Below the pieces are notes generated by a model. The model was not told the DNA's origin. It saw nothing but the letters and a program-made list of their open reading frames with translations, and ran no database searches. A DNA stretch of 64,000 nt from Chitinophagaceae bacterium (lineage in GTDB: Bacteria > Bacteroidota > Bacteroidia > Chitinophagales > Chitinophagaceae), in contig JAMLGT010000009.1 of assembly GCA_023957755.1 (NCBI GenBank), positions 124,001 through 188,000 of the forward strand, read 5' to 3'. Positions 1 through 64,000 of the stretch are shown here, in pieces (within the stretch, counting starts at the first letter, position 1; every line of letters begins with the position of its first letter). A program made the translations under genes and the position numbers.

Positions 1-563
1 CATTATATAACGGAGCCAATGATGATGCCAGCGGCACTACGGCGGTGATTATGCTTGCAAAATATTTTAAAGCACTAAATGATAATGAGCGAACACTCAT
101 CTTTGTAGCCTTCACCGCTGAAGAGTCGGGTGGTTATGGTTCCAGATATTTCTCACAGCAACTTAATCCGGATAAGGTAGTTGCAATGTTCAATATCGAA
201 ATGATAGGCACTGATAGCAAGTGGGGCACTAATAGTGCATACATTACGGGGTATGAAAAGACTGATTTCGGACAGATACTTCAGAAGAATTTAGAAGGCA
301 GTAAATTCAGATTTGAGCCAGATCCTTATCCGGAACAAAATCTTTTTATGAGAAGTGACAATGCGACGCTTGCAGCACTCGGTGTGCCGGCACATACTAT
401 CAGTACATCCAAGATGGATAACGAGCCGCATTATCATAAGCAAAGCGATGAGTTTGAAACGCTGGATATGAATAACATGACTGAAGTAATCAAAGGCATT
501 GCGCTCAGCAGTAAGTCTATTATCAGCGGAAAAGACACTCCCACACGGGTAAAGCAGGATTAG
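1..563 (+). CDS. M28 family metallopeptidase, C-terminal part (5' end outside window)
   Basis: The reading frame is open from the window edge; the first complete codon is at position 3. The product starts with NGANDDASGTTAVI, the M28 zinc-site segment in which the Asp bridges two zinc ions. Next come TAEESGGYGS (general-base Glu and zinc ligand Glu), an NIEMIG segment and a late His (EPHYHKQSDEF) that is the last zinc ligand. These are the hallmarks of bacterial M28 aminopeptidases or glutaminyl-cyclase-like enzymes, usually exported in Bacteroidota. The N-terminal third, including any signal peptide, is missing. A Met at 45 is internal to the conserved core, so it is not the start. Array A follows the stop directly. 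Confidence 0.9.
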   Translation, partial: LYNGANDDASGTTAVIMLAKYFKALNDNERTLIFVAFTAEESGGYGSRYFSQQLNPDKVVAMFNIEMIGTDSKWGTNSAYITGYEKTDFGQILQKNLEGSKFRFEPDPYPEQNLFMRSDNATLAALGVPAHTISTSKMDNEPHYHKQSDEFETLDMNNMTEVIKGIALSSKSIISGKDTPTRVKQD

Positions 564-586
564 TTTGGTTTAGGAACTGAATCCAA

Positions 587-850
587 TGTAATTCTAATTC
601 AGGCCTGATACTGGTTTGGTTCTGGCGCAAGCGTCCCGCTTGTGCCTTACTGAAACTTCGTGCTACTTTTATTGAATACAGCACAAGCGGGACGCTTGCG
701 CTATAATGAGTTTGTTTAAGGTTTATTAAGAATTTGTAATAATTGTATTAAATACAGCACAAGCGAGACGCTTGCGCTATAATGAGTTTGTTTAAGGTTT
801 CTTAAGAATTTGTACTAGTTGTATTAAAGACAGCAAAAGCGAGACGCTTG
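587..850. repeat. Palindromic repeat array A (about 77-nt period) with inverted head
   Basis: Three copies of a core reading cagcacaagcgRgacgcttg begin near 678, 755 and 831, so the period is 76-77 nt. The core folds as CAAGCG, a 3-nt loop, CGCTTG. The linkers between copies are also alike (ataatgagtttgtttaagg). A single copy in the opposite orientation (about 624-646) sits at the left end, preceded by a head resembling ctgatactggtttggttctggc. The third copy is decayed. The rest of the gap (851-1085) is AT-rich and I see nothing definite in it. Confidence 0.85.
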
Positions 851-1085
851 ATTTAACGATGTCTGTTAATCAACACTGTTTCTTTCTGATGAGAAAGATG
901 CAATAAAACAAGGATAAAATTAAAATTTCTTCTAATAACTATCAGGATACATCTCGTTTCGGGAAGCTATTATGAGTTCGTAACACATGGCTTGATGATC
1001 AATTCAATTAAATTAGATTTATTAATTTTAGTTACGTTTTCTAAGCGAAGGCAACTTTCACGGCACATCCATAACAAGATTACCA

Positions 1086-1883
1086 ATGCTCACTTCGCAA
1101 ATAGTTCAGGAGAGAGGTAGTCCGGAGCAGTTGATTCTGGGTACTGAGGAATATCGACAATTCCATTCTTATGTAAAGGATAAATTTCTTCCTCGTCCTC
1201 ATGTTTCATTAATTTTCCATTTTGAGGATCGTCCTACAGTTTTTAACGATTCTGAAATTCGTCTGGAATCCTTTTTTGTGGTGCCAATAATCTCCCATGC
1301 GGTAATCCTTGGATTTGACGGGCGTATGGATACGTTTGTTGTCAATTGCAGACCCACAGTTTTTTCTAAACTTTTTGATATTGATTTGTCAAAGTCAACT
1401 GCCCAGCGAATAAAACTTTCTCAACATTTATTCTTTCCATTATGGCGTGAGTTGAAGACCCTCGAAAATAAACACAGTCGGGCTACCTGTTTCTCAAAAT
1501 TCGTCAAGACCCTCACTCCGGTATATACTCCTGACGCTGTGGATCAGCTTTATGATAAAATTGTGGAAAGGGGAATGAATACATCCTTAAAATCGCTGAT
1601 GGATGAATGTAATGCCAGCAAGAGTACACTATTACGGAGATTTATCAGCCGTACTGGTGTTTGCCCGAAAACACTGATGCGAATTGTGAGGCTAAATCAA
1701 CTCTGGAAGTCAGTAAGGGATATAAATAAAAAAATAGATTTTCAGGAAATGGCATATCAGGGAAATTATTTTGATCAGGCACACTTTATCAATGACTTCA
1801 AATCCATTATCGGCGAAACTCCCGGCTCCTTCTTCAGGCGCAATTTGAACGATGTTAGAATACTTTCGGGTACACAGAATTAG
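1086..1883 (+). CDS. AraC-family transcriptional regulator
   Basis: A 265-residue protein. Residues 1-150 form a sensor-like domain of the kind seen in AraC proteins with a DUF6597-type N-terminus (PHVSLIFHFEDRP, then FVVNCRPTVFSKLFDID). Residues 155-255 hold the two helix-turn-helix motifs of AraC/XylS proteins: SLKSLMDECNASKSTLLRRF for the first, then DFQEMAYQGNYFDQAHFINDFK and the typical ending GETPGSFFRR for the second. It probably binds DNA in response to an unknown ligand. It lies 85 nt upstream of an OmpA-like gene whose leader has a perfect inverted repeat, so local control is possible but unproven. The ATG at 1086 is the first start in frame. Confidence 0.85.
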   Translation: MLTSQIVQERGSPEQLILGTEEYRQFHSYVKDKFLPRPHVSLIFHFEDRPTVFNDSEIRLESFFVVPIISHAVILGFDGRMDTFVVNCRPTVFSKLFDIDLSKSTAQRIKLSQHLFFPLWRELKTLENKHSRATCFSKFVKTLTPVYTPDAVDQLYDKIVERGMNTSLKSLMDECNASKSTLLRRFISRTGVCPKTLMRIVRLNQLWKSVRDINKKIDFQEMAYQGNYFDQAHFINDFKSIIGETPGSFFRRNLNDVRILSGTQN

Positions 1884-1929
1884 CCGTTAAATTGAGACTT
1901 TTTTCCAATTTTAAACAAAGGCTGGAAGG

Positions 1930-1960
1930 TATTTTTGATATCCACAGTGAATCAAAAATA
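1930..1960. promoter_or_regulatory. Inverted repeat just upstream of the OmpA-like gene
   Basis: Arms of 10 nt (1930-1939 and 1951-1960, TATTTTTGAT and ATCAAAAATA) match perfectly around an 11-nt spacer. The arm centres are 21 bp apart, two helical turns, which suits a dimeric regulator. It ends 8 nt before the ATG at 1969, so it could instead act as an RNA hairpin over the translation start. I see no T-tract, so it is not an obvious terminator for the AraC gene. Confidence 0.5.
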
Positions 1961-1968
1961 TCAGAGCC

Positions 1969-3285
1969 ATGATTGCAAAGTATTCAAAACTCATTCTGTT
2001 GCTGATTGCACTTTCATGGAGTGCAGAAAGTGCCTATTCCCAGATTTTTAAGAAAGTGAAGGAGAGGGTAAAAGAGACGGTTGAAAACAAAGTTGTAAAT
2101 AAGGCCGGTGAGGCAACTGAAAATACCATGGATAAGATGGAGGGAAAAGCTAAAGGGAAGTCCTCGCCAGATAAAAAGAACAGAGAAGGGAATGAAAATG
2201 ATGAGGAAAATGCAAAACCTGAATCAGATAAGAGTGAGACTGTAATAGGCCCAAGACCAGCACAATCCACCCTGTCCGACTATTCTAATTATGATTTTGT
2301 GCCAGGAAGTAAAATAATTTTCTATTATGATTTAGCGGGTGAAAGAGATGCTGAAATTCCGGGAAGGATGATGATAGATGAAGGAGCTGGAGAGGTGCAG
2401 ACTTTTAAAGGTGAGAAAGTATTATATGTGCCATCTCCGGGACAATTGTGGATGAGACCCGCCATGGAGGAGAGTAGCTATTTGCCATCACAGTTTACTT
2501 TTGAGTTCGATGTATTGTCAAATGGAGTAGGGGGTTCAACTGCCGGTACTTCAAGGATAACCCTGTACTTCAGGAGTGCTAACCAGGATAAGATGGGAGG
2601 GTCTGCTGTCGTGTTGGCAAGTCTTCAGGGGATATCCGGGGATGAAGGTTTCTATGGTTTTGAGGCGATGGATGAATCCGAAAATGTATCGGGTACCGGT
2701 TTTCATGCTTTTCCTGCAAAAGCCAATCGCCAGGCAATGGACAATTGGCGACATGTGGCGGTGTATGTGAATAAAAATATAGCTAAGTTATACATTGATC
2801 AGCACCGCATTGGTATTCTCAATCAGGTGTTGCCCGGGAAAGCCACCAACCTATCTATTGAAGTTAGCAACTCTGAACAACCGGTTATGTTTAAGAATTT
2901 CAGGCTTGCGGCAGGAGGAACAGATGCCTATGAAAAGGTAATGACCGATGGAAAGTTTATAGCTTATGGTATTCAATTTGACGTGAACAAATCTATATTA
3001 AAACCTGAGTCTATGGGCACAATTAATGAGGTGGTCAAAATGTTGAAATCGAATCCTGAACTCAAATTGGAAATTGGTGGTCATACTGATAGCGATGGGT
3101 CAGCAGAAAGAAATAATACCTTATCTCAGGAGCGTGCTAACGCTGTTAAGAAACAGATGGTGAGTATGGGGATTGACGCGGCACGACTCACTACCAAAGG
3201 CTACGGTTCATCAAAACCAATCGCTGAAAATAATTCTGTAGAAAATAAGGCAAGGAATCGTAGAGTGGAGTTTGTAAGGAAATAG
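1969..3285 (+). CDS. OmpA-family envelope protein with central LamG-like domain
   Basis: A 438-residue protein. Residues 1-25 are a signal peptide ending AYSQ. Residues 26-95 are very charged and Lys/Glu-rich (KKVKERVKETVENKV), probably helical or disordered. Residues 110-315 look like a LamG/concanavalin-type beta sandwich (FTFEFDVLSNG, WRHVAVYVN, LYIDQHRIG). Residues 330-438 are an OmpA C-terminal peptidoglycan-binding domain with the family signature (GGHTDSDGSAERNNTLSQER, then TKGYGSSKPI and NRRVEF). It is likely periplasmic or outer-membrane associated and anchored to the cell wall. The LamG domain may bind sugar or protein. Array B follows the stop. Confidence 0.85.
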   Translation: MIAKYSKLILLLIALSWSAESAYSQIFKKVKERVKETVENKVVNKAGEATENTMDKMEGKAKGKSSPDKKNREGNENDEENAKPESDKSETVIGPRPAQSTLSDYSNYDFVPGSKIIFYYDLAGERDAEIPGRMMIDEGAGEVQTFKGEKVLYVPSPGQLWMRPAMEESSYLPSQFTFEFDVLSNGVGGSTAGTSRITLYFRSANQDKMGGSAVVLASLQGISGDEGFYGFEAMDESENVSGTGFHAFPAKANRQAMDNWRHVAVYVNKNIAKLYIDQHRIGILNQVLPGKATNLSIEVSNSEQPVMFKNFRLAAGGTDAYEKVMTDGKFIAYGIQFDVNKSILKPESMGTINEVVKMLKSNPELKLEIGGHTDSDGSAERNNTLSQERANAVKKQMVSMGIDAARLTTKGYGSSKPIAENNSVENKARNRRVEFVRK

Positions 3286-3366
3286 ATAGACGTTTCCGCA
3301 TTCTGGCATAAACGCACCTTCTTCCAGCCTAATTCTGGTCTAAATCTAGTCTGACTCTGGCGCAAG

Positions 3367-3557
3367 CGGACGCTTTCCCAATAAAGAGCGGTGGCCGGAC
3401 AAACGCGCGGAGCGATCGGGTTGTCCTTGACTTTTTTGGTTACTTTTTGGGTCAAGCCAAAAAGTGACAAAAGAAATTTGAATCTTCATATTCTCGGACT
3501 AATTCCGGCGCAATCGGACGCTTGCGCTATGAAGTTTTTTATGAATTAAGTACAGCA
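3367..3557. repeat. 191-bp direct duplication inside array B, copy 1
   Basis: This segment recurs 244 nt downstream with two mismatches (3391/3635 and 3532/3776). It carries a stem-loop, GTTACTTTTTGG (3439-3450) pairing with CCAAAAAGTGAC (3457-3468). The loop segment GTCAAG (3451-3456) can instead pair with CTTGAC at 3426-3431. From memory, closely similar stem-loop sequence is frequent between genes in Bacteroidota genomes. Confidence 0.9.
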
Positions 3558-3610
3558 CAATCGAGATGCTTGCGCTATGGAGTTTTTTTATGTATTAAGT
3601 ACAGCACAAT

Positions 3611-3801
3611 CGGACGCTTTCCCAATAAAGAGCGTTGGCCGGACAAACGCGCGGAGCGATCGGGTTGTCCTTGACTTTTTTGGTTACTTTTTGGGTCAAG
3701 CCAAAAAGTGACAAAAGAAATTTGAATCTTCATATTCTCGGACTAATTCCGGCGCAATCGGACGCTTGCGCTATGGAGTTTTTTATGAATTAAGTACAGC
3801 A
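3611..3801. repeat. 191-bp direct duplication inside array B, copy 2
   Basis: Near-identical to 3367-3557. The 244-nt offset equals about five units of the 48-49-nt array, which fits duplication by slippage or unequal exchange within the array. Confidence 0.9.
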
Positions 3802-4316
3802 AAGTGCAGACGCTTTACATGGAGGTTTTTGAATTAAGTACAGCACAAGCGGACGCTTGCGCTATGGAGTTTTTTATGAATTAAGTACAGCACAAGCGAG
3901 ACGCTTGCGCTATGGAGGTTTTTTTGAATTAAGTACAGCACAAGCGGACGCTTGCGCTATGGAGTTTTTTTATGAATTAAGTACAGCACAAGCGAGATGC
4001 TTGCGCTATGAAGTTTTTTTATGAATTAAGTACAGCACAAGCGAGACGCTTGCGCTATTGAGGTTTTTATGAATTAAGTACAGCACAAGCGGACGCTTGC
4101 GCTATGAAGGGATTATTTGTATTAGCTACAGCACAAGCGAGACGCTTGCGCTATAGAGTTTTTTTTGAATTAAGTACAGCACAAGCGGACGCTTGCGCTA
4201 TGAAGGGATTATTTGTATTAGCTACAGCACAAGCGAGACGCTTGCGCAATAAAGGAGACGCTTGCGCTATAGAGGGGCTGATAACTTATTTTTATCTGGC
4301 ATCTGCCAAACGTCGA

Positions 4317-6425
4317 TTATTCCCAATACTGCATTCCCAGATTATACATTACGAAACTCCAGATGTCTGCCGCTTCTTCTATGGCTTTGCCAATTGGCTT
4401 TCCTGCACCATGCCCAGCTTTCGTATCGATCCTAATTAGAACAGGGTTTCTGCCTACATTATCTTCCTGGAGAGTAGCAGCAAATTTAAAGCTGTGTGCA
4501 GGTACTACGCGGTCGTCATGATCCGCAGTAGTGACGAGGGTGGCAGGGTAGGAAACTCCTTTTTTTAAATTATGAAGTGGAGAATAACTATAAAGATTCT
4601 TGAAGTCTGCTTCGCTTTTATCACTTCTGCCATATTCGGTTGCCCATGCCCATCCGATGGTAAACTGGTGGTAACGCAACATATCCATTACCCCTACCTG
4701 GGGAATGGCTACCCTGAATAAGTCGGGACGCTGTGTCATTACTGCACCAACCAGCAGCCCACCATTACTACCCCCTCGCACGGCAATTTTATTTTTATTA
4801 GTATAGCTTTCTTTTATAAGGTATTCAGCTGCGGCAATCATGTCGTTGAACACATTCTGTTTGTTGAGTAACATCCCTGCCTGATGCCAGGCTTCTCCAT
4901 ACTCGTTTCCACCGCGCAGATTTACTACTGCATATATGCCCCCCTGTTCTACAAAGAATGCATTAGAAACTGAAAATCCTGGTGTGAGTGGAATGTTGAA
5001 GCCTCCGTACCCATAAAGTAAGACAGGATTGTTGCCGTCTTTTTTAATACCCTTTTTGTAGGTGATAAACATCGGGACACGCGTACCATCTTTGCTTGTG
5101 AAGAATAACTGTTCAGTCACCATGTTCTCTGTATTCATCTTTACTTCATCTCTACGGTAGAGTGTGCTGGTTCCTGTATTGATATCATATCGATATATGC
5201 TGTTTGGTGAATTGAAAGAGCTGAACGAGTAATAGAACTCATTATCTTTCTTCTTTCCGTTAAAGCCAGTAGCAGAGCCGATTCCGGGTAATTTTATTTC
5301 GTGCGAAATCTTGCCATCATAATCAGCCTGATATACCCGTGAGGATGCATCTTTGAGATAAGTAAGGAACAGCCTGCCTCCTGCAGTCCCTACTGATTCC
5401 AGAAATTCATTTTTTTCAGGCACAAGGGTATGCCAGTTTTCTTTTGCAGGGTTCCCGGGATCAATCGAAACCAGACGGTAGTTAGGAGCATCAATATTAG
5501 TTCGTACCAGAATGCGGTCTCCGTCATTATCAATCACGTCATTCTCTCCTTCGAATCCGGGAATCAAAACACTAAATTCTTTTTGCCGGGATTTCATGTC
5601 CTTGATTCGGATTTCAGATCCACTGGTACCTCTGGAAATAACCAGAATCAGGAAACGGCCATCTTCTGTAAGGCCTGCTCCTACATTTTGGAGCGGCTGG
5701 GCTTTATCTTCATAAATAAGTTTATCCCTGCTCTGTGGGGTACCTATTTTGTGGTAATAAACCGCATGAAATTGGTTTTGGGTGGTCAGCATATCTTTAT
5801 CGTTGGGTTTGGGGTACCGGCTATAATAAAAGCCGTCACCTCCGTTCCATGAGATACCGCTGAATTTTATAAAGTGTATCTCGTCTTTTAGGAGCTGCCT
5901 GTTTTCCACGTTCATGACTCGTGCAATCTGCCAGTCGCTTCCTGAACTGGATACCAGGTAGGCTGCGTACTTATTATTCTTGCTAAACGAAAGTCCCGAC
6001 ATGGCTACGGTGCCGTCTTTGCTCAGTGTGTTGGGGTCAATAAATACTTCAGGTGTTTCATTAAGCTCCTTCAAACGGTAAAGTACAGATTGGTTTTGCA
6101 AACCATTATTTTTATAGAAATAGTAGTAATCTCCTTCTTTAAAAGGACCGCTATATCGTGGATAGTTCCACAATTTTTTGAGCCTATTTCTAATAAGTGT
6201 TCTGTAGGGGATACTCGACAGGTATTTCTCTGTTACGGCATTTTCTTCGTTTACCCAGGCTTTGGTTTCTTCACTATTGTCGTCTTCCAGCCATCTGTAA
6301 GGGTCTTTGACGACGGTTCCGAAGTAGTTATCCGTCTGATCCACTTTTCGGGTTTGCGGATAATTAATCTGAGAAAAGGTTTCAGTACTTACCATTGCAA
6401 ACGAAATAAGAAGGAGATATTTCAT
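4317..6425 (-). CDS. Prolyl oligopeptidase (S9A family), exported
   Basis: A 702-residue serine peptidase that cleaves short peptides after proline. A signal peptide (residues 1-19, ending TFSQ) predicts a periplasmic location. Residues 20-430 form the propeller gate and start with the family pattern YPQTRKVDQTDNYFGT...DPYRWLEDD. The C-terminal alpha/beta-hydrolase domain has GGSNGG (Ser about 553), DHDDRVVP (Asp about 638) and GHGAGKP (His 672), so the triad is complete and the length is normal for the family. It converges with the OmpA-like gene across array B, and array C lies upstream of its start. Confidence 0.95.
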   Translation of the reverse strand: MKYLLLISFAMVSTETFSQINYPQTRKVDQTDNYFGTVVKDPYRWLEDDNSEETKAWVNEENAVTEKYLSSIPYRTLIRNRLKKLWNYPRYSGPFKEGDYYYFYKNNGLQNQSVLYRLKELNETPEVFIDPNTLSKDGTVAMSGLSFSKNNKYAAYLVSSSGSDWQIARVMNVENRQLLKDEIHFIKFSGISWNGGDGFYYSRYPKPNDKDMLTTQNQFHAVYYHKIGTPQSRDKLIYEDKAQPLQNVGAGLTEDGRFLILVISRGTSGSEIRIKDMKSRQKEFSVLIPGFEGENDVIDNDGDRILVRTNIDAPNYRLVSIDPGNPAKENWHTLVPEKNEFLESVGTAGGRLFLTYLKDASSRVYQADYDGKISHEIKLPGIGSATGFNGKKKDNEFYYSFSSFNSPNSIYRYDINTGTSTLYRRDEVKMNTENMVTEQLFFTSKDGTRVPMFITYKKGIKKDGNNPVLLYGYGGFNIPLTPGFSVSNAFFVEQGGIYAVVNLRGGNEYGEAWHQAGMLLNKQNVFNDMIAAAEYLIKESYTNKNKIAVRGGSNGGLLVGAVMTQRPDLFRVAIPQVGVMDMLRYHQFTIGWAWATEYGRSDKSEADFKNLYSYSPLHNLKKGVSYPATLVTTADHDDRVVPAHSFKFAATLQEDNVGRNPVLIRIDTKAGHGAGKPIGKAIEEAADIWSFVMYNLGMQYWE

Positions 6426-6489
6426 GGTGGATTTGTTTATTCTGCATGAAGGTAAATAAATCCTTGGTTACAAAATGGATTTTGTGCTA

Positions 6490-6845
6490 CTCTAATCCTG
6501 GCCTGATTCCGGTGCAAGCGTTTCAATTGTTCCTTACTGAACATAGTGCCATTTGTATTTATGACAGCACAAGCGAGACGCTTGCGCTATGGAGGATTAT
6601 TTGTTTTAGGTACAGCACAAGCGGGATGCTTGCGCTATAGAGGGCTATAGAGGGCCATTTGTATTTATGACAGCACAAGCGAGACGCTTGCGCTATGAAG
6701 GGATTATTTGTATTAAGTACAGCGCAAGCGGGACGCTTGCGCTATAGAGGGCTATTTGTATTTATGACAGCACAAGCGGGATGCTTGCGCTATAGAGGAT
6801 TATTTGTATAAGGTACAGCACAAGCGAGACGCTCGCGCTATAAAG
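6490..6845. repeat. Palindromic tandem array C (about 48-nt period)
   Basis: Core copies begin near 6565, 6613, 6671, 6720, 6768 and 6816, mostly 48 nt apart. The one 58-nt step comes from a local 10-nt duplication (agagggctat). The left end has the same kind of head as array A (ctggcctgattccggtgcaagcg, then ttccttactgaaca). The array sits between the start of the prolyl oligopeptidase gene and the end of fabD and occupies most of the 457-nt gap. Confidence 0.9.
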
Positions 6846-6882
6846 AGGCTGCGGATGATATCGAAGGAATTGGGATAGCAAT

Positions 6883-7761
6883 TTATCCTAGTCCTGATGT
6901 CTGTATTTCGCGGTTGATCTTGGCTATTAGCCCCTGTAACACTTTGCCCGGTCCACATTCGGTGAATTGAGTGGCGCCATCACTGATCATCGCCTGTACT
7001 AACTGTGTCCATCTTACAGGGCCGGTTAGCTGGCTTACCAGATTCGCCTGAATGGATTTGGGGGCTGATACAGCCTCGGCCACAAAGTTTTGATAAACGG
7101 GGCAAATTGGTGTGTGGAATTGCGTGTCGTAAATAGCTGCCTCCAGTTCTTCTCTTGCAGGCTCCATGAGCGGTGAATGAAAGGCGCCTCCCACCTGCAA
7201 GGGTAATGCCCGCTTTGCACCTGCTTCTTTCATTAATATACAAGCCTCTTCAATGCCTTTGATGGATCCTGAAATTACAATTTGTCCGGGACAGTTGTAA
7301 TTGGCAGGAACCACAATTTCTTTTATTTGAGCACATACCTCCTCTACTTTGGCATCGTCCAGACCAAGAATGGCAGCCATAGTAGAAGGATTCTGTTCGC
7401 ACGCTGCCTGCATGGCGCTGGCACGGACACTCACCAGCCTGAGTGCGTCCTCGAAATGCAAAGCTTCATTTGCTACCAAAGCGGAAAACTCGCCCAGTGA
7501 GTGGCCTGCTACCATATCGGGCCGTGCCGCTGCCAATGTCTTAAACGCGATTACCGAATGGAGAAATACTGCCGGTTGTGTTACCTTAGTTTGTGTCAAT
7601 TCTTCGGCCGTGCCCTCAAACATAATGTCTGAAATTCTGAAGCCAAGAATCTCATTTGCCTGTTCGAAGAGTTCTTTTGCAAGGTTATTCTCCTCGTAGA
7701 GTTGTTTGCCCATGCCGGTAAACTGTGCGCCCTGACCGGGAAATACAAAAGCGTGTGCCAT
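6883..7761 (-). CDS. fabD: Malonyl-CoA:ACP transacylase FabD
   Basis: A 292-residue cytosolic enzyme that moves malonyl from CoA to acyl carrier protein at the entry of fatty acid synthesis. It shows GQGAQFTGMG near the N-terminus, the nucleophile elbow GHSLGEFSA (Ser88), and GGAFHSPLM with the catalytic His195. Length and motif order are normal. It is the last gene of a four-gene minus-strand operon and starts 3 nt after folE. Other fab genes are absent, so this is a stand-alone fabD in an operon otherwise devoted to pterins. Confidence 0.97.
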   Translation of the reverse strand: MAHAFVFPGQGAQFTGMGKQLYEENNLAKELFEQANEILGFRISDIMFEGTAEELTQTKVTQPAVFLHSVIAFKTLAAARPDMVAGHSLGEFSALVANEALHFEDALRLVSVRASAMQAACEQNPSTMAAILGLDDAKVEEVCAQIKEIVVPANYNCPGQIVISGSIKGIEEACILMKEAGAKRALPLQVGGAFHSPLMEPAREELEAAIYDTQFHTPICPVYQNFVAEAVSAPKSIQANLVSQLTGPVRWTQLVQAMISDGATQFTECGPGKVLQGLIAKINREIQTSGLG

Positions 7762-7764
7762 ATA

Positions 7765-8370
7765 TTATCTTCTTTTAATTAGGTCTGATTGTATCAGGTT
7801 GATAAATTCGTTGCGGGTGCTTTGCTTTTCAAATTCTCCAATGAATGCTGAGGTGGTCGTCACAGAGTTTTGTTTCTCTATTCCGCGCATCATCATGCAA
7901 AGATGCTCACATTCTATTACTACAGCCACACCGTGTGGTTTCAATGCTTCGTGAATAGCCATTAAGATTTCATGTGTCAGGCGTTCTTGTACCTGAAGGC
8001 GACGCGAGAAAGCATCCACCACCCTGGCAATCTTGCTCAGACCGGTGATCCAACCGTTAGGGATATACGCGATGTGCGCTTTGCCGAAGAAAGGTAGCAT
8101 GTGATGTTCGCAAAGGCTGTAGAGTTCTATGTTTTTCACTATTACCATTTCGCTGACGGGTTCGTGAAATTTTGCAGAATTCAGGATTTCTATAGGATTT
8201 TTATGATAACCCTGTACAGCAAACTGCATCCATTTAGCCACTCTTTCAGGGGTCTTTAATAATCCTTCACGACTGCTGTCTTCACCAATCAAATCCAGAA
8301 TAGATTTATAATTCTTCATCAGAGATGTGGTCGTCTTCTTGTCGTACTCTTCAATTTTTTTGTAAGCCAT
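7765..8370 (-). CDS. folE: GTP cyclohydrolase I
   Basis: A 201-residue enzyme that converts GTP to 7,8-dihydroneopterin triphosphate, the first step of folate, tetrahydropterin and queuosine-type pathways. Zinc ligands are visible: Cys87 and His90 in [11 protein letters not shown] and Cys158 in [11 protein letters not shown]. The substrate-binding run [20 protein letters not shown] is intact. It sits 22 nt after one PTPS paralog and 3 nt before fabD. Its product is the substrate of the two enzymes encoded just upstream, so the operon links two successive steps. Confidence 0.97.
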
Positions 8371-8392
8371 TATTCTTTATATTTTTTTAATT

Positions 8393-8821
8393 CTATGCCG
8401 GATACTCTGCGTAATTTTTTTGTGTTTCGTACACTCTTATCGTAAGGTCGTGTTCAGGATTGATCTCAGGACGGAGTAGTCCATGAATGACTATAGCAAT
8501 ATTCTCGACTGTGGGGTTCAGATGTTTGAAATCATCAACATCCAGATTCAGGTTTTTGTGGTCAAATCTTTTCAGTACCCTCGATTTGATAGTCTCACTT
8601 AGTGTTTTCAGGTTTACCAGAAATCCGGTTTTGGGGTCGGGGATGCCTGTTATTTTTACTTCCAGTTCGTAGTTATGCCCGTGGTATCCCGGGTTATTGC
8701 ATTTGCCGAATACTTCATAATTGGTTTGCTCATCCCAGCCATCGTGATGTAGCCTGTGCGCTGCACAGAAAAATTCCTTTCGGAAGACGGATACTCGGTT
8801 TGTTATTTTATTCACATTCAT
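8393..8821 (-). CDS. 6-pyruvoyl-/6-carboxy-tetrahydropterin synthase family, paralog 1
   Basis: A 142-residue zinc enzyme acting on dihydroneopterin triphosphate. Zinc ligands are His22 (CAAHRL), His47 and His49 (YHGHNYE). The catalytic Cys41 stands six residues before the first His of HGH (CNNPGYHGH). That spacing and the FGKCNNP context match animal PTPS better than the CxxxHGH spacing of classic QueD. Asp87-His88 and Glu132 complete the site. It could supply queuosine (QueD role) or a tetrahydropterin cofactor; sequence alone does not decide. It starts 3 nt after paralog 2. Confidence 0.9.
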   Translation of the reverse strand: MNVNKITNRVSVFRKEFFCAAHRLHHDGWDEQTNYEVFGKCNNPGYHGHNYELEVKITGIPDPKTGFLVNLKTLSETIKSRVLKRFDHKNLNLDVDDFKHLNPTVENIAIVIHGLLRPEINPEHDLTIRVYETQKNYAEYPA

Positions 8822-8824
8822 TTA

Positions 8825-9241
8825 TTAATTACCAAAATACTCTACAAAGATGCGGGGTGTTTCAAAGAGTTTCACACAATGGAGTTGTACTCCGTCGGGC
8901 AGCCTCGTAGCCAGTTGGTCCCAAATAGCAATGGCCAGATTTTCGGCAGAGGTCATTTTACCCTGCATAAAATCTACATCAATGTTTAGGTTTTTGTGAT
9001 CTATTTTATTGATCACGAACTCATTAATGATTTTGCTTAGGATACGCGCATCTATGGCATATCCCGTGTCGGGTGAGGGGCTTCCCTTTATGGTTACATG
9101 AAGTTCATAATTGTGCCCATGCCAATTTTCGTTAGCACAACCTCTGAATATAGATTCATTTTTCTCTTTGGTCCAATTGGGGTTATACAGCTTATGTGCT
9201 GCGTTGAAATGTTCTACTCTGGTAAGATATACCACGCTCAA
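8825..9241 (-). CDS. 6-pyruvoyl-/6-carboxy-tetrahydropterin synthase family, paralog 2
   Basis: A 138-residue homolog of its neighbour and first gene of the operon. All catalytic positions are kept: His16 (NAAHKL), Cys35, His41 and His43 (CANENWHGH), Asp81-His82 (DHKNLN) and Glu127 (LFETPR). The Cys-to-HGH spacing is again six residues. The two paralogs differ clearly outside the motifs, so this is not a recent duplication and the copies may make different products. Neither shows the Cys-to-Glu change of the PTPS-III (FolB-replacing) type. Confidence 0.9.
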   Translation of the reverse strand: MSVVYLTRVEHFNAAHKLYNPNWTKEKNESIFRGCANENWHGHNYELHVTIKGSPSPDTGYAIDARILSKIINEFVINKIDHKNLNIDVDFMQGKMTSAENLAIAIWDQLATRLPDGVQLHCVKLFETPRIFVEYFGN

Positions 9242-9251
9242 AAAATTTTTG

Positions 9252-9259
9252 CAAAGGTA
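9252..9259 (-). promoter_or_regulatory. Candidate -7 box (TACCTTTG) for the pterin/fabD operon
   Basis: On the minus strand the sequence TACCTTTG lies 10 nt before the ATG of the first operon gene and matches the Bacteroidota -7 consensus TAnnTTTG. The -33 position reads TTCTG, a weak match to TTG. Confidence 0.5.
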
Positions 9260-9379
9260 AGATATGTCCTTTTTAGACAGAAATGGACTTTAATGGAGAA
9301 TAATTTAGCATTTGATAAATAAAGATTTACGATAAATGAATCATTTCAATATTTTAATTTTATCAGATAAATTATTGCC

Positions 9380-9808
9380 ATGCCCATCCGCCTGATTGAT
9401 TTTGACTCGCCCGAATACTGGAAGATGATAAAGCTGAGAGACGCCATTTTGCGCAAACCTTTAGGCCTTACGTTTTCAGCCGAAGATTTGGAAAAAGAAA
9501 GGCACGATATCCTTATTGGTGTCTTTGATGAAGATGAAATTTTGGGCTGTTGTGTGCTTACTCCTGAGAATGAGGACACTGTTCGCCTGAGGCAGATGGC
9601 AGTAGCCAACGGATTGCAACAAAAAGGAATCGGCACCACTATAATGGCTTATGCTGAGGGTATCGCACGGGACCGCAGGTATAAGTATCTGGTGATGCAT
9701 GCCAGAGCAGTAGCCACCGGATTTTATGAAAGGCTGGGCTATACGATAGTGGGAGACCAGTTTACCGAGGTGAACATTCCACACTATATGATGGGGAAGA
9801 AACTTTGA
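9380..9808 (+). CDS. GNAT-family N-acetyltransferase
   Basis: A 142-residue cytosolic protein with the GNAT fold. Beta strands around ILIGVFDEDEILGCC lead into the acetyl-CoA loop (RLRQMAVANGLQQKGIG, close to the Q/RxxGxG/A pattern), followed by AIGFYERLGY-like motif B (ATGFYERLGYTIVG). It ends IPHYMMGKKL, typical of small-molecule acetyltransferases in this class. The substrate cannot be told from sequence. It is divergent from the pterin operon across a 138-nt gap. Confidence 0.9.
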   Translation: MPIRLIDFDSPEYWKMIKLRDAILRKPLGLTFSAEDLEKERHDILIGVFDEDEILGCCVLTPENEDTVRLRQMAVANGLQQKGIGTTIMAYAEGIARDRRYKYLVMHARAVATGFYERLGYTIVGDQFTEVNIPHYMMGKKL

Positions 9809-9976
9809 CAAGCACCTCTGTGGCCTTTTGGGAGGTCATTGATATTATAACGGAGTTTCGCATGATATAGAGGGGTGGCTGTTTGAATTTTATCATACAT
9901 TTTGTAATGTCTGTTAACATGATGAAAAACATGAATAATCATGCATAGTTCAGTATGGGAAATTTTAATTTAGAAC

Positions 9977-9984
9977 TATATTTG
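9977..9984 (+). promoter_or_regulatory. Candidate -7 box (TATATTTG) for the efflux operon
   Basis: A perfect TAnnTTTG match. Transcription would begin about 5-7 nt downstream, at or next to the TTG start codon at 9990, which implies little or no leader. No convincing TTG is seen at -33. Confidence 0.5.
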
Positions 9985-9989
9985 TTTCG

Positions 9990-10367
9990 TTGAAACGCTT
10001 CCCTGCCATACTACTTCTGCTTGTACTTGCATTTCATCAGACTGAACTGCATCAGATCCTGAAATTACCTATCCTGGTCGAACATTATTACGAGCATCGT
10101 GAATGGGATAAGGATATCACGCTTTTTGAATTTCTGAAAGCACATTATCTGCATGATAAGATTGATGCCGATTATCAAAGAGATATGCAGCTCCCGTTTA
10201 AGTCGGACCATTGCATGTTGGCAGCCAGCCCATTGGTAGTACCTGAAGGCATATCGTTTCGGAATCCGGTTCCTGAAACAGTGGATTTTACTTTCCCCAA
10301 AATAGAACGGAATCTGAAACCGTCAGGGTTTCTCGAGGATATATTTCGTCCTCCAAAAACCGCATAA
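9990..10367 (+). CDS. Small exported protein heading the CzcA operon
   Basis: A 125-residue protein with a TTG start; the next in-frame Met is about 65 codons later, and the encoded start MKRFPAILLLLVLAF is a good signal peptide, so TTG is preferred. The rest is small and soluble with many His and acidic residues (HQTELHQ, LVEHYYEHREW, LKAHYLHDK), and a Pro-rich tail (FRPPKTA). I do not recognise a named domain. Its place 92 nt before a heavy-metal RND pump and its His/Glu clusters suggest a periplasmic metal-sensing or accessory role, which is inference only. Confidence 0.7.
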   Translation: MKRFPAILLLLVLAFHQTELHQILKLPILVEHYYEHREWDKDITLFEFLKAHYLHDKIDADYQRDMQLPFKSDHCMLAASPLVVPEGISFRNPVPETVDFTFPKIERNLKPSGFLEDIFRPPKTA

Positions 10368-10459
10368 TTTTCTTTGAACACAATAAATGCAACGTGTTAT
10401 GTCCTGCGAAGGCCATACTGTACGGTGTACTATATATTAATAGAATTTAAAGCGAAATT

Positions 10460-13400
10460 ATGCTTAATAAGATTATTGCATTTTCGGTGCGCAATAAATT
10501 ATTAGTGGGGATATTGGTACTTGGATTGGTGGTTACTGGAGCATATAATGTGGCCAGACTGCCGATAGATGCGGTTCCTGATATCACTAATAATCAGGTG
10601 ATGGTGATTACAACATCTCCATCATTAGGCGCAGCCGATATAGAAAGGCTGATTACTTTTCCCATAGAACAGGCCACCATTAATATACCGGGTATCATTG
10701 AGCAGCGCTCATTTTCCCGTTTTGGGTTGTCGATTGTTACCATCGTTTTTAGGGATGAAACAGATGTGTATTGGGCAAGGCAGCAGGTGAGTGAAAAACT
10801 TACAGAGATTAAAGAAGAAATACCACCGGGATTGGGCACGCCGGGGCTGGCACCGGTGACCACGGGCCTCGGAGAAATTTTTCAATACATTGTAAAAGCC
10901 AAACCAGGCTACGAAGGGAAGTATAGTGTGATGGAATTGCGCACCATTCAGGACTGGATAGTGCGCAGGCAGTTGCTCGGCACGAAGGGTGTGGCAGATG
11001 TCAGCAGCTTCGGAGGGAAGTTGAAGCAATATGAAATCGCAGTCAGATACGACAGGCTGAACTCATATAACCTGACTATATCAGATATTTTTTCTGCGCT
11101 GGAAGCTAACAATCAGAATACAGGAGGAGCGTATATAGAGAAGGGGCCGACGGTACTTTATATCCGAAGTGAGGGACTTGTAAAAAGTCTGGAGGATATT
11201 GGAAGTATCATGGTGAAGGCCTTACCTGATGGAACGCCCGTAATTATGCGTGATGTGGCAGATATTCAGTTTGGGGAGGCTATCCGCTACGGAGCGATTG
11301 TAGATAGTGACAAGGGGGAAGTGGCAGGAGGCGTAGTGATGATGCTGAAGGGAGCGAACTCTTCGGGAGTGATTAAAGAGGTAAAAGAGAAAGTGGCTCA
11401 GATAGAAAAAACATTGCCCGAAGGAGTGGTGATTGAGCCTTTTTTGGATCGCTCGAAGATGGTGAACAACGCGATTGCTACTGTAGAACGCAATTTGCTG
11501 GAGGGGGCACTGATTGTGATTTTTGTGCTGGTGCTTTTTCTGGGTAATCTGCGGGCAGGGCTTCTGGTAGCTTCTGTGATACCGCTGTCAATGTTGTTTG
11601 CAGTGATCATGATGAACCTCTTTGGCGTGAGTGGAAACCTCATGAGTCTGGGCGCACTTGATTTCGGGTTGATCATTGATGGAGCGGTCATTATCGTGGA
11701 GGCGGTCATGCACCATCTCCACAAGAATAGGCAGTATGCGGGTGTCGCGCGAATTTCACAGGATACGCTGGATAAGGAAGTAGAAGTATCTGCCGGAAAG
11801 CTGATGAATGCTGCAGTTTTCGGACAGGTGATTATATTGATTGTTTATCTGCCGATACTTACACTGCACGGTATTGAAGGCAAAATGTTCAGGCCAATGG
11901 CGCAAACAGTGACGTTTGCAATTATCGGCGCTTTCCTCTTATCACTTACCTATATTCCGATGATGAGTGCACTGGTGCTGAGTAAAAAACTTTCGCACAA
12001 GGACACACTTTCAGATAGGGTGATGAGAAATGTAGAGCGTGGATACAGACTAGTGCTGGAAAAAGCGCTGGCTTTTCCTAAAATAGTGATGTTGTTTGCC
12101 TTGTTACTTTTTGGATGGGCCATATACATTTTGAGTAATCTGGGGGGAGAGTTTATTCCACAGTTGGAAGAAGGTGATTTTGCGGTGGACTTTAGGGTAC
12201 TTACCGGAAGTTCGTTAACTACGACGGTGGATTATGCTGAGCGGGCTTCACGGCTCATGGAAGATAACTTTCCTGAAGTGGAAAAGGTTGTAACGCGGGT
12301 GGGCAGTCCCGAAATCCCGACAGATCCCATGAGTATGGAGGCAGCAGATCTGATATTGGTACTGAAGCCAAAGAAGGAGTGGACCTCTGCTAAAACATTT
12401 GATGAGCTTGCGGAAAAGATGAGTAAGAAGCTGGAGGAGATTCCCGGTGTTACCGGAGGATTCCAGTTTCCTGTGCAGATGCGGTTTAATGAATTGATCT
12501 CGGGAGGCAGGCAGGATGTAGTGTGCAAAGTGTTTGGTGAAGATCTTGATTCGCTCTCGCTGTTTGCAGAGAGGCTGGGCACCATTGCGGGCACCATTAA
12601 GGGAGCCAGAGATATCTATGTTGAGACGGTGACCGGACTTCCACAGATTGTGGTAGATTATAACAGAGCAGCGCTTGCGCAGTATGGATTGAATATTGAG
12701 ACAGCTAATAAGACTTTGCAGGCTGCATTTGCAGGTGCTTCAGCAGGACAGGTTTTTGAGAATGAAAGGAGATTTGACCTTGTGGTAAGGTTGCACGGGC
12801 AGGAGCGCAGGAGTGTGGAGGATGTACGAAATCTCCTGATTGCGGCACCGGATGGCCATCAGGTACCTCTGGGACAGGTTGCTGATATTGACATCAGAGT
12901 AGGGCCTAATCAGATTCAGCGGGAAGATGCGCAGAGGAGAATTACTGTGGGGTTCAATGTGAGGGGGATGGACGTGGAAACGGTTGTGAAAGACCTTCAG
13001 CAAAAGGTAGGTGAGAGGCTGAAGCTGCCTCCCGGGTACTATGTAACCTTTGGAGGCGAATTTGAAAATTTGATTGCGGCGAGAGCACGTTTAAGCATTG
13101 CCGTACCTATTGCACTGCTGCTCATTTTTGTGTTGCTCTATTTCGCTTTTCATTCAATGAAACAGGGGTTGTTGATATTCTCTGCAATTCCACTTTCTGC
13201 TATTGGAGGGATATGTTCGCTTTGGATAAGAGGGATGCCTTTCAGTATTTCAGCAGGTGTGGGCTTCATTGCGCTCTTTGGCGTGGCTGTGCTGAATGGT
13301 ATTGTATTGATGACAGAATTTAATCAATTGAAAAAGGCCGGTGTTACTGATATTATGAATCGGGTGCTTGCAGGAGCTACTACGAGGCTGAGACCGGTGC

Positions 13401-14839
13401 TGATGACCGCATCGGTAGCCTCACTTGGTTTTCTGCCAATGGCTTTGAGCAAGGGCGCAGGGGCTGAGGTACAGCGGCCGCTTGCCACGGTGGTAATTGG
13501 CGGACTGGTAACAGCTACTTTCCTGACGCTGGTAGTATTACCGATACTTTACAGATGGCTTGAGGAACGAGGCAGTTTTAACCGAAATAAAAAAGCTATG
13601 AATACAATCGCAAAATCTTTATTGATAACTGTGTTAGTGGGCGTCGTGGTGGTGCAGGGATCTGCACAAAGAAAGGTGACTCTTGATGAAGCCATTGAAT
13701 TGGCGATAAGTGGCAACCTCGGTTTGAAGTCGGCCAAACTGAAAACACTGACTGATCGCCATCTGGAGCAAAGTGCAGTGGATATTCCGTTTACGGAAGT
13801 GACAGCCGAGTATGGTAAAATGAATAGTGTAGCGAATGATACACGGTTTGGTCTTCGCCAGACGCTACCCTTTCCTTCGGTGTATAAAAAGCAAAGGGAA
13901 TATCTTCAATCCCAGACGGCTGTTGCTGCTGCAAATGAGAGGGTAATAACTTCTATGCTAAAGACCGGGGTGACTACGTTGTTCTATAAACTGAGGGCGA
14001 TGCAGGAGCGTGAGCACTTACTAAAAAAAGCGGATAGTTTATTCAGGGCTTTTGCGTCAAGGCAGCGTCAGCGGGTAGATTTTGGAGATGCGCCCTTGAT
14101 TGAGAAGGTGTCAGCAGAAGCGCAGCTATTGCAGGTAAATAACCAGCTGGATGAGTTGCATGCAGAAATGAAAATTCTTCAGAGCAGATTAGGCGAATTG
14201 CTTAATAGCCGGGAGTTTTTGTTACCTGAGGAGAAAGTTGCTTTGAAAATGAGCGCTGTCGTGCTCCCGGATACTGCAAATGTGGATCGCTATCCCGAGG
14301 TAGCGTGGAACGAGACGAGAGTAAATGCAGCACTTGGACAGATAAGCGCTGTCAAAGCACAATCGGTGCCCCATTTGTCTCTGGCGTATGCAAATCAGTC
14401 GATTATCGGTATTCAAAATGTGAATGGTACAGATAAGTTATTTACAGCAGCAGACAGATTTTCTGCCGTTCAGGTTGGGGTTAATTTCCCGCTCTTTAAT
14501 TATGGTAATAAGGCAAAGGTGAAAGCAGCGACAACGCATTGGGAGCAGACAAAAACAGAGTTTGAGGAATCAAGGACCCACAATCTGTTCTTGTTGCAAC
14601 AACTATTGTTGCGTCATGCCAAAAACAGAAACACCCTCAACTACTTTGAAAAAGGAGCACTGAAGCAGGCTGAAGAGTTGCATACGAATGCAGCACTTCA
14701 ACTTTCCCAGGGGGAAATCAGCTTTATGGAATGGATGATGATTGTGAATCAGTCGATTTCAATCCGCGCAGATTATATTGATGCAGTGGAGAAGTGGAAT
14801 GACACCATCATACAATTAAACAGTTTTATAAATAATTAA
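10460..14839 (+). CDS. czcA: CzcA/CusA-type heavy-metal RND transporter fused to a TolC-like outer membrane protein
   Basis: A 1459-residue fusion. Residues 1-1040 are a complete heavy-metal RND pump: N-terminal RNKLLVGILVLGLVV helix, porter domains, and the proton-relay helix DFGLIIDGAVIIVE, whose Asp/Asp/Glu spacing matches CzcA. Residues 1047-1459 are a TolC-family efflux duct (VTLDEAIELAISGNLGLKSAK, then coiled-coil helices). At the joint, Met1047 (nt 13598) begins a signal-peptide-like run (MNTIAKSLLITVLVGV, ending QGSAQ). The duct could therefore be cleaved off or separately translated. Similar fusions are known in Bacteroidota. The exported metal is unknown. Confidence 0.93.
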   Translation: MLNKIIAFSVRNKLLVGILVLGLVVTGAYNVARLPIDAVPDITNNQVMVITTSPSLGAADIERLITFPIEQATINIPGIIEQRSFSRFGLSIVTIVFRDETDVYWARQQVSEKLTEIKEEIPPGLGTPGLAPVTTGLGEIFQYIVKAKPGYEGKYSVMELRTIQDWIVRRQLLGTKGVADVSSFGGKLKQYEIAVRYDRLNSYNLTISDIFSALEANNQNTGGAYIEKGPTVLYIRSEGLVKSLEDIGSIMVKALPDGTPVIMRDVADIQFGEAIRYGAIVDSDKGEVAGGVVMMLKGANSSGVIKEVKEKVAQIEKTLPEGVVIEPFLDRSKMVNNAIATVERNLLEGALIVIFVLVLFLGNLRAGLLVASVIPLSMLFAVIMMNLFGVSGNLMSLGALDFGLIIDGAVIIVEAVMHHLHKNRQYAGVARISQDTLDKEVEVSAGKLMNAAVFGQVIILIVYLPILTLHGIEGKMFRPMAQTVTFAIIGAFLLSLTYIPMMSALVLSKKLSHKDTLSDRVMRNVERGYRLVLEKALAFPKIVMLFALLLFGWAIYILSNLGGEFIPQLEEGDFAVDFRVLTGSSLTTTVDYAERASRLMEDNFPEVEKVVTRVGSPEIPTDPMSMEAADLILVLKPKKEWTSAKTFDELAEKMSKKLEEIPGVTGGFQFPVQMRFNELISGGRQDVVCKVFGEDLDSLSLFAERLGTIAGTIKGARDIYVETVTGLPQIVVDYNRAALAQYGLNIETANKTLQAAFAGASAGQVFENERRFDLVVRLHGQERRSVEDVRNLLIAAPDGHQVPLGQVADIDIRVGPNQIQREDAQRRITVGFNVRGMDVETVVKDLQQKVGERLKLPPGYYVTFGGEFENLIAARARLSIAVPIALLLIFVLLYFAFHSMKQGLLIFSAIPLSAIGGICSLWIRGMPFSISAGVGFIALFGVAVLNGIVLMTEFNQLKKAGVTDIMNRVLAGATTRLRPVLMTASVASLGFLPMALSKGAGAEVQRPLATVVIGGLVTATFLTLVVLPILYRWLEERGSFNRNKKAMNTIAKSLLITVLVGVVVVQGSAQRKVTLDEAIELAISGNLGLKSAKLKTLTDRHLEQSAVDIPFTEVTAEYGKMNSVANDTRFGLRQTLPFPSVYKKQREYLQSQTAVAAANERVITSMLKTGVTTLFYKLRAMQEREHLLKKADSLFRAFASRQRQRVDFGDAPLIEKVSAEAQLLQVNNQLDELHAEMKILQSRLGELLNSREFLLPEEKVALKMSAVVLPDTANVDRYPEVAWNETRVNAALGQISAVKAQSVPHLSLAYANQSIIGIQNVNGTDKLFTAADRFSAVQVGVNFPLFNYGNKAKVKAATTHWEQTKTEFEESRTHNLFLLQQLLLRHAKNRNTLNYFEKGALKQAEELHTNAALQLSQGEISFMEWMMIVNQSISIRADYIDAVEKWNDTIIQLNSFINN

Positions 14840-14853
14840 AAATATCAGCACAG

Positions 14854-15993
14854 ATGAAACTCAATAATTTATTAGTCCTTTTAATGATGGCCGGTTTGCT
14901 TTCCTGTGGAGGGAAAGAGGAACTTGGGCATGAGGAGGCTGCATCTGATAAGGAAAATACCGTGATGCTTACTGAGGTGCAAATGAAAAATGCAGGAATT
15001 GTATTAGGCAAACCGGAGGCGGGCACTATGGCATCTACCCTTAAGTTAAGTGGTGTAGTGGATGTGCCCCCACAGAGTATGATAAGTATCAGCTTCCCAA
15101 TTGGCGGATACCTGAAATCCACTCACTTATTGCCGGGAACGCGTGTACGAAAAGGCGAGTTGATTGCAGTGATGGAAGATCAGGGGATTATTCAGGTAGA
15201 GCAAGACTACCTGATAGCGAAACAAAAAATGTCGATGCTCGAGAAGGAATATGAAAGGCAAAGAGTACTCAATGAAAACAAGTCGGTTAGTGACAAGGTT
15301 TTTGAACAGACGGCTAATGATTTTAAAGTACAGAAGATAATGTATAAAAGCCTCAGGGAGCGCCTGCTGATGATAGGTGTGCACCCTGACAAGATTTCTG
15401 AAGACAACATCAGCCGTACACTGAATATTTATTCGCCGATCAATGGATATGTGGCAAGGGTAAATGTGAATATTGGCAAGTTTGTAGATCCTTCTGAGAT
15501 ATTATTCGAGCTGGTGAACCCTGAAGATTTGCACCTGGCATTAAAAGTCTTTGAAAAGGATATTCACAATATCAAGATTGGGCAACGTATCAGAGCTTAT
15601 AAAGTGAATGCACCTCAGCATATCTATGAGGCCGAAGTAATTCTGGTAAGTAAAAATCTCGATGAGAACCGGACTGCCATTATCCATTGCCACTTCGAAA
15701 AGCATGAGCGGGAGCTGCTGCCGGGCATGTTCCTGAATGCCGAAATTGAAATTGCCAATGAAAAAGCAGTGCTGGTGCCCGATGATGCTGTGGTGCGGTT
15801 TGGAGACGAGCAGTTTTTGGTAAGTAGCAAGGGAAAGGGAGTGTTTGAACTGGTGCCTGTTAAGGTGGGGAATTCTGACGGTACAAGAGTAGAGGTGTCA
15901 TCAGATGAGGTGAACCTGATGGATTTGGAAATAGTAGTTGCCAATGCCTATGTGGTATTAATGAAAATGCACAATACCGGTGAAGAGGAATAA
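14854..15993 (+). CDS. RND efflux periplasmic adaptor (HlyD/CzcB type), lipoprotein
   Basis: A 379-residue membrane-fusion protein that links the pump to the outer-membrane duct. The N-terminus has a lipobox (LLSC, Cys18), so it is probably a lipoprotein. A biotinyl-lipoyl-like half (SISFPIGGYLKSTHLLPGTRVRKG) precedes a coiled-coil hairpin (about residues 110-160), then the second lipoyl half (INGYVARVNVNIGKFV) and beta-barrel (LPGMFLNAEIEI). It begins 14 nt after the CzcA-TolC gene, so pump, duct and adaptor come from one operon. Confidence 0.92.
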   Translation: MKLNNLLVLLMMAGLLSCGGKEELGHEEAASDKENTVMLTEVQMKNAGIVLGKPEAGTMASTLKLSGVVDVPPQSMISISFPIGGYLKSTHLLPGTRVRKGELIAVMEDQGIIQVEQDYLIAKQKMSMLEKEYERQRVLNENKSVSDKVFEQTANDFKVQKIMYKSLRERLLMIGVHPDKISEDNISRTLNIYSPINGYVARVNVNIGKFVDPSEILFELVNPEDLHLALKVFEKDIHNIKIGQRIRAYKVNAPQHIYEAEVILVSKNLDENRTAIIHCHFEKHERELLPGMFLNAEIEIANEKAVLVPDDAVVRFGDEQFLVSSKGKGVFELVPVKVGNSDGTRVEVSSDEVNLMDLEIVVANAYVVLMKMHNTGEEE

Positions 15994-16025
15994 AGTAGTC
16001 TGATAATTTAATCGGGTCGAAATCA

Positions 16026-16060
16026 AAAGACCGTCTTCTTTTGGGGGAGGACGGTCTTAT
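16026..16060. terminator. Hairpin terminator between efflux operon and porV
   Basis: AAGACCGTC pairs with GACGGTCTT around a 14-nt loop. It lies 33 nt after the adaptor stop and 53 nt beyond the porV stop. T-rich sequence follows on the plus strand (attattta) and a short T run (TTTTG) on the minus strand, so it may serve both converging genes. Confidence 0.7.
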
Positions 16061-16112
16061 TATTTATGGACTGGGTTAGTTAGAGAAGATAATTTCTAAA
16101 GGTTGCCTGACA

Positions 16113-17288
16113 TTAGAAGTTGCTTCCTCCAAAACTGTTGTCTTTATCCAGATTAAACAGGATGCTGAAACGTAATGTATTGCTCAATGGGTTTCTGTTC
16201 ACTCCTGATCCGGTAGGAATCAGGTAAGAAAAGTTGAGCCCGAACATATTATAGTTTAGCCCTGCACCGATGGTAAAATACTTCCTGTCACCTTTTGTAG
16301 GAGCCTCATAAAAGTATCCGGCACGGAATAAAAATTGGTCGTTGTAACTGAATTCAGCTCCTGCACTGATTGTAAATTCTTTGAGTTCTTCTTTGAATCC
16401 TCCCGGAGCATCTCCAAACGAACTGATCCAACTGCTGATTACACTTTTGTCCCTGTAATTCGCAAGTCCTGCCGAATCGCCAAGGGCCGGTGGAGTAGGT
16501 ACCAGCAGTTTATTGATATCGAGTGCTACAGTAAGTTTGCTGGTTTCGTCAAATACATTTACATAAGAAGCTCCCAGGCCAAAGTTTGCCGGGATATAGT
16601 CTTTCTCCTGCGCATCGCTGGTGTAAGCAATTTTGCTTCCCAGATTACTCAATACCAGCCCTGCATTAAATCCGCTCTCGTCGCCCGATTCAGATCCATT
16701 GTAAAACAGAGAGAGGTCGCCAGCCACTGCAGTTCCTGCTTTGTAAGTAGAACCACTTGCCGACTGTCCGCTGGCCAGGTTTGAGTGAATATATTTTAGT
16801 GATATTCCAAGTCCGAGTACGTCAGAAAGCTTACGGGAGTAACCGCCTTCAACTGCAAACTCTCTTGGGCGATAAGATCCGAGTGAGTTTCCATTATTGT
16901 CAGTGAACTGTATATTTCCAAGACTGAAATACCTGACAGATCCTGAAACAGCCTGCATCTCATCGAGCTGATAGTAGCCAGCTCCTGAGACAAGGTACAC
17001 ATCGTTCAGGTCGAGTGCTTTGAGCCAGGGGGTATAAGTCAGCGAAATTGCAGAATTACTTTTTGCAAAAGGAATCTTGGACAGATTCCAGAATATAGAA
17101 CTTGCATCCGGGATGGTAGCTATTCCTGCATCACCCATTCCGCCCGCGCGGGCATCCGGTGAAATCCTTAAAAAAGGCACAGCGGTAGTAACCACATTGA
17201 TACTCTCAGTGCTACTCTGGCCTACAGCAGTGTAACCGAGACCGGTCAGCATCAGTGCTGCAGCCACCTTCATAATCGCATTTTTCAT
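16113..17288 (-). CDS. porV: Type IX secretion outer-membrane protein PorV
   Basis: A 391-residue protein of the PorV/LptO family, a beta-barrel that shuttles type IX cargo from the translocon to the attachment complex. After a signal peptide (ending AVGQ) it shows the family's conserved start (VPFLRISPDARAGGMGDAG) and SSIFWNLSK. The C-terminus ends in beta strands typical of outer-membrane barrels (LRFSILFNLDKDNSF). Length is normal. It is divergent from gldJ. In Flavobacterium gldJ, porU and porV lie together; porU is not in this window. Confidence 0.92.
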   Translation of the reverse strand: MKNAIMKVAAALMLTGLGYTAVGQSSTESINVVTTAVPFLRISPDARAGGMGDAGIATIPDASSIFWNLSKIPFAKSNSAISLTYTPWLKALDLNDVYLVSGAGYYQLDEMQAVSGSVRYFSLGNIQFTDNNGNSLGSYRPREFAVEGGYSRKLSDVLGLGISLKYIHSNLASGQSASGSTYKAGTAVAGDLSLFYNGSESGDESGFNAGLVLSNLGSKIAYTSDAQEKDYIPANFGLGASYVNVFDETSKLTVALDINKLLVPTPPALGDSAGLANYRDKSVISSWISSFGDAPGGFKEELKEFTISAGAEFSYNDQFLFRAGYFYEAPTKGDRKYFTIGAGLNYNMFGLNFSYLIPTGSGVNRNPLSNTLRFSILFNLDKDNSFGGSNF

Positions 17289-17623
17289 GTGTGTCTGTTG
17301 AACTTGATTAGGTAGAGTTGAGACTATAGGGGGTGTACGTTTGGGCTTGTAAAAATAGTGGTTTTATTGAATCGTCCAATTTTTAGCATTGGTGAAAGTA
17401 TTGATTTCCATCCGAAACTTCCAATCTAAAAAACGATCAGAGCGCTGAAATATTGTATTCCCTACCTTTTAACAAGGATATGTGAATACAATGCAAAAAC
17501 AACAATAAATTGAAAATTTTTGGAAAACCTGATCATTGTAAAGAAGTAAAGTATTTATATTCGCAATTGCGACCTCTAATACAATAAGAAAGAAAACCTT
17601 TCGTTAATTAATTTGCAAAACGA
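17289..17623. other. Divergent control region between porV and gldJ
   Basis: A 335-nt AT-rich gap with no ORF of note. It must hold promoters for both type IX/gliding genes. I see one candidate on the plus strand (17536-17564) and no clear TAnnTTTG box for porV. Confidence 0.6.
17536..17564 (+). promoter_or_regulatory. Candidate gldJ promoter (TTG-N18-TATATTCG)
   Basis: TTG at 17536-17538 and TATATTCG at 17557-17564 are 18 nt apart, close to the Bacteroidota pattern TTG-N19-TAnnTTTG. The implied leader is about 50 nt. Confidence 0.5.
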
Positions 17624-19198
17624 ATGTACATGTATAAATTTCAGTCGGCCGGAAGAGTCATTTTAGTAATCCTGGCAGCATCCTTTTTCATAACCTCTTG
17701 TAAGAACGGAGGCCTTTTTGGAAAAAAGAAAGAGAAGTCATCAGTAACCGGATGGAACTATGATGATAAAGACTATGGTAACTTCCATGTGTTAAAGGCA
17801 AAAGAGCAAAAAGCCGGCCCGGGACTGGTATTTATCCAGGGTGGTACCTTTATCATGGGTGCGAAAGAAGAAGATGTGATGGGCGACTGGAACAATGTGC
17901 CTCGCCGCGTGAGCGTCAACTCCTTTTATATGGATGAGACAGAAGTAGCCAACGTACACTACCGTGAATATCTCTACTGGCTCGCCAACACATTCGACAA
18001 CGATACCGCAATCATGAATATGGCATTGCCCGATACACTGGTATGGCGCAGTGAGCTTGCATACAACGAACCTTATGTAGATTACTATTTCAGATATCCT
18101 GCGTATAACAATTATCCTGTGGTAGGAGTTACCTGGGAGCAGGCACATGACTTTGCAATCTGGCGTACAGACCGGGTGAATGAAAAAATATTAATCGACA
18201 AAGGATATCTTAATAAAAAATCTCCTCTTTCTGCAATGAAAGGCGGACAGGGTGAGATGGCATTCAATACGGACACTTATCTGATGGATCCGGAGCAGAT
18301 CAATAATAAAACAGCTCCCAAGAAAGGTGCTCTGAAGGATGTGAGCGGCAAACCCAGAAAAGTAGTTGGGTTTGAAGACGGCATCATGCTTCCCGGTTAT
18401 CGCCTGCCGACAGAAGCGGAGTGGGAGTATGCAGCGTATGGCTTATTGGATATGAATCCCAAGCCCAGAACCAAAGAAAAGAACCGTGGTGAGGAGTTGT
18501 TCCTGAATCAACAGGTATATAGTTGGAGCAAGAACCCGAATGGCTTGAGAGATAACAGAAGAGGAAGCTGGCAGGGCGAGTTCCTGGCTAACTTCAAGAG
18601 AGGAAGTGGTGACGTCATGGGGGTAGCCGGTGGATTGAACGACCGTGCAGCAATCCCCGGACCAATCAAATCATTCTATCCCAACGGATTTGGTCTATAT
18701 AATATGAGTGGTAACGTAAGTGAGTGGGTTGCCGATGTGTACAGGCCAATGAACTCTGTGGATATGGATGATGTAAACCCATTCCGTGGAAATAAGTTTG
18801 AAAAATTTTATAAGAATGACGGAGGAGAGTACGAAAGAGATACTTTGGGCCGTCTGAAAAAGGTAGTGGTAACCGATGAGGAAGCGCAGGGCCGCCGTAA
18901 TTATCAGAAAGGTGATGTGATTAACTATCTGGATGGTGACTCTATCAGCAATGTAACGTACGGTTATGGAATCAGCTCATTAGTCAGTGATAAATCGCGC
19001 GTAATCAAAGGAGGTAGCTGGAATGATATGCCTTACTGGTTGTCGCCCGGGTCTCGCCGGTATATGGATCAGGATCAGGCAAGCAGTACGGTAGGTTTCC
19101 GTTGCGCCATGGTACGTCTGGGAAGCTCAGAAGGAAATGGCTTTAAAGAAGGAAACCAGTTTGCACAACGCAGGCAGAATAAGAAGAAGAGAAGATAG
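17624..19198 (+). CDS. gldJ: Gliding motility / type IX secretion lipoprotein GldJ
   Basis: A 524-residue lipoprotein (lipobox ITSC) built on a formylglycine-generating-enzyme (SUMF1) fold. Family-specific stretches are TGWNYDDKDYGNF, GPGLVFIQGGTFIMGA, SFYMDETEVANVHYREYLYW, RLPTEAEWEYAAYG, NMSGNVSEWVADV and VIKGGSWND. The start TGWNY plus YREYLYWL points to GldJ rather than GldK. GldJ stabilises the type IX/gliding machinery and is not known to act as an enzyme. GldK-L-M-N are not beside it, which also argues against GldK. A clear terminator follows, so it is a single-gene unit. It may instead start at Met3 (17630). Confidence 0.88.
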   Translation: MYMYKFQSAGRVILVILAASFFITSCKNGGLFGKKKEKSSVTGWNYDDKDYGNFHVLKAKEQKAGPGLVFIQGGTFIMGAKEEDVMGDWNNVPRRVSVNSFYMDETEVANVHYREYLYWLANTFDNDTAIMNMALPDTLVWRSELAYNEPYVDYYFRYPAYNNYPVVGVTWEQAHDFAIWRTDRVNEKILIDKGYLNKKSPLSAMKGGQGEMAFNTDTYLMDPEQINNKTAPKKGALKDVSGKPRKVVGFEDGIMLPGYRLPTEAEWEYAAYGLLDMNPKPRTKEKNRGEELFLNQQVYSWSKNPNGLRDNRRGSWQGEFLANFKRGSGDVMGVAGGLNDRAAIPGPIKSFYPNGFGLYNMSGNVSEWVADVYRPMNSVDMDDVNPFRGNKFEKFYKNDGGEYERDTLGRLKKVVVTDEEAQGRRNYQKGDVINYLDGDSISNVTYGYGISSLVSDKSRVIKGGSWNDMPYWLSPGSRRYMDQDQASSTVGFRCAMVRLGSSEGNGFKEGNQFAQRRQNKKKRR

Positions 19199-19221
19199 TA
19201 AAATAATAGTCTAGATAATAA

Positions 19222-19249
19222 AAATCCTCGCTTATGGCGGGGATTTTTT
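19222..19249 (+). terminator. Rho-independent terminator of gldJ
   Basis: AATCCTCGC, loop TTATG, GCGGGGATT with one T-G wobble, followed by TTTTTG. It lies 24 nt after the gldJ stop. Confidence 0.85.
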
Positions 19250-19419
19250 GTGTCCGAAATACAGGGTAGTCAGGTCCGGTGATGGAGCTAGTAAGCAATT
19301 ATTTTGATTTTACCCGGGAGGAAACGTCTTTTAAAGTACTATTTCTAAATTTTTTCCGCATTTTGTAAATGGTCACTGTTTAAAAGGGATTTTTTTGCGC
19401 ACCAAAAGTGTAAAAAGAT

Positions 19420-20667
19420 ATGAGGCAAAATAAATCAGGCAAATCGAGATGGCCGGCCATCCGCAGTATTTTCAACAAACTTCATCTTTGGATGGGCCTT
19501 GCAAGTGGGTTGATAGTGTTAGTGGTGTGCCTGAGTGGTACCATATATGTGTTTAACCAGGAGTTGATAGAGTGGTCGGCACCACACCTTTATAAGGTGA
19601 GCCACGAAAAGGGAGCTCCAAGAATGGCGCCTGATCTGCTAAAGACAACTGTAGAGGAGGCGTCAGGGGGTACTGTTACGCGTGTATCCATTCCTGCAAA
19701 ACTTAACAAACCCTATCAGTATAGTGTAAAGGTTGAGGGAGATAACTCCCGTGGAGGGATTAGTTATATGGTGAATCCTTACACGGGGAAAATTTTGGGG
19801 AATTCGAAGGAGGAACTTCCCATGCGTACTTTCATGGGATATATGTTCAGCCTTCATCGCTGGCTGTTGCTCGATAAGATTGAGAAACCTTTGATTGAGG
19901 GCAAGACTAACCTGGAAGTAGGAAGACTCATCAACGGATGGGCTACGATTCTATTTACATTGGGATGTATTACAGGTTTAATAATCTGGTTTCCAAACAG
20001 AGTGAAGTCATGGAAGCAGGGGCTTAAAATAAAAAGAAATGCAGGGTGGAAAAGAATAAACCACGATCTGCATAATTCGCTGGCTTTTTATTCACTTTTC
20101 TTCCTTTTGTTAATGGGGCTTACCGGGCCACAGTGGTCGTTTGAGTGGTATCGTACCGGAATGCAGAAAACACTTGGTACCTACAAAGAAAAGCCGGTTA
20201 GTAAAGAACCCGCAAAGGAGCAGCCGCAAATTGCTTCAGAAGATAATAATCGCCCGGTCTTGTCTATAGCCGATTATATGGGAATCGCTGATAAGGCGCT
20301 CCACTATACAGGAAACTATTCGATAAGCATCCCCGGAACGACAGACGAGGTGGCTGCTGTAAGTAAGACCAGAATAGGTTTTTTTGCGCCTGCTGCATCA
20401 GACAGAGTGAGTATTGATAAGTATTCAGGCGAAGTGACCAGGAAAGATATTTTCAGGGAAAAGCCTTTCAATGAAAGGGTTGCCGGTTCCATTAAGGCGA
20501 TACATGTGGGTACAGTGTATGGCTCGTTCACGAAGTGGATTTACTTTTTTGTGTGTCTTATTGCCACGTCGCTTCCGGTTACCGGTACACTTATCTGGGT
20601 GAATAAACTCAAAAAGAAAAGAAAGAGGGCTGTAGCTTTTAATGTGAGAAAAGTCCGGTACGCCTGA
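19420..20667 (+). CDS. PepSY-associated transmembrane protein
   Basis: A 415-residue inner-membrane protein of the PepSY_TM (PiuB-like) family. The first helix has the family start LHLWMGLASGLIVLVVCLSG. A PepSY-like periplasmic segment follows (PYQYSVKVEGDN...YMVNPYTGKILG), then further helices near residues 185-200, 220-240 and 370-395 (HVGTVYGSFTKWIYFFVCL). Family members are often tied to siderophore or haem uptake and some act as ferric reductases. No TonB receptor is next to it, so the role is open. The C-terminus is basic. Confidence 0.88.
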   Translation: MRQNKSGKSRWPAIRSIFNKLHLWMGLASGLIVLVVCLSGTIYVFNQELIEWSAPHLYKVSHEKGAPRMAPDLLKTTVEEASGGTVTRVSIPAKLNKPYQYSVKVEGDNSRGGISYMVNPYTGKILGNSKEELPMRTFMGYMFSLHRWLLLDKIEKPLIEGKTNLEVGRLINGWATILFTLGCITGLIIWFPNRVKSWKQGLKIKRNAGWKRINHDLHNSLAFYSLFFLLLMGLTGPQWSFEWYRTGMQKTLGTYKEKPVSKEPAKEQPQIASEDNNRPVLSIADYMGIADKALHYTGNYSISIPGTTDEVAAVSKTRIGFFAPAASDRVSIDKYSGEVTRKDIFREKPFNERVAGSIKAIHVGTVYGSFTKWIYFFVCLIATSLPVTGTLIWVNKLKKKRKRAVAFNVRKVRYA

Positions 20668-20802
20668 GTTGACAGACGTGTAGGGAAGATGATAGCAGGC
20701 CACTTTCATTTCCTTTTTTCCTGCAAAGACCATCCAGGCTGATGCCTTCCAATCAACTGAGCGTGAAAGATTGTGCATTCTGTCGGTAGCAGAATAAATT
20801 GG

Positions 20803-20810
20803 TAACTTTG
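20803..20810 (+). promoter_or_regulatory. Candidate -7 box (TAACTTTG) for the AsmA-like gene
   Basis: A perfect match to TAnnTTTG 19 nt before the ATG at 20830. A weak CTG lies about 20 nt upstream. Confidence 0.5.
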
Positions 20811-20829
20811 CACGCTATATATTATTGAA

Positions 20830-23800
20830 ATGAAAGGGCTTGGAAGCAGGGTTTTTCTTAAAATACTGAAGGTTACAGGCATTTCGGTGGGGACACTCCT
20901 GGTACTGTTATTCGTATTGCCATTCTTATTTCCAAAAACGATTGCCGGTAAAGTAAAGCAATGGGTAAATAGTTCTATTACGAGTGAATTGGATTTCTCA
21001 AAGGCAAACCTTTCATTTTTTACACATTTTCCCGCCCTCACGCTTACACTTGAAGATGTGCGCCTTACGGGCTCTGCTCCTTTTTCAAAAGAAACACTCC
21101 TGAGTGCAGAAGGCGTTTCATTTGGAATTGATCTTTTCTCAGTTTTTTCCAAGTCAGTAAAGGTGGATCAGGTATATCTCTCCGGGGCCAGGGTCAACAT
21201 TAAAGTGGATGAGAACGGGAATGCCAATTACAATGTGTATAAATCTACAGGAAACAGCGCGGATACCTCATCGTCAGATGTAGGTGTACAGATAGAAAAG
21301 ATTGTGATCCGGAATACAAGGATCAATTATGTAGATATGTCAGTGCCTTTTTCCATGGAGGCGGTAAATCTGAATTATACAGGTAAGGGAGATTTGGCAA
21401 AGGCAGTCTTTGATTTGTCATCACGCTTATCAGCCGATTCCCTCAGTCTGGCCTATGATCACAATACTTATGTCAATAATAAACAACTGAAAGCCAAACT
21501 GATTACAGTAATCAATACAAAGTCGCTCACGCTTGTTTTTAAAGATAATCGGATTCGGATTAACAAATTGCCGATGCACTTTAGCGGACATTTTGACTTT
21601 CTGGCTCATGGTTACGAAATGGATTTGAATGTAGATTCCAGAAGGACAGATTTGGAAAACATTATTACTGCCATTCCGCCTGATATGAGTGGCTGGCTTA
21701 GAGATACGAAGGTGAAAGGCAGTACGGTCTTTAATGTGCGTTTAAGAGGAAGGTATGATGCAGGAACGAATACGATGCCCGACCTGAGATTTAACCTAAG
21801 CATTAACGACGGATATATAAAACACAAAGAGGCTACAGCGCCTCTTGAAGGCCTGGATATGGCACTCAGGGTGAGACTGCCTGGATTAAATCAGGACAGT
21901 CTGAGGGTAATGCTTGATACATTCCACTTTAAGCTTGCAAAAGGATTTTGTGACATAAGGTTTCAATCACTCGGACTTGAACGGCCAGACATTGAATCAG
22001 AAATAAAAGCTGATTTAGACCTCAACACATGGGATAAGGCTATGGGATTGAAAGGGGTGGAGTTCGGAGGACTTTATAAGGTGGACTTAAAAGCAAACGG
22101 TATTTTTAGCCGTGGACAAAATCCGGAAAACTGGCGGAGGGAAATTGTGGTTACTAGTATTCCGGCCTTCAGCCTGGTATCCACACTTAGCAATGGGTAT
22201 TTAAAGTTTGATTCATTGCCTGTGCCCATTCAGGACATCAGCTTTAATATCCGCAGTTCCTGTAAGGATAACAACTACAGACACACGATTTTAGATATCA
22301 GTGATATCAATTTCGCGATACTAAAAAATTTTTTCAAGGGAAATATTAAAGTAACCAATCCGGCTGCACCTGATATAGATGCAGATATTTCGGGCAGGTT
22401 TCATCTGGGAGACATCGCTAAGAGTTTCCCAATGGGAGATATCTTGCTGGATGGCGATTTGGTAGTAGGAATTAAGTCGAAAGGGGTATATGATTCAGAA
22501 AGAAAGTCCTTTCCTTTGACGGTAGCGCATGCAAGCGTGAAAGATGGGAAATTGAAGTCAGGCTATTACCCTCGTCCGGTGGAGCGAATCAATCTTAACA
22601 TTGATATCACTAATAATGATGGTGAGCCTTCCCATACTACAATTGAGATAAAGCCTCTGAATTTTGAGTTTGATGGCGAACCATTTACACTTACTGCCAG
22701 TCTTGTCAATCCTGATGATATCAGATACGATGTGGATGCAGAGGGGATTCTGGATTTGGGAAAATTATATCAGGTGTTCGGGGTGCCAGAGTACAAAGCA
22801 TCTGGCTGGCTCAGGGCTGCATTGGTGCTAAAAGGAAAGCAAAGCGATGCTATGGCGGGGAGATATCATTTGCTCGACAATTCAGGAACTATAGAGCTGA
22901 AGGATATTCAATTAGGGATGCAGGCTTTTCCGAAGCCATTGATAATTAATACAGGCACCTTTCGATTTCATCAGGATAGGATGTCGTTTGATAATTTAAG
23001 AGCAGCATACGATAGCATGCACTTTACGATGAATGGCTATTTCAGGAATGTAATAGGATATGCGCTCACTGATCAGGGTGTGCTGAAGGGAAGCGTAAGC
23101 CTTAGCTCTGATTATATAGACCTTAACAAGTTTACAGCTTTTGAATCTGCAGATGCTAATATAGAAGTGGCAGGAACAGAATCTGCCGGTACCGGCGTGA
23201 TTGTGATACCCGCCAATCTTGATGTAAGCCTGGCTGCGGCTGTAAAGAAAGCAGACTTTGACAGCCTGGCAATACACAATTTTAAAGGACAGGTAGTTTT
23301 AAGACAGGGCAAAGTGCAGCTACAGCAAACGGCGATGACCGTGGCGGGAGCTACGTTTAACCTTGATGGTAGTTATGAACCTCAGACACCTAACAAAGCG
23401 CGCTTTGATTTGAAAATTAAGGCCGATTCGTTTTCAATAGAACGCGCTTATGCAGAGATACCCATGTTTCGCGAACTGGCATCTTCAGCTTCAGGAGTGA
23501 AGGGCCTGGTAGCTCTTGATTATGAGCTGTCCGGCAGACTGGATCCTTCCATGCAACCGGTGATGCCTTCCATTAAAGGGAAAGGAGTCATCAATCTGAA
23601 AAAGGTTAAGCTAAAAGGATTCAGAATGATGAATGCAGTTAGCAAGAGTACCAACCTTACTGATCTGGCCGACCCGCCTCTGTCAGGTATAAATATCAAA
23701 ACATCTATAAAGAATAACATTATCAATGTAGAGCGGGTAAAACTTAGGATAGCCGGATTTAGACCGAGGTTCGAAGGGCAGATAAGTCTTGATGGTGATT

Positions 23801-24003
23801 TAAATATCAAAGGCAGGGTAGGCCTTCCGCCATTTGGGATTTTTGGTATTCCATTTACAATATCAGGTAATAGTGAACATCCTGTGGTGAAATTGAAGAG
23901 AGATAAGGATGGTAAGATTCTTCAGGAGAAGGAAGATATTGATGAGGGGGAAGAGGAAGTTCCTGAAGTGTTACCTGCTGGAACCACTCAGCAGCAATTG
24001 TAA
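20830..24003 (+). CDS. Large AsmA-like membrane-anchored protein
   Basis: A 1057-residue protein with one N-terminal membrane helix (ISVGTLLVLLFVLPFLF) and a long beta-rich periplasmic part. The first segment has AsmA features (SSITSELDFSKANLSFFTHFPALTL, then SAEGVSFGIDLFSVF and VYLSGARVNIKVDENGNANY). The C-terminus has the AsmA_2 pattern ending in FGIFGIPFTISGNSEHPVVKL. Relatives are bridge-like repeating-beta-groove proteins linked to phospholipid transport or outer-membrane assembly. It is near its own promoter and is followed 110 nt later by a UbiA-like gene. Confidence 0.88.
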   Translation: MKGLGSRVFLKILKVTGISVGTLLVLLFVLPFLFPKTIAGKVKQWVNSSITSELDFSKANLSFFTHFPALTLTLEDVRLTGSAPFSKETLLSAEGVSFGIDLFSVFSKSVKVDQVYLSGARVNIKVDENGNANYNVYKSTGNSADTSSSDVGVQIEKIVIRNTRINYVDMSVPFSMEAVNLNYTGKGDLAKAVFDLSSRLSADSLSLAYDHNTYVNNKQLKAKLITVINTKSLTLVFKDNRIRINKLPMHFSGHFDFLAHGYEMDLNVDSRRTDLENIITAIPPDMSGWLRDTKVKGSTVFNVRLRGRYDAGTNTMPDLRFNLSINDGYIKHKEATAPLEGLDMALRVRLPGLNQDSLRVMLDTFHFKLAKGFCDIRFQSLGLERPDIESEIKADLDLNTWDKAMGLKGVEFGGLYKVDLKANGIFSRGQNPENWRREIVVTSIPAFSLVSTLSNGYLKFDSLPVPIQDISFNIRSSCKDNNYRHTILDISDINFAILKNFFKGNIKVTNPAAPDIDADISGRFHLGDIAKSFPMGDILLDGDLVVGIKSKGVYDSERKSFPLTVAHASVKDGKLKSGYYPRPVERINLNIDITNNDGEPSHTTIEIKPLNFEFDGEPFTLTASLVNPDDIRYDVDAEGILDLGKLYQVFGVPEYKASGWLRAALVLKGKQSDAMAGRYHLLDNSGTIELKDIQLGMQAFPKPLIINTGTFRFHQDRMSFDNLRAAYDSMHFTMNGYFRNVIGYALTDQGVLKGSVSLSSDYIDLNKFTAFESADANIEVAGTESAGTGVIVIPANLDVSLAAAVKKADFDSLAIHNFKGQVVLRQGKVQLQQTAMTVAGATFNLDGSYEPQTPNKARFDLKIKADSFSIERAYAEIPMFRELASSASGVKGLVALDYELSGRLDPSMQPVMPSIKGKGVINLKKVKLKGFRMMNAVSKSTNLTDLADPPLSGINIKTSIKNNIINVERVKLRIAGFRPRFEGQISLDGDLNIKGRVGLPPFGIFGIPFTISGNSEHPVVKLKRDKDGKILQEKEDIDEGEEEVPEVLPAGTTQQQL

Positions 24004-24113
24004 TTTGTATGTAGCACGGTTTTACTTTCCCACAGTATTTTTTTTCGACGATTTCCGAAATATTTGGCCCACAGATAAAACTTCAGAATAATGTCCGTTA
24101 CATTGCATGGGTT

Positions 24114-25100
24114 ATGAAGGGGCGTCTTAAAAGGATAGTTAACAAAGGAATTGAGTTTGTCTTTTTCGGCAACTATTTTTATGCGTTGTGTGTGTTGTCG
24201 CTTGCTATTGAGGCTTCCCTCCAGCAATCCATCGAGCTAAACAGCCCTTCTTTCTATTTGCTGCTGGGGGCAGCCACAGTGGTATATTATACTTACGCCT
24301 ACATGGGCGAAATTAGTTTTAAGGTTGCCTTTCTCAAAAGAAAAATCAAGCTCACTACATCCTCGCAATACAATTATTACAACCTGCGGACCCACTGGTA
24401 TCACCAGAATAGCAGGTTGCTGAATATCTCACAGATAGTGCTTTCTGGCGTGATACTTTATGCAGCTTTTGATTTGGCGATATTACGGTTTCACCATATT
24501 TTCTCTCTTACTTTTTCTGAGTGGGTCATGCTGATATCAGTCCCTGTAGTGGCATTGTTGTATTATGGTAATGAGTATTTTCCTATGTTTAAAATAAACC
24601 TCAGGAAGACCGGGTGGGTGAAGCCTTTCGTCATTGGTTTTGTGTGGGCCGGAGTGGTGACGATTTATCCACCCCTGTTCAGGCAGTGGCAGCTTGATAT
24701 GCATTATTCGTTTAATTTCCTGGTGCTGTGGCTTTTTATAAAGAACTGGATGTATGTTTCGGTACTTGCCATTATGTTTGACATTAAGGACTATGCAGAT
24801 GATGCCAACCGGGAGGTGAAGACCTTTGTGGTGAGGATTGGGTTGAGGAAAACTATCTTTAGGATACTGCTACCATTGATTATCATCGGCCTGATATCGT
24901 TTACCATCTTCGCCTATGAAAAGTCTTTTGGGCTGATGCATTACTTTGTTAATCTGGTTCCCTTTATTTTGTTGCTTATTGTGGCATATTCAATGCACCG
25001 ACGAAGACCAATTCTGTATTATCTGTTTATTATTGATGGTTTGATGCTGGTAAAGGGTATCTGTGGTATTCTGGGCGTGGTTTTATTTAATAAACCCTGA
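24114..25100 (+). CDS. UbiA-like polytopic membrane protein with one Asp-rich motif
   Basis: A 328-residue protein with about eight hydrophobic helices. Residues about 220-240 contain MFDIKDYADDANREVKTF, which looks like the second Asp-rich motif of UbiA prenyltransferases, and an upstream loop has GWVKPFVIGFVWAGV as in that family. The first motif (NDxxDxxxD) is not visible where expected; the region reads YYTYAYMGEI. It may be a diverged UbiA homolog with changed or lost catalysis. No quinone or haem genes are adjacent. The ATG at 24114 is the only sensible start. Confidence 0.6.
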   Translation: MKGRLKRIVNKGIEFVFFGNYFYALCVLSLAIEASLQQSIELNSPSFYLLLGAATVVYYTYAYMGEISFKVAFLKRKIKLTTSSQYNYYNLRTHWYHQNSRLLNISQIVLSGVILYAAFDLAILRFHHIFSLTFSEWVMLISVPVVALLYYGNEYFPMFKINLRKTGWVKPFVIGFVWAGVVTIYPPLFRQWQLDMHYSFNFLVLWLFIKNWMYVSVLAIMFDIKDYADDANREVKTFVVRIGLRKTIFRILLPLIIIGLISFTIFAYEKSFGLMHYFVNLVPFILLLIVAYSMHRRRPILYYLFIIDGLMLVKGICGILGVVLFNKP

Positions 25101-25167
25101 CAGCATTTATTTTTGATGAGAGGTGATTAAATCGTGTAAAGACTGCAACCAGCGTGGTTTTATCCAA

Positions 25168-25175
25168 TAGATTTG
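25168..25175 (+). promoter_or_regulatory. Candidate -7 box (TAGATTTG) for the DUF5916 gene
   Basis: A perfect TAnnTTTG match 20 nt before the ATG at 25196. No clear TTG is at -33. Confidence 0.45.
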
Positions 25176-25195
25176 CAATGTTTCCTTAAATACAA

Positions 25196-27652
25196 ATGAA
25201 CAATAAACCTTTCTTTGTTTTAGCGCTTATGCTGATGGGCCAGGTGGTGTGTGCACAACCCAGAGTCCTGATGGCTGCGAATGCGGACCATGCTCCGAAA
25301 ATAGATGGAAAGCTGGATGACAGAGTATGGGAGGATGCACCTGTTGCGACAGATTTTATTGTAAGCTATCCCACCTTTGGAGGTAAAGCTGCACAGAAGA
25401 CAGAAGTGAAAATATTGTTTGGTGCAGATGCAGTATATGTAGGAGCCATGCTTTATGATGATCCTAAGCTGGTGCGCAGACAGATTACTGCCAGAGACGA
25501 TGAGCAACAGAATGATGCAGATTATTTCTCCGTATTTTTTGATACTTATAATGATAAGCAGAATGGTTTTCAGTTTCTGGTAACTTCATCTAATGTGCAG
25601 AGTGACGCCCGGCTCGGGGCTAACCTTAGCTTCGGTTTTGGGGGGTATGGTGATAAGACGTGGGATGCAGTGTGGGAAAGTAAGGTGGACTTTACAGAAG
25701 ATGGCTGGTCGGTTGAGATGAAGATTCCCTATTTTTCGCTGCGGTTTTCCAAGAAGGAAGTACAGGACTGGGGTTTGCAATTGCAGAGGTCGGTGAGGCG
25801 TAGTAATGAAACGAGTACCTGGAGCCCGGTAGATCCTGATGTAAATGGCTTTGTCAATCAATTTGGCTTGTTGCAGGGAATAACAGATTTGGAACCTCCC
25901 CTGCGACTTAGTTTTTCTCCTTATTTATCTACAGGTTATCAGAGTGTGCCTGAAAAAGAAGGTTATCTGAATCGATGGCTCCACAGCGGAGGGCTTGATC
26001 TGAAGTATGGGATCAATGAAAGCTTCACACTGGATGCGACACTGATTCCGGATTTTGGTCAGGTAGTATCAGATAATCTGGTCAACAATCTGACGCCCTT
26101 TGAAATTCAGTTTCAGGAGAATCGTCCTTTTTTCACGGAAGGCACCGAACTCTTTAATAAAGCCGGATTATTTTATTCAAGAAGGGTAGGCGCTACTCCT
26201 GAAGGCTATTACCGGGTACATGAAATTGTAAGCGATAACCCTGATCTGGAAATCAAAAAAAATCCGTCGCTTACGCAATTATATAATGCGATAAAAGTAT
26301 CGGGCCGGACCAAAAAAAATCTTGGTATCGGAGTCTTTAATGCGGTTACGGCTCCCATGCATGCAGTGGTAAGAAACAAAGTGACAGGGAAGGATTCATC
26401 GATCAGTACCGAGCCTTTGGCTAATTACAATATTCTAGTGTTGGATCAGTCGCTCAGGGGGCAGTCGTATGTCACTTTTACGAATACGAATGTCATGAGG
26501 AACAGACAAAGCCGCAATGCAAATGTGTCAGCACTTGACGTGGCTTTGTTTGATAAAGAGAATATTCATCAATTTTCCGGAAAGGTTCGATATAGTTCTA
26601 TTTGGGGGGCAGAAAAATATGATGGTTTCAATACATTGGTCAAGTATGCCAAAGTGAGTGGAAAGTGGCAATACCATCTCATGCAAAGTATGCTATCCGG
26701 GAACTATGATCCTAATGACCTTGGAATTTTGTTTAGTCCTAATAATGTTACTTATCAGGGAAGTGTGAGTTATCACGAAAATATGCCCACGAAGAATTTT
26801 CTTACCCATTTTTTCTCTCTGGAATCTACACTTCAGTATTTATACAAGCCTTACTCTTTTTATACTTATGAAATTGAGGGGTCGGGCATGCTGATATTTC
26901 ATAATTTCTGGGATGTGTTTCTCAATGCTTCGGTGAGCCCTGCCGGGTCGCACGATCACTTCGAGTTAAGAACACCTGGCAGGTATTTATCTTATCCGTG
27001 GTCATTCAGATCGGGGATAAATGGAAGTACAGACAGCCGCAAGAAATTATATGTAGAATACGGATTCAGTGTGGGAGGGTATCCTGAGTATCACAATAGA
27101 TATTTTGAAATTGAGACAGAGGTCAGGTATCGTTTTGGTAACAGATTCAATCTCGAGTTAGAAGTGAATTCAGAGAGGGAGCGCCATCAGCTTGGTTATG
27201 CCTTTGCCAGAAATAATAATGAAGACCCAATTGTGGGTTTCCGCGACAATCGTTCGATTTCTTCTGTGCTTTCGGGTATTTATAATTTTACGCCAAGGCT
27301 TAATATCACCCTACGGGCCCGGCACTACTGGAACAAGGTCGATTATAAAGAATTTTTTGATGTGGATGCTGCCGGTAAATTGATAGACAGGCCCTTTGTC
27401 AGTGGCAGAGACCAAAATGTGAATATCTTTAATACGGATGTATTCCTGACCTGGGATTTTCGGTTAGGCAGCCGCCTGATTATTGCATACAAAAACTGGC
27501 TTGGTGATGCGGAAGGAGTGGTTTTTGGAACAGGAGAGAAGAACAACTATCTGAATAATTTTTCCAGGCAATTTGGGCTGAAACACGGCAATGAGATCAG
27601 TGCCCGATTCATTTATTTTCTTGACTATAACCAGTTAAAGAGAAAAAAGTAG
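25196..27652 (+). CDS. DUF5916 protein with N-terminal CBM9-like domain
   Basis: An 818-residue exported protein. After a signal peptide (ending VCAQ) comes a CBM9-like sandwich (APKIDGKLDDRVWEDAPVA, then VKILFGADAVYVGAMLYDD and NDADYFSVFFDTYNDKQNGF). The remainder is the DUF5916 region (DFGQVVSDNLVNNLTPFEIQ, then RPFFTEGTELF) and a C-terminal half rich in alternating strands, ending in a likely outer-membrane barrel. Such proteins are widespread in Bacteroidota and their role is unknown; a surface sugar-binding or transport role is plausible. It appears to be a single gene. Confidence 0.88.
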   Translation: MNNKPFFVLALMLMGQVVCAQPRVLMAANADHAPKIDGKLDDRVWEDAPVATDFIVSYPTFGGKAAQKTEVKILFGADAVYVGAMLYDDPKLVRRQITARDDEQQNDADYFSVFFDTYNDKQNGFQFLVTSSNVQSDARLGANLSFGFGGYGDKTWDAVWESKVDFTEDGWSVEMKIPYFSLRFSKKEVQDWGLQLQRSVRRSNETSTWSPVDPDVNGFVNQFGLLQGITDLEPPLRLSFSPYLSTGYQSVPEKEGYLNRWLHSGGLDLKYGINESFTLDATLIPDFGQVVSDNLVNNLTPFEIQFQENRPFFTEGTELFNKAGLFYSRRVGATPEGYYRVHEIVSDNPDLEIKKNPSLTQLYNAIKVSGRTKKNLGIGVFNAVTAPMHAVVRNKVTGKDSSISTEPLANYNILVLDQSLRGQSYVTFTNTNVMRNRQSRNANVSALDVALFDKENIHQFSGKVRYSSIWGAEKYDGFNTLVKYAKVSGKWQYHLMQSMLSGNYDPNDLGILFSPNNVTYQGSVSYHENMPTKNFLTHFFSLESTLQYLYKPYSFYTYEIEGSGMLIFHNFWDVFLNASVSPAGSHDHFELRTPGRYLSYPWSFRSGINGSTDSRKKLYVEYGFSVGGYPEYHNRYFEIETEVRYRFGNRFNLELEVNSERERHQLGYAFARNNNEDPIVGFRDNRSISSVLSGIYNFTPRLNITLRARHYWNKVDYKEFFDVDAAGKLIDRPFVSGRDQNVNIFNTDVFLTWDFRLGSRLIIAYKNWLGDAEGVVFGTGEKNNYLNNFSRQFGLKHGNEISARFIYFLDYNQLKRKK

Positions 27653-27703
27653 CAGTTCATATTTTCAATTTTTTTATTATTTTGCTATAGGCTGAAATGC
27701 CAT

Positions 27704-27722
27704 GTGCTGACCAGGTTAGCAC
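27704..27722 (+). other. Hairpin upstream of the desaturase gene
   Basis: GTGCTGAC, loop CAG, GTTAGCAC with one wobble pair. No T-tract follows. It lies between the DUF5916 and desaturase genes and could be an operator, leader hairpin or weak terminator. Confidence 0.35.
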
Positions 27723-27821
27723 CTGTAATAAAGAACAGTATCAAATAAATTGGCATTGTTTTTTATTTAGATTTTTTATTCATTTTTTAACTCGAGTTAG
27801 AAATCTGTAAAAGTTAATGTG

Positions 27822-28931
27822 ATGGATAAGAAACCTGTCTATCCGACAAGCGAAGTAGAAAGCAAATTATTTATTGAGCTCGCAAAGAATGTAAAGGCGC
27901 GTGTAGCTGCTATTCCTGAGAATCGTGATATTTATATCCAGATCAAAGCTATCATATTGCCTTTGGTTTATTTCGGAAGTTACATTGTTGCATTGCTACA
28001 TCCCGGTAACAAGGGACTATATATCGGGCTTTACATGTTTATGGGAATTACCATGGTGTTGATTTATCTGAATCTGATCCATGAAGCGGCGCATAATAAT
28101 GTATATAAGACGAAAAGATATAACAAAATGGTGCTGAATTTGCTGAACCTGCTGGGGGCAAACAGTTATATCTGGTACAATCGCCATATCCTGAGCCACC
28201 ACCATTACCCAAATGTGGAAGGGTGGGATACAGATGTGGAGCAGAGTGGCCCTATTCAGATTTTTCCGAATAATGAGCCGGTGGGAATGCAAAAATATCA
28301 GGATAAATATTTTATACTGATTTATCCGCTCTACTTATTTAACTGGATGTTTCTCCGTGATTTCAGAGACTTTTTTGGAAAGCGCAGAGTGATTCGCAAA
28401 GTACATGGTGTGCCGCCTCTCAGGGAAAAGGTAAAGATGATTGTGTACAAGTTGTTCTATTTCTTTTATCAGATAGCAGTTCCTGTTTTGTTTTTCAATG
28501 TTTCATTCGCTTTAGCTTTTGGAGCATGGTTTCTGCAGGTGTTGACAGCGAGTGTGTTTGCCCTGCTGGTATTGCTGCCGCTTCATCCCCTGCCTGATAA
28601 TGAGTTTCCGGAACCTGACAATCTGAATAATCTGCCATTCAGTTGGATGCGGCATCAGCTAGAAGTTACAAATGACCTCACTCACAATAATTGGTTTATC
28701 CGTCATATACTTGGGAATTTCAATTTTCATATTGCGCATCATTTGTTTCCGGCGTATAGTTATGTGTATTATAATGAGGTGACAGACGAGATTGTTAAGT
28801 TTGCCAAAGCACACGATCTTCCTTATAAAAAGTTTCCTTTGGTTACCGCACTCCGTAAACACTATGAATTGCTACACATGAATGCGAAAGGTGTACCACT
28901 TCATCATGTTTTGGAAGAATTAGATTCCTGA
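27822..28931 (+). CDS. Membrane fatty acid desaturase
   Basis: A 369-residue di-iron membrane enzyme (370 if the overlapping GTG at 27819 is used). The three His boxes are HEAAH, HILSHHH and HIAHH, the last in NFHIAHHLFPAYSYVYYNEV. Hydrophobic pairs flank the boxes (residues about 50-90 and 210-245). It should introduce a double bond into acyl chains of membrane lipids; the position is not predictable. The gene stands alone, and desaturases are often induced by cold. The leader has a small hairpin at 27704-27722. Confidence 0.92.
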   Translation: MDKKPVYPTSEVESKLFIELAKNVKARVAAIPENRDIYIQIKAIILPLVYFGSYIVALLHPGNKGLYIGLYMFMGITMVLIYLNLIHEAAHNNVYKTKRYNKMVLNLLNLLGANSYIWYNRHILSHHHYPNVEGWDTDVEQSGPIQIFPNNEPVGMQKYQDKYFILIYPLYLFNWMFLRDFRDFFGKRRVIRKVHGVPPLREKVKMIVYKLFYFFYQIAVPVLFFNVSFALAFGAWFLQVLTASVFALLVLLPLHPLPDNEFPEPDNLNNLPFSWMRHQLEVTNDLTHNNWFIRHILGNFNFHIAHHLFPAYSYVYYNEVTDEIVKFAKAHDLPYKKFPLVTALRKHYELLHMNAKGVPLHHVLEELDS

Positions 28932-29023
28932 AAAAGAATCTGGTTGCGATCGGATGAAAGAAGGGGTGTGGGAATGTGGGTCAGTATTTTTTGTCATCGC
29001 TGCCCGGCTTAATTATTCATAAT

Positions 29024-29117
29024 GAGGCTAAAGCCCTTGTTGAGTAAGACTTTCGTAGTCTCGCCCTTAAGGAGAGAGCAATTGGTTTAATATCCAAGCC
29101 CAATGCGCTTTAGCCTC
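29024..29117. repeat. 94-bp inverted-repeat intergenic element
   Basis: The ends are perfect 11-nt inverted repeats, GAGGCTAAAGC (29024-29034) and GCTTTAGCCTC (29107-29117). Inside is a smaller hairpin AGACT-ttcgt-AGTCT (29047-29061). It sits between two converging genes. From memory, GGCTAAAGCC-type palindromes are common intergenic elements in Bacteroidota. Confidence 0.75.
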
Positions 29118-29153
29118 GCTTAGAAGGACAGAAATAATTTTTTATATCGCATT

Positions 29154-29906
29154 TCAGAAGCCTGAAATCTTTTTCAGGAAATCGTCTTTTCGCCTTGTGG
29201 ACACCTCAATCTGAGTGCCATCTGTCAGTATAATCGTACCTCCTTTGCCACGTTTGTAGTTTTTCACATATTTCAGGTTAACCAGATGGGAGTTGTGCAC
29301 TCTGTAGAAGTTACAGTCTTCAAGCAGGTGTTCGAAGTCTTTTAGTGTACGGGCTACCGTTATTTTCTTCTGATCGCTGAAGTAGATTACAGTGTAGTTG
29401 GCCAGTGCTTCACAACGGATAATATCCTGTGTTTCGGCAAAGGTGAAGCCATCATTGGTGGGAATGCAAACTCGTTTATTATTCTTTTCGCCGTGCGACA
29501 GATTGTATAATAGCGTTTCCATTTTCTGAGTTCGCTCCTGGTGTGTGAGGCGTATTGAAAGCCTCTCGAGTGCCTGGAATAGCAATTCCGGGTCAATGGG
29601 CTTGAGCAGATAGTCGAATGCGCTGAATCGGAATGCCTTTACTGCATACTGCTCGTGGCCGGTGATAAAGATTATCTCAAAATTTATTTCAGGTAACTGT
29701 CTTAGAAGCTCGAAAGCATCGTTATTGCCTAGCTCCACATCCAGAAAAACCAAATCCGGTTTTTCCTTTTCAATCATAGTGAATGCTTCTTCTGCCGTAT
29801 GGCACGTGCCTGCTATTTCAATGGCGTGAACCTCAGGCGCGCTGAGCAGGTGGGTTAGCCGGTCTGTAGAATGTGGTTCGTCGTCGATGATTAGCGCTCT
29901 GATCAT
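29154..29906 (-). CDS. LytTR-family response regulator
   Basis: A 250-residue regulator. The receiver domain (residues 1-120) has the acidic pocket IIDDE, the phospho-acceptor Asp56 in LVFLDVELG, and the conserved Lys in YLLKPID. The LytTR DNA-binding domain (about 145-248) has FAETQDIIRCEALANYTVIY, then FYRVHNSHLVNLKYVKNY and GTQIEVSTRRKDDFLK. It starts 8 nt after the kinase gene and is surely its partner. Targets are unknown. Confidence 0.95.
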   Translation of the reverse strand: MIRALIIDDEPHSTDRLTHLLSAPEVHAIEIAGTCHTAEEAFTMIEKEKPDLVFLDVELGNNDAFELLRQLPEINFEIIFITGHEQYAVKAFRFSAFDYLLKPIDPELLFQALERLSIRLTHQERTQKMETLLYNLSHGEKNNKRVCIPTNDGFTFAETQDIIRCEALANYTVIYFSDQKKITVARTLKDFEHLLEDCNFYRVHNSHLVNLKYVKNYKRGKGGTIILTDGTQIEVSTRRKDDFLKKISGF

Positions 29907-29914
29907 TTGCGTGA

Positions 29915-31714
29915 TTAAAAGTTATAAGCAAGTGGTAATTTGATTTCTACGTGGGTGCCCTCTTCCTTGCGACGGATATTAAGTGAAGCAAGGGAAGAGT
30001 GTTTTTCCTCATTAAGAATCCGGATTCGGGATTGGGTTATTTTTATACCGAATGATTTTCTGGCACTTCCATTATCTTTTGAAGTCAGCTCTGCTGATTT
30101 TTGAATACCGATTCCATTGTCTTCGATTTGTCCTATAAGCATCTCACCCTGTTTTTGAAAACTGATGATTATTTTTCCTGAATCCTTTTTGCCGCTGAGG
30201 CCATGAAGAATACTATTTTCCACAAAGGGTTGTAGCAATAACGGAGGTATCAGTATGTTAGTTGTATCAATGTCATCGGCGATTTTTATTTCGTATGTAA
30301 ACCGGTTCTGTAATCTGAGCGTCTCTAAGTCCATGTAAAGCGTGAGTGCTTTGATTTCGTCAGCAAGGAGGATTTCCTTTTTTTCAGAGTTTTCAAGAAC
30401 AGTACGCATGAGTGTGGCAAACTTTCCCAGATATTCATCTGCTATTTTAGGCTGATTTTTCAGGATATAATCGCTGATGGCATTCAGGCAGTTGAAGATA
30501 AAGTGAGGATTCATCTGTGCCCGTAAGGCTTTCATCTCTGTTTCAGCAACGAGGGTCTGAAATTCTGCTGCTTTTTTTCGGTCTTCCGCATCGCGCTTCT
30601 TTTTATAGAGAAGCATAAAAGCGATGAAACCTGTAATTAACAGGATACTGCCGGCTATTAATGATTTCTTGATGGTGGTCTGGCGGTCCAGGGCTGCTTT
30701 GGCCAATGCTCTTTTCTTATCGAACTCATACTGCATTTCTTTTTGCATGATTTCCTTCTTTTTTCCGGAGCTTATAAGGCTGTCATTGAGTTTGATGTAT
30801 TCCTTATATGCATCAAGCGATTGGCGATATTTTCCTGTTTCTTCATAAATCTTTTGAAGGGCAAACCATGCCTGTCGTTGAAACTGCACGTTGCCTACCT
30901 CTTTGGAGAGTTGAAGCCCCTCCCTGGCAAGCGTTTCAGCATTGGCGTAAGATTTAAGTCCTGATTGTGCCATGGAAAGGTAAACTAAGGAAGCTGCTTT
31001 TGTAATGCGGTTTTGAGTAAGGTCAGCTATCTCCACTCCTTTGTTAACGTATTGAATTGCTTTGTGATAGTCTTTCTGTTCCAGATAAATGTATCCTATT
31101 GAGTTCAACACATTTGCCCACACCATACTATCCTTGTTTGCTTCAGATATAGACAAGCTTTTTTTGAATTGCTCCATTGCTTCATCAGGTTTACCCATGT
31201 CATAATAAAGCTGTCCGAGGTTCATCAACAATTGCCCCTCTCCTCTTTTATTTTCCAGGTGCGACAGCACCGCCTCAGCCTTTTGATAGTATTGTAGTGC
31301 TTCCTGATACTCCTGCTGATCGTAATGCAAGAGCGCTATATTGGCAAGAGTCTGCCATTCGAATTCAGGTCTGTGAAGTGGAATATTGGCTTCAAGGGCC
31401 TTGTGATAATAATCAATTGCATTAGCGGGATCAGAATTTACATAAGAGTAACTCACCCCCTTGAATTGATATGCATCAGCAATCCCTACCGGCCAGTGAA
31501 TTTCCTGTGCGATCCGTAATGCTTCATCTGCATAATACATCATGCTATCCTGCCTGCTAAAAAAAAGCGATTTTCCGTACTTTAAGAGAAGGGTTACTCT
31601 GGTAGAATCTTCTGAAGGATGTTGTGAAAGCAGCGACTGCAAAGAGGCATTGCCAGATTGTGTGTAGCCTTTAAAAGAAAATATCAGCCCAGCGAAAAAT
31701 ATCCACTTCTTCAT
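29915..31714 (-). CDS. TPR-containing LytS-type sensor histidine kinase
   Basis: A 599-residue kinase. A signal peptide (ending GYTQ) and about six tetratricopeptide repeats (residues 35-300) form the periplasmic sensor. One membrane helix (about 348-370, SLIAGSILLITGFIAFML) leads to a coiled coil and the His_kinase domain with MNPHFIFNCLNAISDYI (phospho-His), then the ATPase domain with LLQPFVENSILHGLSG (N box) and EDNGIGI. The ligand is unknown. It is the first gene of a two-gene operon with the response regulator. Confidence 0.94.
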   Translation of the reverse strand: MKKWIFFAGLIFSFKGYTQSGNASLQSLLSQHPSEDSTRVTLLLKYGKSLFFSRQDSMMYYADEALRIAQEIHWPVGIADAYQFKGVSYSYVNSDPANAIDYYHKALEANIPLHRPEFEWQTLANIALLHYDQQEYQEALQYYQKAEAVLSHLENKRGEGQLLMNLGQLYYDMGKPDEAMEQFKKSLSISEANKDSMVWANVLNSIGYIYLEQKDYHKAIQYVNKGVEIADLTQNRITKAASLVYLSMAQSGLKSYANAETLAREGLQLSKEVGNVQFQRQAWFALQKIYEETGKYRQSLDAYKEYIKLNDSLISSGKKKEIMQKEMQYEFDKKRALAKAALDRQTTIKKSLIAGSILLITGFIAFMLLYKKKRDAEDRKKAAEFQTLVAETEMKALRAQMNPHFIFNCLNAISDYILKNQPKIADEYLGKFATLMRTVLENSEKKEILLADEIKALTLYMDLETLRLQNRFTYEIKIADDIDTTNILIPPLLLQPFVENSILHGLSGKKDSGKIIISFQKQGEMLIGQIEDNGIGIQKSAELTSKDNGSARKSFGIKITQSRIRILNEEKHSSLASLNIRRKEEGTHVEIKLPLAYNF

Positions 31715-32015
31715 AGTTCATTTTTTATTGAGAGGTATTCTTCCGGCTTTCTCAAAGATAGAAATTGTATCCCTTTTTTGTTGTTGAAAAATTTGATTCT
31801 TACGCAAAAATCTTCTTAAATGCTACATTGAATAAATCAGTACACGCATTTAATAAAAGCAACTACACAGGCTTTTGTAATGGGCTTAATTTCATAGTGC
31901 GTAAGGGAAGAGCGAAAATTTAAGTTGAATCTAGGGCGGGCGACAGATGCATCGTGCGTAGTTTTTTCTCTTTCCTGAAGATTATTTTATATTCTTAGAT
32001 AGTTTAAAGTGTTAG
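31715..32015. other. Divergent gap between kinase and cluster of unknown genes
   Basis: A 301-nt AT-rich gap. On the minus strand a TATCTTTG box at 31753-31760 fits a kinase promoter with a leader of about 31 nt. I see no ORF, repeat or RNA gene. Confidence 0.5.
31753..31760 (-). promoter_or_regulatory. Candidate -7 box (TATCTTTG) for the kinase/regulator operon
   Basis: A perfect TAnnTTTG match on the minus strand, 38 nt before the kinase ATG. No clear TTG at -33. Confidence 0.45.
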
Positions 32016-32690
32016 ATGATGGAAAATGAAGAAAAGATTACCCTGCCCGCACCAAAAACCTTGACTCTTGGTGATGAGGTTAAAGCATTTTACTCCAGGG
32101 ATCTGGTCGCCGTTATATTGAAAATATTTGGTAGCCCGACTCGGGGCACTCGTAGTCTTTTCACTGAGCAATCAGAAAAATCATTTATCCGGTCTCTGAT
32201 ATTGGTAGCCTCAGTTGCGGTGGTGTCTGCGATTTTTGTCTTATTGATTATTCCTTCTGAAATAAGGGAGTATGTGTCCTGGATCAAGATTGCAGGTAAG
32301 GCTGTTTCTTTTGCAGTGCTTTACCTGCTTCTGGTCTCCGGATTTTCGTTTGGAATGAAGATGCTTTCAGGTAAGGCTGAATTTCGCTCTGAGTTGTTTA
32401 CAGGTGCTTTGTGTGGGATTCCTTTTGTCGCTAGTGTGTTGTTGATATTCCTCTTTTCTAAGTTGATGATGGACAATCAGGTTTTGTCTGACATTATGAT
32501 GGGAGGGTATGGTTCACTAATCTCAAAAGGAGGGATTTTATTATTACTTCTACTTTATATGCTTCTGCTCTCTTTCAATATTCTGTTCCAGTCTCAAAGG
32601 GCATCAGGTACTAAAGATGTGGTAGCCTGGTATTTGTCGCCGCTTGGTATTTTACTGGCTTTTTATATCACCTTCAAAATAATTTTCTGA
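32016..32690 (+). CDS. Hypothetical polytopic membrane protein
   Basis: A 224-residue protein I do not recognise. The N-terminal 60 residues are soluble; about five helices follow (LILVASVAVVSAIFVLLII, AVSFAVLYLLLVSGFSFG, ALCGIPFVASVLLIFLF, ILLLLLLYMLLLSF and YLSPLGILLAFYITFKI). The layout is reminiscent of Yip1-type proteins but I see no decisive motif. Its stop overlaps the next start by one base (TGATG), so the two are translationally coupled. The start could be Met1 or Met2. Confidence 0.7.
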   Translation: MMENEEKITLPAPKTLTLGDEVKAFYSRDLVAVILKIFGSPTRGTRSLFTEQSEKSFIRSLILVASVAVVSAIFVLLIIPSEIREYVSWIKIAGKAVSFAVLYLLLVSGFSFGMKMLSGKAEFRSELFTGALCGIPFVASVLLIFLFSKLMMDNQVLSDIMMGGYGSLISKGGILLLLLLYMLLLSFNILFQSQRASGTKDVVAWYLSPLGILLAFYITFKIIF

Positions 32691-33232
32691 TGATTTCAAA
32701 ATTTGCAGATATGGTGAAGTGGAGTTTGGTCATTTGTCTGTCACCACTGTTACTATTGAGTAGTTGCTCTAAGAAAGGAAGTGATGGTCCCGGCGGCGGT
32801 GATTATTATTTCAAGCTAAATGTAGGTGGACAATCCTACACCTATACGGCTAATAGCTATGCTACCCTTAGTAGTTCGGGCGATATTTATATGGCAGGTA
32901 TTGGTGGGTTTAGGGATATGTCTGTCGGCAACAAGAATGTTGCGTCCATCCTGGTAGGCAGCCTGAGTCCTATCGGCCAGGGTACTTATAAAGGTTTGGT
33001 ATATCCGGGCACTTCAGGAAATACGCCTGCAGTATTCTTTTCCTGGATAGATGCAGATGGTACCACTTTCAGTAGCCTATATCAGGATAATGCCACCAAT
33101 ACGGTGCAGATTACTCAGTTATCTTCGGCAAGTGTGAAGGGTACCTTTTCCGGTAAAATCTATAACGCGTTGGCCACCGGGTCACCGGCAATAGCCTTCA
33201 CAGGAGAATTTTATGTAAAACGAGTCAATTGA
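32690..33232 (+). CDS. Hypothetical lipoprotein
   Basis: A 180-residue protein with a lipobox (LLSSC) followed by a Gly-rich linker (SDGPGGGDY) and a beta-rich domain (YFKLNVGGQSYTY, then GTFSGKIYNAL and ending FTGEFYVKRVN). That layout is common in small Bacteroidota surface lipoproteins of unknown role. It overlaps the membrane-protein gene upstream by one base, so the pair probably works together. Confidence 0.7.
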   Translation: MISKFADMVKWSLVICLSPLLLLSSCSKKGSDGPGGGDYYFKLNVGGQSYTYTANSYATLSSSGDIYMAGIGGFRDMSVGNKNVASILVGSLSPIGQGTYKGLVYPGTSGNTPAVFFSWIDADGTTFSSLYQDNATNTVQITQLSSASVKGTFSGKIYNALATGSPAIAFTGEFYVKRVN

Positions 33233-33266
33233 TATATACAGTCGTTACCATTTTAAATCAAACATT

Positions 33267-33857
33267 ATGAAAGGAGATACTTTTTCGGCTGGCAGAAATA
33301 CCATGACCATTTACTATGATAGAGGCCTGGTGGCCGGTAAGGACAAGAACATGGAAACGCGCGTGTCGGGTTCAGGAGGAGGGGGAGGCACCTACCAGGG
33401 TACAGGTGCTACCGCTCCTGTACATATCACCTCTACTACTATTATCCATGACAAAATTTATTTGCAAAAAGAGAATGGCAAAGAGCGGGCAGTGGAACTT
33501 ACCAATTGGGATGTCGCATGTCGTGAAGGCCATGATATGGTGGTGGCATGGATCATTCCTGAAGGAAAGGAAAATGGCGACTATACAGCCATAAAAAATA
33601 TTACAACAGGTAGTGAATTGTATGATAATGAAGTGATAAGGGGATTGGGAAACCAACACCTTATAAAGAAGGGTATTCTGAGGTTCCTGGTGGCAGTAGT
33701 CCTCTTGATAATATTGTATAATATGGGTGGCAGCACACTTGTGGGATTAGGAGTGGTAGCTTACATTGTGTATGAAATATTTATGAATGCACAGAATAAA
33801 CAGGCCGCCGCTGTGATTAAGAAAAACCTGGAAGCCCTGATGAATACTCAAAACTAA
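33267..33857 (+). CDS. Hypothetical protein with C-terminal membrane helices
   Basis: A 196-residue protein. Residues 1-50 include a Gly run (GSGGGGGTYQG); residues 50-125 look like a small beta barrel (TIIHDKIYLQKENGKERAVELTN, split here as TIIHDKIYL and GKERAVELTN, then VACREGHDMVVAW). Two hydrophobic helices follow (FLVAVVLLIILYNMG and LVGLGVVAYIVYEIF). There is no signal peptide. It lies 34 nt after the lipoprotein gene and is probably in the same operon. I do not recognise the family. Confidence 0.65.
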   Translation: MKGDTFSAGRNTMTIYYDRGLVAGKDKNMETRVSGSGGGGGTYQGTGATAPVHITSTTIIHDKIYLQKENGKERAVELTNWDVACREGHDMVVAWIIPEGKENGDYTAIKNITTGSELYDNEVIRGLGNQHLIKKGILRFLVAVVLLIILYNMGGSTLVGLGVVAYIVYEIFMNAQNKQAAAVIKKNLEALMNTQN

Positions 33858-34049
33858 GTGTCACTACAAAGAGTACAGCGCGCTGTTGCTTTTCTCCGGC
33901 TTGGATAGGTGTCCTAACCTTAAAGCTATTTTATTGTCATCTTTTTCTCCGAGAGTTGTCGCTGTTCTAAATTCTTTTTCAGAGTGACCGTAATCATTTT
34001 TCTTGCGGAGATAATGTAGGAAGTTGCAGTAATAAAAATATACGGCAAC

Positions 34050-34853
34050 ATGGAAAAAGTTTATCAATCTCTGGATCAATTGATTTCGCTAAAAGGAAGA
34101 ACGGCATTGATTACAGGTGCTGTAGGAGGGATAGGCAAGGCCACGGCTTTACGATTGGGCGAGGCAGGCGCTTCACTGGTTTTGGCAGATAGGGACGAGC
34201 CGGGACTAAAAAAGCTGAGTGCACTACTCTCGTCTCAGGGGATTAGTGTGAGTTATTTTGCAGTGGATCTGGAAAAGAAAGAAGAGATCGACAGATTGTG
34301 GACGCATGATGAATGTAGAAAAGTAAATATTCTGGTAAATAATGCCGGTATTTATCCCTTCAAAGATTTTACAAAACTGGATGAAGCCTATCTCACCAAA
34401 GTGATGAATGTGAATTTGTATTCAGTAATCTGGATGTGCCAGCATTTTGTAAGGGTGAATAAGCGTAGAAAGGGAGTGATAATAAATATTGGTTCGATAG
34501 AAGCGATTATGCCATTTAAAAAAGATATGGCTCATTATGCGGTGAGCAAGGTGGGAGTGATTGCCCTTACCCGCGATCTGGCAAGGGATTTTGGCAGGAA
34601 GGGTATCAGAGTCAATGCAGTGATTCCCGGTGGTATAGTTACATCGGGAACTAAGGGGGCCGCTAAACGGGCTATCATAGGCCTCGATTTCAAACTGATG
34701 GCCGACGGGTATAATTTTATGCAGCGATTGCCTTCGGGAAGGCTTGGCGACCCTGATGAAGTAGCACGCATGATACTGGTATTGAGCAGCGACCTCTCGG
34801 CTTATGTGTATGGTGCGCTGGTAACTGTGGATGGCGGTTTTCTTTCGGCCTGA
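34050..34853 (+). CDS. Short-chain dehydrogenase/reductase
   Basis: A 267-residue NAD(P)-dependent oxidoreductase with the classical SDR set: TGAVGGIGKA cofactor loop, NNAGIY, catalytic Ser in INIGSIEAI, YAVSK (Tyr and Lys), and the ending YGALVTVDGGFLSA. Asp in LVLADRDE after beta 2 favours NAD. The substrate is unknown. It ends 79 nt before the preferred start of the downstream protease. Confidence 0.93.
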   Translation: MEKVYQSLDQLISLKGRTALITGAVGGIGKATALRLGEAGASLVLADRDEPGLKKLSALLSSQGISVSYFAVDLEKKEEIDRLWTHDECRKVNILVNNAGIYPFKDFTKLDEAYLTKVMNVNLYSVIWMCQHFVRVNKRRKGVIINIGSIEAIMPFKKDMAHYAVSKVGVIALTRDLARDFGRKGIRVNAVIPGGIVTSGTKGAAKRAIIGLDFKLMADGYNFMQRLPSGRLGDPDEVARMILVLSSDLSAYVYGALVTVDGGFLSA

Positions 34854-34932
34854 GAGGAGGTTTGACGATTTCCGGGGCCGGTTTTTTATTTTACACATTT
34901 TATTATTTCTTACCTTAACTGCATCTAAAACA

Positions 34933-37380
34933 ATGCTTATGAAAAAATTATGGATGCTCTCAATCGTTTTTTCTTTCCTGGGAATTGCAAGAGGACAAAA
35001 TCAACCTGCAGATAAACAAGTTACCCCGTCGATAGCAGAGAAGGTAAAGGATTCCAAAAAGTATGAGGGGTATTTTAATTTTTATTGGGAGGAGTCGAGC
35101 GGAAAGATTTTTCTGGAAGTGGATAAGATAGGAACTGAATTTCTTTATCATGCTTCCCTTCCTGGAGGATTAGGATCTAATGATTTAGGTTTAGACAGAG
35201 GTTTGCAGGGATTCGACAAGGTGGTAAGATTTGAAAAAACGGGATCAAGGATTTTTCTGGTACAGCCCAATTATTCTTTCAGAGCGCTTTCTGATGATGC
35301 CAATGAACGGAAGGCAGTGCAGGAGTCTTTTGCACAATCAATTCTTTGGGGTTTTTCAATAGCGGCAAACACCGGCGATCACTATCTGGTGGATGCTACA
35401 GATTTCATTATTCGGGATGTGATGGGTGTTTCAGGTAGCCTGCGTGCAGCGAAGCAGGGGAGTTTTGCTATGGACAAAAGTCGCTCTGCGCTGTATTTAC
35501 CTGACACTAAAAACTTCCCACTAAATACCGAAATCGCTACCACCATCACCTTTGTAAATAATGATGGTAATACGGGGTCGCTGGTGCGTTCGGTAACTCC
35601 TTCTTCAGATGCAGTTACACTACGTATGCATCAATCATTTGTACAACTGCCTAATGCCGGATATGAGCCGAGGGTATTTGATCCGCGTGCCGGCTATTTT
35701 GGGGTTTCCTATATGGACTATAGTACTCCTGTATCAGAATCGATTTATAAATATTTTGCCAGCCGACACCGATTAAAGAAAAAGAATCCGAATGCGGCAA
35801 TGAGCGAGCCTGTGAAGCCTATTGTTTATTATCTCGACAATGGCACCCCTGAACCAATACGAAGTGCACTCCTCGAAGGGGCATCTTGGTGGAACAAAGC
35901 ATTTGAAGCCGCCGGTTATATCAATGCTTTTCAGGTGAAAGTGCTGCCTGATGGCGCTGACCCGATGGATATCCGTTACAATATGATCAATTGGGTACAT
36001 CGGTCCACCAGAGGATGGAGTTATGGAGCCTCTGTGGTGGATCCGCGCACAGGTGAGATTATCAAAGGCAATGTATCTCTGGGGTCACTTCGTGTACGTC
36101 AGGATTATTTGATAGCCCAGGGCCTGCTTGCACCTTTTGAAAATGGGCTGCCCAAAGATGATAAGATGATGAAGATGGCTTTGGCAAGGTTGAGGCAATT
36201 AGCAGCTCACGAATTAGGGCATACCTTGGGCCTGCAACATAACTATATAGCCAGCGCCAATGGGGATGCCAGTGTAATGGATTATCCACCACCGGCAGTG
36301 AGACTAAATCAGAAAGGTGAGATTGTATTAGATAATGCTTACGGAGTGGGCGTAGGAGAGTGGGATAAGGTCGCCATTCTATGGGGGTATCAGGATTTCC
36401 CCAAGGGGGTGGATAAGGCGGCCGCATTAAATAAGATTCTCGACGAGGCACAGAAAAGAAATGTTCAGTTTCTTTCGGATAATGATGCGCGACCGGCAGG
36501 GAGTATGCATCCGCAGACCCATCTTTGGGATGTAGGTGTAAATGCTATTGATGAATTGAAGCAGGTGATGAAAGTGAGAGAAGCAGCGCTTGCGAAATTT
36601 GGTGAGAATAATATCCGCACAGGTACACCAATGGCAATGCTGGAAGATGTACTGGTGCCCATTTACTTGTTTCATCGGTATCAGTTAGAAGCGGTTACCA
36701 AGACGGTTGGGGGTATGTACTACACTTATACCCTGCGTGGTGACGGAAGGACTATCACCGCCCCTGTAAGCAAGGCAGAGCAGAAACGCGCCTTGGACGA
36801 GATTCTTAATTGTATGGATCCTTCGGTGTTAGAGATTCCTGACAGAATTGTAAAGTTGATACCTCCCAGACCTTCAGGTTATAGATTTTCAAAGGAGTTA
36901 TTTCCCCGGAATACAGGCAGGGCATTTGATGCGTTGACACCTGCGGGATCAGCAGTAGATTTTCCGCTGTCATTTCTCTTCAATTCCGAAAGGCTGAACC
37001 GTATGGTGCAGTTTGAAGCAGAGAATGGTGGATTAGGAGTGGACGAAATGATGAATACACTCATAGACAAAACATGGAAAGCGCCGAGGCTGGATGGCAT
37101 GAAGGGGCTTATTCAAATGCAGACTGAGCAAATCCTGTTGACCTATTTGTTATCATCAGGCGTGAGTGACCGGAATACATTTATGGTAAAAGGTATTGCG
37201 ATAAATACGGTGAATAATCTAAAAGCATTTATTGAGTCGAAGCTGAAAGAAAATATCAGCGAAAATTACAGATCGCACCTGGTGCTGGCTCTGGAACGAA
37301 TGAAGGCCCCTGAAAAAGCGACACCTACGCTGCACGCCGAAATGCCACCCGGCGCACCAATAGGGTGGGATGAGGATTAG
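34933..37380 (+). CDS. Zinc-dependent metalloprotease (DUF4953/DUF5117 type)
   Basis: An exported protein of about 815 residues. I chose the ATG at 34933 (or 34939) because MKKLWMLSIVFSFLGIARGQ is a signal peptide; the frame is open further upstream to 34831 but that would overlap the SDR gene. The catalytic site is HELGHTLGLQH, the metzincin HExxHxxGxxH pattern, followed by a VMDYPPP Met-turn-like segment. The N-terminal part (KVKDSKKYEGYFNFYWEESS) fits the DUF5118/DUF5117 layout. It likely acts in the periplasm or outside the cell; substrate unknown. Confidence 0.9.
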   Translation: MLMKKLWMLSIVFSFLGIARGQNQPADKQVTPSIAEKVKDSKKYEGYFNFYWEESSGKIFLEVDKIGTEFLYHASLPGGLGSNDLGLDRGLQGFDKVVRFEKTGSRIFLVQPNYSFRALSDDANERKAVQESFAQSILWGFSIAANTGDHYLVDATDFIIRDVMGVSGSLRAAKQGSFAMDKSRSALYLPDTKNFPLNTEIATTITFVNNDGNTGSLVRSVTPSSDAVTLRMHQSFVQLPNAGYEPRVFDPRAGYFGVSYMDYSTPVSESIYKYFASRHRLKKKNPNAAMSEPVKPIVYYLDNGTPEPIRSALLEGASWWNKAFEAAGYINAFQVKVLPDGADPMDIRYNMINWVHRSTRGWSYGASVVDPRTGEIIKGNVSLGSLRVRQDYLIAQGLLAPFENGLPKDDKMMKMALARLRQLAAHELGHTLGLQHNYIASANGDASVMDYPPPAVRLNQKGEIVLDNAYGVGVGEWDKVAILWGYQDFPKGVDKAAALNKILDEAQKRNVQFLSDNDARPAGSMHPQTHLWDVGVNAIDELKQVMKVREAALAKFGENNIRTGTPMAMLEDVLVPIYLFHRYQLEAVTKTVGGMYYTYTLRGDGRTITAPVSKAEQKRALDEILNCMDPSVLEIPDRIVKLIPPRPSGYRFSKELFPRNTGRAFDALTPAGSAVDFPLSFLFNSERLNRMVQFEAENGGLGVDEMMNTLIDKTWKAPRLDGMKGLIQMQTEQILLTYLLSSGVSDRNTFMVKGIAINTVNNLKAFIESKLKENISENYRSHLVLALERMKAPEKATPTLHAEMPPGAPIGWDED

Positions 37381-37687
37381 GAGTGCAGGGTAGTACTATG
37401 TTTAAGGTTAGAAAGTAAATTGCAGTTTTTATATTGAGGACAATGTAACTTGATTTTGCTTCCCCTTTCTAAAATTGGATATGGGGGGATTTCTGGATAT
37501 TGGGAGATCTTTCATGGTCTTTCTCCTAGTACGAAAAACCCAATTTGAGCTTTTATTAAAAAGAACAAATAAAGTATCTTTTTATGATAGATATTATTGC
37601 CTGATTGGGTAAATCTATTGTATTTAAAAGATAAAATAGTAAAAAACAGCATACAATAAATTGTTGTATTTTTATCTAAGCCCGCTA
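37381..37687. other. Gap upstream of the ECF sigma gene
   Basis: A 307-nt AT-rich gap between the metalloprotease and the ECF sigma gene. No ORF, RNA gene or clear promoter box is visible. Confidence 0.5.
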
Positions 37688-38287
37688 ATGGATAACTCGC
37701 ATCAAAAAAAAGAACATAAGTACTGGCAGTCTTTTCTGGCAGGAGACAGAGAGTCATTTTCCTGGCTTTATGAAACGTATGTGGATGAAATATACAGTTA
37801 CGGCCTAAGGTTTGTTTCTGATACTGGGCTGATTGAGGATACGATTCAGGATTTATATATCAGGATTTGGAATAATAGGAATGGACTGAAAATACCACCA
37901 TCTGTCCGGAATTATTTATTTACGGCTTTCCGGAATTTACTGTTTCGTAAATTATCACGTTTAAGTCATGTTTCTACCAATGAAGTGAAGGATGATAATC
38001 ATCTATTCAATTGGGAATTACCGATTGAAGACGAGAAGGTAAGAGATGAAGAACAGAATAGTCGTTTCAAGCAGCTTCAGAAGTTGATCGATGTTTTAAC
38101 CCCTCATCAAAGGGAAGTATTGTTCCTGAAATATTATTATGATTTGAGTTATGACGAGATTGCGGATGTTATGGGGCTAACAGTAAAAGCTATATATAAA
38201 GTGGCTGGAAGAGCCATGAAGAGTATGAGGACGCAATGGATGAATTTGGTGAGTTTAATTATTATAAGCCAGAGTTTTATTTGGTAG
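37688..38287 (+). CDS. ECF-type RNA polymerase sigma factor
   Basis: A sigma factor of 199 residues from the ATG at 37688; an upstream TTG (37661) would add nine unlikely residues. Region 2 holds FSWLYETYVDEIYSYGLRF and IEDTIQDLYIRIW; region 4 holds LTPHQREVLFLKYYYDLSYDEIADVMGLT with its helix-turn-helix. It is followed 86 nt later by a FecR anti-sigma gene and a SusC with an STN domain, the standard trans-envelope signalling set of Bacteroidota. Confidence 0.94.
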   Translation: MDNSHQKKEHKYWQSFLAGDRESFSWLYETYVDEIYSYGLRFVSDTGLIEDTIQDLYIRIWNNRNGLKIPPSVRNYLFTAFRNLLFRKLSRLSHVSTNEVKDDNHLFNWELPIEDEKVRDEEQNSRFKQLQKLIDVLTPHQREVLFLKYYYDLSYDEIADVMGLTVKAIYKVAGRAMKSMRTQWMNLVSLIIISQSFIW

Positions 38288-38373
38288 AAACTACTAAAAT
38301 CTGAGAAAAAAAATATTTTCACGGGGTAATAAACTGGATCAAGGTATAATGTAGATATAATACTACTTGTTTT

Positions 38374-39444
38374 ATGCGCGGAAAGAAAGATGTTGAAGTT
38401 TACAAAGATTTTATTGCTGAGGATTTTGCACAAGATGATTATTTTATTCAATCTGTAAGGATTACTGACAAGGAGACTGTGGCATTTTGGGCATTCTTTT
38501 TAGCGCAATACCCAGAAAAGTCTCATGAACTGGAAAAGGCGAGGATGATGGTGGAATTAATTCAGTTTAGGGAACACAAACTTCCTCCATTGAAGAAAGA
38601 AATTATATGGCAGAAGATTAGTAGTGCTATTGATCAAAAAAGGAGTAGAGGGTCACAAGTTATAGGGGGAATGTTTTTTAAGTATAAATCAGCAGCTGCT
38701 GTTATTGGTGTTTTGATACTTTCTTCCATATTTTACTACTTTTCACAGACTAATCATAGCGTTTATGCAGCCGGAGAGGGTGAATTTAAGGAGGTGATTT
38801 TACCTGATGGCTCTAGGGTTAATTTAAGTTCAAGATCACAATTAAAACTTCATAAGGACTTCAAAGATGCAGCCAACAGAGAAGTCTGGTTGGAAGGGGA
38901 AGGATATTTTTCCATTTCTCCCAGAATAAATAAAGATTCTATAAAAAGCACTTTTGTGGTGCACACTAAGGATTTGGACGTTGAGGTTCTGGGTACAACA
39001 TTTAATGTGAACACAAGGCATGAAGCTACAACTGTGGTTTTGAATACCGGCAAGATTAATGTAAAGTTTATGGAGAAGAGCCTGAAAGAAGAATTTCTTA
39101 AGCCGGGGGATAAATTAACGTTTACTGAGAAGTTAGAAAAGGTTGAAATTGATTCCGTTAATGCAATGGATTATATCAGTTGGAAAGATCAGAAATTCAT
39201 ATTTGATAACACGTCGGTTAAAGAGATTGCGCAAAAAATTGAGGACTATTATGGTTACAAGGTGTGGATATCTGACAGTTCTCTTGCAAATAGAGAGATT
39301 TCAGGGATTTTAACTGTAGAAGGAGCGCCTAAGCTAATAGATGTATTGTCAACCCTTTTGAATATTGAGATTGAGCAGCGAAAAGATAGTCTCTTTTTTA
39401 GGGAAAGGCTTAGTCGTACAACAAATAAGACTGTGGAAAAGTGA
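38374..39444 (+). CDS. FecR-type anti-sigma factor
   Basis: A 356-residue inner-membrane regulator. The N-terminal cytosolic part binds the sigma factor, one membrane helix lies near residues 107-124 (AAAVIGVLILSSIFYYF), and the periplasmic FecR domain has YAAGEGEFKEVILPDGSRV, then LNSGKI-like VVLNTGKINV. The C-terminus is DUF4974 (FDNTSVKEIAQKIEDYYGY), which contacts the STN domain of the cognate SusC. It is expected to hold the sigma factor inactive until substrate binds the transporter. Confidence 0.93.
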   Translation: MRGKKDVEVYKDFIAEDFAQDDYFIQSVRITDKETVAFWAFFLAQYPEKSHELEKARMMVELIQFREHKLPPLKKEIIWQKISSAIDQKRSRGSQVIGGMFFKYKSAAAVIGVLILSSIFYYFSQTNHSVYAAGEGEFKEVILPDGSRVNLSSRSQLKLHKDFKDAANREVWLEGEGYFSISPRINKDSIKSTFVVHTKDLDVEVLGTTFNVNTRHEATTVVLNTGKINVKFMEKSLKEEFLKPGDKLTFTEKLEKVEIDSVNAMDYISWKDQKFIFDNTSVKEIAQKIEDYYGYKVWISDSSLANREISGILTVEGAPKLIDVLSTLLNIEIEQRKDSLFFRERLSRTTNKTVEK

Positions 39445-39753
39445 TTCCCATAGTTAGAGATGTGCTCCCCGTTATTTTTATTGATAATTTTTCGAACATA
39501 CATGGGATGGTTATAGTGGCTTTTTGTAATAAAGGAACTTTTTTTCAAGAATGAGAGTGGAATCAGGCGACTCATGGTTTCTGCTCTACGGTTCCTTAGG
39601 GGATAATAGCTATTTAACGGCTTTTCCGGTCTGTATTTTTTTGTATAGTATTCATATAACTATTGGTAGAATGACAATAAAAAATATAATAATTTTCAAA
39701 CTAACAATATTGAATATACGTATTACGGTCACCTTTTAATTAACGTTTAAAAA
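39445..39753. other. Gap between anti-sigma and M28 peptidase genes
   Basis: A 309-nt AT-rich gap. It probably contains the promoter recognised by the ECF sigma factor for the peptidase/SusCD operon, but I cannot point to a box. The only ORF (62 codons) is not credible. Confidence 0.45.
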
Positions 39754-41874
39754 ATGAATTTAACATTTATAGGTAGCTTTCGTTTGGTAATTCTCTTTAC
39801 TATTTTAACGGTTACAGGGAGTAAACTCTTTGCACAGTCCCCGGATGCTGATCAACCGTTTGGTTTTATATCCAGGGAATCAGCTGCCAGGCAAATTGAA
39901 CTTGAGAAGCGATTTGATTCAGAACTTAATAGGAATGATATGGATCAGTGGATGAAGAGGTTGACAGCTTTTCCTATTCATGTGGGTGCACTCCACAATA
40001 AATCGAATGCCGTCTTTATTGATTCGCTATTTAAAAGCTGGGGTTTCGATTCCGAGATAAAAGAGTATTATGTATTATTCCCAACACCTAAAGTACGTGT
40101 GCTGGATCTTATTGCTCCTAAGAAATACAGTGCTGTGTTAGGCGAGAAGATAATAGCCACTGATCCATATACTGCGCAAACTGAAATGCAATTACCACCA
40201 TACAATGCGTATTCACCGGACGGAGATGTCACTGGACAATTGATTTACGTGAATTATGGGCTAAGGGAAGATTATGAAACTCTAAAGGCAATGGGGATCT
40301 CTGTTAAAGGGAAGATTGTGATAGCCCGATACGGAAAGTCTTGGAGAGGTGTTAAACCAAAGTTGGCCTATGAACATGGCGCGATTGGTTGTATTATCTA
40401 TTCTGATCCATTTGGGGATGGATACTATAAAGGCGGAGTTTACCCGGAAGGGCCCTTTAAGAATCGATACGCAGTCGAAAGAGGAAGTGTGCTAGACTGG
40501 CCGATTCAGACTGGCGACCCATCCACTCCAGGTTATGCTTCAACGAAAAAAGCACCTCGTGTAAGGCTGGAAGAAAATGCTAATATGCCTAAAATTCCAG
40601 TGATTCCGATTAGTTATCATGATGCTGAACCATTATTAAAAGCATTGGGAGGGGAGGTAGCTCCGGATAGCTGGCAGGGGGCTTTGCCTATTGCATATCG
40701 TATTGGGTCAGGGCAGGCGACAGTACGCCTTAAAGTACAATTTAATTGGGATATTGTTCCGGTTTATAATGTTATTGCAAAGTTGAGAGGAAAATTCAAC
40801 CCTGATGAATGGGTACTAAGGGGCAACCATCACGATGCATGGGTTAATGGGGCAACAGATCCAGTCAGTGGGTTAGTGGCAATGATGGGAGAAGCGCAGT
40901 CAATCGGAAGGCTGGTTTCACAAGGGTGGACTCCGAACAGAACAATTGTATATTGTATCTGGGATGGTGAAGAGCCTGCCTTATTGGGGTCCACAGAGTG
41001 GGCAGAAGATTATGCTACTACACTAGAAAAGAATGCCGTGATTTATATCAATACTGATAATAACACCCGTGGTCTTCTATATGCAGGTGGCAGTCCCTCG
41101 TTGGAGAAGTTTTTTTCACAAATTGCATTTTCTGTGAAAGATCCTGACCGAAATATTTCGGTCGGCAAGAGACGAAGTACGTCAGGGTTCAGGCTTGGGG
41201 CGTTAGGGACAGGATCTGACTATACGCCATTCTATCAACATCTCGGGATTGCGACTCTGAATATGGGATTCAGGGGTGAAGGTGCGGGGGGTGAATATCA
41301 TACTATTTATGATAATTATACAGTTTTTAAGAGGTTTAAAGATCCAGGATTCAAGTATGCTAAGGCGTTATCACAAGTAGCCGGTCGAACTGTCTTACGT
41401 ATGGCAAATGCAGATTTTCTACCTTTTGAGTTCACTCCCCTCTATAGGAATATCTCAACTTATTCGACACAGTTGAAAAAACTCGGGGAAAATTTTGATT
41501 TCCAACCAATGGACAACGCTTTACAGAGTTTGAAGAATAGTGTAGCTGCATATTCAACTTTTCTTAAGAAGAGGTTGCCGGATCTTTCCGAGTCAGAAAT
41601 TTCAGCTTTAAGTAGTATGGTATTCAGGAGTGAGCGATATTTAACTGATTCAGCAGGCTTACCTGGTCAGGAATGGTACAAAAATCTGTTATATGCTCCC
41701 GGATTATACACTGGTTATGGAGCGAAGACTGTTCCAGGGGTGCGGCAGGCAATTGAGCAGCAGGCTAGTGTGAGTATTGTCAATAGGGAAATAAAACGAG
41801 TGAGCAATGTAATTATAAAGTACAGTGCATTTATTGATGAATTGATTCCAGGTAAGAGAGGGGAGCGCAACTGA
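39754..41874 (+). CDS. M28 peptidase of the transferrin-receptor/glutamate-carboxypeptidase II type
   Basis: A 706-residue exported peptidase. A signal peptide (ending LFAQ) is followed by a PA domain (GQLIYVNYGLREDYETL, then GKIVIARYG), the M28 core with zinc ligands in NHHDAWVNGATDPVSGL, WDGEEPALLGSTEW, INTDNN and GGEYHTIYDNY, and a C-terminal dimerisation domain. The layout matches human GCPII, which removes C-terminal Glu from peptides. It lies between the anti-sigma and SusC genes, so it probably trims peptides handled by that transporter. Confidence 0.92.
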   Translation: MNLTFIGSFRLVILFTILTVTGSKLFAQSPDADQPFGFISRESAARQIELEKRFDSELNRNDMDQWMKRLTAFPIHVGALHNKSNAVFIDSLFKSWGFDSEIKEYYVLFPTPKVRVLDLIAPKKYSAVLGEKIIATDPYTAQTEMQLPPYNAYSPDGDVTGQLIYVNYGLREDYETLKAMGISVKGKIVIARYGKSWRGVKPKLAYEHGAIGCIIYSDPFGDGYYKGGVYPEGPFKNRYAVERGSVLDWPIQTGDPSTPGYASTKKAPRVRLEENANMPKIPVIPISYHDAEPLLKALGGEVAPDSWQGALPIAYRIGSGQATVRLKVQFNWDIVPVYNVIAKLRGKFNPDEWVLRGNHHDAWVNGATDPVSGLVAMMGEAQSIGRLVSQGWTPNRTIVYCIWDGEEPALLGSTEWAEDYATTLEKNAVIYINTDNNTRGLLYAGGSPSLEKFFSQIAFSVKDPDRNISVGKRRSTSGFRLGALGTGSDYTPFYQHLGIATLNMGFRGEGAGGEYHTIYDNYTVFKRFKDPGFKYAKALSQVAGRTVLRMANADFLPFEFTPLYRNISTYSTQLKKLGENFDFQPMDNALQSLKNSVAAYSTFLKKRLPDLSESEISALSSMVFRSERYLTDSAGLPGQEWYKNLLYAPGLYTGYGAKTVPGVRQAIEQQASVSIVNREIKRVSNVIIKYSAFIDELIPGKRGERN

Positions 41875-42064
41875 TAAGAGTGGTGGATAAATTACATCCT
41901 TTCGTGGAGAATGAACTTTAATAGGATAAACTACAAGTGTAATATGATTTTTTTTGAATAAATAATTGCTACAGAATTCCGGTGTAAGAAAAATAATGAA
42001 AATCAAATTGGGATATGGGGTAAAAATTGGAATTAATGTATAATTAGTTAGGTATGTTGTGTAA

Positions 42065-45000
42065 ATGAAATTGTTAATGCCAAAACAAAATAATAATTCA
42101 ATGTTTATGAGAATTATCAAGCTGGGGCTTTGTGTAGTGTTTGGATTTATGGCTCAAACCATTCAGGCTCAATTTTTGAATTTATCATCAAATAGGGTTG
42201 GAAGCGAATATACTTATGTTGAAGTCCAGGATACACCCCCTGAAACGGAGAAAAGAATTTCACTAGTTTCTTTTCTTAGAGAAGTAGAAGAGTATTACAA
42301 GGTCAGGTTTATCTATGAAAACAAAGTGATTGACAACAAGGAAGTGAGTGCAGGATGGGAGAGGAAAAATTCATTGGAGAGTAATCTAAAGCGCTACCTC
42401 TATCCGAATGGGCTTATGTTTAGGTGGGTGGATAAGAGGCAGATTATTATTTACCCCGAAGCCATTAAGTTGAAACAAAGATTAGACGGGGTAGATCAAT
42501 TGGCTGTAAACCAGCAGGCTTTTAGCTCCCGTGATGAATTGAGGATATCCAGATTTTTGGATGTTATTGGAATTGTGACAGATAGTACGGGTAAACCTCT
42601 GCACGGTGTGAGTATAGTGGTTAAAAACAAGCAGGGGGTAGGTACCACTACTGATGAGAATGGGCGATTTGTTCTGGAAGTAGAAGATAATGCCACTCTT
42701 GTGTTTTCAATGGTTGGTTATTTTGAGACAGAAGTTGCCTTAAGTGGAAGAAGGAAAATAGAAGTTAGGATGATACCCGTTACAGGAATGCTTGATGAAA
42801 CTGTGGTAGTTGCTTTTGGAACCAAACAGAAGAAAGAAGATGTTGTTGGGTCAGTCACAACCGTTGACCCTCAGGAATTAAAAATACCGGCTAGTAACCT
42901 TACAAATGCATTGGCAGGTCGTGCAGCAGGGTTAATCTCGTATCAGCAATCAGGAGAGCCAGGGAACGACAACGCACAGTTCTTTATTCGGGGTGTTACC
43001 ACTTTCGGATATAAAGTGGATCCTTTGATTCTAGTGGATAACGATGAGGTGTCTGCTACAAGTCTTGCACGAATGCAGGTAGATGATATTGAGAGTTTTT
43101 CCATATTAAAGGATGCTACTGCCACCGCAGTCTATGGAGCTCGTGGCGCAAATGGTGTTATCCTGATTACTACTAAACAGGGAAAACAAGGTAAGGCCAA
43201 GCTTTCGCTACGCGTTGAAAACTCGACTTCTACTCCCACCCAAAATGTTAAGCTTGCAGATCCGGTTACTTATATGAAATTGGCAAATGAAGCCGTATTG
43301 GGAAGAGACCCCAAAGCAATGCTCCAATACTCACCTGTAAAAATTGAAAACACAATAAACGGGCTCGATCCTTTAAGGTATCCTGCAATCGACTGGAGAA
43401 ATGAGTTGCTAAAGGATTATACAATGAACCAAAGAATAAATCTAAATGTAAGTGGTGGCGGTTCTGTGGCAAGGTATTTTATTTCTGGAGCCTTAAACCA
43501 GGATAATGGAGTATTAAAGGTGCCCAGAAGAAACAACTTCAATAACAATATTAATCTGAAGTCATACTCTATCCGGAGTAATGTAGATATCAAATTATCA
43601 CAATCAACTGATCTCGCGGTTAGGTTATATGGCTCATTTGATGATTATAATGGTCCGATCGATGGAGGGGTGCAAGTATTTAGAGATATAATGCGAACCC
43701 CCCCATCTCTTTTTGCACCCTATTATCCGGCTGGAGAAAAATATTCTTACAGAAAGCATATAATGTTTGGTAATTATGGTGGAGGCACTTATCTAAATCC
43801 CTATGCTGATATGGTGAAAGGCTATCGGCAGTATGCGAGATCAAAAATGCAGGCACAGGTTGAGTTGAATCAGAAATTATCCATGATAACTCCCGGGTTG
43901 TCCTTCATTCTAAGGAGTACAGCCTGGAGGTATTCTTACTTTTCTCTTTCCAGAGAGTACACCCCTTTTTACTATCAACTACTTGATGAAGAAAGCCAAA
44001 ATGATGACGAATATAATTATAGCTTGTTGAATGATGGGGTTGGGACTGAGTATTTAGGTTATAGCGAAGGTAGCAAGGATATTCAGTCAGTCTTTTCATT
44101 GCAGACTATCCTTAATTATCATAAAGCAATTGGAGATAATGACTTTAACGGCATGCTGGTTTCAATGCTCCGAAGCGAACTTAATGGTAATGCGGGGAGT
44201 TTGCAAGCATCCTTGCCTCATAGGAATATGGGTTTTGCTGGTAGGTTTACATACTCATTTAAGAAGCGTTATTATCTCGAATTTAACTTTGGGTATAACG
44301 GTTCAGAACGATTTTCAAAGTCACATCGCTATGGATTTTTCCCGTCAGCAGGAGTGGTGTGGCACGCTTCGAAAGAGAAATTTTTGGACTGGATGAACCC
44401 TGTAATATCGAACCTTCGTATTCGTGCAACTTATGGGATGGCAGGTAATGATGCAATTGGTAGTCCTACACAAAGATTTTTTTACTTGTCACAGGTTAAT
44501 ATGAACTCAACAGACAGGGCATGGATTTTTGGAGTCAACAGGGATGAAAACAAGAATGGTATTTCAGTAACCAGGTATGCAAACGAGGATATTACCTGGG
44601 AAGTAGCTTATAAAGCAAATCTGGGTTTTGAGTTTAGTCTTTTCCGTAAGCTCCAGGTAGAATTAGACTTATTTAATCAGGTTCGGAAGAAGATATTTAT
44701 GCAGAGATCTGACATTCCTACAACTATGGGGCTTTCAGCAGATGTGTTTGCCAACATCGGCGAGGCCAGTGGTTCAGGCTTGGATTTGTCTATGAAATAC
44801 TCGAAAAGCATTAATAAGGATTGGTGGGTGACAGGAATGGTAAACTTCACCTATGCGACGAGTAAATATAAGGTATTTGAAGAGCCGGAATATGAGTATC
44901 CCTGGTTGTATAATGTAGGTTATCCGTTGAGTGTACTACGTGGGTATATTGCAGAAAGGCTATTTATAGACAAAAAGGAGGTGCTTAACTCTCCTGAACA

Positions 45001-45628
45001 GCAATTAGGAGGCGATGTACGTGGAGGTGATATAAAGTATGTCGATGTAAATGGAGATGGCAGGATAACCTCACTCGATCGCGTTCCTTTGGGATACCCG
45101 ACTATTCCTGAAATAAATTATGGCTTTGGAGTTTCTGTTGGGTATAAAAGTTTTGATTTTTCCATTTTTATGGAAGGTATTGCCAGAAAGTCATTCTTTA
45201 TAGACCCAAGTGCGATTGCTCCGTTCAGGCGTTATGTTTATTCAGGTGAATCATCAGACAAATTCTATCAGAATCAAGTACTGGAAGCTTTTGCCAGTGA
45301 TCACTGGTCCGAGGACAATAGAAATATTTATGCTCTTTATCCACGGTTAAGTTGGATTGATGGGAATCCCAATAATGAGGTACGTAGTACCTGGTGGATG
45401 CGTAACGGTGCTTTTCTAAGGGTGAAGCAGGTTGAGGTTGGGCATACATTCAAAAAGAATGCAGGATTGCTCAAACGTTTGAAGATGAATGATTTTAGAG
45501 TTTATATAAATGGTACCAATTTATTAACCTTTAGCAAATTTAACCTATGGGATATAGAAATGGGCTCTAACGGATTTAACTATCCATTGCAAAAGGTGTA
45601 TAACATTGGCTTAAGGTTGGGATTTTAA
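42065..45628 (+). CDS. SusC/RagA-type TonB-dependent transporter with STN signalling domain
   Basis: An 1187-residue outer-membrane transporter. After the signal peptide (ending TIQAQ) comes an STN domain (residues about 60-110, RISLVSFLREVEEYYKVRF), a carboxypeptidase-like domain (about 160-240, GIVTDSTGKPLHGVSI), the plug (DETVVVAFGTKQKKEDVVGS, then GARGANGVILITTKQG) and a 22-strand barrel ending VYNIGLRLGF. The STN domain marks a receptor that signals to the upstream FecR/ECF pair. It is paired with the SusD 24 nt downstream. Confidence 0.95.
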   Translation: MKLLMPKQNNNSMFMRIIKLGLCVVFGFMAQTIQAQFLNLSSNRVGSEYTYVEVQDTPPETEKRISLVSFLREVEEYYKVRFIYENKVIDNKEVSAGWERKNSLESNLKRYLYPNGLMFRWVDKRQIIIYPEAIKLKQRLDGVDQLAVNQQAFSSRDELRISRFLDVIGIVTDSTGKPLHGVSIVVKNKQGVGTTTDENGRFVLEVEDNATLVFSMVGYFETEVALSGRRKIEVRMIPVTGMLDETVVVAFGTKQKKEDVVGSVTTVDPQELKIPASNLTNALAGRAAGLISYQQSGEPGNDNAQFFIRGVTTFGYKVDPLILVDNDEVSATSLARMQVDDIESFSILKDATATAVYGARGANGVILITTKQGKQGKAKLSLRVENSTSTPTQNVKLADPVTYMKLANEAVLGRDPKAMLQYSPVKIENTINGLDPLRYPAIDWRNELLKDYTMNQRINLNVSGGGSVARYFISGALNQDNGVLKVPRRNNFNNNINLKSYSIRSNVDIKLSQSTDLAVRLYGSFDDYNGPIDGGVQVFRDIMRTPPSLFAPYYPAGEKYSYRKHIMFGNYGGGTYLNPYADMVKGYRQYARSKMQAQVELNQKLSMITPGLSFILRSTAWRYSYFSLSREYTPFYYQLLDEESQNDDEYNYSLLNDGVGTEYLGYSEGSKDIQSVFSLQTILNYHKAIGDNDFNGMLVSMLRSELNGNAGSLQASLPHRNMGFAGRFTYSFKKRYYLEFNFGYNGSERFSKSHRYGFFPSAGVVWHASKEKFLDWMNPVISNLRIRATYGMAGNDAIGSPTQRFFYLSQVNMNSTDRAWIFGVNRDENKNGISVTRYANEDITWEVAYKANLGFEFSLFRKLQVELDLFNQVRKKIFMQRSDIPTTMGLSADVFANIGEASGSGLDLSMKYSKSINKDWWVTGMVNFTYATSKYKVFEEPEYEYPWLYNVGYPLSVLRGYIAERLFIDKKEVLNSPEQQLGGDVRGGDIKYVDVNGDGRITSLDRVPLGYPTIPEINYGFGVSVGYKSFDFSIFMEGIARKSFFIDPSAIAPFRRYVYSGESSDKFYQNQVLEAFASDHWSEDNRNIYALYPRLSWIDGNPNNEVRSTWWMRNGAFLRVKQVEVGHTFKKNAGLLKRLKMNDFRVYINGTNLLTFSKFNLWDIEMGSNGFNYPLQKVYNIGLRLGF

Positions 45629-45652
45629 TAAAACATTCTAGAGTATAATCAC

Positions 45653-47536
45653 ATGAAGCGAATAGTAATAATTACAGGTTTATTTATTTCAGTTGGGATT
45701 TCTTCCTGTTCGAAATTCTTAGATATAGTTCCGGATAATGTGGCAACTATAGAGAATGCGTTTACCATGAGGAGTACAGCAGAACGGTATCTTTTTACAT
45801 GTTATTCATATCTGCCTCATCCTGGCAGTCTGATTTCTAATCCGGGATTTCTGGCGGGGTCAATCTGGCCATTGGAATTTTTTACAGGATCAAGCAGCAA
45901 CTTCGTGCGTGGAAGGCAGAATAAGGTTACGCCCTATCTAAATTATTGGGACGGGCTTGAAGAGGGAAAGCCTCTTTTTAAAGGGATCAGGGATTGCAAT
46001 ATTTTTATTGAGAACATTTCAAGGGTTCCGGATATGCCTGAAACAGAGAAGAAACAATGGGAGGCTGAAGCAAAGTTTTTAAAGGCTTATTATCATTTCT
46101 TTTTAGTGCAATGTTATGGCCCGATTCCGATTATTCGTCAGAGTCTTCCAATAGATGCTGAGATTGACGAGGTTAGGGTCAGCAGGGAGCCGGTTGACAC
46201 CTGCTTTAGCTATATTGTAAGCCTGATTGATGAGGCAATACCGGACCTCAACGATTTTTCTTTCGCACAAACTGAGCCCACTAAGTATGGCAGGATAAAT
46301 AGAGCGATTGCCATGTCATTAAAGGCATGGGTTCTTGTTACTGCTGCCAGTCCGCTGTATAATGGAAATTCTGACTATGCTGACTACATTGATAAGAAAA
46401 ATGGAGTGTTGTTTAATCAGCAATTTGATTTGCAAAAATGGAAAAAAGCGATGGACGCTTCTCGGGAAGCAATCCAGGAATGCGAGCGAATTGGAATCAA
46501 ACTTTTTAAGTTTCAGCCCGGGCCGGCAGAGAAATTATCTGATTCTACAATTACCAAAATGAATATTCGGAATGCCATTGCTGACAGGACCAGTGAGGAG
46601 ATTATTTGGGCATACACCAATGCCTGGGCTGATCAAACTATATTAACCCCCAGAACATGGGATCCAGATAGGAATTTAAGTTATGTTCAGGGCAGATATG
46701 GGCCATCTTTGGATGTAGTGGAACTTTTTTATACTGACCATGGAGTACCTATTAATGAGGATAAGTATTGGGACTATCAGGGTAGATATAATATAAAAGT
46801 CGCTGGTGAAGAAGAAAGATATTATATAGCTGTAGGTTATGAGACTGTTGCCATGCATTTTGGTCGAGAGCCACGGTTTCATGCAAGTACAGGATTTGAT
46901 GGAGGAATCTGGTATGGTCAGGGGAAGTATGATGATTTAGATTCCTGGCATTTAGAGGGAAGAGCGGGTGGATATACTTCAGCACAATACTTCGACAGGT
47001 ATTCACCCACAGGATATTGGCCTAAGAAATTAATTAATTATAAAAGTGTTATTCAGCCAACTTCCTATGCTTCGGTTGGATATCTATTTCCGTATATGCG
47101 GTTGGCTGATTTGTATTTATTGTATGCAGAGGCTACCAATGAGTATCAGGGGCCTAATCAGGAAGCATTAATGTATTTAAACAGGATTCGCGAAAGAGCT
47201 GGAATTCCCTCAATAGAAGATTCCTGGTCCCAATATTCTAAAATTCCGAATAAGTACGAGTCGAAAGAAGGATTCCGTGATATTATTCACAGGGAGCGGG
47301 AGATTGAGTTGGTCTATGAAGGTAAGCGTTATTGGGATCTATTAAGATGGAAAAAGGCGGAAGAAGTCCTGAATACTCCTGTAGTTGGATGGGTATTAAG
47401 AGAATCAAAAGCAGAGCTTTATTATCAACCTACGGTTGTATTTGAGAGGCAGTTTAGGAAGAGAGATTATTTTATGCCTATTCGTGAATCGAATATCATT
47501 AGAAACAAGAATTTATTACAAAGTCCGGGGTGGTAA
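45653..47536 (+). CDS. SusD/RagB-type surface nutrient-binding lipoprotein
   Basis: A 627-residue lipoprotein (lipobox GISSC, Cys20) that forms the lid of the SusC pore. It shows the SusD/RagB signature: FLDIVPDNVATIENAF, AEAKFLKAYYHFFLVQCYGPIP, LMYLNRIRERAGIP and the C-terminal REREIELVYEGKRYWDLLRW. Its length is at the upper end for the family. It sits between SusC and two lipoprotein genes in one operon. Confidence 0.95.
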   Translation: MKRIVIITGLFISVGISSCSKFLDIVPDNVATIENAFTMRSTAERYLFTCYSYLPHPGSLISNPGFLAGSIWPLEFFTGSSSNFVRGRQNKVTPYLNYWDGLEEGKPLFKGIRDCNIFIENISRVPDMPETEKKQWEAEAKFLKAYYHFFLVQCYGPIPIIRQSLPIDAEIDEVRVSREPVDTCFSYIVSLIDEAIPDLNDFSFAQTEPTKYGRINRAIAMSLKAWVLVTAASPLYNGNSDYADYIDKKNGVLFNQQFDLQKWKKAMDASREAIQECERIGIKLFKFQPGPAEKLSDSTITKMNIRNAIADRTSEEIIWAYTNAWADQTILTPRTWDPDRNLSYVQGRYGPSLDVVELFYTDHGVPINEDKYWDYQGRYNIKVAGEEERYYIAVGYETVAMHFGREPRFHASTGFDGGIWYGQGKYDDLDSWHLEGRAGGYTSAQYFDRYSPTGYWPKKLINYKSVIQPTSYASVGYLFPYMRLADLYLLYAEATNEYQGPNQEALMYLNRIRERAGIPSIEDSWSQYSKIPNKYESKEGFRDIIHREREIELVYEGKRYWDLLRWKKAEEVLNTPVVGWVLRESKAELYYQPTVVFERQFRKRDYFMPIRESNIIRNKNLLQSPGW

Positions 47537-47557
47537 TTGTTATATTGAATAGTTATT

Positions 47558-48742
47558 ATGAGAAAACGAGAACAAATGAGATTCAAGTATTATTATGCAA
47601 TAATTGCAGTGACGATTGTGCTATTTTCATCATGTGAAATAGAACATCCACAACCCTTGACTAAAGGTGAGAGGCCTAACCCGATTGAAAATTATTCGGT
47701 AGAAAATGTAGCAGGTGGTGCTATCATTACCTATAGTATTCCTGATAACAACACACTGTATGTGCTGGCCGAGTACCAAATCAGGGATGGTGTCAAACGT
47801 GAAGCCAGATCATCTAAATTTGGTAATGAATTAATAATTGATGGCTTTGGTAAAGAAGGACAATATGAGGTAACCATATTTGCTGTAGGAAAAGGAGAGC
47901 AAAGATCAGAACCGGTCGTGGTAACTGTCAACCCAGCAAGACCAGCGTATCTGCTTGCCTTGGAGACTGTCCAGGTAAGGCCTGATTATGGTGGTTGCAG
48001 GGTAGATATTACGAATGCGGAAGGCCAGACATTAATGGTAGGAGTAATAACTACTGACTCGCTTGGAAGATGGTATAGTGCAAAGTATTTTTCATCTGAG
48101 AGTAGAGATATTAGTATTACTGTAAGAGGATTCCTGGCAGAGAAAAGAAAGTTTGGTGTTTATATTCGGGACCAGTGGCAGAACTTTAGCGATACACTTA
48201 TTGCAGAGATTGAACCATTTGAGGAGGTGCCTGTAGATATGTCTAAATTTAAAGAGACTAATTTCCCGGGTGATGCACCTGCGCTGGCAAGTTATCCGGT
48301 TAAGAACTTGTTTGATGGGCGAAAGGGTAACTGGGGATTAGGCTATTACTCTCAGAATGTGGGAATACCTCAGCATATTACTTTCGCTCTTCCTGAAGTT
48401 TTTGTATTAAGCAGGTTTAAGATGTGGATGAATATGGATCTGCCTTATAATTCTACACAGCCTAAAAACTTTAAGATATGGGGAAGTCTTGCACCAAACC
48501 CGAATGGAAGTTTGGATAGTACCTGGTACCTTTTAGGTGAATACGACAACTGGAAGCCATCAGGTTTACCTACAGGACAAACTACGCAGGAAGACATTGA
48601 TCAGGCTACTGTGGGTAATGAATTTACATTTCCTTTAAATTCTCCTCCTGCGAAATATATTAGGTTTCAGACAATAGAAACCTGGACACCATCAAACCAT
48701 GTGTATATAACTGAACTCGCACTTTGGGGAAGAACTCCCTAG
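47558..48742 (+). CDS. DUF4959/DUF5000-type surface lipoprotein
   Basis: A 394-residue lipoprotein (lipobox FSSC); Met7 at 47576 is an equally good start. The first part has fibronectin-like strands (PIENYSVENVAGGAIITYSIPD, split as PIENYSVENV and GAIITYSIP, typical of DUF4959). The C-terminal 150 residues resemble an F5/8-type discoidin domain (NLFDGRKGNWGLGYYS, then KYIRFQTIETW and TELALWG). Such proteins follow SusD in many loci and probably bind the substrate at the cell surface. It begins 21 nt after SusD. Confidence 0.88.
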   Translation: MRKREQMRFKYYYAIIAVTIVLFSSCEIEHPQPLTKGERPNPIENYSVENVAGGAIITYSIPDNNTLYVLAEYQIRDGVKREARSSKFGNELIIDGFGKEGQYEVTIFAVGKGEQRSEPVVVTVNPARPAYLLALETVQVRPDYGGCRVDITNAEGQTLMVGVITTDSLGRWYSAKYFSSESRDISITVRGFLAEKRKFGVYIRDQWQNFSDTLIAEIEPFEEVPVDMSKFKETNFPGDAPALASYPVKNLFDGRKGNWGLGYYSQNVGIPQHITFALPEVFVLSRFKMWMNMDLPYNSTQPKNFKIWGSLAPNPNGSLDSTWYLLGEYDNWKPSGLPTGQTTQEDIDQATVGNEFTFPLNSPPAKYIRFQTIETWTPSNHVYITELALWGRTP

Positions 48743-48759
48743 TTTATAAAAATTAGTAT

Positions 48760-49953
48760 ATGAAGTTGAAGAATTTATTATCAGTAGGGATTCTTGGATC
48801 CATAGGTATATTTTTCCTGTCGTTTTTCTACTCATCCTGTACCAAAATGGACTATTATTACAAAGATCTGGTACACATAAAAGATTATGTAGGAAAAGTG
48901 GATTCTGTCTGGATTAATCCCGGAAACAATAGGGTTAAGGTTAATTGGATTTCTCCCAAAGATCCAACTGCCCAGAAAGTAATAGTTTTCTGGAATAATA
49001 ACAGAGATTCTGTTATTGCACCAATTTCAAAGTCGGCTGATACAAGTTTTGTTTTGATTGAGGGTCTAACTGAAGGTGAATATTTATTAAATGTGGTTAC
49101 GCAGGATACTGAGGGTAATAGATCATTACCAGTGGAGTTGAGTACAAGTGTCTATGGTAATAATTTTCAAAATTCTTTGAGAGGAAGATCAAGGGATCAT
49201 GTGGTTATTTTTAAAGATTCTGTTGTGGTTTACTGGAACGAAAGTGTGTCAGGATCATTGGTAGGAGTTCGAATGAATTACCAGAATAAAGATGGTGAGG
49301 AAGTTACCATTCTAATACCAGCAGCCGAAAGCAGATCAGTAATTCCTGATATGGATGTAAATAAGCCTGTTCTGCTTCAAAGTTTGTTTTTACCAGTAGC
49401 TCAGGCTTTAGACACTTTTTATACCTCGCTGGAGTCTGTAAATTTTTATGATGAACAATTGAACACGCTTGTTCTAAGAGGAGGTGGTGATGGGAGTGGT
49501 GACTTTATTGATTTTTCCGAGGTGGTCGTGTATCCCCAGGGATATGTAAAGAATCAGGGAAATATTGATGTTGCTCATCTGCGAGGAGTCTCCTCCAAAC
49601 AAAATTTCATCGCGATAACTAATGATGCCGGTTTTCTTGCTTTTTCCACGCCGTTGAGGGATTATATGCGGACCTGGCAAATAAGGAATGATTGTAAAAT
49701 GGTTAATCTTGGAGGAAGCCAGCAGAATCACGCCATTTATGATGGGCTTGTTGAGTCAGACAGGGCTGCGATGAAGGATGCCTACGATCAGGCAGCTAGA
49801 AAGATTACCGCTTCAGGAAGGTTGACGCTGATTAAGACAGGAGATATTATTTTTATTAATTCAATTAGCAGAAATGTTTATATAGCAATCAAAGTATTGA
49901 AATCAGAAGATGAGGGGAATCTCACCATTGAATTCAAGGTCTCCAGAAATTAA
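48760..49953 (+). CDS. DUF4998-type surface lipoprotein
   Basis: A 397-residue lipoprotein (lipobox YSSC) that begins with the DUF4998 pattern: YKDLVHIKDYVGKVDSVWI, split as YKDLVHIKDY and KVDSVWI, then RVKVNWISPKDPTAQKVIVFW. Two fibronectin-like repeats make up the first 200 residues, and the rest contains an SGDFIDFSEV segment of a second domain. It starts 17 nt after the DUF4959 gene and, like it, is likely a surface accessory of the SusCD transporter. Confidence 0.88.
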   Translation: MKLKNLLSVGILGSIGIFFLSFFYSSCTKMDYYYKDLVHIKDYVGKVDSVWINPGNNRVKVNWISPKDPTAQKVIVFWNNNRDSVIAPISKSADTSFVLIEGLTEGEYLLNVVTQDTEGNRSLPVELSTSVYGNNFQNSLRGRSRDHVVIFKDSVVVYWNESVSGSLVGVRMNYQNKDGEEVTILIPAAESRSVIPDMDVNKPVLLQSLFLPVAQALDTFYTSLESVNFYDEQLNTLVLRGGGDGSGDFIDFSEVVVYPQGYVKNQGNIDVAHLRGVSSKQNFIAITNDAGFLAFSTPLRDYMRTWQIRNDCKMVNLGGSQQNHAIYDGLVESDRAAMKDAYDQAARKITASGRLTLIKTGDIIFINSISRNVYIAIKVLKSEDEGNLTIEFKVSRN

Positions 49954-50002
49954 GTGATTTCTTAATGTCGGTTTATTGTTATGTTATTGTGAATATAGAG
50001 TT

Positions 50003-52108
50003 ATGAAGGTCTTAATATATTTATTTTTAATATTGGGTTTCTTTTCAGTTTCAAATATTAGGGCACAGTCATCTGTTGAACAACTATTAAGTTATCCGTT
50101 TCCAGAGAACTTATGTTCATCTCCTCTCACAGGAAAAGTTGCATGGACTGTTAATCAGCGTGGCATACGTAATATTTTCATAAGTTTAGATAGCGGCAGA
50201 ACGATAAGTCAATTAACGCATTCTACTAAGGATGAAGGACAGATTATTAGCCGACTTCAGTTTTCAAATGACGGGAATTGGTTGGTTTTCCTTAAGGGGG
50301 CAGAACCTGGAGCCAATTGGTCAGCATCCACTGTGGTTAATCCACGTTCAATGCCTGAAAAACCACACTTTAGCCTGCAAAGTATCAATTTAAGAGATGG
50401 AAAAATAATTACACTAGCTGAAAATCCTTCTAGTGCCATGCCTGTGGTTTCGCCAAATAGTAAGCGTGTCGCATTTATAAGAGGCGGGTCTGTTTGGACT
50501 GTTCCAATTGATGGAACTCAAAGGGCACAACAATTGTTTTTTGATCGCGGAAGTAATAGTGGGGTAGTCTGGTCACCTGATAGCAGGAGAATTGCCTTTG
50601 TTTCTTCCAGAAGTGAACATTCATTTATTGGTATATATACCGACAAGTCAACACCAATAAAATGGGTGGATCCATCTTTCTCAAGAGATACCTCTCCGCG
50701 CTGGTCACCTGACGGTAGTTCGCTTGCTTTCGTGCGGGTGCCATTGTATGGAAGAGCATCAGATTCAATTCTTCTTCAATATCCTAAACCTTGGGAAATA
50801 AGAGTGGCTAATATTGAGGAGCTTAAGAGTAACCTAATTTGGAAATCTTCTGAGACATTGAAAGGCTCTGTGCCCACGACTAGTGGAGGCTTTAATCTTC
50901 ATTGGACCTCAGGGGATCGTATTGTGTTTCTTTCCACTGAAGATAATTGGCCGCATTTGTATTCCATTTCATCTAAAGGAGGAAATCCTATCCTGTTAAC
51001 ACCCGGAGATTTTATGGTAGAACACTTGAGCTTATCACCCGACAAAAAGAGCCTACTATTTTCTGCCAACGCAGGAAACAATCAGGAGGATATTGATCGT
51101 AGACATGTGGCAATAGTGTCAGTGGATAAACCTGACATGAGAATGGTTACAAGGGGAAATGGAATTGAATCTTTTCCTGTATTTTTCAGCAGGAATACAG
51201 TTGCATTAATTAGTTCGACAGCTATTCGCCCCCCCTTACCGGCAATTACTGATTTAGATGGCAGGAGAGGATTAACAGTTTTGGGAGATTCAATGATGGG
51301 GGCGCAATTTTCTCCAGCAGGGTTGGTAACTCCTGTTCAGGTTATTGTACAAGCTAAGGATGGCACCCCAATCCATTGCCAACTATTTAATAAAGAGTCA
51401 GGTACAAAAAAGAAACCTGCAATTTTATTTATTCATGGGGGGCCCATGAGGCAGATGTTGCTGGGGTGGAGTCACATGGATTATTACGCAATGAGTTATG
51501 CGATAAATCAAAAACTTGCTGACCTGGGTTTTGTGGTTCTTTCTGTAAATTATCGGTTAGGAATAGGATATGGGGATAAATTTCACAAGCCAGGTTTTGC
51601 TGGAAAAAATGGTATCTCAGAATATCAGGATATTCTTGCTGCTGGAAAATGGCTTGTCAACAACCCTAATGTAGATGCCAGCAAAATTGGTGTTTATGGA
51701 GGTTCATATGGCGGTTATCTTACTGCGCTTGCCTTAGGAAAGAATTCTGATATTTTTAAGGCAGGTGTGGATATCTCAGGAGTTCATAGCCGTGTGCCCA
51801 AAGAAAGTTATGCTACTAACTTTGAACATGCACCTGATGCTTTGTGGGCAGATACAGTAGCATGGCGGTCTTCTCCTATCTCTTATGTGGACACTTGGCG
51901 ATCTCCTGTTTTGTTGATACATGCAGATGATGACCGTAATGTGGATTTTGTTCAGACGACTAATCTGGTGAGGAGGCTAATGAAAAGAGGTATCTATTAT
52001 GAAACTCTGGTGATTCCTGATGATACTCATCACTGGTTAATATTTGAGAATATGGTTAAAGTGTCGGAAGCCACTATAGACTTCTTAGTCAGGATGCTAT
52101 TGAACTGA
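50003..52108 (+). CDS. S9-family serine peptidase with TolB-like propeller
   Basis: An exported peptidase of about 701 residues. I chose the ATG at 50003 because it gives a signal peptide (ending IRAQ); the frame is open to a TTG at 49976. Residues 30-420 form a WD40/TolB-like propeller (VVWSPDSRRIAFVSSR, RWSPDGSSLAFVR). The hydrolase domain has HGGPMRQML, GVYGGSYGGYL (Ser), HADDDRNVDF (Asp) and PDDTHHW (His). It is the last gene of the SusCD operon, 49 nt after DUF4998, and probably completes peptide breakdown. Confidence 0.92.
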   Translation: MKVLIYLFLILGFFSVSNIRAQSSVEQLLSYPFPENLCSSPLTGKVAWTVNQRGIRNIFISLDSGRTISQLTHSTKDEGQIISRLQFSNDGNWLVFLKGAEPGANWSASTVVNPRSMPEKPHFSLQSINLRDGKIITLAENPSSAMPVVSPNSKRVAFIRGGSVWTVPIDGTQRAQQLFFDRGSNSGVVWSPDSRRIAFVSSRSEHSFIGIYTDKSTPIKWVDPSFSRDTSPRWSPDGSSLAFVRVPLYGRASDSILLQYPKPWEIRVANIEELKSNLIWKSSETLKGSVPTTSGGFNLHWTSGDRIVFLSTEDNWPHLYSISSKGGNPILLTPGDFMVEHLSLSPDKKSLLFSANAGNNQEDIDRRHVAIVSVDKPDMRMVTRGNGIESFPVFFSRNTVALISSTAIRPPLPAITDLDGRRGLTVLGDSMMGAQFSPAGLVTPVQVIVQAKDGTPIHCQLFNKESGTKKKPAILFIHGGPMRQMLLGWSHMDYYAMSYAINQKLADLGFVVLSVNYRLGIGYGDKFHKPGFAGKNGISEYQDILAAGKWLVNNPNVDASKIGVYGGSYGGYLTALALGKNSDIFKAGVDISGVHSRVPKESYATNFEHAPDALWADTVAWRSSPISYVDTWRSPVLLIHADDDRNVDFVQTTNLVRRLMKRGIYYETLVIPDDTHHWLIFENMVKVSEATIDFLVRMLLN

Positions 52109-52476
52109 CGAAGCTGCCTATTTCAATTCACCTCATGAGTGGATTGATAATAAAGTTCCTAGGTTTATTAGTTTTGAAGTTGCAATTCTCCGCGGCAGTC
52201 TTTCAGTATGTCTTTCTTTGGGAACACGTCACAGATTCCTCTTTCCTGGTTTTTGAATCAGAACTTGTTTTTTAGATTACCCGTCACTTTCTATTATCGC
52301 ACATCCCGATTTAGAAAAGAAAATCGCAGTGAACAATGTTCTTAAACTGTGAGTGGCGAAGGTGTTCAATACAACTATATATTCTGATGTGCTGCTCTAT
52401 ATTTTCTTTTATTTAATCAATAAAATAATACCTTTAGAAGTCTTTATTTCCAAATTTTATACTTAATAATCAGAAT
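52109..52476. other. Gap between S9 peptidase and VPS10/BNR gene
   Basis: A 368-nt AT-rich gap. I see no ORF, repeat, RNA gene or strong promoter; a weak TACCTTTA lies at 52429-52436, 40 nt before the next ATG. Confidence 0.4.
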
Positions 52477-55400
52477 ATGAGAAAAGCCTTATTTCTTCTT
52501 TTTGCTCTGGCAGCTTTCTCAGCAAGCGCCCAAAAGAAAAGACCGACAACTGTTATACCCCAAGCCACCGTCTCTGATACTGATTCTGCATTCTTTTCCA
52601 AACTTGAGTATCGGCTCATAGGCCCGTACAGGGGAGGCCGTAGTGCAGCAGTGGCGGGTAGCTACAAGGATAAGAATACTTTTTATTTTGGTGGAGTAGG
52701 AGGTGGTGTCTTCAAAACGACCGATGGGGGAGATAGCTGGGTAAGCATAGCCGATAAGTATATTGGAGGTGGAATAGGAGCAATTGCAGTGGCGCCAAGC
52801 GATGAAGAGGTTATTTATGTAGGTGGAGGACAGAATACAGTGAGGGGAAATGTAAGTGAGAGCATTGAGGGAATGTATCGTACTGATGACGGTGGAAAAA
52901 CGTGGAGAAACATTGGCCTGAAAGATGGCCGCCATATTATTCGTATCATCATTCATCCCAGGAATCCGGATATAGTCTGGGCGGCAGTAATGGGGCATCT
53001 CTTCGGGCCTAACGAAGAACGCGGCGTGTACAAAACTGTAGATGGAGGTAAAACTTGGAAGCGGATGCTTTTTGTTAATAATCAGACAGCCTGCAGCGAT
53101 CTGGTGATCGATCCGAACAATCCTAATATCCTTTATGCCGGAATGTGGCGACTGATCAGGACTCCCTATTCCCTGGAGAGTGGAGGAGAGGGCAGTGGCC
53201 TATGGAAGAGTACAGATGGTGGTGAAACCTGGAAGAATATCTCGGCGAACAAAGGACTACCCAAAGGGGTGTGGGGTATTGTAGGCGTGGCTGTAGCACC
53301 AAGTAATACGGATAAAATTTATTCTATAATCGAAAATCAGCACGGCGGATTATTTGTCAGCAATGATGGTGGAGAAAACTGGTCATTAGCCTCGAACGAC
53401 AATAACATCCGTCAGCGTGCGTGGTACTATACAAAAGTGTATGTAGATCCTCAGAATGAGAATAAAGTGTATTGTCCGAATGTAGGCTTTATGAGGAGTA
53501 CTGACGGTGGCCGTACATTTCAGAGTTTGAGAACACCTCATGGAGATCACCATGATCTTTGGATAGACCCTAAAGATGGAAACCGGATGATTGTGGCAGA
53601 TGATGGTGGCGGGCAGGTGACATTTAACGGAGGCGCCAGTTGGAGTACTTATCTGAATCAGCCCACAGTAGAGACCTACCGGCTGAGCACCGATAATGCA
53701 TTCCCATACCATGTGCTGTTTGCCCAACAGGATAATGGTGCGTTCAGAATTAAGAGCAGAACATCCGGTATCGGAATTACGGAGTCTGATTTGGAAGGGG
53801 TGGCAGGAAGCGAGAGCGGGTATATTGTGGCAGATCCCTCTGATCCTGAAATTACTTATGGAGGCAATTATCAGGGTCTCCTGCAAAGGTTGGATTTGCG
53901 CACAGGCGAAAGCAGGATGATTAACATCTGGCCGATAGATAATATGGGGGCAGGAGCTGAAGCTGCTAAATACCGTTTTCAATGGAATTATCCCATTTTC
54001 TTTTCTCCGCATAATCCTAAGCGTTTGTATGCAGCAGGAAATCATCTCTTTGTAACAGAGAATGAAGGCAGGTCGTGGGAAATGATTTCTCCTGACCTCA
54101 CCACTGATGATAAAAGCAGGCAGGGATCGAGCGGCGGGCCTATCACGCAGGATAATACCAGTGTGGAATATTATTGCACCATCTTTTATGCCACTGAAAG
54201 CTGGTTAGAGAAAGACCTTTTATGGACGGGCAGTGATGATGGTGTAGTATCGGTAAGCCGGGATGGTGGAAAGCATTGGGAGAATGTAACACCTAAGGAT
54301 GCTCCGAAATGGATGATGTGGAATTGTATTGATATAGACCCGTTTAATAAGGGAGGAGCTTATATCGTAGGCACCCGATACAAGCTGGACGATTTTAAAT
54401 CGTATATCTATAAGACTGAAGACTATGGTAAGACGTGGAAACTAATAGTGAATGGCATAGATCCCATGTACTTTGCACGGACAGTCAGGGCAGATAGAAA
54501 GCGTCCGGGATTATTGTATTGTGGTACTGAGTACGGGATGTATATCTCGTACAATGACGGGACTTCCTGGAAGCCATTCCAGCTAAATATGCCTGTGGTG
54601 TCAGTTGTGGACCTCGCAATTAAGAATAATGATCTTATTGTGGGCACACAGGGAAGAAGTCTTTATATCCTTGATGACCTTACGGTGCTTCAGGAAAAGA
54701 ACGAGGATATCCTCAATGAAAATCTCCATGTGTTTACGGTGAATCCTGCGTATCGGTTTGGAGGTGGCGGACGTTTTGGTGGTTTTGGCGGTGGCAACCA
54801 GAAGAATGTGGGAAAGAATCCACCCAACGGGGTTGTGTTTAATTATTTTCTGAAGAATGGATCTGACAGTGCAAAGGTTGCTGTGACGATAATGGATAAG
54901 GACAAAAAAGTGATTAAGACCTTTACCAGTGGCGGGGGCAGACAGCCGGCCGGTGGTGCGCAACCGCAATTTGGAGGGTTTCCCGGGATGAGTGGTGCGA
55001 ATGCACGTGTGTCAACAGATAAGGGGATGAATCAGTTTGTCTGGGACATGAATTACCCGCCTGCAGAGAGGGTAGATGGATTGATACTGTGGAATGGATT
55101 TATCGGGTCGCCCAAGGCAGCGCCCGGGAATTATTATGCAAGATTTAAGGCGGGCAGCGATTCCGTGGAAGTGCCTTTCACTATTTTGGCCAATCCTAAT
55201 TATAAAACAACCCAGGCTGCCTATGATGAGCAATTCAACTTCCAGATAATATTAAGAGATAAATCGTCCGAGGTAATGAAAGCCATCAGGGATATCCGTG
55301 AATTACGTCAACAGATGAACGACTTCAGTGCCCGCACCGGAAAAGGAATGCCACAGGAAATAAAAGATCAGATAAGTAAGATAAACAAAGAGATTACAGC

Positions 55401-55674
55401 CATAGAAGAAGCGTTGCATCAGACTAAAGCAAAGAGTAGTCAGGATGTGCTCAATTACCCAATCAGGCTGGATGACAAATTGTCGAGCATATACAGGGTA
55501 GCTGCATCAGGTGAAGCAGGGCTTCCCAAACAGGCAAGAGATGCTTACAATGAGCTCGTACCGCAGATCGATGCACAGCTGAATAAATTGAAGAAAGTGT
55601 TGGGTGATGATGTGAAAGAGCTCAATCAGTTAATTCATGATAAGTCGATCCCGGTGATCAAATTGAAGGACTAA
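52477..55674 (+). CDS. Large VPS10/sortilin-like BNR-repeat protein
   Basis: A 1065-residue exported protein (signal peptide ending SASAQ). Residues 40-760 carry many Asp-box/BNR motifs of the form TDDGGKTWRNIG, TVDGGKTWKRM, STDGGETWKNIS and SNDGGENWSLA, which fold as a large beta propeller like the sortilin N-terminus. A Gly/Phe-rich linker (FGGGGRFGGFGGGNQ) and a C-terminal helical part (EVMKAIRDIRELRQQMNDF) follow. Relatives are usually called glycosyl-hydrolase-like but no catalytic site is evident. There is no type IX sorting domain at the end. Confidence 0.88.
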   Translation: MRKALFLLFALAAFSASAQKKRPTTVIPQATVSDTDSAFFSKLEYRLIGPYRGGRSAAVAGSYKDKNTFYFGGVGGGVFKTTDGGDSWVSIADKYIGGGIGAIAVAPSDEEVIYVGGGQNTVRGNVSESIEGMYRTDDGGKTWRNIGLKDGRHIIRIIIHPRNPDIVWAAVMGHLFGPNEERGVYKTVDGGKTWKRMLFVNNQTACSDLVIDPNNPNILYAGMWRLIRTPYSLESGGEGSGLWKSTDGGETWKNISANKGLPKGVWGIVGVAVAPSNTDKIYSIIENQHGGLFVSNDGGENWSLASNDNNIRQRAWYYTKVYVDPQNENKVYCPNVGFMRSTDGGRTFQSLRTPHGDHHDLWIDPKDGNRMIVADDGGGQVTFNGGASWSTYLNQPTVETYRLSTDNAFPYHVLFAQQDNGAFRIKSRTSGIGITESDLEGVAGSESGYIVADPSDPEITYGGNYQGLLQRLDLRTGESRMINIWPIDNMGAGAEAAKYRFQWNYPIFFSPHNPKRLYAAGNHLFVTENEGRSWEMISPDLTTDDKSRQGSSGGPITQDNTSVEYYCTIFYATESWLEKDLLWTGSDDGVVSVSRDGGKHWENVTPKDAPKWMMWNCIDIDPFNKGGAYIVGTRYKLDDFKSYIYKTEDYGKTWKLIVNGIDPMYFARTVRADRKRPGLLYCGTEYGMYISYNDGTSWKPFQLNMPVVSVVDLAIKNNDLIVGTQGRSLYILDDLTVLQEKNEDILNENLHVFTVNPAYRFGGGGRFGGFGGGNQKNVGKNPPNGVVFNYFLKNGSDSAKVAVTIMDKDKKVIKTFTSGGGRQPAGGAQPQFGGFPGMSGANARVSTDKGMNQFVWDMNYPPAERVDGLILWNGFIGSPKAAPGNYYARFKAGSDSVEVPFTILANPNYKTTQAAYDEQFNFQIILRDKSSEVMKAIRDIRELRQQMNDFSARTGKGMPQEIKDQISKINKEITAIEEALHQTKAKSSQDVLNYPIRLDDKLSSIYRVAASGEAGLPKQARDAYNELVPQIDAQLNKLKKVLGDDVKELNQLIHDKSIPVIKLKD

Positions 55675-55783
55675 GCAAAAAATCCGGTACACTTTTCCGG
55701 AGCCACAAGGTTTTGGAACAGTGCCATTCCGGTTATCCTTGTATGGATGTGTTAGAGATTCCGGAGAAGCCTACCTTTGCGCC

Positions 55784-57154
55784 ATGCATTCTCATTTATC
55801 TGGATGGAAAGATACCATTGCAGCTATTGCCACACCGCCGGGGATAGGTGGAATAGGCGTAATACGGGTGAGTGGCGAACAGGCCTACCCGGTAGTGCAA
55901 CATCTATTTACAAAGAAGAATCTGGAAGAATTACAGGCCAATACATTGCATGTAGGACTATTGCAGGATGAAGGAGAAGTGCTGGATGAGGTAGTGTTGA
56001 GCCTTTTCAGGAAGCCGCACAGTTTTACAGGAGAAGACGTAATAGAGATCAGTTGTCATGGTTCTCCGTTTATTTTACAGCAGGTATTGGATGCGTTGGT
56101 AAGAAAAGGAGCGAGGTTGGCGAGAGCAGGAGAGTTCACCCAGCGCGCTTTTCTGAATGGCAAAATGGATCTGGCACAGGCAGAGGCCGTAGCTGATATT
56201 ATCAATGCAGAGACAAAGACTGCCCACGACACGGCAATGAATCAGTTGCGTGGTGGGTTCTCCAGAGGGCTCAATGCACTGCGAGACAAGCTGATTCATT
56301 TTGCAGCATTGATAGAACTGGAATTAGATTTCTCCGACGAAGATGTAGAGTTTGCAGACCGCACAGAGTTTAATAAGCTGATAGATGAGGCAGACGCGAA
56401 AGTGAATAACCTGATACAATCCTTTGCGCTGGGCAATGCCATTAAGAAAGGGTTGAGTGTAGCCATTATCGGTAAACCCAATGCAGGGAAAAGCACCTTA
56501 CTCAATGCACTGCTCAACGAAGAGCGTGCTATCGTGAGCGATATTGCAGGCACTACGCGCGATACCATTGAAGAGACAATAAATATTAATGGAATTCTTT
56601 TTCGCCTGATTGATACAGCCGGAATCCGCGAACACACTACCGACACCATTGAACATCTGGGAATAGAGCGCAGCAAACAGAATGCTGCCAGAGCAGATAT
56701 CATCATCTACGTAAAAGACCTGACCGACGAAGAACCTGAACCGGAATGGATGCATAGCTATCCTGAAAAGATGATAGTGGTTAATAATAAACTGGATGCA
56801 TACACGAAGCTGATGGAATCGCGGGGGAAACCCTTGCCTGAGATTACCCATGCTATATCCGCAAAAGACAAAGAATCTATCCATTGGCTCCAGGAGGCAC
56901 TGTTTCATAAAGCCCTGGCAGGGAAGAAATCAGATGGCGCTATTGTGACTAATGCACGCCATTATGAAGCACTGATCAAAACCCGTGAGAGTTTGAATGC
57001 TGTGCGTGCAGGCCTGCAACAAGGGCTTTCCGGCGATCTGATTGCAGTGGACATACGGAGGAGTCTTCATTACCTCGGCGAGATTACAGGGGTTGTAGAA
57101 GTGGATAGAGATATACTGGGGACGATATTCGGGAAGTTTTGTATAGGAAAGTAA
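55784..57154 (+). CDS. mnmE: tRNA modification GTPase MnmE
   Basis: A GTPase of 456 residues that, with MnmG, makes the 5-carboxymethylaminomethyl group on wobble uridine of tRNAs. I chose the ATG at 55784 because the conserved start DTIAAIATPPGIGGIGVIRV follows at once; the frame is open to 55721. The G domain shows GKPNAGKSTLLNALL, DTAGIRE and NNKLD. It ends FCIGK, the catalytic C-terminal motif, so the gene is intact. An integrative element begins right after its stop. Confidence 0.97.
   Translation: MHSHLSGWKDTIAAIATPPGIGGIGVIRVSGEQAYPVVQHLFTKKNLEELQANTLHVGLLQDEGEVLDEVVLSLFRKPHSFTGEDVIEISCHGSPFILQQVLDALVRKGARLARAGEFTQRAFLNGKMDLAQAEAVADIINAETKTAHDTAMNQLRGGFSRGLNALRDKLIHFAALIELELDFSDEDVEFADRTEFNKLIDEADAKVNNLIQSFALGNAIKKGLSVAIIGKPNAGKSTLLNALLNEERAIVSDIAGTTRDTIEETININGILFRLIDTAGIREHTTDTIEHLGIERSKQNAARADIIIYVKDLTDEEPEPEWMHSYPEKMIVVNNKLDAYTKLMESRGKPLPEITHAISAKDKESIHWLQEALFHKALAGKKSDGAIVTNARHYEALIKTRESLNAVRAGLQQGLSGDLIAVDIRRSLHYLGEITGVVEVDRDILGTIFGKFCIGK
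57137..57154 (+). other. Probable attachment site: last 18 nt of mnmE
   Basis: The integrase gene and its repeats begin just after mnmE. The last 18 nt encode the conserved FCIGK tail. From memory, the Salmonella SGI1 family integrates in exactly these last 18 nt of mnmE (trmE). The other end of the element is beyond the window, so the repeat cannot be confirmed. Confidence 0.55.
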
Positions 57155-57219
57155 ATACCTTTCTTTTCTTTGCTAAGTACTTGTTTTTCAATACTTTTAT
57201 TCCTTTTTCTTTCTCTTTT

Positions 57220-57309
57220 TTGTTGCCCGATTGCCCTTTTTTACTTATCTTTGTTGCCTATTTGTTGCCCAAATGGAATATTTGTTGCCCAGCATTTTTT
57301 TTGTTGCCC
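57220..57309 (+). repeat. Five direct repeats of TTGTTGCCC upstream of the integrase
   Basis: Copies at 57220-57228, 57251-57259 (last base T), 57262-57270, 57282-57290 and 57301-57309, all in the same orientation. The last three start 20 and 19 nt apart. Their place between the att-like site and int fits arm-type integrase (or excisionase) binding sites. Confidence 0.8.
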
Positions 57310-57354
57310 GATATTCTGTTAGGGATTTTTAGGAACTTTTATAACTGAAAGAAA

Positions 57355-58461
57355 ATGAAAGTAACATTGCGCCAACGCCAAAAAGGTGAGAAAATCAGTC
57401 TGTATTTAGAATATTACAGCAACGGTAAAAGACAGTATGAATACCTCAATCTTTACCTAACCCCCGACCCAGAGAAGGGAACACTTACCAAATTCCAAAA
57501 GGACGAAAACAAAAAAATTCTTGCATTAGCTGAAACAATACGCAGCAAAAGGCATTTGGAAATTGAATCCAACACCTACGACCTGCACGATAAAGAGAAG
57601 ATGAAAAGCTACTTCATTTCCTATATGGAAATGCTTGCCGAGAAGCGCAAGGATAGTATGGGCAACTATGGCAATTGGGATAGTACAATCAAGCACCTTA
57701 AAAAGTATTGCCCACGAGATATTCAGTTCAATCAAATCAACAAGCAATTTGTAGAAGGGTTTAAAGAATATTTGGTGAAGAAGGCAGTAACGAAGACAGG
57801 AGCAAAGCTTTCCACGAATACCAAGAACAGTTACTTCAATAAGTTCAAGGCAGCATTAAAGCAAGCCGTGAAAGACGGTATTATTAATAGAAACCCTGCG
57901 GAAACAGTGGAAGGTTTGCCACAAGGCGAGCCAGTGCGTGAGTTCCTTACATTGGATGAAGTCAAAGCATTGGCAAAAACTGATTGTCGTAACGACCTGA
58001 TGAAGCGAGCTTTCTTATTCAGTTGCCTTACCGGACTTCGTTTCAGTGATATTCAAAAATTGAAGTGGAGCGAGATGCAGCAGTCGGCAGAGCTTGGGCA
58101 TTATATCCGCTTCATTCAGAAGAAAACCAAAGGTTCGGAAACCTTACCTATTTCCGATGAAGCATACACCCTTACAGGCGAGCGAGGAGAACCAGGCGAG
58201 AATGTTTTTCCTGATATGATTTATTCCGACAGTCGTAATCATTCCCTCTACCGTTGGTTTATAAAAGCAGGTATTGACAAGCACATTACTTTCCATTGTG
58301 CAAGGCACACTTACGCCACTTTGCAACTCACTTTAGGTACTGATATTTTCACGGTTAGCAAATTACTTGGACATAGGCACTTAAAGACCACTCAGATTTA
58401 CGCCAATGTAATAGATGAAAAGAAAACAGTTGCAGCAAACAAAATCAAAATAGGAATTTAA
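57355..58461 (+). CDS. Tyrosine-type site-specific integrase
   Basis: A 368-residue recombinase. Residues 1-80 form an arm-DNA-binding domain, 85-185 a SAM-like core-binding domain, and 195-355 the catalytic domain. The active-site set is present: Arg229 (TGLRFSDI), His314 and Arg317 (HCARHTYA), His340 (LLGHRHLKTT) and the nucleophile Tyr349 (TQIYANV). It should catalyse insertion and excision of the element at the mnmE end. The gene reads away from mnmE. Confidence 0.95.
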   Translation: MKVTLRQRQKGEKISLYLEYYSNGKRQYEYLNLYLTPDPEKGTLTKFQKDENKKILALAETIRSKRHLEIESNTYDLHDKEKMKSYFISYMEMLAEKRKDSMGNYGNWDSTIKHLKKYCPRDIQFNQINKQFVEGFKEYLVKKAVTKTGAKLSTNTKNSYFNKFKAALKQAVKDGIINRNPAETVEGLPQGEPVREFLTLDEVKALAKTDCRNDLMKRAFLFSCLTGLRFSDIQKLKWSEMQQSAELGHYIRFIQKKTKGSETLPISDEAYTLTGERGEPGENVFPDMIYSDSRNHSLYRWFIKAGIDKHITFHCARHTYATLQLTLGTDIFTVSKLLGHRHLKTTQIYANVIDEKKTVAANKIKIGI

Positions 58462-58471
58462 AAATACGCCG

Positions 58472-59500
58472 ATGCCAGACAACCCACTTTCCGTTTTTCA
58501 CGATTTATTGTTCTTAGGGCTTCGCCCTTGGAACAATAGGTCTTTGCCGGAGGCAAAGTACAAAGAGTTAGTAAGAGAAGTTACCAACGAAGTTTACAAT
58601 CACCAACCGAAATACAAAGTTGCTTTCAGCAACCCATTAAATGCAAGGCGCAAATATTATAGTTTGATTATTACCAATGGTGCAATCCATTTTGTCAACT
58701 ACTTAAAGAATGAAGTGGATGCAGCGTTTAATGACAATGAACGACTTTATTTAGTGGCTCAACAAGCCATAAAGCCATTAGCCCAGAAACTAAAAGAAAC
58801 CAATAATATTATTGAAGAAAGGAATTTGCATTGGAGCGAGATTAAAGGAACAGCACAACTATCAAATGCCGATGCTGCTCAGGCTGATGAAGCTTACATT
58901 ATTCAATTAGTGAAGTACAATTTACTTTTTATGTATTTGGAAATTCAGAACAGCTTTCCGCAGTTTCTGAATGATGATATACTTAGTGCGGATGAACTGC
59001 ACCAAAAGTTTTTTACAGAACAAGAACTACAGCCCGGCATTATCACGGATGCGGAACAAATCAATTTGCCTACACCTGCTTCGCAGGTTAGGGCAGACCC
59101 CAACGTAATTACTTTTGAAAGAAAGGCATTTGATTTCAGAGAGCCTAAAAAAGGAGTAATGTCTTACGACCAAATTATTAGAAATAGCCAACGCTTTTCA
59201 AATTTTGAAGAAGAATTGTTTTCATACAACATAATTGATAAAGACTACAATTTTAATGATAACCAAGGTAACATACAGTTGTTGGCAGCAGCAATTCAAG
59301 TAGCAATTAAAAAGAAATATTTCTCAGTAAAGAATTTTATTAAAGGCGGTGATTTAAAGCCAAGAGAGATTACAAAATTTATTGAACATAGGTACAATCA
59401 AAATATGGATAAACAATTTCGTATTTGGAACAATAATCCTGATGCTTTAGCCAAATTCTTAGATAATCACTTTTGGATTACCAATTTACCTGTCGGTTAA
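58472..59500 (+). CDS. Element-borne protein of unknown function
   Basis: A 342-residue soluble protein I do not recognise, with no signal peptide or membrane helix. The N-terminal half is helical; a mid linker has LPTPASQVRADP, and the C-terminus ends FIEHRYNQNMDKQFRIWN and NHFWITNLP. It starts 10 nt after the integrase and is probably co-transcribed. Three perfect small palindromes lie within the gene (58516-58528, 58542-58558, 59074-59088), each with a 3-nt TTC or GGA loop, in the less conserved-looking stretches. Confidence 0.75.
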   Translation: MPDNPLSVFHDLLFLGLRPWNNRSLPEAKYKELVREVTNEVYNHQPKYKVAFSNPLNARRKYYSLIITNGAIHFVNYLKNEVDAAFNDNERLYLVAQQAIKPLAQKLKETNNIIEERNLHWSEIKGTAQLSNADAAQADEAYIIQLVKYNLLFMYLEIQNSFPQFLNDDILSADELHQKFFTEQELQPGIITDAEQINLPTPASQVRADPNVITFERKAFDFREPKKGVMSYDQIIRNSQRFSNFEEELFSYNIIDKDYNFNDNQGNIQLLAAAIQVAIKKKYFSVKNFIKGGDLKPREITKFIEHRYNQNMDKQFRIWNNNPDALAKFLDNHFWITNLPVG

Positions 59501-59698
59501 ATTGCGGTAATTTTCTGTCATTTTACCAATCCAAATTACCACTTTTTTTTGAAACCCTTGCCCAGCAAGGGTTTTGTCATTTCCAAATTACCAATTTCCA
59601 CAATACCAGCCGCTTCTTAGCAAGTTTGCATTGTCGTTGAGAACACAACGATGACTTTGGCCAAAGTCCTTTTTAATAACCGTTTAATTCATATTAAA
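59501..59698. promoter_or_regulatory. Palindrome-rich control region before the two HTH genes
   Basis: A stem AAACCCTTGC/GCAAGGGTTT with CCA loop (59552-59574) is flanked by T runs and may end the upstream transcript. Several AATTACCA-type direct repeats lie around it (about 59476, 59533 and 59587). Further right are TCGTTG-agaaca-CAACGA (59634-59651) and a perfect 16-nt palindrome GACTTTGGCCAAAGTC (59653-59668). These look like operator or excisionase sites. Confidence 0.6.
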
Positions 59699-59998
59699 AT
59701 GGATAAAGTCTTAATGCAGCTTGAAAAAATTACGAAGCTGCTTGAAACACAAAACTTGGTTCGTAAGGAAGTTCTAAACTTCGGCGAAGCCTGCGATTAT
59801 TTGGAACTATCGCATTCACACCTGTACAAATTAACCAGTACAGGAAACGTTCCGCATTACAAGCCCAATGGCAAAAAAATCTACTTCAAGCGGAGTGAGT
59901 TGGATGATTGGTTGCTACGCAACCGCAACACCACTTCGGAAGAAATAGACAAAATGGCGAGCGACTACATTCTTCACAATCAAAAACCAAGATTATGA
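59699..59998 (+). CDS. Small HTH (excisionase-like) protein 1
   Basis: A 99-residue protein from the ATG at 59699. A short coiled segment (MQLEKITKLLETQ) precedes a winged-helix HTH_17 domain (NFGEACDYLELSHSHLYKLTSTG, given as FGEACDYLELSHSHLYKLT, then IYFKRSELDDWLLRN). Such proteins act as excisionase or transcription factors in Bacteroidota elements. The frame is open to 59651 but that ATG lies inside the palindrome region. Its stop overlaps the next gene's start (ATGA). Confidence 0.88.
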   Translation: MDKVLMQLEKITKLLETQNLVRKEVLNFGEACDYLELSHSHLYKLTSTGNVPHYKPNGKKIYFKRSELDDWLLRNRNTTSEEIDKMASDYILHNQKPRL

Positions 59999-60291
59999 AT
60001 GAAGTAATGATGCTGCTCAGACAGCTTGTAGAAAACTTTGAAGTAATAAGGGCTTACATTCTATCAATCAAGAAATCCAAATTGGACAACTTGAAAGAAG
60101 CTTGGGTTGACGGCAACGAGGTTGCAAAAGCACTTAATGTAAGCAACCGAACCTTACAAACTTTCAGAGATAATGGAACACTGCCTTACAGCCGTGTTAG
60201 AGGAAAATTCTACTACAAGGTATCAGATATTGAAACCCTGTTGGAATCCAATTACTCACCTTCTAAAACCGTAAGTAATGGAACTAAATAG
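59995..60291 (+). CDS. Small HTH (excisionase-like) protein 2
   Basis: A 98-residue protein starting at 59995 within an ATGA overlap with the previous gene. The HTH_17 domain is at residues 38-88 (DGNEVAKALNVSNRTLQTFR, then SRVRGKFYYKVSDIETLLE). It is a diverged partner of the first HTH protein; tandem pairs of this sort resemble the Xis2c/Xis2d pair of CTnDOT. Its end overlaps the next gene by 14 nt. Confidence 0.88.
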   Translation: MNEVMMLLRQLVENFEVIRAYILSIKKSKLDNLKEAWVDGNEVAKALNVSNRTLQTFRDNGTLPYSRVRGKFYYKVSDIETLLESNYSPSKTVSNGTK

Positions 60292-61201
60292 AGAATCAAT
60301 ATTGTGGAATACCCACTATGGCTTAAAGATTTATGCAAGGATTTTGCAGCACTATTATCCGGGCGAAACAGTCCTTTCCCTTTCGGGAAGGGACTGCAAA
60401 CCCACAAAAAATCCTTTCAATCAGGACAAGCCCACACTTCATATTCAGATTGTGAATAATGAAGCTATTCACGAAGATTTGGAGCAAGGTATTCCAGCAG
60501 GAAATGTATTTGACTTCGCTGCAAAACATTATCAGTTAGAAGGCGATGCATTAATTCAATTCCTCAATGAAGATATGAATTTGCGCCTTCGGGCTAAAGT
60601 ACCGCCAATCTTGGAGGAGCATTATTTTGAAAGCATTCCTGAACCTGCGCCCACGCCAGTTTATTGTCCTTCATTTAGTTTCTTTTCTGCACCTGTTACC
60701 AATACAATTCCTGATGATACGGCTACACTTTTGGAAATATACTACTTACTGAAAGATGATTGTTTCAATCAAAAGACTATTGAATTAAGGAACATTCAGG
60801 ACAAGAAAGCTGCACGGAAATTCAAAGCAGCAAATTTTGACTATGTTACTTTTTCGGGCATATTTTCCAAACGAAGCGATGATGCACTTATCAGGCATTC
60901 AGGATTACTCACCATAGATTTTGACCATATCAGCAATATTGCTGATATGAAATCTATGTTATTGCAGGACGAATACTTTGATACAGAACTTTTGTTCATA
61001 TCACCGTCAGGCGACGGCTTGAAGTGGATTATCCCAATTGATATATCAACAGCCACGCACCAGGATTATTTCCGAGCCATTGCAAGCTACATAAAACAAA
61101 CCTACGGATTGGAAATTGACCAATCAGGCAAGGACGTTTCCCGAGCTTGTTTTATGGCGCACGATGCCGAAGCATTCATTAACCCTAAATACATTTCATA
61201 A
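60278..61201 (+). CDS. BT4734/VirE-type primase-like protein
   Basis: A 307-residue protein. Residues 1-130 recall the DNA-binding part of primases (NPFNQDKPTLHIQ, AGNVFDFAAKHYQL). Residues 170-305 are the BT4734-like (VirE N-terminal) domain, with DFDHISN acidic pair, SPSGDGLKWI and KDVSRACFM, as in archaeo-eukaryotic primase folds. It probably primes element replication together with the next gene. A 12-bp palindrome (60369-60396) is embedded near the N-terminus where the residues read VLSLSGRD. Confidence 0.85.
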   Translation: MELNRESILWNTHYGLKIYARILQHYYPGETVLSLSGRDCKPTKNPFNQDKPTLHIQIVNNEAIHEDLEQGIPAGNVFDFAAKHYQLEGDALIQFLNEDMNLRLRAKVPPILEEHYFESIPEPAPTPVYCPSFSFFSAPVTNTIPDDTATLLEIYYLLKDDCFNQKTIELRNIQDKKAARKFKAANFDYVTFSGIFSKRSDDALIRHSGLLTIDFDHISNIADMKSMLLQDEYFDTELLFISPSGDGLKWIIPIDISTATHQDYFRAIASYIKQTYGLEIDQSGKDVSRACFMAHDAEAFINPKYIS

Positions 61202-61202
61202 T

Positions 61203-62912
61203 ATGGCAAAGAAAGTTTTCAAACCCTCTGATTGGTTGGAGCAGCCAAAGCAGAAAATAGCAGAGCCGGTAATACAACTGCCTATTGTGGTATCGGATAA
61301 TGAACAAATTGAACAGGTCATTCAGGAGATTGAAGCAAAGCGTTTGGATATTGCCACGGCTTACGCCGATTGGCGAGATATTGGCTTCGCCTTCGCTGAT
61401 GCTTTTGGCGAAAGCGGAAGGGATTATTTTCACCGTATAAGTTGCTTTTATGATGATTATACGCCTACAGATTGCAATGAGCAATACGACAAATGCCTAA
61501 AGGCAAATGGTACAGGAATTACACTTGCTACATTCTTCTTTCACGCCAAGCAAGCAGGTATCAAACTTGCACCGCCAAGCCAGTCGCAAGACGCACCGCC
61601 CGAAGTGTTGCCCACTTTCGGGCAACAGGTGTATGACAATCTACCTGATTTCTTAAAGTCGGTCATTGGCATTGCTACAAGTGATGAAGAAAAGGATATA
61701 TTAATATTGGGCAGCATTGTTAGCCTTAGTGCTTGTTTACACAAGCTCTACGGCATTTATGACGGTAAGCGGGTTTTTCCCAATTTATATCTTTTCATTA
61801 CGGCGCAAGCCTCAGCAGGTAAGGGCAGGTTAATCCACTGCAAGCAGTTGGTTAAACCAGTACATAAACAGTTGAGGGAACAAGCAGAACTATTGAAGAA
61901 GCAGTACGAAGCCGAAATGTTGGAGTACAATCAAAGCAAAGGCAAAGACAGCAATGCACAAAAGCCCGGCAAGCCCCCCGAAAAAATGTTGTTCATTCCA
62001 GCAAACAACAGCACTACAGGTGTGTATCAATTGTTGAGCGATAATAATTGCCGTGGACTAATGTTTGAAACCGAAGGCGATACTTTGGCACAAGCCTTCA
62101 AGTCTGATTATGGTAATTACAGCGAAGGTTTTCGCAAGGCATTTCACCACGAAACTATTTCCTATTACCGCCGTACAGACCGAGAATATGCAGACATTGA
62201 AGAACCTTGTTTGTCCACGGTGTTGTCGGGCACACCCAAGCAAATTGCAACGCTTATTCCCAATGCAGAAAATGGTTTGTTCAGTCGCTTCATTTTCTAT
62301 TTTATGAATGTGCAAGTAGTTTGGAAGAATGTATTTGCATTTGATACCGACAATGGTTTGGACGATTATTTTGATAAGTTAGGAAATGATTTTTTCAGTT
62401 TGTATCAGATGATTGCCAATGGTGCAGAACTTCAATTTGCACTCACCGCCGAGCAGAAGCAGCAGTTCAATTCTTTGTTTGAGCAGTTGCAGAGTACACA
62501 CATTGCATTGCAGGGCTTAGATTATATGGCTACGGTACGCCGTCTTGGTCTGATTGCCTTTCGGATAGCTATGGTCCTATCTGCATTGAGGATAATGGAA
62601 CACGGTGAGTTTCCAAGCAAATTGATTTGCGAGGATAGGGATTTCAATACTGTAATGGCGATGATAAAAGTATTGGTTAGGCATTCAGGCAAAGTCTTTG
62701 CCGAACTGCCCGAAGATGCACCCAAACCCAAACGCAAGAACCAAAAAGAACGCTTCTACGAGTCATTGCCCCAGTCCTTCAATCGGCAGAATTACTTAAA
62801 GGTTTGCAATGAATTGCGTATCCCCGAAAAGACTGCCGAAGGCTACATAACCGACTTCTGCAAGCGTGGTTTGTTGCATAGAGATAAGCAGAACGACTAC
62901 CTGAAAAACTGA
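61203..62912 (+). CDS. PriCT-2 / DUF3987 replication protein
   Basis: A protein of about 569 residues from the ATG at 61203, one base after the previous stop; the open frame to 61116 overlaps that gene. Residues 40-120 fit PriCT-2 (DIATAYADWRDIGFAFADAF, then YDKCLKANGTGITLATFF). The DUF3987 ATPase-like part has ITAQASAGKGRLIH (P-loop-like), LMFETEGDTLA (Walker B-like) and CLSTVLSGTPKQI. A small winged-helix-like C-terminus follows (RIPEKTAEGYITDFCKRG). It likely works as a helicase partner of the primase-like protein. Confidence 0.88.
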   Translation: MAKKVFKPSDWLEQPKQKIAEPVIQLPIVVSDNEQIEQVIQEIEAKRLDIATAYADWRDIGFAFADAFGESGRDYFHRISCFYDDYTPTDCNEQYDKCLKANGTGITLATFFFHAKQAGIKLAPPSQSQDAPPEVLPTFGQQVYDNLPDFLKSVIGIATSDEEKDILILGSIVSLSACLHKLYGIYDGKRVFPNLYLFITAQASAGKGRLIHCKQLVKPVHKQLREQAELLKKQYEAEMLEYNQSKGKDSNAQKPGKPPEKMLFIPANNSTTGVYQLLSDNNCRGLMFETEGDTLAQAFKSDYGNYSEGFRKAFHHETISYYRRTDREYADIEEPCLSTVLSGTPKQIATLIPNAENGLFSRFIFYFMNVQVVWKNVFAFDTDNGLDDYFDKLGNDFFSLYQMIANGAELQFALTAEQKQQFNSLFEQLQSTHIALQGLDYMATVRRLGLIAFRIAMVLSALRIMEHGEFPSKLICEDRDFNTVMAMIKVLVRHSGKVFAELPEDAPKPKRKNQKERFYESLPQSFNRQNYLKVCNELRIPEKTAEGYITDFCKRGLLHRDKQNDYLKN

Positions 62913-62944
62913 ACCTAAGTAAGTTCAGGATTTTAAGGAAATCA

Positions 62945-62987
62945 AGGAAAGCCGCCCTTATCGGGCTACGCTTTCCTTTTTTATTTT
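62945..62987 (+). terminator. Terminator closing the replication module
   Basis: AGGAAAGC and GCTTTCCT form the outer stem, GCCC-ttat-GGGC the inner one, followed by a T-rich run (TTTTTTATTTT). It lies 33 nt after the DUF3987 stop and separates it from the XRE unit. Confidence 0.85.
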
Positions 62988-63084
62988 ATTCAATTTCCTG
63001 CCATTCCTTAGTTTCCTCAACTTCCGCTACTAATCGTTTTAGCTTTTTCTTTCTCTTGTTTGGCTTTTCTCTGTTTTTAATGAT

Positions 63085-63092
63085 TATATTTG
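63085..63092 (+). promoter_or_regulatory. Candidate -7 box (TATATTTG) for the XRE/cargo unit
   Basis: A perfect TAnnTTTG match. TTG at 63060-63062 lies 22 nt upstream, slightly longer than usual. The implied start of transcription (about 63098-63100) favours the ATG at 63115 for the XRE gene, or a leaderless start at 63100. Confidence 0.6.
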
Positions 63093-63099
63093 ACAGCAA

Positions 63100-63408
63100 A
63101 TGACAAGCCATAGTATGTCTGATAAAACATTCGGAGAAACAATAAGAGCGTTAAGGGAGAGCAAAGGATTACTGCTCAGGCAGGTTGCAGCAGCTTTGGA
63201 GATAGATACCGCACTCATAAGCAAAATAGAGCGAGGCGAGCGGACAGCCCAGCGAGAGCAGGTTTCCAAGTTGGCAGCAATGCTTGAAATTGAAGAAGAA
63301 CGGCTTATGGTGATTTGGTTATCCGATAAGATTATGAATATCGTAGAGGAAGAACCTGCGGCATACAAGGCACTTAAAAAAACTGAAAAACGAATAACAA
63401 AGAACTGA
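63100..63408 (+). CDS. XRE-family transcriptional regulator
   Basis: A 102-residue protein (97 if Met6 at 63115 is used). The HTH_3 domain covers residues 10-70 (FGETIRALRESKGLLLRQVA, then IDTALISKIERGERTAQREQ), followed by a helical tail (LMVIWLSDKIMNIVEEEPAA). Regulators of this look often sit beside restriction or other defence genes in Bacteroidota, where they may control dosage; that is recalled, not shown here. It has its own promoter and heads the cargo unit. Confidence 0.92.
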   Translation: MTSHSMSDKTFGETIRALRESKGLLLRQVAAALEIDTALISKIERGERTAQREQVSKLAAMLEIEEERLMVIWLSDKIMNIVEEEPAAYKALKKTEKRITKN

Positions 63409-63409
63409 T

Positions 63410-63541
63410 ATGGACGGACAATCTTTGAACATTTCCCAAGACTTAATTGCAAAGCTGAAAGAAGTTGTTCTCGTCGCTGTCACAGAAAATAATCAAATCC
63501 GTTGTGAAGAAATTGCAGTGGACGTACAATTAAAACCTTAA
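63410..63541 (+). CDS. Small 43-residue ORF downstream of XRE
   Basis: The ATG overlaps the XRE stop region (TGATATG, 1 nt apart). The product begins MDGQSLNISQDLIAKLKEVV and ends AVDVQLKP, slightly acidic, with one probable helix and no signal peptide. The tight spacing on both sides (19 nt to the next ATG) supports real translation. It could be a small partner of the downstream protein or only a coupling peptide; I do not recognise it. Confidence 0.5.
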   Translation: MDGQSLNISQDLIAKLKEVVLVAVTENNQIRCEEIAVDVQLKP

Positions 63542-63560
63542 CCAAACTGTTCAATTCACT

Positions 63561-64000
63561 ATGTCCGAAAAATTATTCTTTAATATTCTAACATTTGACT
63601 ATCCTAAGCAAGCGATAGATTTTTACTTTAGCCTTGATGATAATGGCAGTGCTTCACGATTGCATAAAACACTGTTTCCAAAAAACATAAGTTCCATTTT
63701 CCCAAATATTACCAACAATCCTGATGCAGATTTTATCTACACAACTTTTATCGGAGAAACAAAAGGATTTACTAAGCTTTCAATTGACTTCAAAACTGAA
63801 AATCAGGACTTGCTAAAAAGGTTTTACAATGGACAGCTTAATTATTATTTCAGCAAGATAAAAGAGCAGGTTGTAAGGACAGGCTTCATTAGGGAAACAC
63901 AAGTTTGGCTTCCAGTTACAAATGCTTCAAAATCTGATTTTAGCACCTACGATAAGTTTACAGTAAAAGTTCAGTTTCACAATGTGAGTGATTATCCGGA
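63561..64000 (+). CDS. N-terminus of a large unknown protein, possibly a long prokaryotic Argonaute (cut by window end)
   Basis: The frame is open from ATG 63561 to the window end (146 residues seen). It begins MSEKLFFNILTFDYPKQAID; later stretches are LHKTLFPKNISSIFPNI, FIYTTFIGETKGFTKLSID, LNYYFSKIKEQVVRTGFI, TQVWLPVTNASKSDFSTYD and FTVKVQFHNVSDYP. There is no signal peptide or membrane helix. From memory this resembles the N domain of long Argonautes from Bacteroidota. No PAZ, MID or PIWI segment is within reach, so the family call is tentative. Its place in a mobile element behind an XRE gene fits a defence role. Confidence 0.4.
   Translation, partial: MSEKLFFNILTFDYPKQAIDFYFSLDDNGSASRLHKTLFPKNISSIFPNITNNPDADFIYTTFIGETKGFTKLSIDFKTENQDLLKRFYNGQLNYYFSKIKEQVVRTGFIRETQVWLPVTNASKSDFSTYDKFTVKVQFHNVSDYP

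Follow-up and report, generated by a model that had tools for sequence, protein, structure and literature searches.

Long-B prokaryotic Argonautes (pAgos) are known, and there are published statistics on their HTH, restriction, efflux and VirE-N neighbours. The survey sections consulted here record lambda-repressor-type HTH proteins in pAgo operons, DNA-binding proteins in 33% of long-B operons and RND efflux genes, for which the survey could give no reason, in 14% (PMC6299218, 2018). Restriction proteins are likewise noted in pAgo operons (PMC10620215, PMC6299218), and in one long-B subclade VirE-N genes lie 2-8 genes upstream (PMC10620215, Song et al. 2023). For this subclade, og_54 VirE-N, the consulted sections present neighbours as statistics and leave the function open (PMC10620215, PMC6299218); an explanation is said to be awaited for those long-B pAgos that have VirE-N neighbours or lack a partner (PMC10620215, Song et al. 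2023). In the BPAN, BPAS and BPAM systems a dead long Argonaute, presumed to be the sensor, is encoded ahead of its effector, and the gene after RsAgo is predicted to encode a nuclease (consulted parts of PMC10620215), while AfAgo is split from its N part (consulted parts of PMC10954474). Islands of the SGI1 type integrate at the trmE 3′ end (consulted parts of PMC8409611).

The locus described here resembles several of these systems and matches none of them fully. With the og_54 VirE-N subclade it shares a full-length, predicted dead Argonaute with a YK-type MID pocket and a VirE_N-type gene a few genes upstream. The PF08800 gene is the fourth ORF upstream of ago when the putative scar described below is counted, which lies within the 2-8-gene range, and from its name PF08800 would correspond to the VirE-N of og_54. 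The difference from the consulted parts of those papers is one of reading, as we take the VirE_N gene to be a replication gene of an island and ago to be the last gene of an operon, behind a changeable payload. As in BPAN, BPAS and BPAM, a dead long Argonaute, presumably a sensor, would be encoded in an operon; unlike there, no conserved effector lies downstream and the Argonaute ends the operon. RsAgo and AfAgo are relatives in the PDB sequence search and have an inactive PIWI domain, but their operons are different. With SGI1-type islands, which are found in Gammaproteobacteria, the locus was compared for its integration target, which is the same. Finally, control XRE proteins of restriction-modification (R-M) systems are encoded by a small XRE gene just before the R-M genes, an arrangement seen in 10 of 20 comparison loci, whereas here the XRE gene precedes the putative scar and the Argonaute.

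A preliminary description of this DNA had considered the layout undescribed. In part it is in print, in the form of HTH proteins in pAgo operons and VirE-N genes upstream of long-B pAgos (consulted parts of PMC6299218 and PMC10620215); the layout of the island as a whole was not encountered. The literature searched, with few subscription journals and no bioRxiv text, yielded no account of an island carrier, an mnmE target, the order XRE-slot-ago or a scar.

An integrative element at the 3′ end of mnmE

The window is a stretch of 64,000 nucleotides, positions 124001-188000 of contig 35 of the source genome (G000); the contig ends at 188388. Its right-hand part holds a run of genes on one strand that begins at the end of the host gene mnmE, also named trmE (Table 1). 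The preliminary description had located its XRE-headed unit on an integrative element, behind the replication genes, and this was borne out, with integrase, HTH_17, BT4734-like_N and PriCT_2/DUF3987 genes filling 57355-62912. The three ORFs of the unit are real; the second begins one base past the XRE stop, and the third is a long open frame. Ahead of the unit, the proposed terminator is supported by a strong hairpin and T run (-19.5 kcal/mol, z -4.8, with 0 of 200 shuffles equally good in the fold test), although a simple terminator scan did not list it. The proposed TATATTTG box is also present, and it resembles the Bacteroidota promoter consensus. The two-part promoter pattern used to test it occurs 3 times in the window against 3.3 expected by chance, so the promoter is unproven.

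Table 1 Features of the mnmE-proximal part of the island and the XRE-headed unit, in window coordinates.
Feature	Position	Strand	Evidence or remark
Host mnmE (trmE), 3′ end = integration site	55721..57154	+	ORF; Pfam MnmE_helical/TrmE_N on L021 counterpart; GTG start maybe too early
Left attachment core, last bases of mnmE	57134..57154	+	18-bp exact repeat 30.4 kb off in L021/G117 contig
Tyrosine integrase	57355..58461	+	Phage_integrase E 8.7e-22, Phage_int_SAM_5 E 2e-25
DUF6617 protein of element	58472..59500	+	E 1.4e-9
HTH_17 protein, excisionase-like by inference	59651..59998	+	E 1.8e-12
Second HTH_17 protein, real start probably later than TTG	59908..60291	+	E 7.2e-10
BT4734-like_N (VirE_N-type) primase part	60278..61201	+	PF08800 E 2.3e-22
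PriCT_2 + DUF3987 replication protein, real start probably later than TTG	61116..62912	+	DUF3987 E 2.5e-58, PriCT_2 E 1e-12
Terminator-like hairpin then T run	62944..62978	+	Fold z -4.79
TATATTTG box, Bacteroidota-type promoter candidate (unproven)	63085..63092	+	Sequence
XRE regulator	63100..63408	+	102 aa; HTH_31 E 2.5e-10, HTH_3 E 1e-8
43-codon ORF, read as deletion scar	63410..63541	+	Similarity to mod start and helicase-like gene end
N-terminal part of long Argonaute gene, predicted catalytically inactive	63561..64000	+	PADLOC pAgo E 1.5e-69; runs on to contig end

The limits of the element were drawn by comparison with L021, an element in the metagenome-assembled genome SZAS-28 (G117 contig 74), which a genome search assigns to another genus of the same family. 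Homology starts at 57134, inside the mnmE 3′ end, and runs to 64000 with 99.8% identity (13 mismatches in 6867 bp), which points to transfer of the element. In the L021/G117 contig the integrase also lies beside mnmE, and the exact repeat of the mnmE end is found 30.4 kb away, beyond a metal-resistance-like cluster. The source genome gave no match for the right-end repeat pattern, while the left side is present. Across 12 islands tested, the repeat was located 3′ of ago in seven, with 0-1 mismatch in three and 3-4 mismatches in four; the latter are weaker, being near the best of shuffled cores, yet one motif is common to them. It was not found in the other five, over the 6.8 to 39.8 kb read. 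Of the 29 related loci defined below, 14 have mnmE adjacent to the integrase, and all 14 integrases score at least 450 bits. Integrases of L136 and L148 also reach at least 450 bits, in regions that end too near the integrase to judge mnmE. In eight loci the integrase is of another type (35-48 bits), and the sequence read there contains no mnmE.

The metal-resistance-like cluster (copper, others) occupies L021:12195-20745, inside the island after ago, and occurs also in L040; one P-type ATPase and DUF3347 proteins were assigned by Pfam, the rest by eye. The source genome holds a second complete Argonaute of 731 aa on a second island (G000 contig 7, 64240-66435; L003, L037, L146). This island has genes that cluster with Abi_2 and type III restriction genes, and after ago a stretch of about 90% DNA identity to the metal-resistance cluster of L021.

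Identity and catalytic site of the Argonaute

The source contig stops 388 bases past the window end, so its ago frame can be read only to 276 aa. This fragment matched the PADLOC pAgo profile over residues 3-275, and Pfam and PDB searches with the fragment alone led nowhere. When the remainder was sought in the source genome, only the second island on contig 7 and the known end of contig 35 were recovered. The full frame is thus known only through the near-identical L021, in which it is complete with 690 codons. The L021 protein matches the PADLOC pAgo profile with E 4.5e-268 and Pfam Piwi (PF02171) over residues 398-671 with E 2.8e-15. A profile of 15 relatives retrieved AfAgo, EcAgo, RsAgo and one short pAgo from the PDB at E <= 0.001, the MID-PIWI part aligning with the first three, along with a weak match to a eukaryotic Piwi-like protein (E 0.047). 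Judged from these matches the long ORF is an Argonaute gene, as the preliminary description had suspected from its N-terminal part, and the MID and PIWI domains that it proposed to seek further on in the frame are both there in the L021 copy. Pfam shows no PAZ match in the 690 aa, and an AlphaFold model built from four sequences was poor (pLDDT 41). From its nearest PDB relatives and its motifs the protein fits the long-B pAgos. Comparing L021 with a further locus, L022, gave a dN/dS for ago of 0.08 over the full gene and 0.04 over the window fragment, which suggests purifying selection.

Active Argonautes have aspartate at the catalytic positions concerned (the DEDX motif), and AfAgo, EcAgo, RsAgo and the short pAgo retrieved above are catalytically inactive. 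In the relatives of the present protein the first catalytic position is a glycine (GIG), as seen in 15/15 aligned sequences and in 34 of 36 full-length ones, the motif not being found in the other two; an IHFYK stretch near the third catalytic position is invariant in 15/15. These alignments contained no active Argonaute; a search of 178 genomes of the phylum for other Piwi genes found them in six, none of which was used as an active reference. By sequence, the Argonaute is predicted to be cleavage-dead, with the DEDX tetrad lost. An active Argonaute nuclease, which the preliminary description had proposed with DEDX residues as support, is rejected by sequence, on the glycine together with the inactive PDB relatives. 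The guide pocket looks intact. The C-terminal residue of an Argonaute takes part in this pocket, and Y403, K407, Q418 and K446 as well as the C-terminal L690 are invariant in 15/15, consistent with a canonical YK 5′-phosphate pocket; the YK motif of the MID pocket is used here as defined in the consulted part of PMC6299218.

The payload slot in related islands

For comparison we used every locus with an Argonaute profile score of at least 735, which gave 29 loci including L021. They came from overlapping searches of 195, 395 and 396 genomes and are not independent. Left out below this score were L151, L152, L164 and L167 (primase, integrase and XRE all unmatched upstream of ago, with only 4.2 kb available for L167), L165 (a broken ago that has XRE and mnmE but lacks primase and integrase matches) and the loci of G422, G475, G294 and G592; L166 has no ago match, and L022 and the viral contig L103 stand outside the 29.

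A primase-type match (VirE_N or DUF3987) lies upstream of ago on the same strand in all 29 loci; in 26 a full-length DUF3987 gene (400 aa or more) is present. An integrase was found in 24; of the five others, four (L140, L145, L158, L162) end at a region or contig edge. XRE genes of this family are present in 22 islands and absent from seven. The usual order is integrase, primase, XRE, payload, ago. The last upstream gene is at most 50 bp from ago in 24/29 (median 16 bp), and in 28/29 the interval between primase and ago is free of opposite-strand genes of at least 150 aa; in the slot of L144, two ORFs on the opposite strand, 132 and 149 aa long, fall just below this cut-off. That ago is random cargo is ruled out by the 29/29 association with the primase and the operon-like spacing.

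Payload classes were assigned from clusters and from Pfam hits on 40 representatives. R-M or methyltransferase genes (types I, II, III, ISP, MmeI) fill the slot in 22/29, and four loci carry something else: a Fic gene with a small partner in L134 and L144, the latter also with metal-efflux-like genes, a Schlafen-type gene with putative AAA- and UvrD-like genes in L153, and Abi_2 in L160. The slot is empty, with nothing of at least 60 aa, in the remaining three (window/L021, L141, L159). L021 and L022 are 97% identical over ago, a similarity that starts 30 bp before ago and leaves a different gene upstream in L022, as would be expected if payloads were swapped beside ago. Downstream of ago, the first gene falls into 20 clusters among 30 loci (L022 included), the largest with four members, which rules out a conserved downstream effector; in L021 it is an AraC-type regulator, followed by the metal-resistance cluster.

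Between XRE and ago the window has the 43-residue ORF, which the preliminary description had taken for a small partner of the Argonaute. In L136 (G036) the gene right after XRE is a 684-aa methyltransferase (mod; N6_N4_Mtase E 3.1e-34), and the gene directly preceding ago is a 1615-aa helicase-like gene (AAA_12 and UvrD-helicase); the two are the first and last of the payload and lie about 10 kb apart. Residues 1-34 (about 1-35) of the small ORF match the start of mod (phmmer E 4e-6), and residues 29-42 match the end of the helicase-like gene over the short span of 14 aa (71%, E 0.006), or 45 bp in DNA (78%, E 0.002). Each half is modest alone, and it is the order and location of both within one locus that make the case for a scar. 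Hence the ORF is probably an in-frame scar joining the start of mod to the end of the helicase-like gene, and the reading as a small partner is probably wrong. Conservation next to homologues, which had been suggested as a check, was not observed: matches occur in 2/298 genomes of the order, namely the source genome and G036, the latter through the N-terminus of the 684-aa methyltransferase frame. A partner or toxin was discarded on the basis of the scar matches and this distribution. The case serves as a warning that a tightly coupled small ORF can be a deletion scar.

The XRE family extends beyond these islands, with relatives in 66/298 genomes of the order. In 20 control loci chosen for having no known ago nearby there was no primase (0/20), an integrase match in four and a weak ago match in one (L177, 20.6 bits). 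R-M homologues were among the next four genes in 10/20, L177 included, and in 11/20 the end of XRE overlaps the start codon of the following gene. The family often sits before restriction genes, a position from which it may control them.

Protein distances of the Argonaute correlated best with those of the HTH_17 protein (r 0.66, p 0.001); the correlation with XRE is weak (r 0.34, p 0.026), and that with the primase has r 0.28 (p 0.007). They were uncorrelated with integrase distances (r 0.001, p 0.47), so Argonaute and integrase do not travel as one fixed unit. Of 16 other primase loci in the family, none gave an ago match; the downstream sequence available was at least 8 kb in 11 of them and under 3 kb in five, and one short control, L202, probably represents the half that is missing from the L145 island, which has ago. 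Together with the missing integrase correlation, these loci suggest that the Argonaute is typical of a subset of the islands and that integrases are exchanged.

Interrupted or fragmentary ago copies in G577 contig 3 (L100), G592 contig 6 (L101) and G102 contig 3 (L018) indicate that the gene is sometimes lost. One relative was found among the viral contigs searched, an Argonaute of 55% identity behind a helicase-like gene on an IMG/VR contig (L103:4442-6496), with putative phage terminase, portal and capsid genes nearby. Among plasmid records, 10 contained remote proteins and nothing closer; identity was 21-26%, and in no case did the match extend over 80% of the query. More distant Argonautes at L086:9668-10936 and L099:10132-11349 are followed by putative Sir2-like genes, as in BPAS.

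Possible roles of the Argonaute

We favour, with slightly better than even confidence, an island whose XRE-headed operon ends in a dead long Argonaute, which has lost its payload here, keeps the small ORF as a scar and encodes an Argonaute that binds without cutting. The island would have inserted at the mnmE 3′ end, with its left part in the window, as a same-strand run of integrase, HTH_17 and VirE_N/DUF3987 primase genes, then a mostly XRE-headed operon with ago last. The slot between XRE and ago would take a changeable R-M or other payload in relatives; here an internal deletion would have removed it and left XRE and Argonaute as a two-gene unit. XRE may set the expression of the operon. 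The Argonaute would hold a short 5′-phosphorylated guide, probably an RNA like those of RsAgo, AfAgo and EcAgo, and bind complementary invader DNA without a cut; in the closest relatives that have been studied, RNA guides are directed at DNA (consulted parts of PMC10620215 and PMC10954474). On full islands a restriction nuclease or a host nuclease might then destroy the marked DNA, whereas on the scarred island the bound Argonaute might act as a roadblock alone or rely on host nucleases. The link between Argonaute and restriction enzyme is a prediction, and the common operons could reflect hitchhiking, as three of the 29 islands keep ago without a payload.

These three islands also speak for a silencing role of the Argonaute on its own, in which it binds invader DNA through its guide and then stops replication or transcription, or recruits nucleases of the host, the restriction genes being mere co-regulated neighbours. 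Guide-directed blocking or recruitment of host nucleases has reportedly been proposed for RsAgo. The low dN/dS of the scarred copy against L022, over the full gene and the fragment alike, the varying payload types and the lack of a conserved gene downstream of ago agree with such a role; however, empty slots are a minority, and little space separates the payload from ago on their common strand, so that we regard it as somewhat improbable. The scar itself implies payload loss, and interrupted ago copies exist in G577 and G592, as would be expected if the XRE-scar-ago remnant were non-functional, decaying cargo. Against this stand the ago frame, open over 690 codons in both L021 and L022 with a dN/dS of 0.08, and the occurrence of the same layout in two genera, though the latter may go back to one recent transfer; we consider decay quite unlikely.

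A service to the island, by which the Argonaute excludes rival islands from mnmE or controls island replication or excision, seems to us about as unlikely as decay. It would fit the position of ago downstream of this primase type in every locus at or above the score of 735 and the fact that its best distance correlation is with the island HTH_17 gene, but most payloads (22/29) are classic defence genes and the source genome holds a second such island on contig 7. That island carries an integrase of the other type and does not adjoin mnmE, so it does not count against exclusion at mnmE itself. Least probable, and very unlikely in our view, is abortive infection of the BPAN, BPAS or BPAM kind, with the dead Argonaute activating a toxic effector encoded right beside ago. 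Characterised long-B pAgos do act together with an effector encoded downstream, be it a nuclease, Sir2 or membrane protein (consulted parts of PMC10620215 and PMC10954474), yet the first gene after ago is scattered over the 20 clusters given above, a count of clusters only that is compatible with scattered effectors, and in L021 that place is taken by the AraC-type regulator and the metal-resistance cluster.

Reading the locus as such an island offers an account of two neighbours reported for long-B pAgos: VirE-N would be the island primase, and RND efflux genes would belong to the metal-resistance neighbours. The island reading also supplies natural test objects, namely related Argonautes whose payload is of type I, II or III or is absent. 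A wider claim, that a dead Argonaute is a standing part of a family of integrative defence islands, often located at mnmE, and hands guide-bound targets to an interchangeable restriction payload, is one we put forward as doubtful; if it were true, one Argonaute sensor would serve many nucleases.
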